Part shown: piece after piece, positions 1-26,670 of the stretch
How the letters are laid out: every line of letters begins with the position of its first letter
How positions within the stretch are numbered: the stretch's first letter is position 1
Origin: a virus
Direction: 5' to 3' (one strand)
IMG/VR virus record: IMGVR_UViG_3300025872_000257
Coordinates: 1 to 26,670 of that record
DNA: 26,670 nucleotides
Position numbers and translations under genes: made by a program
The notes under the pieces: model-generated
Seen by the model: only the letters and a program-made list of their open reading frames with translations
Databases searched by the model: none
What the model was told of the DNA's origin: nothing

Positions 1-211
1 TGTTGGACACGGCCACGGTCAGGCCGATGCGGAGTCCACGTGCCGCGGCGACGTAGCACTTGTCGTGGCACTCGCGCAGGCGAGCAGGGTCGAACTTGTA
101 ATCTCCCTGCTCATCGACCATGTACTGGTCGGCCTCACACACAAGTTGTGCCAACTTGTGTGCCAACGTGGTCTTACCCGAACCGGGCAGACCCCGGATG
201 ATGTACAACAT
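1..211 (-). CDS. P-loop polynucleotide-kinase-like protein, 3' end outside window
   Basis: Only the first 70 codons are present; the gene runs off the left edge. The product starts MLYIIRGLPGSGKTT, with a Walker A motif (GLPGSGKT) at residues 7-14. It continues with an ADQY...GDYKFDP...ECH pattern. This arrangement is typical of the AAA/P-loop kinases related to NEDD4BP2 and T4 polynucleotide kinase, which phages use for nucleic-acid end repair or nucleotide metabolism. The ATG overlaps the upstream stop codon by one base (TAATG) and is preceded by GGGAG, so it is translationally coupled to the upstream gene. The family is recognised from the N-terminus only; the substrate cannot be deduced. 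Confidence 0.8.
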   Translation of the reverse strand, partial: MLYIIRGLPGSGKTTLAHKLAQLVCEADQYMVDEQGDYKFDPARLRECHDKCYVAAARGLRIGLTVAVSN

Positions 212-432
212 TACTCTCCCTTCATCCATGGTTTATCTTTATTCGACCTTAGTTTCTTTGCATAAGCAAAGATGGCGTTGTCCGACCACTCTGGGTCACC
301 CAACGCCCTCCCACGGTCGTAGGTCTCCGTGAACGTCACGTAGACGGCAGAGAGGGGCACTCCCCACTTCTCTGCTGTCATGGTGACATACGCCCGCCCA
401 AGGCGGGCAGCCGTGTCAGTCGTTCCAGTCAC
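211..432 (-). CDS. Small hypothetical early protein
   Basis: About 73 residues, ending KDKPWMKGE. I do not recognise a family. The product is mixed charged/aromatic with no transmembrane segment and no clear motif. The open frame reaches position 492, but that would overlap the upstream gene by 77 bp. The GTG at 432, preceded by GGATGGG at about 6 nt and overlapping the upstream gene by only 17 bp, is the preferred start; an ATG at 453 is an alternative. The stop overlaps the start of the kinase gene, so it belongs to the same operon. It is accepted as real because of this tight packing and because the frame is uninterrupted between two coupled genes. Confidence 0.6.
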   Translation of the reverse strand: MTGTTDTAARLGRAYVTMTAEKWGVPLSAVYVTFTETYDRGRALGDPEWSDNAIFAYAKKLRSNKDKPWMKGE

Positions 433-706
433 GCCAACCCATCCGTTGCGCATCCTGCCAGTTGCGCAGGGCGTGCTGGTACCCAACACCACCCTGCTGA
501 AAGGTGTTGGCGTTGATAATCATCCACGCCCACAACTCCGTCCCTGCCTCCCTCAGCGAGGACACCGCCTCCCTCAGCGAGGCTACCTCCTTTCGGAGGA
601 ACACAATCTCGGCAACGGCTTCTTCGCACGCCGGTTCGGTTACCTTGTCGCCTTCCCAAGTTGTGAAAGTCACATCCCACAGGCGGGTAACAATGTCGTC
701 AGTCAC
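416..706 (-). CDS. Small coiled-coil hypothetical protein
   Basis: 96 residues starting VTDDIVTRLWDV. A strongly predicted coiled coil (EIVFLRKEVASLREAVSSLRE, with hydrophobic a/d positions) lies near residues 30-55 and is followed by a Trp-rich tail (WQDAQRMGWRDWND). The GTG start at 706 overlaps the upstream stop (GTGACTGA), with GCGAGG just before it; a longer frame to 871 would run through the whole upstream gene and is rejected. The N-terminus resembles many short phage early proteins of the 'DIV..L......ADEIERLR' type, including its neighbour at 847-1023. No function is known; it may act as an oligomeric adaptor. Confidence 0.7.
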   Translation of the reverse strand: MTDDIVTRLWDVTFTTWEGDKVTEPACEEAVAEIVFLRKEVASLREAVSSLREAGTELWAWMIINANTFQQGGVGYQHALRNWQDAQRMGWRDWND

Positions 707-854
707 GACGGGCCTCGCCGCAGAATGAGCAAGGGCGGGTGATGTAGTCGGGTACTTCCCAACCGAAACGGCGAGCGGCGTTACGTTGACGGTCAGTGAG
801 CGGTTCGTCATAGACGCCCGTTCCATCGCAAAGATCGCAGTTGTCGTCAGCCAC
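699..854 (-). CDS. Small zinc-ribbon-like protein
   Basis: 51 residues. It contains CDLCDGTG near the N-terminus and CSFCGE near the C-terminus. The CxxCxGxG plus CxxC pair looks like a small treble-clef or DnaJ-type zinc-binding unit. The GTG start at 854 is chosen because GGAAGGAGG lies 5-6 nt upstream and because it overlaps the preceding stop (GTGGCTGA). The longer frame to 959 lies inside the upstream gene. Four-cysteine mini-proteins are common in actinophage early operons; their partners are mostly unknown. Zinc binding is inferred from the cysteines. Confidence 0.75.
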   Translation of the reverse strand: MADDNCDLCDGTGVYDEPLTDRQRNAARRFGWEVPDYITRPCSFCGEARRD

Positions 855-1023
855 GGTCGGCCTCCTTCCACGCACCTGACTGCCGGTCAGCGAGTAGTGC
901 GTCGATGTATGCACGCAGCCGTTCGATCTCGTCGGCGGCTGCTGTGCACACCTCGTCAACCTCGTTATCCATGGTGTTGGTTGCCGTGAACACCAGCCTC
1001 ATAACGATGTCGACCTTCTCCAT
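847..1023 (-). CDS. Small helical hypothetical protein
   Basis: 58 residues, starting MEKVDIVMRLVFTATNT and containing AAADEIERLRAYIDALLADR, a helical amphipathic segment. The ATG at 1023 overlaps the preceding stop in a TGATG junction, so translation is coupled. The composition and the 'DIVMRL...ADEIERLR' pattern match the neighbour at 416-706, which suggests the two are distant paralogues. The pattern is common among small tailed-phage early proteins, but no function can be assigned. Confidence 0.75.
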   Translation of the reverse strand: MEKVDIVMRLVFTATNTMDNEVDEVCTAAADEIERLRAYIDALLADRQSGAWKEADRG

Positions 1024-1352
1024 CACACCACCTCCGTGGTGTAGTCGAAGGTGATGATAGCGGGCGCGTGGACCTCTCCGAGGTACTTGTGCACCGCCGT
1101 CATGTAACGGCGGCACTCGGCCGCACCCGGCATGCTGAAGAACGCCACTCGCTCGTAAACCGGCAGGGTGTCGTTGCCGTCCCAGTATCGGGCACCCTTG
1201 CAGAACTGCACGAAGCAGTCGAAGGACGCCTTGGGGAGGCGCTCAGCCTCGGGGGTGCACACGACATGCGTCCACGGCATGTCGATTGCTTCTTCTTCGG
1301 GACGGTCGCCCCGAAGAAAGTCGATGACCTTGTGGTCGTAGGTGGTTTCCAT
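1023..1352 (-). CDS. Hypothetical early protein
   Basis: 109 residues, starting METTYDHKVIDFLRGD and ending FDYTTEVV. It is a soluble, acidic/aromatic protein with several Cys (VVCTPE, FDCFVQFCKG, AECRRY). I do not recognise a family. The start is well supported: GAAAGGGG sits about 6 nt before the ATG. The gene heads the coupled series 1023 > 847 > 699 > 416 > 211 > 1 and is preceded by one of the recurrent leader elements (palindrome plus hairpin), which suggests it is a regulated entry point. Confidence 0.75.
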   Translation of the reverse strand: METTYDHKVIDFLRGDRPEEEAIDMPWTHVVCTPEAERLPKASFDCFVQFCKGARYWDGNDTLPVYERVAFFSMPGAAECRRYMTAVHKYLGEVHAPAIITFDYTTEVV

Positions 1353-1382
1353 GATGCCCCTTTCAGGGTTTGTAACGGTTAC
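1353..1382 (-). promoter_or_regulatory. Leader element with palindrome and RBS-proximal hairpin (copy 1)
   Basis: Read on the minus strand, the palindrome GTAACCGTTAC (1372-1382) is followed by a CCCT-GAA-AGGG hairpin (1358-1368) that overlaps the ribosome-binding site of the gene at 1352. Copies with the same order of parts precede the genes starting at 1802 and 2064. The arrangement suggests a shared transcriptional operator plus translational control; this is inferred from repetition only. Confidence 0.5.
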
Positions 1383-1503
1383 AACTGCTGTAACGGTTGG
1401 TTTGTGACGGCGGCGCGGTTGCGACGCCCAGTTGTCCTGTGACGGACACGGCCAACGCCCCGCATGGGTGGCAGGGCGTGGGCGTGACGATCACAGTCGT
1501 CAT
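1363..1503 (-). CDS. 46-residue protein with a CxxC motif
   Basis: Short frame starting MTTVIVTPTPCHPCGALAV. A CHPC motif after a short beta-strand-like segment recalls the active-site start of glutaredoxin/NrdH-type redoxins, but the rest of that fold (the cis-Pro loop and C-terminal helix) is absent. It could be a remnant, a minimal metal-binding peptide, or spurious. Support for translation comes from the TGATG overlap with the upstream stop at 1503-1505. Its last codons carry the palindrome that regulates the next gene. No enzymatic function is claimed. Confidence 0.45.
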   Translation of the reverse strand: MTTVIVTPTPCHPCGALAVSVTGQLGVATAPPSQTNRYSSCNRYKP

Positions 1504-1802
1504 CACTTCTTGTCGCGAGACTTGCGACAGCGGCGGTGGTAGCCGCGGTGGTGGCCGTACTCGGTGAGCGGCCCGTCCCCCGACCAGAGGTCGGTGGAGT
1601 TGAGGGCGTGCAGGTTGCGCTTACGCCCGCTGGCCACCTCGCTGCCGCCCACCACGCTGGGGGTGGGGTCGTCGGGGAGATCACTCACTCCCCAGAGGAG
1701 AGGGACGATGGCCATCATGGCATCGGCCACGATGTCCACCACCCCCTCCGTGGTGATGAGGGCATCGTCGATGACGATGCACTCCTTGCCGTTGAAGAGC
1801 AT
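1503..1802 (-). CDS. Hypothetical early protein with basic C-terminus
   Basis: 99 residues. The N-terminal half is acidic and hydrophobic (MLFNGKECIVIDDALITTEG, then DIVADAMMAIVPLLWGV). The C-terminal tail is strongly basic and His/Tyr-rich (HHRGYHRRCRKSRDKK), as in small nucleic-acid-binding proteins. The ATG at 1802 has AAAGGGGAG upstream; the open frame to 1925 lacks a ribosome-binding site and invades the preceding gene. Its stop overlaps the start of the CxxC mini-gene. I do not recognise a family. Confidence 0.7.
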   Translation of the reverse strand: MLFNGKECIVIDDALITTEGVVDIVADAMMAIVPLLWGVSDLPDDPTPSVVGGSEVASGRKRNLHALNSTDLWSGDGPLTEYGHHRGYHRRCRKSRDKK

Positions 1803-1846
1803 GATGCTCCCCTTTCTGGCCCATGAGGGCCGGTTGTAACGGTTAC
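1803..1846 (-). promoter_or_regulatory. Leader element (copy 2)
   Basis: On the minus strand GTAACCGTTAC (1836-1846) is followed by a perfect hairpin, GGCCC-TCAT-GGGCC (1818-1831), then the AGAAAGGGGAG ribosome-binding site and ATG at 1802. The 11-bp palindrome is identical to that of copy 1, and the hairpin matches copy 3 (GCCC-TTAT-GGGC). It overlaps the last codon of the gene at 1843-2064. Confidence 0.55.
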
Positions 1847-2064
1847 CGGTTGATAACCGTGATGGTGTACTCGCCGTTGTCCTCGCCGTAGACGATGACC
1901 TCGCGGCGGTAGTTGACGAGGTCAAGCAACTTGCCCTCCCTCCGTCCCCAGACGGGCAGTCGGGCGGTGATGCCCTGCGACTTCAGCCAGCGCTCCACCT
2001 CGTCCTTGCTGTACGGGCCGAGGTCGGTGGCCATGCCACCGTAGATGTGGTGGTACTGCTTCAC
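1843..2064 (-). CDS. Small hypothetical early protein
   Basis: 73 residues from a GTG start, containing PYSKDEVERWLKSQGI and VIVYGEDNGEYTITVINR. It is soluble, with an alternating helix then beta-hairpin appearance; no family is recognised. The frame opens at an ATG at 2085, but that start lacks a ribosome-binding site. GTG at 2064 has GGAAAGGAA 6 nt upstream and is preferred. It is the first gene of the leftward operon after the 2065-2519 control region, so any repressor or activator bound there would control the whole early block. Confidence 0.65.
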   Translation of the reverse strand: MKQYHHIYGGMATDLGPYSKDEVERWLKSQGITARLPVWGRREGKLLDLVNYRREVIVYGEDNGEYTITVINR

Positions 2065-2118
2065 TTGCACTTCCTTTCCGCCCATAAGGGCTGACGTAAT
2101 GCTTACACGGTATAAGCA
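2065..2118 (-). promoter_or_regulatory. Leader element (copy 3)
   Basis: The inverted repeat TGCTTA-N7-TAAGCA (2100-2118) is followed, in the direction of minus-strand transcription, by hairpin GCCC-TTAT-GGGC (2080-2091) and then GGAAAGGAA and the GTG start at 2064. The hairpin and order of parts match copies 1 and 2; the outer palindrome differs in sequence but holds the same place. Confidence 0.5.
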
Positions 2119-2360
2119 CTAGAACTAGACGGGACGCCGGTTGCGGCGCTCGCTCGTCACACTTGCATCACGCCGATTGGGTTCGCCCAAACCGGCCCAA
2201 ACCACAGACCTACCTCTCCCCTCTCTATAGGGAACACATAAGAGGAGGACATAGGAGGAGATACTCCCATGTCCTAGGTGGTCACAGCGGCTTGACGTTG
2301 GCAATATTGCTATCACCATGTCTGATGGTAGCGATTGCCTAGGGCTAGGCCGCAGACTTG

Positions 2361-2454
2361 TGTGACATATGTCACATAGGCCCACGCCTAGGCAGCGGTG
2401 TGACAAATGTCACACGAGCAGCGGGGGGACACTACCCGTGTGACATTTGTCACA
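2361..2454. promoter_or_regulatory. Three CRP/GlxR-type operator palindromes
   Basis: Three perfect or near-perfect 16-bp palindromes: TGTGACATATGTCACA (2361-2376), TGTGACAAATGTCACA (2399-2414) and TGTGACATTTGTCACA (2439-2454). Each fits TGTGA-N6-TCACA, the consensus bound by CRP-family regulators (CRP; GlxR in corynebacteria; Rv3676-type in mycobacteria). Spacing is 38 and 40 bp. Only the central bases vary. A phage repressor with the same taste, such as the HTH protein encoded next door, is the alternative ligand. Confidence 0.75.
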
Positions 2455-2474
2455 CCGCCCCCGTAGGGGCGGTG
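2453..2474 (-). terminator. GC-rich hairpin after the HTH gene
   Basis: CACCGCCCC-CGTA-GGGGCGGTG forms a perfect 9-bp stem 46 nt beyond the stop of the gene at 2520. There is no T-tract on the minus strand, so termination would be weak or Rho-assisted. It shares two bases with the third operator. Confidence 0.4.
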
Positions 2475-2519
2475 CAACCCGTCATGCCGTGACGGTCGGT
2501 ACTGTCATCCGTCAGGCTG

Positions 2520-3179
2520 TCAGGCCGTGACGGTTTCGGTGGTGACCGCCGCCGCAGCGACAGCCGCCTCAGCCGCAACCGTCATCCCCGTCAGCAAGCG
2601 CTCCACCTGCGCCTTGACGTTCATCAGGGCGACAGCCGCCTCAGCGGTGGTCGGCATCTCGCCGATGCCGGTCAGGATGGTGCCGCAGCGCTGCACCGCC
2701 GCCACCGGCGACTCCTTGACCTCTTCGGGCTTCGGCACCGGCTTCTTGCGAGGGGCCGAGTCCTTGAGGGCCGACTGGAACCACTTGTAGGCATCGCCAC
2801 GAGTGGTGCCCTCCTTGCTCTCCGCCACCTTGTTGCGCACGGTGCGGAGGAGGTTGCCACCGTTCTCACGGTTGGCCAACTTCTTCGCAATGGCGAACAA
2901 GTCCGACGGACGGACGCCCGACGAAGCGTCGGGAATCAGCGCCGACGCTTCCAGAGCGGCGACGTGGTACGGCACGGAGTGCGTGCTGATGCCCAGACGG
3001 GCCGCCGTCATCTCCACGGAACCCGTGGTGAGATTCAGGACGCCCATCTTGAGGGCCACCTCCACCTTGTCGTCGTAGGTGAACGTGGCGTCCTCAGTCG
3101 CCTTACCGGCGAGGAGGACTTCCTCCAACGCCTTGAGTGCCTGCTCCTCCGTGGGAGCAGACGTGCTGGTGGTTTCCAT
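2520..3179 (-). CDS. HTH DNA-binding protein, probable early regulator
   Basis: 219 residues. Near residues 55-80, MTAARLGISTHSVPYHVAAL reads as a helix-turn-helix (AARLGIS-turn-SVPYHVAAL), the style of a winged or MarR/sigma-like recognition unit. The middle is a charged helical region (ANRENGG...KVAESKEGTTRG) with a Lys/Pro linker (PRKKPVPKPEEVKE). The C-terminus is a long Ala/Val/Thr-rich helix with weak complexity. AGGAGG precedes the ATG, in the loop of a hairpin. It is divergently transcribed from 3520, and operators lie on both sides, which suggests it autoregulates or controls both directions. Function is inferred from the HTH only; a ParB-like or replication-initiation role is possible. 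Confidence 0.65.
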   Translation of the reverse strand: METTSTSAPTEEQALKALEEVLLAGKATEDATFTYDDKVEVALKMGVLNLTTGSVEMTAARLGISTHSVPYHVAALEASALIPDASSGVRPSDLFAIAKKLANRENGGNLLRTVRNKVAESKEGTTRGDAYKWFQSALKDSAPRKKPVPKPEEVKESPVAAVQRCGTILTGIGEMPTTAEAAVALMNVKAQVERLLTGMTVAAEAAVAAAAVTTETVTA

Positions 3180-3182
3180 GTT

Positions 3183-3205
3183 GGTACCGCCTCCTAAGCG
3201 GTGCC
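3183..3205 (-). promoter_or_regulatory. Hairpin presenting the RBS of the HTH gene
   Basis: On the minus strand GGCACCGC-TTAGGAG-GCGGTACC can fold into an eight-pair stem with one mismatch, holding the Shine-Dalgarno AGGAG in its loop or stem edge. The ATG follows at 3179. This is a plausible translational control point; inferred. Confidence 0.35.
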
Positions 3206-3266
3206 GTCACCGTGCAATGTGTAGTCAGCGGCACCACCACGGTGCCACCGTCACGATGACCCCATC

Positions 3267-3272
3267 ATTATA
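3267..3272 (-). promoter_or_regulatory. Candidate -10 box for the HTH gene
   Basis: A perfect TATAAT on the minus strand 88 bp upstream of the ATG at 3179. No convincing -35 box is found 16-18 bp further upstream, and there is no TGn extension. The implied leader is rich in inverted repeats (GGCACC...GGTGCC). Confidence 0.4.
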
Positions 3273-3330
3273 CCGGCCGGTGGGCGGGTGGAGGCCTAGG
3301 ACCCGCACCCCAAGGAGTGGCTAACTGCCC

Positions 3331-3438
3331 AATAGCCCTATTCTGCAATAAGAAACCGATTAAGAGGCTATAAAACTGAACATTCGTACTGTTTCATAGC
3401 CCCATTCTGTTATCACTTGCTACCCCATAAGAGGCTAT
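3331..3438. repeat. Four related ATAGCC half-sites in two inverted pairs
   Basis: Pair 1: AATAGCCCTATTCTG (3331-3345) with the inverse TAAGAGGCTAT (3361-3371). Pair 2: CATAGCCCCATTCTG (3395-3409) with TAAGAGGCTAT (3428-3438). Direct-repeat spacing is 64-67 bp. The surrounding sequence is AT-rich relative to the flanks. It sits between divergent genes, so operator or iteron roles both fit. Confidence 0.65.
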
Positions 3439-3489
3439 TTACTTTGTACACAAGGCCCGCCCTACCGTTCATTTGAAGCAGACTTTTTG

Positions 3490-3514
3490 TGCGATAATTG
3501 ACACGTTAAGGAGG
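3490..3514 (+). promoter_or_regulatory. Extended -10 promoter and RBS for the accessory operon
   Basis: TGC-GATAAT (3490-3498) is an extended -10 box. AAGGAGG (3508-3514) is the ribosome-binding site, 5 nt before the ATG at 3520. The leader would be only about 15 nt. No -35 box is evident, as expected for extended -10 promoters. Confidence 0.5.
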
Positions 3515-3519
3515 AATCC

Positions 3520-4569
3520 ATGGCTAACTACATAGAAAGTCACGCTGGTCTGCTGAATGGTCGTCTATTTGGTATTGATCCGCGTAAGTCAGCCAGAAAG
3601 GATGATGACCAACTCACCCTGTTCGACGCAGACGCTCTAGCCAATGAGGGACGGGAGAGGGCATCCGATAAGTTTAGTGCGGATGTGAACACTGCTACGC
3701 GTGATCATAAGGGTGAACCCCTCTCTCCAAAAAGACATGATCATGCAACGCGCATGAATATGCAAACTGTTAGTGCGTCCCTTCATCGGTCCCACCTTCC
3801 AGAGGAGTTAATAACCTCTTTAGAAGGACCAGTCACTGCTGTACCCCGCTCCGATCGTAACATTGGCACTGGCGGCGCGTACTCAAGGTCCTTTGGAACG
3901 ATAGACATCGTAGCGAGACCCGACCAAACACTTGTGGGGGGCCACCACAACTCATACGTCCTACTGCACGAACTGGGCCACCGCGCAGATTTCCGTGCTG
4001 CCGACGCGGAGAAGCCGGTTCAACGGTCGGTACCAGAGCACGTGGACTTGCGTAACGTGGAAGCCGTCCACCTCAATGACCCTTTTGCCCCTCACCCAAG
4101 GGTTGAAGGGTTTGCGGACGGTTTCGCGGACAGGCACTCCGAATACGGCAAAACCCCTTCCGGGTACGAAGACTTCTGGAAGTCTCCTCGCGACAATGCC
4201 ATCTACACTGCCACTCGCGCGCATACCGTAAACACAGGGGAACGTGTCACAGGCAATTCCGCTGGGGAATACATGTATCGAATGCTTGCTACATCTCCTC
4301 ACGCTAGGGAGGCACTAGCAGGCACTAAAGGCAACGAGCAGGTCAAAGTCGCCCTTAATTCGGCTAAGGACTACGCTGATACGAGGGCATTGTCAATCCA
4401 GCACCCATTACCGCTAAAAGATAGCAAAGGTCACCAGATTGGCCGCACCATTGTTACTCGTGATATCCCAGAACACGTCTCTGGTGGGCTTTCTCACGAC
4501 CAGTTTTTGAGGGCAATGCGCCATTGGAGCGCCAGTGGCTTGGATCAATCCAAGTTTGACAGTAAATGA
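3520..4569 (+). CDS. Putative HExxH zinc metallopeptidase-like protein
   Basis: 349 residues. HELGH at residues 150-154 in the context YVLLHELGHRAD is a zinc-protease motif. A downstream EGFADGFAD (Glu196) is a good candidate for the third ligand, as in gluzincin-like proteins. The N-terminus carries QLTLF (residues 31-35), which resembles the bacterial sliding-clamp binding motif QL[SD]LF. There is no signal peptide or transmembrane segment, so it acts in the cytoplasm or is packaged in the virion. AAGGAGG precedes the ATG. It is first in the rightward accessory operon. Its substrate is unknown; a role against a host protein or in virion processing is inference. Actinophages often carry such lone metallopeptidases. 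Confidence 0.7.
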   Translation: MANYIESHAGLLNGRLFGIDPRKSARKDDDQLTLFDADALANEGRERASDKFSADVNTATRDHKGEPLSPKRHDHATRMNMQTVSASLHRSHLPEELITSLEGPVTAVPRSDRNIGTGGAYSRSFGTIDIVARPDQTLVGGHHNSYVLLHELGHRADFRAADAEKPVQRSVPEHVDLRNVEAVHLNDPFAPHPRVEGFADGFADRHSEYGKTPSGYEDFWKSPRDNAIYTATRAHTVNTGERVTGNSAGEYMYRMLATSPHAREALAGTKGNEQVKVALNSAKDYADTRALSIQHPLPLKDSKGHQIGRTIVTRDIPEHVSGGLSHDQFLRAMRHWSASGLDQSKFDSK

Positions 4570-4577
4570 AGGCAATA

Positions 4578-4613
4578 ATGGCAGCGAATTTCGACTCAGA
4601 ACTGCTTTTATGA
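4578..4613 (+). other. 11-codon mini-ORF coupled to the next gene
   Basis: ATG at 4578, preceded by GAAGG, encodes MAANFDSELLL and ends at a TGA that overlaps the ATG at 4610 (ATGA). The MAA start resembles the neighbouring genes at 6043 and 6709, and the next frame has no ribosome-binding site of its own. Either this is a translation-coupling leader, or it is the true N-terminus of the next gene separated by a one-base frameshift near CTTTTA. Confidence 0.45.
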
Positions 4614-4870
4614 GCCTCAATCCCGTCCAGTTTAAGGAACATTTGGCCCTCAGGAAGCAACTTGGGGGAATAATTGGTGAAAATCGGCGTTTATTTCCGC
4701 TTCCACCCGACTTGAAGGCTCAAGATAAGAGAAATGGGTCAATTTTCGGGCCGAATCACCCTGACGGGGCCATTCCAGACGATGATTTAGAGGCCAGAAA
4801 CGCCAGATTGCGTAAGAAAATCGACAGTACGACCATATCGAATGCTACTTACGGTAAATTTGGTGCTTAA
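4610..4870 (+). CDS. Hypothetical protein, possibly 5'-frameshifted
   Basis: 86 residues starting MSLNPVQFKEHLALRKQ, with an acidic DDDLEARNARLRKK helix and an ATYGKFGA end. No family is recognised. The frame is open upstream to 4535, but that lies inside the metallopeptidase gene. The ATG at 4610 overlaps the stop of the mini-ORF at 4578-4613, which supplies the only nearby ribosome-binding site. Translation therefore relies on coupling, or the gene originally began at 4578 and carries a -1 frameshift. It lies between two larger accessory genes on the same strand. Confidence 0.6.
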   Translation: MSLNPVQFKEHLALRKQLGGIIGENRRLFPLPPDLKAQDKRNGSIFGPNHPDGAIPDDDLEARNARLRKKIDSTTISNATYGKFGA

Positions 4871-4903
4871 TTTACGTCTTTTTGACGATTGAAGGGTAAA
4901 ATC

Positions 4904-5614
4904 ATGGCAAAACGGACCAGAGTGCCTAAAAACAACGATGTAGTGACGGTGTACCACCGGTCGTACTCTCCTGACCCACCCCATGTTGGTGCGGGTGGCA
5001 GGAAATCGCCAACCCGAGACTTACACCTTATGACCGAGGTGGCTGAGGAAGACCGACAACACGGTTTGATCGGCAATGCTGACATGTCAGAACTAGCAAA
5101 GGCTAGCCTAGAAGAGGGCATTTATAGCGGTTTAGAATCCGATAAATGGGAAAGTACAGAGGGGAACAGCCTGCGAGACAACCGGGGGGTACTCCTTGGG
5201 GCAACTCGGGACAAAGGTATCCATGGCCCAGAGACCATCTTCGCGGGAGGGCACAGGACTGTGTCCTCTCCTAAGTTCATGGACAGACCGTACACCCACA
5301 GATACCGAGTGCCGGTTAGCGCAGTATCTGAAGAGATTTGGGGAGATGACGACATTGGTATGTCTGATGTAGCAACTCCAATATCCCCTCACAACCACAT
5401 CCCACTTCGACGTAGCATGGTTATCCAATCTGGAAAAGTTCACCGAATGGTGAATTCTATGGAAGGCCCAAAGCAGTCTTTAAACTATGTTATTCCTATA
5501 AATCAAATGGAACATTTGGGTATACAATTCAAGGGTACAAGAGTCGATAGGGCCGCCCTTGACGAGGACTACTACCCAAGACCCCGTCGGGTTACTGTGC
5601 ATCGCCCAACTTAG
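4904..5614 (+). CDS. Hypothetical accessory protein, weak ADP-ribosyltransferase resemblance
   Basis: 236 residues starting MAKRTRVPKNNDVVTVYHRS. The VTVYHRSYS segment near residues 14-22, the later FAGGHRT, and a beta-strand YTHRYRVPVSAVS recall the strand-H-strand layout of small ADP-ribosyltransferase-like phage proteins (YHGT... and VYRV elements). The match is weak, and the catalytic Glu cannot be placed. Cytoplasmic; no signal peptide. GAAGGG lies 7 nt before the ATG; a TTG at 4889 is the longer alternative. It follows the metallopeptidase in the same operon, so an anti-host or virion-internal role is possible. Confidence 0.5.
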   Translation: MAKRTRVPKNNDVVTVYHRSYSPDPPHVGAGGRKSPTRDLHLMTEVAEEDRQHGLIGNADMSELAKASLEEGIYSGLESDKWESTEGNSLRDNRGVLLGATRDKGIHGPETIFAGGHRTVSSPKFMDRPYTHRYRVPVSAVSEEIWGDDDIGMSDVATPISPHNHIPLRRSMVIQSGKVHRMVNSMEGPKQSLNYVIPINQMEHLGIQFKGTRVDRAALDEDYYPRPRRVTVHRPT

Positions 5615-5680
5615 GAGGGGGTTACGGCACCTCTTAAGTTGGTATCAAGTACAATAGGTGAAACAAGGGAGGTCTTCGTC

Positions 5681-6031
5681 ATGGGTGTTTTTAAAGCAAT
5701 CACAGGGGCTGCTAAGGCAGTAAAGGCAGCAAAGGATTTCTCTAGCGCAGGTGGTGTAGACCGCGCAGTAGAGGGCCTAGGGGCGGCTGCCATGGGGGCC
5801 GTTCCGGGGGCGTCGACCTTTGACCGCCTTTCAGGTGGTGCCCTCTCAGGGGCGGTGGACCGCCTCGGAGACCGCGCTCAAGAAGCAGTAGACAGCCGAG
5901 GCGGTGTACGTGGTCTCGCGCAGCGAGGTGTTCAACGTGGTATGGATATGGCACGAGGCAGCAAAGATACCCGCCGTAGTCTCAGCCCCCAATTCCAGCA
6001 TCAACTTCCCCCTCAAAATCTACCCTTCTAA
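5681..6031 (+). CDS. Ala/Gly-rich amphipathic hypothetical protein
   Basis: 116 residues. The N-terminus, MGVFKAITGAAKAVKAAKDF, is a cationic amphipathic helix. The centre is Gly/Ala-rich with repeated 'GGAxxGAVDRLGD/GGVRGLAQRGVQRG' segments, and the tail is Pro/Gln-rich (QFQHQLPPQNLPF). Such composition suits a membrane-associated or virion-internal peptide, but no family is recognised. GGGAGG lies about 8 nt before the ATG; the frame is open from 5639, but that start lacks a ribosome-binding site. A 66-bp gap precedes it and holds a TACAAT -10-like sequence near 5650. Confidence 0.6.
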   Translation: MGVFKAITGAAKAVKAAKDFSSAGGVDRAVEGLGAAAMGAVPGASTFDRLSGGALSGAVDRLGDRAQEAVDSRGGVRGLAQRGVQRGMDMARGSKDTRRSLSPQFQHQLPPQNLPF

Positions 6032-6042
6032 GGAGACCTCAC

Positions 6043-6669
6043 ATGGCAGCAAGTGACAGTTTAGGCGGACAGTTTGATTTCAATCGTGAAATCAACAAAC
6101 AAGTAATTCCTAAAGAACACCACGAAGCCATCTTGAACGCCCTCCAAGAACAGGGTGAGCAAGGTGTGGAGTTCATGCCTCACGGGGTGGCTATCCATAA
6201 AGAGGGTAAATATCATATTATACCCTCAGCCGACACCCGATTGCATGTGCGACTAGGGACAGGAGAGCACGCCTTTACTGGGATAGTTCCAAATGAATCT
6301 CAACAAGAAGTGCTTATCGCAGGACATCACGCTCCCTATCTTATCCATCCTAGGTGGGAGGCTGATAGCGGTAACCCAGTACCTACCTATGAGGGTAGGA
6401 AGTGGGACGAAGGCCCCGCTTACTTCAATCAAATAGAACATCGCACTGAGACCGACCCCTCGCGAATGAATGACTACCTGAGGCGTCACAGTTTTGTAGG
6501 AGAACCGGGGACGGACCCTTTTGAGTACGTCTCTAAAGGGAAACGGTGGAACCAAAAGGACCCCCGTTTGAAAGTGTCGGTTAGTGACGACGAGAACGAT
6601 GCCACTCATGCTTACCACTACCATCCCGGCACGGGTGCTATAACACGCCGAGACCGCGGTGTTGACTAA
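6043..6669 (+). CDS. Hypothetical accessory protein
   Basis: 208 residues starting MAASDSLGGQFDFNREINKQ, with LHVRLGTGEHAFTGIVP, LIAGHHAPYLIHPRWE and a C-terminal ATHAYHYHPGTGAITRRDRG. It is soluble, with many His and beta-rich segments. No domain is confidently recognised; the C-terminal pattern 'DATHAYHYHPGTG' is the kind seen in phage-encoded structural or modifying proteins. AAGGAG is 7 nt upstream of the ATG. It lies 12 bp after the previous gene, in the same operon. Confidence 0.65.
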   Translation: MAASDSLGGQFDFNREINKQVIPKEHHEAILNALQEQGEQGVEFMPHGVAIHKEGKYHIIPSADTRLHVRLGTGEHAFTGIVPNESQQEVLIAGHHAPYLIHPRWEADSGNPVPTYEGRKWDEGPAYFNQIEHRTETDPSRMNDYLRRHSFVGEPGTDPFEYVSKGKRWNQKDPRLKVSVSDDENDATHAYHYHPGTGAITRRDRGVD

Positions 6670-6708
6670 CGCTAGACACCCAAGCACTATCCCAAAGGAC
6701 TCTTAACT

Positions 6709-6888
6709 ATGGCTGCTAAAGATCATCTTTCACATGACCAAATGCACTTGTTCACTGATGAGGGTGATCAGGCTAGTTCACGTATGCGGATGAACGACGT
6801 TATGGCATGGGTGCGGGACAAGGAAAAGGGTAAAGGTGTAAGCCAGTGGTACCCGGGTTGGGCCGTAGATAATGGTTACACGATCTGA
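6709..6888 (+). CDS. Small protein with clamp-binding-like QMHLF motif
   Basis: 59 residues: MAAKDHLSHDQMHLFTDEGD, then MNDVMAWVRDKEKGKGVSQWYPGWAVDNGYTI. QMHLF at residues 11-15 matches the hydrophobic spacing of beta-clamp binding peptides (Qxx[LM]F) and parallels QLTLF in the metallopeptidase at 3520. AAAGGA lies 10 nt before the ATG. The stop overlaps the methyltransferase start (TGATG). I do not recognise a family; a clamp interaction is an inference from five residues. Confidence 0.7.
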   Translation: MAAKDHLSHDQMHLFTDEGDQASSRMRMNDVMAWVRDKEKGKGVSQWYPGWAVDNGYTI

Positions 6889-7397
6889 TGCACGCTGAAG
6901 CCGCTGAGTTCCTGCGCACCCACTCCAAAGAGGCCAAATGGACTGGTGCTACCGTATTTGAGGTAGGTGCATACAACGTCAACGGTCGCGCCCGAGATTT
7001 CGTACCCAAGGGATGGAAATCTTGGGTAGGGTTCGACCTATTAGAAGGCCCAGATGTTGACGTAGTAGGGGACGCTATCGAACTCCTCCCTAAGCAGGGT
7101 ACGTGCAACATCCTCGTGTCAACTGAGGTTCTTGAGCACTGTGAGGCTTGGGCGCTGCTGGTGGAGAAGATGTGCGCGGCTGTGCGGCGTGGTGGGTACC
7201 TGATCCTCACGTGCGCAGGCCCGGGCCGTCCTGAGCATTCTGCTGGTGGTGGTGTCCTCATGGACGGTGAGCACTACCGTAACGTGTCTGCGTTTGAGAT
7301 AGAGGCCCTTGCCACGCAGTTTGGATTCCAGACACTTGTCGTAAACGACATCAACGGCGACGCCCAGTATGTTGGTAAAAAACAAACAAAGAAGTAG
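6888..7397 (+). CDS. SAM-dependent methyltransferase
   Basis: 169 residues with a class I methyltransferase core. Motif I is FEVGAYNVNG at residues 24-33, a motif II acidic region follows, STEVLEH is the typical post-motif helix near residues 77-83, and GGYLILTCAGPG matches the strand after motif IV. It lacks an extra target-recognition domain, so the substrate could be a sugar, lipid or small molecule; DNA methylation is less likely because no DPPY/NPPF-type motif is seen. It is coupled to 6709 by TGATG and is followed 6 nt later by the glycosyltransferase-like gene, which suggests the two act on a glycan or surface structure. Confidence 0.85.
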   Translation: MHAEAAEFLRTHSKEAKWTGATVFEVGAYNVNGRARDFVPKGWKSWVGFDLLEGPDVDVVGDAIELLPKQGTCNILVSTEVLEHCEAWALLVEKMCAAVRRGGYLILTCAGPGRPEHSAGGGVLMDGEHYRNVSAFEIEALATQFGFQTLVVNDINGDAQYVGKKQTKK

Positions 7398-7403
7398 AAC
7401 AAA

Positions 7404-8102
7404 TTGGAAAACACATACCACTGGTATCACGTCTACGCAGACGGTCAATGGCAAGAAATCGTTGATGAACACATCTTCGCCCTCCGTAAGTACGGGTTGT
7501 ACGACGCACTGACCACGATGTTCGTGGGCTTCGTAGGGTCTCCAGAGAACATCGCAAAGGCCAAACAGCACATAACAGACAGCGGAATCGACTTCGTTAC
7601 CTGCGCTGAGGCCCCTTATGGGTGGGAGCAGGTAACCCAGACCCATATGTGGGAGTTCTCCAAGGATAACGATGGGTACTGTGTGTACACCCACACGAAG
7701 GGTGCGTCCACCGGTAACGACTCCTTCGCAACCTCGTGGCGTAGGGGCATGGAATGGTACACGATATGCAAATGGAGTTCGGCTCGCGCCCTCCTTAATT
7801 GCGGTATACGTGTCGCTGGGCCTCACTGGATACTGATTAACCACACGGGAAGCGAGCACCACCACTTCCACCACCAGTATCCCCCCTCAGGGATATTCGG
7901 AGGCACCTTCTGGTGGACTACCTTGCAGGAGATTCGCAACGGTAACGCCCCCGAGTTGGATACCCGCTTCTGCGCAGAGCACTGGATTTCCCAACGAAAT
8001 CCGCCCTTATCGCCCGAACAAGTGGTCTCCTTGGGCGGGATATCCACGTACATCGGGTCGTACATCGCAGAGGCCCTCACGTGGTATACGCCACCAGTCT
8101 AG
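7404..8102 (+). CDS. Glycosyltransferase-like protein
   Basis: 232 residues starting at a TTG (7404), since no nearby ATG fits. MENTYHWYHVYADGQWQE and ALRKYGLYDALTTMFVGFVG resemble the N-terminal fold of phage and surface-polysaccharide glycosyltransferases. YTHTKGAS and GIFGGTFWWTTL recall the 'HtKg...fWw..' patterns of rhamnan-synthesis/F-type glycosyltransferase-like proteins. It is cytoplasmic, without a membrane segment. It follows the methyltransferase with a 6-bp gap. It may modify host surface glycans to exclude superinfection, or decorate virion proteins or DNA; the sequence does not say which. Confidence 0.65.
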   Translation: MENTYHWYHVYADGQWQEIVDEHIFALRKYGLYDALTTMFVGFVGSPENIAKAKQHITDSGIDFVTCAEAPYGWEQVTQTHMWEFSKDNDGYCVYTHTKGASTGNDSFATSWRRGMEWYTICKWSSARALLNCGIRVAGPHWILINHTGSEHHHFHHQYPPSGIFGGTFWWTTLQEIRNGNAPELDTRFCAEHWISQRNPPLSPEQVVSLGGISTYIGSYIAEALTWYTPPV

Positions 8103-8157
8103 CCACAATACGGTATACTTAGTCTCGGACACCACGACTACCGGGGGATTAGTTAGG

Positions 8158-8280
8158 TTGAAGACTCGCATCGGAATTGCAATCGCTTTATCCGTTCTGG
8201 CGGGTATCGGATTCATAACTATTTCCATCTATCAGGCCATCAAAGATTTCCACGACGAACCTGATGGATTTTGGGAGTGA
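8158..8280 (+). CDS. 40-residue single-pass membrane protein
   Basis: TTG start, encoding MKTRIGIAIALSVLAGIGFI followed by a short cytoplasmic or external tail (YQAIKDFHDEPDGFWE). One hydrophobic helix (residues 5-25) preceded by Lys/Arg suggests an N-in membrane protein. GGGGGA lies about 10 nt upstream. It stands immediately before two holin candidates, so a role in lysis (antiholin or spanin-like helper) is likely but unproven. A TATACT -10-like box at 8114-8119 precedes it. Confidence 0.65.
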   Translation: MKTRIGIAIALSVLAGIGFITISIYQAIKDFHDEPDGFWE

Positions 8281-8283
8281 CTT

Positions 8284-8544
8284 ATGCAGGCATTGGTGGC
8301 CATTGACGCAGGGACTGGCATCTGGCTCAGCCCTATCATCGTTGCTCTTATCGGTGGACCGCTGATGTTCTTGGTAAGGATGCTTGACCGCCATAACACT
8401 CGGCAGCATGGTCAGAACATGGACGTTCTCACCTCAATAAAGGCTTCCGTAGAGGAAGTGAAGAACGATGTGAAGCAGATAGACGCCCGTCTTGAGCACC
8501 ACATCGACTGGCACATGAACCAAACAGCAAAGGAAAAAGTCTGA
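8284..8544 (+). CDS. Holin-like membrane protein (DUF2746-type)
   Basis: 86 residues. A hydrophobic helix at residues 12-32 (GIWLSPIIVALIGGPLMFLV) is followed by a basic stretch (RMLDRHNTRQHGQ) and then a coiled coil (SIKASVEEVKNDVKQIDARLE). This layout matches the DUF2746 family of actinophage membrane proteins placed in lysis cassettes. GGGAG lies 7 nt before the ATG, 3 bp after the 40-residue gene. It would form part of the pore or regulate its timing, at the inner membrane. The stop overlaps the next start. Confidence 0.7.
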   Translation: MQALVAIDAGTGIWLSPIIVALIGGPLMFLVRMLDRHNTRQHGQNMDVLTSIKASVEEVKNDVKQIDARLEHHIDWHMNQTAKEKV

Positions 8545-8684
8545 TGACCCCTTCAAAAGTACGTCTTCTCGTCCGCGCCGTCGTTGTGTGTGCAACGGCC
8601 TTCGGTCTGAAACTCAGCGCAGACCAAGTAGCAGGTCTCTACCTGCTCACCGAGGCGCTGGTGCAAGTCTTCGTCAAAGACTGA
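8544..8684 (+). CDS. Short holin-like protein
   Basis: 46 residues: MTPSKVRLLVRAVVVCATAF, then SADQVAGLYLLTEALVQVFVKD. This is the compact actinophage pattern of a first hydrophobic helix, then 'LSADQVA' and a second helix (LTEALVQVFV), widely annotated as a short holin or lysis-associated protein. The ATG overlaps the previous stop (TGATG). It is the last gene of the accessory/lysis operon, just ahead of a strong terminator. The endolysin itself is encoded far away at 17317. Confidence 0.7.
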   Translation: MTPSKVRLLVRAVVVCATAFGLKLSADQVAGLYLLTEALVQVFVKD

Positions 8685-8716
8685 TTTGTACTACAATTAC
8701 ATTGTAATTACATAAC

Positions 8717-8746
8717 AAGGGGGTCACTTGCGGGTGACCCCCTTTT
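8717..8746 (+). terminator. Strong intrinsic terminator
   Basis: AAGGGGGTCAC (8717-8727), loop TTGCGG, and GTGACCCCCTT (8734-8744) form a perfect 11-bp stem, running into TTTT. It closes the transcript of the 3520-8684 operon. An AATTAC-ATT-GTAATT inverted repeat just upstream may extend the structure. Confidence 0.85.
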
Positions 8747-8770
8747 CAATGTCCACTGCTAGTTATGAGG

Positions 8771-8776
8771 TAGAAT
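8771..8776 (+). promoter_or_regulatory. Possible leaderless promoter for the baseplate-like gene
   Basis: TAGAAT lies 8 bp before the ATG at 8785, a spacing that would start transcription at or near the start codon. The gene has only a weak AAGG ribosome-binding signal, and leaderless mRNAs are common in actinobacteria. No -35 box is evident. Confidence 0.35.
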
Positions 8777-8784
8777 ATAAGGCA

Positions 8785-9531
8785 ATGAGCATCACCCAGT
8801 CTAATTACCGCATAACCAAGGGATTGCCGTGGGAACGCCTTGTCATCGTAAAGGACAGGCGCACCCACCGAGTGCTCATGCCTACAGACGCTTGGGCAAC
8901 CATAAAGACGAGTAACAACACCAAGAAGACTGTTCCCCTCTACATCACCTCAGAGGGCGGCATCATGCTGTACCTCTCTGCTGAGGAGACCCGTGAACTG
9001 CCCGAAGGGGAACTCCCCTACGACGTTGTTGCGGTGCTTACCCAGCGGTCTGCCCTCGCTGGGGGAGGGTGGACAAGTGTCACTACTCCAGTAGCCACCG
9101 GCACCGTTTCGGTGTCTTCAGTGGACCTCGCATCTTCGCTAGGAGACTCAACATACATGGAACTCACCCTCAAGAAAGGCGCGGACTTCCGCCTCACGCT
9201 GTCGTGGCTTGACAGCGACGGAGCCGTCCTCAGCATCACCGACGCGTACATGCAGGCCAAGGACTCCTCCGGAACTGTTGTGGTGGACCTGCGGTGGTTC
9301 GCAACTACCCCAGATGAGACCACCATTCTGGCCCAAACCGGCCCTCGTCGCGGTTATCTGGCCCCCTACACGGGCGAATCACTTGAGATGCACATCTCTG
9401 ATATGAATACGGTTACAGCGGGAACGTACCCTTACGACATCTTCGTCAAGGGGTCGGTAAACGACGACTGGGTGTTCTTGGCTGGCGGCAACCTAATAGT
9501 GGAGTCAACGATCTCGGTTAAGCCATCATGA
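8785..9531 (+). CDS. Baseplate/tail-tip protein with two BppU-like domains
   Basis: 248 residues starting MSITQSNYRITKGLPWERLV. Two similar beta-rich domains follow each other. The first is centred on WERLVIVKDRRTHRV...WATIKTSN. The second runs from MELTLKKGADFRLTLSWLDS through SITDAYMQAKDSSGTVVVDL. Both follow the pattern of the N-terminal domain of phage baseplate upper proteins (BppU_N), in which a 'G-x-D-x-x-L-x-L' strand leads to a polypeptide-attachment module. The ATG at 8785 is chosen over 8728 and 8749, because the longer starts lie in the terminator. Its stop overlaps the tail-fibre start, so the two products are made together. Confidence 0.7.
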   Translation: MSITQSNYRITKGLPWERLVIVKDRRTHRVLMPTDAWATIKTSNNTKKTVPLYITSEGGIMLYLSAEETRELPEGELPYDVVAVLTQRSALAGGGWTSVTTPVATGTVSVSSVDLASSLGDSTYMELTLKKGADFRLTLSWLDSDGAVLSITDAYMQAKDSSGTVVVDLRWFATTPDETTILAQTGPRRGYLAPYTGESLEMHISDMNTVTAGTYPYDIFVKGSVNDDWVFLAGGNLIVESTISVKPS

Positions 9532-12500
9532 GCGTAATCATCAACAAGTCAACAAACGACAAGGTAGTCGTTAGTAAGACCGCTACTGAGACCATCAAGG
9601 TCGCTACGGGCATCAAAGGTGACGTTGGTGCAACAGGCCCAGTTGGCCCTGTTGGCCCAGTCGGTGACCCCGGAGTGCACGTTGGCCCAACCCCTCCAGC
9701 GGACACTGATCTCCTGTGGGTTGACACCTCATCCACCTTGAGTGGTACCGGGGGGCAGTCCATTTATGGTCTGGCTGACCCGTCTAACTACCTAAACGTG
9801 CCTGCCGAGATGCTTGATCTGGGTAACTCCACTACGGGTTGGATAGTAGTCAACGCTGTTTCTAGTTTAACTGTTGACTCTTCATTTGGTGTTGGTAACG
9901 AGGCTATAACCGTACAACTGAACGCCGGAACTGGGAACTCTTTAATAAACTCTAAAGTGTACAAAAACTTCTCACCAATAGCTATGTCGAATAGGGTCAC
10001 ATTATCTTTTGAAACAACGAGAGACTTTCTTTTAGGTCCCTACAGTAATCCCTCCCAGTTTGTGGTCGTAGCCGCTACAGGCAATGATCTAACAGGCACC
10101 CTATTCACAGCCCCCTACCCTGATGGCGCGGAACTCGCATGGACAAAGGCGTTTGTTGATGTCCCCCTTGGTACTACTATCAGAAGTATTGGTATAAAGT
10201 CAACAACCCTTGGACAAGGCGGTACTAACAGAATCCAGTTTTGGATTCGTAATCTACAAGTGGAGCCTGTAAGCAATGTGCAGGCTGCTCAACTGGTAGG
10301 TAAAACCCCTGTGGTCACAGAGGCCACGGCGGTGGGCACTACTGGCCACATTTCTCCTGTAAATCTTACTCCTAAACTTGATTTGCGTAGGGATAGCGCA
10401 GTAGTCCCCGGTTTGGGAGGTTGGTGGGATTTGCGGGAATGGGAAGTTCCCGAGGATGGAGTCACCGACGTAACCTTTTACATTAACAATGTATTGGCAG
10501 ACCTACCAGAGGGGGCGCGGCTCAAGTTTCCTACCGGAGGTGTATTTCGCCTTGATGGTACGATATCAATATCACGTCCAGTTACGATTGACTTTAATGG
10601 GTCTATCTTGTACACGCCATTCAGGCGCCCAAGGAACCAAAGTTCTAACGACTTTATACAGATTAGTGGCTATGTAACTGACGTTAATATATTAAACGGC
10701 AACATCTTTGCTACTAGGTACACTCCTATAAATGCTGGCGGGGTTATCACAGTCCTAGCAGGTAACGTCGTAACATCAGGTTCAATTTCGGTTCTTAACT
10801 CTGTTGGGGATTCTGGCCAGTACATCCCTACTGACCAATATGTCAGGTGGCTGGCACGCCACTATGAACCGGGATTTGGAATAGTTAATCGTTTTGACAC
10901 CACTCTAAGTGGAGATGGCCTATCCTCAGTGCAGGTTGAAATAGTGACCCAATCAGGCGCTGTACTGGTAACCCAATCAATAGTCCCCCCGGTGGCCCCC
11001 CAGTCCTACACCTTTCGGTGTAACCCCCCTGATCTGAGTAAGCGACTTTTTATCCGTTATACAAAGTCGGGTGGAACCTCTCCAATTAATATTCACACGA
11101 TCACTCCTTGGGGTATCAATACCTATAGTGCTGACTATGAGTTTTCTACAGGTATAACGGTTCAAAATGCTTCGCGAGTTTTAGTGGAGAATTGGTGGAT
11201 TGAAGGTGTGGGTGGTTATGGGACTTTTGTGCAGTGCTTTGACAAATCTCTTGGTCATGTTACGTTTAAAAACGTAACGTCAAGATGCGGCAATACCCAA
11301 AACCATGCCCCCGTTACTGGTCGTTACATCACTTACGAGTCATGCAACTCCTACGAATCAGGACGGACTGGATTTGACTGTGAGCCTTATGGCACAGGCT
11401 GGGCTCTTGACCACCTAACTCTTAATAATTGTACTAGTAGGAATGACTGTAACTACTCACTAAGCACCGCCAACTGGGGACTAATATCCAATCTAAATAT
11501 AAACAACTTCAAAGCAATCGACTGGAGAATTGGAGCCTTCATAGGTGGGTCCCGCGGAGGCCGTATAAGCGGGTTTACATCATCAAGTACGGTGTCTACT
11601 AACCGAGATATGGCTATATCGGCTAAGGACATGCTTATTACAAATCTTGAATTAAACTATGGTCTTGAAGTTTTGGCACAAGTGTGGACCCTTGACGGCA
11701 CCTACACTGCTGGTGGCAACATGATTTCTAACTTTGTAATCAGTAACCGTCAGTCAGTGGGTAATGACTACTCCGGTGCTATTGAAGTACTGGATGGGTC
11801 ATCCACCATCTCTGGCGGTACCTATCCGAGTGAGACCCCTACGACTCCCGGCACGAACTCACTTTCGTATGGCGCAGTGGCCAACATTAAGGGTCGCTCT
11901 CCAATGTTTGGTTTTGATGTAGGGCGTTGGCGTAAAGTTATGCCAAAGACCTTTAAAGGTCTTGCTATGGACGGTACGTGGTGGCCCTACGGGCTGGACT
12001 CCTCTGATGCCCTAGTTTCTACTAGAGGTCTGTCCGCGACGGCTACGAGGCCACAAAACTTCAGGGGTATAGCCGCCCCTGTTGCGACAGGGGTACAATC
12101 CGCTACCGTCACTTTTCCTATAAAATCAGGGTTTGCAAATCTAACATCTGCTAACTTTACTATTTCTCCGTATGTATACACAGGACTACGCCCCACCACA
12201 TTAATCACTGGTACTTCTTACTATTACGCAATATGCGGTATTGTTGACTACGATGACTGGGGGCATCGTCCAGCAGTGAAGGTATCCACGGGCGCCGCGC
12301 TTACGTCAACGAATCGCGTCTACAGTATAGGAGTACAAGGTCGTCTTGACTGGAGTAACCAGACTTCAATTGCTGGGTACGCAATATACCGAGGAACTGG
12401 GGGATCAGCGTCTAGTGGCCCATGGACAGCACGGTACCTAGTGCGCCCCACAGGCCCTTGGTTCTCATCTCGTAACGACTCAACCCAAGTTATAGACACC

Positions 12501-12794
12501 GGGGACTCGTTGGTTACTCCGTACGCGGCGGCTGCCGATAGGGAGTGGGGGTACCCCAATATGAACGTGGCTGACGGTGTGCTAGCGACCGCCGAATACG
12601 GGTCTTGGTCCCTTATTGAAGGACCCTTCTCAGATAGCACTGGCTACGAGTGGGACACTTCTTACAGCATCCAAATAACCCCCTCGTGGGTGACCACCGT
12701 TGCTGTTGTTGCTAAACGCCAGTCAGGGTTTGATGTGGAGTTTGGTACTCCAGCGCCTGCTGGAGCGACTTTTGACTGGGTACTAATCCGCTAA
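9528..12794 (+). CDS. Tail fibre with collagen-like and beta-helix domains
   Basis: 1088 residues. After a short virion-anchor region, G28 to G49 is a collagen-like run of Gly-x-y triplets (GDVGATGPVGPVGPVGDPG), which forms a trimeric stalk. Residues of about 290-800 show right-handed beta-helix features of pectate-lyase-like fibres (FRLDGTISISRPVTIDFNGS and successive 'ISNLNINNFKAIDW', 'ISGFTSS' rungs), often a glycan depolymerase or binder. A beta-rich C-terminal region ends VEFGTPAPAGATFDWVLIR, a probable host-binding tip. ATGA coupling to the preceding gene. The centre (about 9850-11700) is AT-richer than its flanks, which suggests domain exchange. Enzymatic activity is not shown. Confidence 0.85.
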   Translation: MSVIINKSTNDKVVVSKTATETIKVATGIKGDVGATGPVGPVGPVGDPGVHVGPTPPADTDLLWVDTSSTLSGTGGQSIYGLADPSNYLNVPAEMLDLGNSTTGWIVVNAVSSLTVDSSFGVGNEAITVQLNAGTGNSLINSKVYKNFSPIAMSNRVTLSFETTRDFLLGPYSNPSQFVVVAATGNDLTGTLFTAPYPDGAELAWTKAFVDVPLGTTIRSIGIKSTTLGQGGTNRIQFWIRNLQVEPVSNVQAAQLVGKTPVVTEATAVGTTGHISPVNLTPKLDLRRDSAVVPGLGGWWDLREWEVPEDGVTDVTFYINNVLADLPEGARLKFPTGGVFRLDGTISISRPVTIDFNGSILYTPFRRPRNQSSNDFIQISGYVTDVNILNGNIFATRYTPINAGGVITVLAGNVVTSGSISVLNSVGDSGQYIPTDQYVRWLARHYEPGFGIVNRFDTTLSGDGLSSVQVEIVTQSGAVLVTQSIVPPVAPQSYTFRCNPPDLSKRLFIRYTKSGGTSPINIHTITPWGINTYSADYEFSTGITVQNASRVLVENWWIEGVGGYGTFVQCFDKSLGHVTFKNVTSRCGNTQNHAPVTGRYITYESCNSYESGRTGFDCEPYGTGWALDHLTLNNCTSRNDCNYSLSTANWGLISNLNINNFKAIDWRIGAFIGGSRGGRISGFTSSSTVSTNRDMAISAKDMLITNLELNYGLEVLAQVWTLDGTYTAGGNMISNFVISNRQSVGNDYSGAIEVLDGSSTISGGTYPSETPTTPGTNSLSYGAVANIKGRSPMFGFDVGRWRKVMPKTFKGLAMDGTWWPYGLDSSDALVSTRGLSATATRPQNFRGIAAPVATGVQSATVTFPIKSGFANLTSANFTISPYVYTGLRPTTLITGTSYYYAICGIVDYDDWGHRPAVKVSTGAALTSTNRVYSIGVQGRLDWSNQTSIAGYAIYRGTGGSASSGPWTARYLVRPTGPWFSSRNDSTQVIDTGDSLVTPYAAAADREWGYPNMNVADGVLATAEYGSWSLIEGPFSDSTGYEWDTSYSIQITPSWVTTVAVVAKRQSGFDVEFGTPAPAGATFDWVLIR

Positions 12795-15700
12795 AAGACT
12801 TTCTCCCAGAAGTCCCCAGAAACCCCGTACGCCTTTACTCGCGGTGATTCGACCCAACCGCTGCCGCTCCATTCTTTAAACCGCGCGATCTTCCATTCGC
12901 CATCCCAAACCGCTAGATGTTTGGTTATCTCTGGTGGACGGGATGCCCCGGTAAGGTTGAACTCCGCAGTCACTGCAAGGAATCCTTCAGAGGGGCGAGA
13001 TGATCGCGCCTCTAGCGTAAACTCCCCCAACACTTGTGTAACAGTAATCGGCCCTGCAACAGGTGTTGGGTGGTTACCACTCAAGGAGATAACACCGGTC
13101 TGCGTCCTACCAGATACCGCTGTTATGGTAATAAGGCCCAAAGTTGGTCCGGTAACAGCAACAAAGGTAAAGGTACCGATGTTTGAGTAACTGCTGTACC
13201 CAGAGAAGAGGAAGGTACCTTGGGCGTTGTTGATCGTCTGTGGGAAACTCTGTAGACCTGTAGCGGTTGCATTTTGCAGAGTGGGCGAACCAGAAGCCCT
13301 TACAACCGGAGAGCCAACCACCTCAGCGGTTGCTGGTGAAAGCGTCGTGGCCTCAGCACCACTTACGATGACGGTGCCCTGCGCAGAAGCGGTTGCGGCT
13401 ACGAGAGATACACCTACTGAGCCAGACGCAATGACGACGGCTTGGGCGGTTCCAGTAGCGGCCCCTAGTGTTATTGACCCAGATGACGTAACTATCGGTG
13501 CGCCTGTGGCATTACCCGTAGCGGGTCCGAGAGTGGGAGTGCCCGTGCTAACTACTAGTGCTCTTGCAGACGCCGAGGCCGTGGCGTCCGCAAGCGTTAT
13601 CAACGCAAAGGACTCCACACCTGCTACGCCAACAGCATTTGATACCGCCGCTCCGAGGGTTACTGAACCCGAACTTAGGACAGTTGTGGTGGCAACTACG
13701 TTAGAGGTCGCAGCCCCCAGAGATGAAGTTGCGGTACCTACCACTATCGGTGTACCAGTGACAACAGCAGTGGCGTTTGCAAGGGCTGGGGCCGCTGTAC
13801 CGCTGGCTACCAATCGTGCAGTAGCAGATGCAGTAGCGTCTGCCAGTGAAGTAGCCCCTGTTGCGGAGACTATTGGGCTACCTGTTACCGAACTTGAAGC
13901 GTTACCGAGGCTTGAGGCGCCCGTTCCTGTCGCTACAGGCGACCCGACTGCCGTCGTGGTGGCATTCGCCAAAGTGGGCGAGCCAGACAGTACTGCCGCT
14001 ACGGTGATATCGCCAGCGTTACCACTGAATATAATCTCACCGGGGATGGCAGTAGCGGTATAAACAGAAGTAACTTCTCCAGATACACCAGTGAACGTGA
14101 GATCACTCCAACTACCAACTGAGTAGTTAAGGTTAAGATCGGTATAAATTACAGTACTGCCACCCCACTTGGTAGCCAAGTACGTGTTTAGTTTCTGCCA
14201 GTTAGCATCTGTGGCGTTAGCGCCAGTGAGGACGACTATTTCTGCTATGGCACCGTCCCATGAACCAGTGGTCGACAGACCACCGATACGCAGCGTTTGA
14301 CCAGCGTTAGCCGTGCTAAGGGTACCGTTACCAGCCCCGGCCTTGCTCACAGGGTATCCGTCAGCGTAAAGGCCAATACGGTCAGCCCCTGCTGCTTGAG
14401 AGGGGTCCCCCAGCACACCCACCACTTCAAGAGAACCTACGGCTATAGGAGGTTCACCCCAGTTGTATAAAGCACGTCTTGTAGTAGTGGTACCACCAAT
14501 ATAGTAGTTCAAGGCCCCAGACCCATACACCATCTGAGCACCATTTGTAGTAAGTGACGTAGATGCTGACGAGAGTAAATACCTTGTAGTGGTAGTAGTG
14601 TCAAGGACGAAAGCCGCTGCTATCAGATAGATAGTTCCATCGTGCAGGAACTTCCAGTCAGTGGTAGTCCCTGAACCAACAAGAATGTCGTTACCATCGA
14701 AATCAACGACGTTCTTACCGTTGACAGTTCTTGTGTTAGTGGTCGGTTTAGCAGAGGCTGTTGACTGCGTGAATGTGCGGGCGTTGGTCGACTTGTCCAA
14801 CCAACTTGACACAGCGTTTGCTGACTGAGTGATGGTGGCCGTATCTGAAGCGTCCAACCACAGTACGGGGGACAACTGCGAAGGGGAGAACACCGAAGTG
14901 GCAGTAGCCGATGACGTGGCATCACCTAGGGTAACGGCTGCCGTGCCAGCCGCTACGGGAGCACCAGATACTGCACCTGTAGCGTCGCCCAGAGTTGACG
15001 CTGCCGTACCAGTTGCTACTGCTGACCCAGTGGCCGCACCAGTGGCGTCTCCAAGAGAGGAGGTGCCAGTTACCGTTACTACAGGTGCGCCTGTAGCAGA
15101 CGCTGTGGCGTCTCCGAGGGTAGAAGTTCCAGAGATTGTCGCTACCGGGGTCCCTACACCGGAGACTGTAGCGTCAGAGAGGGTGCTATCCGCCGTGCTA
15201 GTTATTACTGGAGAACCAACAACGGTGGCTGTCGCATCCGAGAGCGTTGCCGAGGCGGCACCAGAGGCTACCGGCGACCCCACAACGACAGCAGTAGCGT
15301 CACTGAGAGTGGCCGCACCTGTCCCTGTTGCTGGCGAGATTACCGCACCAACCACTGAGGCGGTAGCCGCCCCCAACGTCGGTGAACCAGATGCTGTTGG
15401 TATAGTTACTTCTTGGAATGAGGCTACTATGTTAGCGTAGTCAGATGATGTAAAACCTGACTGGTTCCATGTTTGGTTACCAGTAGCAGTTACTACCTTG
15501 TACTGCGAGTACAAGATCATCGACGTGTTTGATGTGCCGGTGTTAGCCGTTGTTTGGGTTGCACTGCTCCAAGTACCGTTAGTGGTGTCGGTATCTGCTA
15601 CTGGGGCAGCGCTGTTGGACTCGTGCGCAAGGAAACCTATGGCAAGGTGGTTGTTGATAACGCTCGTAGTGAAAGTTGGGGATGTACCTGAACCAGTGTT

Positions 15701-16117
15701 GCCCGGGCCGGTTACTTTGTTAGCATAAGAACCTGACACGCTGGATGACAGGTACCATATCTGTATCGCCTTGGATGTGGTGGTGCCAAAGTTGACTGAA
15801 AAGGCTGCGCCGCTCGCTAACGTCGACGGGCCGTTGTTGTAGACCCAGACACCAATGACCGCACCGTCGTTGGCTACACCACCGGGTGTCCTAGTGAATG
15901 TTGACCACGGTAAGTTAATGCCGGGGTTGGCGTTGACTACACCTGAGGGTACAGAAGGCGACACTAGGTTGGACGTACCACCAGTATTAGAGTTATCACT
16001 CGCTATTGCTATGAGAATGGTGGCGTTCGCAGGCACCGACGCGGTAGTGGTGGCTGTGATAGAGGTACCAGAAGTAGTGCTAGATGCAGACCCTACTAAA
16101 GTTGCTGAAAGAGCCAA
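12791..16117 (-). CDS. Giant repeat adhesin with LamG-like domain
   Basis: 1108 residues from a TTG start backed by GGGAGGAGG. Residues 1-240 form a Ser/Thr-rich beta-sandwich domain. Residues 245-409 carry 8 copies of a 21-residue repeat (TLGDATASATGSPV type). Residues 411-651 resemble a LamG/concanavalin-A-like domain (LWLDASD... VDFDGNDILVG... IGLYADGYPV... DGAIAEIVVL). Residues 713-959 carry 12 more repeats spaced exactly 21 residues. The C-terminus (VWDGEWKIARFKEWSGSGWV) is a typical tail-protein end. Sugar- or receptor-binding is likely, on the outside of the virion. It lies on the strand opposite to the other fibres, and its stop codon overlaps that of the upstream convergent fibre. 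Confidence 0.8.
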   Translation of the reverse strand: MALSATLVGSASSTTSGTSITATTTASVPANATILIAIASDNSNTGGTSNLVSPSVPSGVVNANPGINLPWSTFTRTPGGVANDGAVIGVWVYNNGPSTLASGAAFSVNFGTTTSKAIQIWYLSSSVSGSYANKVTGPGNTGSGTSPTFTTSVINNHLAIGFLAHESNSAAPVADTDTTNGTWSSATQTTANTGTSNTSMILYSQYKVVTATGNQTWNQSGFTSSDYANIVASFQEVTIPTASGSPTLGAATASVVGAVISPATGTGAATLSDATAVVVGSPVASGAASATLSDATATVVGSPVITSTADSTLSDATVSGVGTPVATISGTSTLGDATASATGAPVVTVTGTSSLGDATGAATGSAVATGTAASTLGDATGAVSGAPVAAGTAAVTLGDATSSATATSVFSPSQLSPVLWLDASDTATITQSANAVSSWLDKSTNARTFTQSTASAKPTTNTRTVNGKNVVDFDGNDILVGSGTTTDWKFLHDGTIYLIAAAFVLDTTTTTRYLLSSASTSLTTNGAQMVYGSGALNYYIGGTTTTRRALYNWGEPPIAVGSLEVVGVLGDPSQAAGADRIGLYADGYPVSKAGAGNGTLSTANAGQTLRIGGLSTTGSWDGAIAEIVVLTGANATDANWQKLNTYLATKWGGSTVIYTDLNLNYSVGSWSDLTFTGVSGEVTSVYTATAIPGEIIFSGNAGDITVAAVLSGSPTLANATTTAVGSPVATGTGASSLGNASSSVTGSPIVSATGATSLADATASATARLVASGTAAPALANATAVVTGTPIVVGTATSSLGAATSNVVATTTVLSSGSVTLGAAVSNAVGVAGVESFALITLADATASASARALVVSTGTPTLGPATGNATGAPIVTSSGSITLGAATGTAQAVVIASGSVGVSLVAATASAQGTVIVSGAEATTLSPATAEVVGSPVVRASGSPTLQNATATGLQSFPQTINNAQGTFLFSGYSSYSNIGTFTFVAVTGPTLGLITITAVSGRTQTGVISLSGNHPTPVAGPITVTQVLGEFTLEARSSRPSEGFLAVTAEFNLTGASRPPEITKHLAVWDGEWKIARFKEWSGSGWVESPRVKAYGVSGDFWEKVF
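13241..13981 (-). repeat. Array of 12 63-bp repeats (21 residues)
   Basis: Within the repeat adhesin, the TL/SL anchor occurs at residues 715, 736, 757, 778, 799, 820, 841, 862, 883, 904, 925 and 946, exactly every 21 residues. The core is [TS]L[GA]xAT followed by a G-x-[PV] turn. The DNA copies are diverged, so the array is old rather than freshly amplified. Confidence 0.85.
14891..15385 (-). repeat. Array of 8 63-bp repeats (21 residues)
   Basis: Second copy of the same 21-residue repeat, before the LamG-like domain. Anchors are at residues 247, 270, 291, 312, 333, 354, 375 and 396; the first unit is 2 residues longer. Consensus: x-TLGDATxxxxGxPVxxxxx. Confidence 0.85.
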
Positions 16118-16149
16118 GGAGCCACCTCCTCCCTAAAAGAGAGGGGCGA

Positions 16150-16578
16150 TTAAGCGTTGGCTTCAGTAATCGTAAACGAAGTGATCTGCACCGGCTGACC
16201 AGAAGCAATTGTTACTGAGGGCATGTTGAGGTCTTGACCGCTGGTGCCGATGGTGCCATCAAGCAGAGTGGCGCTAGTGTTGCCGTTGATCAGTCGGAAC
16301 CAGCCAGCGTTACCGCCAGCGACCGCGGTACCACTAGCAACCACACCACTGGTGCTAGAAAGGGTCAGCACAGCACCAGAGGCGGAGGCTGCAAAACCTG
16401 ACTGGCAGGTAAGTTCGACCAGAAGCGTTTCGGTTGTTATCGCAGTACTAGCACCGGTTGAAGGTTTTGAACCTGTGTAGACACGAATCTTCGCGGCGGT
16501 AGCCCCACCAGAAGTAGCGGCTGTCGTAATAGCGTCCAGACGCGAGTTACGAAGAGAAGCGAGCATTGAAAGGGTCAT
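16150..16578 (-). CDS. Small conserved virion protein
   Basis: 142 residues starting MTLSMLASLRNSRLDAITTA and ending ITSFTITEANA. The pattern 'RNARLDAI...G...A.IRVYTGSKP...LL.EL....FA.SA.G.LTL...G...WFR...G....DG.IGTSG.DLN...' is common in tailed-phage structural clusters and corresponds to a small beta-rich decoration or tail-associated protein. GGAGG lies 7 nt before the ATG. It sits 1 bp from its upstream gene (16580) and directly precedes the large repeat adhesin on the minus strand. Confidence 0.75.
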   Translation of the reverse strand: MTLSMLASLRNSRLDAITTAATSGGATAAKIRVYTGSKPSTGASTAITTETLLVELTCQSGFAASASGAVLTLSSTSGVVASGTAVAGGNAGWFRLINGNTSATLLDGTIGTSGQDLNMPSVTIASGQPVQITSFTITEANA

Positions 16579-16579
16579 A

Positions 16580-16750
16580 TCAAACCTCCGGTTGGATGTG
16601 CGAAATACGAATATCGTCTACGAACCACTCAATTATACTTGACATTGATGGTCCCCAGTACTCTTGCGGAAAGTGGGTAGCGCCTAGGTACTCGTCACTT
16701 GAGTCTTCCCAGACAGTAACACCATCTTTATCAACACGATAAGTAAACAT
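16580..16750 (-). CDS. 56-residue hypothetical virion-block protein
   Basis: Starts MFTYRVDKDGVTVWEDSSDE and ends DIRISHIQPEV, with an Asp/Glu-rich, aromatic middle (YWGPSMSSIIEWFVDD). No family recognised. It is packed between two structural-type genes with gaps of 2 bp upstream and 1 bp downstream, and is followed by the GGAGG that serves the next gene, so translation is well supported. No transmembrane segment. Confidence 0.7.
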   Translation of the reverse strand: MFTYRVDKDGVTVWEDSSDEYLGATHFPQEYWGPSMSSIIEWFVDDIRISHIQPEV

Positions 16751-16752
16751 AG

Positions 16753-17241
16753 TCAACTCGCTCTGTAGATGTCGTTAAGGGCGTAGGTCAACGACCCGCC
16801 GTTGGTTGTAATGGGAGAGGTAAACCAGTCGATTGACAACAGCGGATAATCCGCGTCAGTTGTACCCGTAGATGTCGTATAGAAGAATACACCATAGAGG
16901 TTGTTGTTGACTATACCACCAGCGGTGGCTATCGTCCAAGAAGTAGAGCACGAGAAGTTAATACGGTTGTTGGTGTCATCCTCAGTAGCACTGGTTCGGG
17001 TGAGTGTGAACCGAGTACCAGTCGGATAGTTGGTGAAGTTCGCCTCTTGCGCCAGACCCGTACCAGTGGTCAGCAGTTGGCCCAAGAAGTTGAGTTGGGC
17101 GACTTCTGCTGCCGTGTCATAGGCGGCGTTCTGGGCCGCTTGGATGTAACCGCATTTGATAGCGCCAGCGGCAGCAGTGTCCCATTCACCCTTGGTGAGG
17201 AGGTACTTGCCCCTGTTTGTTAGAAAGTGGCCGGTTGCCAT
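16753..17241 (-). CDS. Virion-associated protein, first gene of the inverted block
   Basis: 162 residues starting MATGHFLTNRGKYLLTKGEW. A short helical N-terminus is followed by a beta-rich C-terminus (FTLTRTSATEDDTNNRINFS... LLSIDWFTSPITTNGGSLTY). It resembles the small tail or decoration proteins found beside fibre genes in actinophages; the precise family is not recognised. GGAAAGGA lies 8 nt upstream of the ATG. It leads the minus-strand block 17241 > 16750 > 16578 > 16117, fired from the symmetric promoter at 17271-17298. Confidence 0.7.
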   Translation of the reverse strand: MATGHFLTNRGKYLLTKGEWDTAAAGAIKCGYIQAAQNAAYDTAAEVAQLNFLGQLLTTGTGLAQEANFTNYPTGTRFTLTRTSATEDDTNNRINFSCSTSWTIATAGGIVNNNLYGVFFYTTSTGTTDADYPLLSIDWFTSPITTNGGSLTYALNDIYRAS

Positions 17242-17270
17242 TCAATCGTCCTTTCCTTGCATCTGTGTAC

Positions 17271-17298
17271 TCAACTATACCAGTAATGGTATAGTTGA
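17271..17298. promoter_or_regulatory. Symmetric bidirectional promoter palindrome
   Basis: TCAACTATACC (17271-17281), AGTAAT, and GGTATAGTTGA (17288-17298) form an 11-bp perfect inverted repeat. On each strand the arm reads TGG-TATAGT, an extended -10 box, so it can launch transcription both ways: left to 17241 and right to 17317. Both genes have strong Shine-Dalgarno sequences. It may also be an operator. Confidence 0.6.
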
Positions 17299-17316
17299 AG
17301 TTTGGAGGAGTCATCC

Positions 17317-18123
17317 ATGTACATGCTTGGTTACGCAGGACAGACCGTCACACGGACTCAACTTATGGCGCACCCCATGTGGGTTCGCATCGAACCTGAG
17401 TTCCGTCGTCGCCTTCTGGCCCTTATGGATTTGTGCATAGCAGCAGGTAAGCCCATTGGTGTGGGCGGCAGTTGGCGTTCCGCTGATACCCAACGCAACC
17501 TGTTCTTGTCGCGTTACGTCGTAGAAGACGACGCCGACTTCACTGGTGACGTTTTCTGGGAGGGCAAGTTCTGGGAGCGCAAACCCGGTGTAGCCCCAGC
17601 CGCCCCTCCCGGTCTCTCGTACCATGAACCCTGCACCCCAGAGGGGTACTGCCTCGCCGTGGACATGGTTGGCGATGTCAAGTTCGCAGCCACGCTGGCA
17701 TCAAAGTGCGGTCTGAAGGAGTTCGGCAACGTAAGTGGTGAGATATGGCATTACCAGCCGTATGAACTCCCTAACAGTCGGCGCACCTTCACCGCGAGCA
17801 TGGTTCCACTAAAAGTGTTTGCAGGTCCAACGCCAGTTCCCCCACCTCCACCCCCAAAACCCATCGTGGTGGTTCCCGCCCCAACCCTCCGGTTGGTCAC
17901 CCCCATCAACATGACTGGTCTTGAAGTCTCCAAGTTGCAGCAGATCATGGCATTCTGGGGCTGGTACACAGGTAAGGCCGATGGCTGGTTTGGCCCCGTA
18001 ACCCACGCCGCTGTGAAAGCGATGCAAAAGGCCCTCGGCATAACTCAGGACGGTGTGTACGGCCCTGTGACTGCTGCAAAGTACAAGGCTTTTGCAGAGT
18101 TCATGGCGTCAGTCCCTAACTGA
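17317..18123 (+). CDS. Endolysin: M15-type peptidase with PG-binding domain
   Basis: 268 residues. GGSWRSADTQRN (residues 50-61) and then SYHE (His103), AVD (Asp116) and EIWHYQP (Glu142, His145) form the VanY/M15 D,D-carboxypeptidase-like zinc site; the usual His-to-Asp spacing carries an insertion here. A Pro-rich linker (residues about 173-182) leads to a PG_binding_1-type domain (LQQIMAFWGWYTGKADGWFG, DGVYGPVTAAKYKAF). It would cleave peptidoglycan stem peptides from within at the end of infection, after the holins open the membrane. No signal peptide, consistent with holin-dependent release. GGAGGAG lies 6 nt before the ATG. It sits apart from the holin cassette (8284-8684). Confidence 0.85.
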   Translation: MYMLGYAGQTVTRTQLMAHPMWVRIEPEFRRRLLALMDLCIAAGKPIGVGGSWRSADTQRNLFLSRYVVEDDADFTGDVFWEGKFWERKPGVAPAAPPGLSYHEPCTPEGYCLAVDMVGDVKFAATLASKCGLKEFGNVSGEIWHYQPYELPNSRRTFTASMVPLKVFAGPTPVPPPPPPKPIVVVPAPTLRLVTPINMTGLEVSKLQQIMAFWGWYTGKADGWFGPVTHAAVKAMQKALGITQDGVYGPVTAAKYKAFAEFMASVPN

Positions 18124-18133
18124 GGAGTAACAC

Positions 18134-19018
18134 ATGGCAGTACAGATTCAATTCCGCAGGGGCGCTTCAGCCGCTTGGGCCTCAGCCAACCCGGTACTGG
18201 CTGACGGCGAACTTGGTCTTGACACCACCAGTTACACCTACAAGATCGGTAACGGCGCTTCTACATGGACCCAGTTGCCTTACCAATCCCTCCCCGCGTC
18301 AACCCTTAGTTCTGCCGTGTACACCGCAAAGGGAACCATCGCGGCGGCTAGCGCAGCAAACTCACCTGTCGCTGTTACCGTTGGTGCAAACAACACCCTT
18401 CTGGTCGCTGACAGCGCACAGACTGCGGGTGTGAAGTGGGCAAGCACCCTGTCAGGGCTAACCCTTACTTCTCCGACTATCAACACCCCGACGATAACGG
18501 CCCCCAACATCACGGGTGCCGCGTCAATAGGCTCTGGTGCAACACTCACCTCTCCTACGGTGAACACGCCAACAGTAACCACCCCTACTGTTACCAACGG
18601 CACCGCAACTAACCTCACCCTGTTTAGCCCTAAGGAAGGGTGGACTACCTCAGCGTCTGCCATCCCAGTCACCGCGACTATCGACGTGATGACCGCTACC
18701 AACGTGTACTACACAGGCAGCGCCAGCGCCAACTGGACTTTCAACTTCCGAGGTAATGGTTCAACAGCGGCCAGCGCTTATCTAGGGGTTGGGCAGTCAA
18801 CAACTGTTGGCGTACTGGTTACGAACGGCGCGTCTGCCTACTACCCAACAGCCTTCCAGATCGACGGTGCCGCTGTTACCCCCAAGTGGCAAAACGGTGT
18901 AGCCCCAACGGCTGGTAACGCCAACTCGGTGGATGCTTACCTGTTCACCATCGTGAAGACTGCCGCTACCCCTACCCCTACCTACACCGTATTCGCCTCA
19001 CAGACCAAGTTTGCCTAA
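18134..19018 (+). CDS. Tail fibre with Mtd-type N-terminal domain
   Basis: 294 residues. The start, MAVQIQFRRGASAAWASANP, followed by VLADGELGLDTTSYTYKIGN, is the major-tropism-determinant N-terminal domain (Mtd_N) that docks receptor-binding fibres to the virion. Repeated TSPTINTPTITAPNI/TSPTVNTPTVTTPT motifs near residues 110-160 form a triple-stranded fibrous stem. The C-terminal third (LGVGQSTTVGVLVTNGASAY...) is a beta-rich head of the phage tail-spike type. No reverse transcriptase or variable/template repeat is seen, so retro-diversification is not indicated. GAGGAG precedes the ATG, 10 bp after the endolysin. Confidence 0.85.
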   Translation: MAVQIQFRRGASAAWASANPVLADGELGLDTTSYTYKIGNGASTWTQLPYQSLPASTLSSAVYTAKGTIAAASAANSPVAVTVGANNTLLVADSAQTAGVKWASTLSGLTLTSPTINTPTITAPNITGAASIGSGATLTSPTVNTPTVTTPTVTNGTATNLTLFSPKEGWTTSASAIPVTATIDVMTATNVYYTGSASANWTFNFRGNGSTAASAYLGVGQSTTVGVLVTNGASAYYPTAFQIDGAAVTPKWQNGVAPTAGNANSVDAYLFTIVKTAATPTPTYTVFASQTKFA

Positions 19019-20703
19019 TGACTCTAGGTTCAACCTTTGGAACTCGGGGCTTGGGGTACTTGTCCTACTCCGTGGTCGGGGCAGTGACCGGCGCTTCCAT
19101 CTCGTCGTTCTACTTCGGTGGGCAGCAGGTTCTGCTGTCGTGGACACTTCCAACGGTTTCCACCACTCTTACCGCTATTGAAGTGGATTGGAGTATCAAC
19201 GGTACTTACCAAGCCACCGAGAGTTACGACCCTGCGACTACCTCTATCACCAAAGCCATCACGGGTGGTCAACAGGTGGGGGCAAGAATCCGGTGCAAGG
19301 GAACAAGCGGTGGTTACAGCAGTTACACCGTAGTGTCCGCTATCACAACGCCTCCGGAAAGGCCCACCAACTTCACCGTTGTGTACGGTGGTTCAACGGG
19401 CACAGCCCTCCTCTCTTGGACAAACGCGGCCACCTCTACAAGTACCGTCATAACCCGCACTATCGGAGCGTCAGTAACCACCATAAGTGTGGGGTCTGCC
19501 TCCGCGAGTTATACGGATAGCCCCGGAGTGGGCGGGATACAGGTGTACTACACCCTCACGGCAGTCAACGGTGGTGGTTCGGCTCCCGCTACCTTCCCTG
19601 CGGTTGGTTATGTTACCGATCCAAACCCTCCCACTATCGGAAGTTTCACCGCCAGCAACCCCGGTATCTTGGCGTTGGTCTCTACCGCTCCTGCGCAGAC
19701 GAACATCGCCAGTTACCAAATGAGTCTGGAGGTGTACAGCAGTGGAACTTGGACGACATCAGCGTCTGTCACAGGGGTGCTGTCCCCCAGTTACACATGG
19801 GGCACCAACACAGCAACACATGGTTCTATCTATCGCGCCAAAGTTCGGTCTGTGGACACCAACGCTCTGGTCTCTACGTGGGCTACGTCGGCCTCGGTGG
19901 CTGCTATCAATGACACGGTGCCCCCGGTCGTGGCTGCGCCCACCATCTCAGCGTGGGACCCCGGTTTTTCTGGGTTCACTGTTACCCGGTCAGCAACTAC
20001 CGACGCGCTTTCTTCGTTGGCATCAGTGGCGCTTGAGGTCAGTTACGACGGCGGCGCATCCATTTACGAAACAGTCTCCGTGACTGGGGCGAGTGGTACC
20101 ACTAACCACGTGATAGCCACCGCCAAACGTGGTCTTGATGTGTCGTATCGGATCAAGGCAACCGACTCTCTAGGGAACGCCGCAGCCAGCAGTTGGGCCA
20201 CCAAGACAACGAAGCCTCTTGGAACATTTGGAATTGGTGCTTTCCAAACATCAACGTGGGAAACGGCAGGTACGCCCTCTTGGCGTACTGACACAGACGA
20301 TGTTGTCAGCGGCCGGTTGGATGCCAGTTATGAAACCCAAAGCGGTTTCTGGTTCTATGGTACTCGTGTGGCAGAAGTTTGTAAGGGTTACGCACCAGAC
20401 AGTGGTACGCTTGTGGTAATCCGACAAGGCACTTCGGGGTTCAGTGGAAACGTACTTATAGGCACCCACTCCAGCACCACGCGCCCAACGTCCGCGCCAA
20501 CCGTATCAAACACCGCCACCGGCCCCAACCTTTCTGGTATCGAGAATCAACTTGCGTACCACACTTTGTCTGGTGCCCAGTTGACCGCCATTGGTAATGG
20601 CACTGCTGCTGGGTTTGCGTCAGTAGACCCCGGTGGCTACCGCCGATTGGCTGGGTTTAATACTAACAATTTAAGTGGTGCATTAACACTAGTCTTCAAC
20701 TAA
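19018..20703 (+). CDS. Minor tail protein with fibronectin III domains
   Basis: 561 residues. Four beta-sandwich fibronectin III-like modules are visible, each opening with Pro-rich boundaries (TPPERPTNFTV, DPNPPTIGSF, NDTVPPVVAAP) and the LLSWT/L[DE]V patterns. Residues of about 400-561 form a separate head domain (SWRTDTDDVVSGRLDASYET ... NLSGALTLVFN). Fibronectin III repeats on phage tail proteins mediate weak carbohydrate or cell-surface binding. The ATG overlaps the preceding stop (TAATG), so it is coupled to the Mtd_N fibre. Its job is inferred from domain type and location. Confidence 0.75.
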   Translation: MTLGSTFGTRGLGYLSYSVVGAVTGASISSFYFGGQQVLLSWTLPTVSTTLTAIEVDWSINGTYQATESYDPATTSITKAITGGQQVGARIRCKGTSGGYSSYTVVSAITTPPERPTNFTVVYGGSTGTALLSWTNAATSTSTVITRTIGASVTTISVGSASASYTDSPGVGGIQVYYTLTAVNGGGSAPATFPAVGYVTDPNPPTIGSFTASNPGILALVSTAPAQTNIASYQMSLEVYSSGTWTTSASVTGVLSPSYTWGTNTATHGSIYRAKVRSVDTNALVSTWATSASVAAINDTVPPVVAAPTISAWDPGFSGFTVTRSATTDALSSLASVALEVSYDGGASIYETVSVTGASGTTNHVIATAKRGLDVSYRIKATDSLGNAAASSWATKTTKPLGTFGIGAFQTSTWETAGTPSWRTDTDDVVSGRLDASYETQSGFWFYGTRVAEVCKGYAPDSGTLVVIRQGTSGFSGNVLIGTHSSTTRPTSAPTVSNTATGPNLSGIENQLAYHTLSGAQLTAIGNGTAAGFASVDPGGYRRLAGFNTNNLSGALTLVFN

Positions 20704-20712
20704 GGAGCAAAG

Positions 20713-21282
20713 ATGGCTACTAGGAAAAGTGGTATAGGCCAGTTTGGTCTTGAACGGTTCAAACAAGGCTTAGAAGACGTAGGTGTAAAACGGGGCAAAT
20801 ACGAAGAAGCCATTGAGGGTGCAGTACAGGATATAAATCTTTCTGTTGAGGAACTGTGCACTCGCTTAGGTCTAAACTACACCTTATGCTTTGGCAAATA
20901 TCAACCTGCTATGTCACTAGAAAATGGTGAAAGTACACGTGTTCGTGCCATGCAGTTTATTCCTGATGGGGATTTACGTGAAACTCTGACTTCTATCCTT
21001 GATCAAACTAAGGACTTAAGTGAGCGCCCCCAGCCCTACCAACCCGCTATTGAAGGGGGTACCCCTAGGTTGAGGGACAACTACATGAACTTCAATAGCG
21101 ACGCGTATGAAGCGATAATAGGTGGTGTAGTAGTTGAGTGGGTTAACAGGCCAAGTGGTAACTGGCATTGGGAGTACTACGACGTACCACTGAGAGAATA
21201 CCTAAGGTTCCGAACGGCTACCTCCCCCGGTGCCTATCTGAACAGGAATACGATGCCCATTCACGGGCCTTACGTTGGGTAA
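20713..21282 (+). CDS. KTSC-domain-like hypothetical protein
   Basis: 189 residues starting MATRKSGIGQFGLERFKQGL. The C-terminus (residues about 132-185) reads IIGGVVVEWVNRPSGNWHWE, YYDVPLREYLRFRTATSPGA and YLNRNTMP. This matches the KTSC pattern: strand, then 'Y.Y..VP...Y..F..A.S.G.YLN..I'. KTSC domains are found on nucleic-acid-related and phage proteins, but their function is poorly known. The N-terminal half is helical and unfamiliar. AAGGAG is 6 nt upstream. The codons are AT-richer than in the tail genes before it. Confidence 0.65.
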   Translation: MATRKSGIGQFGLERFKQGLEDVGVKRGKYEEAIEGAVQDINLSVEELCTRLGLNYTLCFGKYQPAMSLENGESTRVRAMQFIPDGDLRETLTSILDQTKDLSERPQPYQPAIEGGTPRLRDNYMNFNSDAYEAIIGGVVVEWVNRPSGNWHWEYYDVPLREYLRFRTATSPGAYLNRNTMPIHGPYVG

Positions 21283-21284
21283 TC

Positions 21285-21614
21285 ATGACTATAATACAAT
21301 TAGTATTAGTGTCTCTTTTGACCATACTGGGTATTAGACTCTATAAAAAGGGAATTGTATTCGTAGGTTCACTTTATGTAGCAATAAGAAATAATGGTTC
21401 TGATACCGCTCCCTATGTATCCAAGGGGATATACCGAGAGTTGTACCCGCCTTGGCGCAGGGGTTCCGGTATAGAATTCCGAGTGTCCAAGTATGTTCTG
21501 CATGTAGGAATCTGTAAAAAGGTTTCTCCAGAGACATCTGAAGAGGGGTTCCTACAGGCGATGGACGGCAAGTGGTTAGACTTGGACGTAGACGCTATAA
21601 AGAGATGGAACTGA
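21285..21614 (+). CDS. Membrane-anchored hypothetical protein
   Basis: 109 residues: MTIIQLVLVSLLTILGIRLY at the start is one transmembrane helix (residues 3-18) with a basic flank (YKKG), giving an N-out or signal-anchor topology. The remainder is soluble (PPWRRGSGIEFRVSKYVLHV, GKWLDLDVDAIKRWN). No family recognised. The ATG at 21285 comes 2 bp after the preceding stop and has only a weak GGGTAA ribosome-binding signal. It overlaps the next start (TGATG). Compositionally it is AT-rich, like its neighbour at 20713. Confidence 0.65.
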   Translation: MTIIQLVLVSLLTILGIRLYKKGIVFVGSLYVAIRNNGSDTAPYVSKGIYRELYPPWRRGSGIEFRVSKYVLHVGICKKVSPETSEEGFLQAMDGKWLDLDVDAIKRWN

Positions 21615-21835
21615 TGAAACTGTTCAACAAGCCGAGTGTCAAACCATCCGTGCCCGCGAGAGTGTCTCGGATGTCAACCCCTGACCTAACTTCTTGGGCG
21701 AGTCTGCTTGTCATGCAGGCGGGCCAAGCACTGGACCACTGGACGTACCGTGACGGCCCTCACTCAGAGGTGACCGACACTTTGACTGCACTCAACCAAG
21801 TGTGGACTGAACTGCTGGGGCGCAAACGTGACTGA
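21614..21835 (+). CDS. Small conserved protein upstream of terminase
   Basis: 73 residues starting MKLFNKPSVKPSVPARVSRM, with STPDLTSWASLLVMQAGQAL and a C-terminal DTLTALNQVWTELLGRKRD. The helical, acidic-hydrophobic pattern 'DL..WA..L....G..LD.W..DG........A...L..V..EL' is familiar from short genes that precede the large terminase in actinophages. It may be a small-terminase-like DNA-recognition subunit or a terminase accessory, but this is not shown. The ATG overlaps the previous stop; the stop overlaps the terminase GTG start. Confidence 0.65.
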   Translation: MKLFNKPSVKPSVPARVSRMSTPDLTSWASLLVMQAGQALDHWTYRDGPHSEVTDTLTALNQVWTELLGRKRD

Positions 21836-23387
21836 CACCCTTGGCGATGAGGACCTTCTTGAAGAGGAGCCAGTACAAGAACTGGACGAAACATCCAGCG
21901 AGTTCATTGACCTGCTCGTGAAGAAACTGGTGCTGTTCACAGAGCAGTTCTGTGACGTTGAGTTGTTTCCCTACCAGTTGCCCATCGCGTACCGCGCCAT
22001 TGAGTCCATCGTCATAGGTGACGGTGAAGAACTGACACTCATCGCCACCCGCCAGTCGGGTAAGTCAGAAGTGCTCTCTAACGTCATGGCTGCCATGATG
22101 GTTATCCTTCCTAAACTCGCCAAGGTATATCCAACGTGGTTGGGCAAGTTTGAGAAGGGTTTCCTAGTGGGTGTCTTCGCCCCTGTGGAGGACCAAGCGG
22201 ACACCGTGTTCAGTCGTATCGTATCGCGCCTCACGAGCGACCACGCCATGGACTTCCTGCTTGACCCAGAGATTGACGATAAGACCACATCAGGAGGTTC
22301 CCGCGGTAAGGGGCGCGCCATATCCCTGAAGAACAGCGGGTCTCTCTGCCGTATGCAGACCTGTAACCCTAAGGCCAAGATCGAATCGAAGACGTACCAC
22401 TTCATCCTCGTTGACGAAGCCCAAGAGGCTGACGAGGTAATGATTACCAAGTCGATCAAGCCCATGTTGGCGTTCAACAACGGAACCATCATGCTCACCG
22501 GTACCGCGGTGCGTAACAAGTCGTATTTCTATAAGGCTATTCAATACAACAAGCGCCGTGATGTGAATGCCCGTAGAGGCCATCGTCAGGCGCACTTTGA
22601 GTACGATTGGCGCGTAGCAGCAAAGTACAACCAGAACTACGCACGATTCATCTCAAAAGAGAAACTGCGTATTGGCGAAGACTCCGATGAGTTCCAGATG
22701 AGTTACTGCAACCGTTGGATTCTTGAGAAGGGCATGTTCGTAACCGACGAACGGCTAGAACGCATGTACGACCAGTCCATGGGATTGGTGAAACAGTGGT
22801 GGAGAACCCCCGTGGTAGTGGGTATCGACGTGGCCCGCTCCAACGACTCAACGGTGGTCACTGTGGTGTGGGTCGACTGGGACCACCCGGATGGGTTTGG
22901 ATTCTACGAGCACCGTGTACTAAACTGGTTGGAAATCAACAACCTTGAGTGGGAGAAGCAATACTTTGAGATTATCGACTTCCTGCGAAACTATGATGTC
23001 TTCCGCATTGGAGTTGACAGTCAAGGTGTCGGCGGCGCTGTTGCAGAACGGCTACAGATTCTACTCCCACATATCGAAGTGCTGGCAGTCTCATCAGACT
23101 CCAAAACCCAAAATGACCGATGGGTTCATCTCACAGAACTGATCCAACGAGATCAACTTGTAATCCCCGGTCACTCAAAAGCACGCCGCACCAAGAACTG
23201 GAAACGCTTCAATCAACAGATGCTTGACCTAGAGAAGGTGCACCGAGGTCCGTACCTTCTAGCGGCAGCACCTGATGAGAAGGGCGCGTTTGACGACTAC
23301 CCTGACTCACTCGCAATAGCATGCAATCTTACCCAAGTAGATACCATGCCCCAAATAAGTGTAAGTGAGAGTCCCTTCTACCGATGA
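21828..23387 (+). CDS. terL: Large terminase subunit
   Basis: 519 residues. RQSGKS (75-80) is the Walker A motif and LVDEAQE (194-200) the Walker B plus catalytic Glu of the ATPase motor. The C-terminal RNase H-like nuclease carries Asp at about residues 334 (GIDVARSNDST), 397 (GVDSQG) and 493 (YPDSLA). It cuts concatemeric phage DNA and drives it into the procapsid through the portal. The length is in the usual 500-600 range. It starts at a GTG at 21828 overlapping the upstream gene. It is the most certain phage hallmark in the window; a portal gene follows 2.9 kb downstream. Confidence 0.95.
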   Translation: MTDTLGDEDLLEEEPVQELDETSSEFIDLLVKKLVLFTEQFCDVELFPYQLPIAYRAIESIVIGDGEELTLIATRQSGKSEVLSNVMAAMMVILPKLAKVYPTWLGKFEKGFLVGVFAPVEDQADTVFSRIVSRLTSDHAMDFLLDPEIDDKTTSGGSRGKGRAISLKNSGSLCRMQTCNPKAKIESKTYHFILVDEAQEADEVMITKSIKPMLAFNNGTIMLTGTAVRNKSYFYKAIQYNKRRDVNARRGHRQAHFEYDWRVAAKYNQNYARFISKEKLRIGEDSDEFQMSYCNRWILEKGMFVTDERLERMYDQSMGLVKQWWRTPVVVGIDVARSNDSTVVTVVWVDWDHPDGFGFYEHRVLNWLEINNLEWEKQYFEIIDFLRNYDVFRIGVDSQGVGGAVAERLQILLPHIEVLAVSSDSKTQNDRWVHLTELIQRDQLVIPGHSKARRTKNWKRFNQQMLDLEKVHRGPYLLAAAPDEKGAFDDYPDSLAIACNLTQVDTMPQISVSESPFYR

Positions 23388-23397
23388 GCCACAAAAG

Positions 23398-23406
23398 TGG
23401 TAATCT
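23398..23406 (+). promoter_or_regulatory. Extended -10 element before 23441
   Basis: TGG-TAATCT, inside an 11-bp word AAAAGTGGTAA (23393-23403) that recurs at 26193-26203. The region also folds as CCAC-AAAA-GTGG and GGTAA-TCT-TTACC. It lies in the 53-bp gap between terminase and the next gene. Confidence 0.4.
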
Positions 23407-23440
23407 TTACCAATAGACCCATCTCCATATAGGAGGAAAG

Positions 23441-23842
23441 ATGACTGTAGCCCCCAACCCTATGTTCCCTGAGAAGGGCGAGAACGTGTTTGAGCGTTCA
23501 CTGGCCCCCAGCATCCCCGGCAACCGTGGCCCCCTTCGTTTTGAAGAGGGTGTCGCCACTGACACCGACGTGCCCATGGACTTCGGCATCGGCGCTTACC
23601 GTGACACCGCTGGCCGTCAGGGTGGTCGCAACGGCACCGACCCAGAGATGTTCTTCAAGCACCCAGAGGACACCATGCGTGAGCGTGCTCACGTGGGCAG
23701 CGCCGCTTGGATCGACGCCCCCTCAGTGCTCCAAGAGTTCGTACAGGGTTCAATGGCCGGTGACGGTATGCCCATGTTTGAGTACGAGTACAACTCGGGT
23801 GGCTACACCAAGCGCCCCGCCCCCACGGTGGTGTACGACTGA
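23441..23842 (+). CDS. Hypothetical protein after the terminase
   Basis: 133 residues starting MTVAPNPMFPEKGENVFERS, Gly/Pro/Asp-rich without transmembrane helices. Features such as FGIGAYRDTAGRQGGRNGTD and EYEYNSGGYTKRPAPTVVYD suggest a structural, partially disordered protein, perhaps a head decoration or scaffold-like piece; it is far too short for a major capsid protein. AGGAGG lies 6 nt before the ATG. A promoter-like element and hairpins lie in the gap before it. It is coupled to 23842 by TGATG. Confidence 0.65.
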   Translation: MTVAPNPMFPEKGENVFERSLAPSIPGNRGPLRFEEGVATDTDVPMDFGIGAYRDTAGRQGGRNGTDPEMFFKHPEDTMRERAHVGSAAWIDAPSVLQEFVQGSMAGDGMPMFEYEYNSGGYTKRPAPTVVYD

Positions 23843-24225
23843 TGGCCCGCGGAGAAGACACTGGAGCACACCCCGGCAGGCAGGTCGGTAGGGACGCCCA
23901 TGCGGCGCGCTCACAAGGTATCCAACACCCACACGCGGCTGCGGCCGCGGGTGTCCCTGCGGGGTCACACTGGTCGAAGGGCTTTGTTGGTCAGGTAGTA
24001 GGCCACGACAATGGTAATACCTACTTTGACGCCAAGGCGTCGGGAGGCGGTTCGACCGACTCCCTCCCAATTAACTGGGCGGGCGGAAAGGACAACGTAG
24101 GCAAGACGCTGGCTATGATGCCCCAAAGAAATGCAAGCGGTGATACCACGTGGTCCGCAATGGATTTGGACGCGGCTCACCCCGACACTCGTGCCCAGTA
24201 CAAGCACCTGCCCGGGTACCGGTAA
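23842..24225 (+). CDS. Hypothetical Gly/His-rich protein
   Basis: 127 residues: MARGEDTGAHPGRQVGRDAH, an Ala/His-rich region, then SHWSKGFVGQVVGHDNGNTY and a C-terminus ending AQYKHLPGYR. No family recognised. It is coupled to the previous gene by a TGATG overlap and ends 21 bp before a strong terminator, so 23441 and 23842 probably form the end of the terminase transcript. Composition suggests a soluble virion or assembly factor. Confidence 0.6.
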   Translation: MARGEDTGAHPGRQVGRDAHAARSQGIQHPHAAAAAGVPAGSHWSKGFVGQVVGHDNGNTYFDAKASGGGSTDSLPINWAGGKDNVGKTLAMMPQRNASGDTTWSAMDLDAAHPDTRAQYKHLPGYR

Positions 24226-24246
24226 CCCATAACACTTCCTATCAGC

Positions 24247-24276
24247 AAAGGCCCACTCCTTCGGGGGTGGGCCTTT
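24247..24276 (+). terminator. Intrinsic terminator with UUCG loop
   Basis: AAAGGCCCACTCC, loop TTCG, GGGGTGGGCCTTT forms about 13 pairs (one G-U), followed by TTTT at 24273-24276. It separates the terminase unit from the next transcription unit, and its UUCG tetraloop adds stability. Confidence 0.85.
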
Positions 24277-24289
24277 TGCGTTGTGAACC

Positions 24290-24330
24290 TTGGAATACTC
24301 AGAGGTTGCTACACTCGTATTCCAACGAGT
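24290..24330 (+). promoter_or_regulatory. Promoter framed by a 9-bp inverted repeat
   Basis: TTGGAATAC (24290-24298) and GTATTCCAA (24317-24325) are a perfect inverted pair flanking the extended -10 TGC-TACACT (24307-24315). A second hairpin, ACTCGT-ATTCCA-ACGAGT (24313-24330), overlaps the start of the transcript. The design suggests a repressor-controlled promoter just downstream of a terminator. Confidence 0.6.
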
Positions 24331-24344
24331 AACAGGAGAAAGAA

Positions 24345-24512
24345 ATGCACCCCAAAGACGCCGCTCTCGCAGCAGTTTCCTATCTGCGCCGTCTGACCCC
24401 ACGAGGCCAACAAGAGGAGCAAGAACTCCTGCACGTTATCCAGTCACTTTCATCCTTCTCCAACACCATCAGTAACGGCTATACTGATAGAAGCGTTTCC
24501 AACGTGATGTAA
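24345..24512 (+). CDS. 55-residue hypothetical protein
   Basis: Starts MHPKDAALAAVSYLRRLTPR, then EEQELLHVIQSLSSFSNTIS and a Ser-rich end. Mostly helical and amphipathic; no family recognised. AGGAGAAAG lies just before the ATG. It is the first gene of the transcription unit controlled by the framed promoter at 24290-24330 and is followed 24 bp later by the HTH gene. Confidence 0.6.
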   Translation: MHPKDAALAAVSYLRRLTPRGQQEEQELLHVIQSLSSFSNTISNGYTDRSVSNVM

Positions 24513-24536
24513 CCCCATCTGCGAACGGAGTACTAC

Positions 24537-24812
24537 ATGACCACCGCACCCAGTCTGGTGCACGACCTGACTACAAGAGACTCCTCTGAAACCCGCACCC
24601 CCTGCACCTTCTCACTGATACAGCAGGCTATGACTCCAGAGGAATCAGAGGCGCTAACCAACGCCATGGCCCTTATCAAGGAAGACCGCGGGGTAGGGCG
24701 GGCCAAGGTGTACTCGTACGAGTGGTTGTCCGATGTGCTGAACAAGCACGGTCACCAAATCAGCACAAGCACCATTGGTCGTCACGCAAGGGGCAAATGT
24801 GGCTGCCAGTGA
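24537..24812 (+). CDS. HTH DNA-binding protein
   Basis: 91 residues. VYSYEWLSDVLNKHGHQIST, followed by STIGRHARGKCGCQ, reads as a C-terminal HTH with a conserved recognition helix (S-TIGRH) and terminal CGC. Similar short proteins in actinophages often lie near packaging or structural genes. It may regulate the framed promoter just upstream, or act as a terminase-associated DNA-recognition factor. GGAG is 7 nt before the ATG. The next gene starts inside its end (14-bp overlap). Confidence 0.7.
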   Translation: MTTAPSLVHDLTTRDSSETRTPCTFSLIQQAMTPEESEALTNAMALIKEDRGVGRAKVYSYEWLSDVLNKHGHQISTSTIGRHARGKCGCQ

Positions 24813-25962
24813 TCTGACCAAAGACTTGAGTACTGGTAACGCGGGGCGCTACGCCCTCGGCAAGATTGCCGAACTTCTAGCGCGCAACAACATCGACCCC
24901 GATGAGGTCGGGGAGATCAAGCGGGTATCCGTCTACCAGTCGCTCACAAAGAACGACGCTGGCGAGGCTGAGATACATGACCTGTTCGGCATCCAGATAA
25001 GCCCCAAGTTTGAGTCGGGTCCTGAGTGGCCTGTTGTACAGCCGGGGCCTGTTGTGAAGGTACCCCCGACCAAGGTCAAGGCCTCCAAGTCAGACTTCAA
25101 GACTTGCGTGGTTCTCCCCGACATGCAGATCGGGTACTACCGCAATGCTGCTGGGGACTTGGAGAGCACCCACGACGAAGAGGCTATGGATATCGCCCTT
25201 CAGATAACAGCACAAGTAAATCCGGATATGATCGTCATGGTCGGGGACAACCTTGACCTACCTGAGTTCGGACGATACCGGCTAAGTAACGCTTACGCTT
25301 TGACCACGCAAGCCTCCATTGATAGAGCAACGACGCTTTGCGCCCAGTTACGAGCAGCAGCACCTAACGCCGTGATTTACTGGATTTCCGGTAACCACGA
25401 AGAAAGGCTCGTTAACTATGTCATCGACAACGCCAAGGCAGCCATGGGACTTAAGCGCGGGAACACGCCAGAAGGGTGGCCGGTTCTCAGTGTTCCTTAC
25501 CTTTGTAGGTTTGATAGTTACGATATTAATTATGTACCGGGCTATCCTGCTGGTCAAGTCTGGGTTAACCAGCGTCTACGAATCATTCATGGAGACAAAG
25601 TCAGATCGAACGGATCGACAGCACACGCGTACCTCAACTCTCAAAAAACATCCGTGGTTTACGGACACATCCACCGCAGGGAGTGGGCAGAAAAGAGCAG
25701 GGAAGATTGGGACGGAGCCAAAACTATTATGGCCGCGTCCCCCGGCACATTAGCGAAGTGCTCGGGAGCAGTACCTTCTACAAAGGGTGGGATTGATCTG
25801 GATGGTCGCCCTCTCACTATTGTGGAAGACTGGCAGCAGGGTTTGGCCGTCATCAACTACGAGGAGGGGGACGGTGAGTTCTGGTATGAACAGATCGCAA
25901 TTCATAACCGAAGGGCCTTCTACCAAGGAAGAGTCTTCTCCCCAACACTTGGCCCTAGTTGA
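24799..25962 (+). CDS. Metallophosphoesterase
   Basis: 387 residues. Calcineurin-like metal-site motifs appear in order: DMQIG (Asp108), GDNLD (Asp150), GNHEER (Asn199, His200), HGDK (near residue 263) and GHIHRR (His290, His292). The first His of the usual DxH is replaced by Gln (DMQ), a variant. The enzyme hydrolyses phosphodiesters or phosphomonoesters of unknown identity; phage versions may act on DNA ends or host signalling nucleotides. GTG at 24799 with AAGGGG upstream is preferred over the frame's TTG at 24775. It overlaps the HTH gene and the next gene. Confidence 0.85.
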   Translation: MAASDLTKDLSTGNAGRYALGKIAELLARNNIDPDEVGEIKRVSVYQSLTKNDAGEAEIHDLFGIQISPKFESGPEWPVVQPGPVVKVPPTKVKASKSDFKTCVVLPDMQIGYYRNAAGDLESTHDEEAMDIALQITAQVNPDMIVMVGDNLDLPEFGRYRLSNAYALTTQASIDRATTLCAQLRAAAPNAVIYWISGNHEERLVNYVIDNAKAAMGLKRGNTPEGWPVLSVPYLCRFDSYDINYVPGYPAGQVWVNQRLRIIHGDKVRSNGSTAHAYLNSQKTSVVYGHIHRREWAEKSREDWDGAKTIMAASPGTLAKCSGAVPSTKGGIDLDGRPLTIVEDWQQGLAVINYEEGDGEFWYEQIAIHNRRAFYQGRVFSPTLGPS

Positions 25963-26194
25963 GATTCGCTGGATTGACGCGTTTGACGGTCCCCAAGGGT
26001 GGGTGTCCTACGACGACTACTCTCCAACTGGTGTCTCACCCGTTACTGTCGGGTTTCTCATGAAGGACTTCATGGTTGGGTACACGAGTGTGTGTTCATC
26101 GTACTTCTATGACGACAACAACCGACTAATAATCTCCAATCCAATACACATACCCACTGGTATGGTAAAGAAGGTTACGCCCTTTGTACATTAA
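25886..26194 (+). CDS. Conserved small phage protein
   Basis: 102 residues. The core VEIRWIDAFDGPQGWVSYDD, followed by SPVTVGFLMKDFMVGY and a C-terminal NPIHIPTGMVKKV, matches a common small phage protein pattern (V.W.D.....GW......VG.L......I.IP.G.I). Its function is unknown. ATG at 25886 overlaps the metallophosphoesterase gene by 77 bp; a TTG near 25949 would remove the overlap and is a real alternative. It is the last gene before the portal. Confidence 0.7.
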   Translation: MNRSQFITEGPSTKEESSPQHLALVEIRWIDAFDGPQGWVSYDDYSPTGVSPVTVGFLMKDFMVGYTSVCSSYFYDDNNRLIISNPIHIPTGMVKKVTPFVH

Positions 26195-26206
26195 AAGTGG
26201 TAAAGT
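26193..26206 (+). promoter_or_regulatory. Portal promoter candidate (repeat of 11-bp element)
   Basis: AAAAGTGGTAA (26193-26203) repeats the word at 23393-23403 exactly and contains TGG-TAAAGT, an extended -10. It begins at the previous gene's stop codon and lies about 45 bp upstream of the portal ATG. No -35 box is evident. Confidence 0.45.
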
Positions 26207-26245
26207 GTAATGCGACTCGTCATGACAGAGAGGGTCTAAATTCCC

Positions 26246-26670
26246 ATGGATTTCTGGTCACCCTCGTATAGGGCTAGTAGTAACGATTTAACAGTCTCCA
26301 TCTCCCCTCTCGGCCTCGTTGAGTTGGCTGACGAGGAGTTTGAAGTTCACGGCCCCCGCATGAACCGGTACTCAGCGGCGTGGGCTTTCTACCTCGGCCA
26401 TCACTGGTCATACCGCCGTGAAACCGGCGAGGCGAACATCACGATGAACTACGTTCGCACGATGTCCGACTACATCACTAACTTCTGTTTTGGTAAGGGC
26501 ATTCAGTTTAAAGTGCCCGAACAAAACGCAGCCGTTATTCCCTATCTGCTCCAGCAGGTTTGGGAAACACACAACAACAAGCACACCGTATTGTGGGAAC
26601 TTGGGCAACTCGCAAGTGTCACTGGTGATGCGTTCTGCAAGGTGGCTTACGAAGAGTCATACCAAGACGG
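26246..26670 (+). CDS. Portal protein, N-terminal part
   Basis: 141 codons are present; the gene continues beyond the right edge. It starts MDFWSPSYRASSNDLTVSIS. The run AWAFYLGHHWSYRRETGE, then MNYVRTMSDYITNFCFGKGI, is a portal-like pattern (Y.G.HW... R......NY....V......L.G). Portals form the dodecameric ring through which the terminase pumps DNA and which joins head and tail. AGAGGG lies about 11 nt before the ATG. The terminase-to-portal distance is 2.9 kb rather than immediate. Confidence 0.85.
   Translation, partial: MDFWSPSYRASSNDLTVSISPLGLVELADEEFEVHGPRMNRYSAAWAFYLGHHWSYRRETGEANITMNYVRTMSDYITNFCFGKGIQFKVPEQNAAVIPYLLQQVWETHNNKHTVLWELGQLASVTGDAFCKVAYEESYQD

Follow-up and report, generated by a model that had tools for sequence, protein, structure and literature searches.

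In actinobacteria, the sites of CRP/GlxR-type regulators (GlxR of C. glutamicum, CRPMt, and Crp of S. coelicolor) are 16-bp palindromes of the form TGTGA-N6-TCACA with an A/T-rich centre, placed in non-coding regulatory DNA. The binding site of GlxR is TGTGANNTANNTCACA (PMC4254451), and the strong consensus for S. coelicolor Crp, GTG(N)6GNCAC, includes a G11/C6 pair (PMC10033298). An initial annotation had assigned three palindromes in a 26,670-base viral record (hereafter the window, i.e., the whole stretch of DNA analysed) to this class, and they do fit both published consensus sequences, being perfect matches to TGTGA-N6-TCACA with a tolerated centre; they also lie in non-coding DNA and carry the G11/C6 pair found in S. 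coelicolor Crp sites. However, unlike the actinobacterial sites, these palindromes reside in viral genomes, cluster in groups of three to seven with spacing down to 14–17 bp, and keep C6/G11 nearly invariant, and their binding by CRP is a prediction.

Repeated regulatory sites are also known from L5-type phages, where stoperators serve as operators of the phage repressor and vary in specificity between related phages. The viral array resembles such operators in its repeated sites, its regulatory position, and a specificity that differs from relative to relative, but it consists of perfect palindromes in one locus, with no conserved repressor gene adjoining. A third comparison is with the DnaA-box clusters of replication origins, as TTATCCACA boxes likewise occur in the non-coding array stretch of several relatives. 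In contrast to origin clusters, however, the window has no such boxes, and some viruses carry several modules in front of small genes.

For the use of a host CRP by a virus, the precedent is phage T1, in which host cAMP-CRP controls viral promoters (PMC6737242, available portion). T1 would read the metabolic state of its host via host CRP at its own promoters, as proposed here, but it is an E. coli phage, its regulation runs via the pir, dam, and recE promoters, and neither a tandem palindrome array nor DnaA boxes are described in that portion (PMC6737242).

The palindrome array and its locus

The window covers part of the genome of a BRock/LuckySocke-like virus. Its terminase shares 46–47% identity with the terminases of LuckySocke and BRock, Streptomyces phages with genomes of 112–116 kb, and ~80–86% with the terminases found on many IMG/VR contigs. 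No near-identical phage, plasmid, or array DNA was found in public records. A freshwater origin of the sample is a reading that we infer from known relatives, rather than the output of a tool.

The three sites, none assigned to a strand, are TGTGACATATGTCACA at 2361–2376 (site 1), TGTGACAAATGTCACA at 2399–2414 (site 2), and TGTGACATTTGTCACA at 2439–2454 (site 3), with start-to-start spacings of 38 and then 40 bp. The annotation was thus correct as to their positions, spacing, and perfect match to TGTGA-N6-TCACA. Sites 2 and 3 extend to 18-bp palindromes (GTGTGACAWWTGTCACAC; 2398–2415 and 2438–2455). These are the only perfect TGTGA-N6-TCACA sequences in the 26.7-kb window. With Markov models trained on the window, the expected number of sites per window is 0.047 (order 1), 0.020 (order 2), and 0.013 (order 4), i.e., 0.01–0.05, so that three sites within 94 bp are not a product of chance. 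The motif as annotated is, however, too loose. The symmetry continues inside the N6 (C6...G11), and the motif is therefore better written as TGTGACAWWTGTCACA.

The array lies in a non-coding, unstranded regulatory stretch delimited by the ORF list (2086–2519), which also contains, on the minus strand near 2305–2313, the sequence TGATAGCAA, common to relatives among shared 9-mers. To the right is P0001 (2520–3179, minus strand), an ORF of 219 amino acids whose product is largely helical and may have a helix-turn-helix around residues 52–81. A palindrome scan identified a G+C-rich hairpin, ACCGCCCC-CGTA-GGGGCGGT, at 2454–2473 (minus strand), ~47 nt beyond the stop of P0001 and without a T run, which is a probable terminator. 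To the left, a run of small ORFs begins with the one at 1843–2085 (minus strand, ORF list) and ends with the 5′-terminal part of an ATPase-like ORF at 2–229 (minus strand; phrog_2071, E 3.5e-15). Reading from right to left, the order is the stop of P0001 (2520), the hairpin, sites 3, 2, and 1, and the small ORFs from 2085 on; therefore, the array follows the HTH-like ORF and precedes the small genes that run leftward, and is not ahead of the HTH gene. The run from 2085 leftward is presumed to be a regulated transcription unit. No recognizable sigma-70-type promoter was found in the window.

Other repeated elements occur in the window. Palindromes at 1370–1384 and 1834–1846 (TTGTAACGGTTACAA plus a second TTGTAACGGTTAC copy) and TGCTTACACGGTATAAGCA at 2100–2118 each stand ahead of small leftward ORFs. 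An AATAGCCCTAT / ATAGGGCTATT element in a divergent non-coding stretch (3331–3345), common to the window and G001, G006, G009, G010, and G036 (loci L232, L239, L375, and L405), is possibly a late promoter.

Conservation in relatives and spread across viral lineages

The array in the window is real and conserved. Arrays occupy the matching position in L048, G001, G009, G010, and G013, and are degenerate in G004 and G006. In L048, the corresponding stretch holds four sites, and the counterpart of the ATPase-like ORF (60% identical by tblastn) lies 2.3 kb from the array, so that array and ATPase ORF are syntenic between the two. G001 (99 kb, terminase 85% identical) has five sites in ~600 bp, and three to seven sites each are present in G009, G010, G013, G034, G035, G036, G047, and G048. 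The most widely shared 9-mer, AATGTCACA, occurs in 10 of 11 non-coding array stretches. Conservation in related phages, on which the initial annotation had staked its reading, thus holds for most relatives examined, with no site in the cultured relative LuckySocke.

A profile built from 46 sites of 12 related or array-bearing viruses, with positions 6–11 left unconstrained, gave the consensus TGTGAC-RWWY-GTCACA, with 97% of half-sites (89/92) having C at position 6. This profile, too, agrees with the GlxR site and with the S. coelicolor Crp consensus. In a Nocardia replicon, the only actinobacterial replicon tested that is enriched in CRP sites (9 vs. 0), C6/G11 is not favoured; Rhodococcus plasmids contain almost no sites and are uninformative as a host proxy.

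The arrays are also found beyond these relatives. We scanned IMG/VR for two copies of TGTGAC-N4-GTCACA separated by 0–30 bp, using as a control the reversed motif, which has the same composition and palindromy, and obtained 23 stretches as compared to none for the control. Likewise, 14 array-bearing records contain 3–19 sites each (≤1 mismatch), and the reversed control none. Among the carriers are unrelated virus lineages. One of them has a gene for WhiB (Pfam E 9e-17), a protein family known from actinobacteria and their phages. There is no gene common to all array neighbourhoods. The array-bearing viruses are probably viruses of actinobacteria. In genome bins, related terminases occur in only two MAGs, labelled Chloroflexi and Armatimonadota; neither is taken as a host, since the motif is absent from both genomes.

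The 107-kb viral record L378 (G046) has 19 TGTGAC-N4-GTCACA-like sites (≤1 mismatch) in one region, many of them followed a few bp on by sequence resembling GTCGTTGCTTGCC, as though belonging to a promoter. A 47-kb viral record (L376 and L377, G050) carries about ten dispersed, near-invariant copies of TGTGACCRYGGTCACA, often followed by CCCC, in an organization unlike that of the arrays.

Candidate binding proteins and alternative readings

No virus-encoded CRP was detected: a cNMP-binding domain was absent from 22 viral records, whereas the same search was positive in 11 of 14 control genomes. The PF13545 matches in relatives are winged-helix replication-like proteins that lack a cNMP domain, and the iterated palindromes within their genes differ in sequence from the array, so these proteins were rejected as its binders. 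A ParB/parS system was likewise rejected (none of 19 records above the ParB_N cut-off, the window being a fragment only), as was a lysogeny circuit, since 19 records yielded no tyrosine integrase.

As an alternative to a host regulator, it had been suggested that the adjacent HTH protein has evolved the same site. This is disfavoured by the finding that P0001 is a singleton, with no homologue detectable in a set of 24,059 ORFs or across 43 records (tblastn, phmmer, Pfam, and PHROGs), yet the sites persist in relatives. Even the gene at the same locus of L048 has no detectable similarity to it. Its AlphaFold2 model is all-helical, at low confidence (mean pLDDT 58). P0001 is probably not the binder of the array.

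Since no viral cNMP protein was found in the 22 records and relatives do not conserve the neighbouring ORF, a Crp/GlxR-type protein of the host is the best candidate and the simplest reading, which we put forward with moderate confidence. In the corresponding reading, for and against which we weigh about equally, the array would be a conserved cis-regulatory element of a large actinophage-like virus that comprises three CRP-type dimer sites bound by host Crp/GlxR. A host cAMP-receptor regulator of this type would bind the predicted sites within 2086–2519 and regulate how the small genes running leftward are transcribed, so that their expression would follow the cAMP or nutrient state of the host; titration of the host regulator may be a side effect. 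Both the transcriptional nature of this effect in the virus of the window and its direction are what we infer.

Two features of related arrays are not readily explained if the binder is an invariant host CRP. One is spacing. A CRP dimer has a footprint of >20 bp, and neighbouring sites 14–19 bp apart, which are common in related arrays, could therefore not both be filled by CRP dimers; the spacings in the window, by comparison, are compatible with simultaneous CRP occupancy. The other is the exchange of palindromes at a fixed locus. In the close relatives G007 and L424 (on the contig of L150), TGTTGCAWWTGCAACA palindromes replace TGTGACAWWTGTCACA at the matching locus: three copies of TTGTTGCAAATGCAACAA are present in L424, with the window's 38-bp spacing between the first and the second, and two copies in G007, one of them slightly shorter. 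Relative to the motif of the window, TTGTTGCAAATGCAACAA is changed at positions 4–5 of each half (GA to TG) and nowhere else, the A-W-W-T centre being kept. The TGTTGCAWWTGCAACA palindromes of sister viruses lie at 797–960 in L424 and at 8611–8733 in L405. Further, G008 and G011 carry CCTCTACTAGAGG-type repeats at the matching locus, 38 bp apart in G008; the palindrome types among BRock-like relatives include TGTGAC, TGTTGC, and CTCTACTAG. Specificity therefore shifts faster than that of CRP normally does, and either the hosts differ in the regulator that they use, or a diversifying viral protein does the binding.

Because of the 14–19 bp spacing and the TGTTGCAWWTGCAACA palindromes in two close relatives, we tentatively retain, at clearly lower probability than the host regulator, the possibility that the sites are operators of a fast-evolving, virus-encoded dimeric regulator that is CRP-like by convergence and diversifies in specificity among relatives. 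In favour of this, sister viruses keep the architecture with another palindrome, much as the operators of phage repressors diversify, the tight spacing suits a smaller protein, and the sites in the window and G001 are confined to the array locus, save for single sites elsewhere in G001. However, a repressor–operator pair should show a conserved DNA-binding gene with the array, whereas P0001 is unique, without a homologue even at the same locus of L048, and the neighbourhoods of the array-bearing lineages share no gene, although a more distant gene may encode such a protein. Moreover, the same specificity would have to have arisen in each of the unrelated lineages.

It is rather unlikely that the stretch is instead a replication origin or a hub for host DnaA, in which the palindromes would be accessory or initiator sites and not transcriptional control elements. 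DnaA boxes (TTATCCACA) do cluster amid or beside the palindromes in G001, G006, G009, G010, G034, G035, G044, G045, and G047, with 2 to 15 boxes per array region in many relatives and few elsewhere in those genomes. However, the window lacks DnaA boxes altogether, a single near-match is present in L048, and winged-helix replication-protein-like ORFs with iterated palindromes of their own (GTGTCAN4TGACAC in G001; GGGTCAN4TGACCC in G004 and G012) are better origin candidates. The presence of these other palindromes makes a replication role of the array less likely, and the origin is likely inside the winged-helix gene. Such ORFs with in-frame iterated palindromes were seen in L223, L222, L224, L226, and L228 (G001, G009, G010, G012, and G004, respectively). 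Also at odds with an origin, several modules occur in G045, and every one precedes a small gene that has a −10-like hexamer.

The distance between palindrome centre and −10-like hexamer (TANNNT) is exactly 34.0 bp in five cases in G045, a geometry that, by analogy, comes near to class II CRP activation; no −10 was found at that distance in the window. Modules repeat ahead of successive small ORFs at 120–1790 of L379 (G045) and 18060–19660 of L381 (G044), in the order of DnaA boxes, CGAAC-N4-GTTCG and TGTGAC-N4-GTCACA alternating at 16-bp steps, and the −10-like hexamer. The CGAAC-N4-GTTCG boxes look like the LexA/SOS boxes of Gram-positive bacteria.

Finally, it is improbable that the sites belong to a different host regulator whose operator is similar, e.g., the redox regulator Rex or a protein of the TetR or GntR type: Rex sites (operator TTGTGAA-N4-TTCACAA) match in length and outer bases, and proteins of other families that bind 16-bp palindromes could be packed at 16–17 bp, but Rex is excluded because it needs A at position 6, where 89 of 92 half-sites have C, and we know of no actinobacterial regulator that fits TGTGAC-N4-GTCACA better than Crp.

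Host control proteins and the biology of these viruses

That the arrays often stand beside DnaA sites suggests that these viruses tap the control proteins of their hosts; our literature search found no paper on titration of host DnaA by a phage. More speculatively, and with considerable doubt, many actinophages might hold composite arrays of host-regulator sites at a fixed locus (Crp and DnaA, in some cases LexA-type) that read or sequester the nutrient, replication, and damage control of the host, with the palindrome type swapping between sister viruses along with the host and, through it, the regulator.

The fixed locus with its swapped palindromes provides a natural experiment that separates a host binder from a viral one. 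If a viral protein binds, a rapidly switching pair of palindrome and regulator awaits discovery. If host Crp/GlxR binds, viral expression would be coupled to host cAMP, which would carry the precedent of T1 and CRP over to actinobacterial viruses, and the composite arrays would offer a ready set of promoters for testing the sensing of host state or titration.
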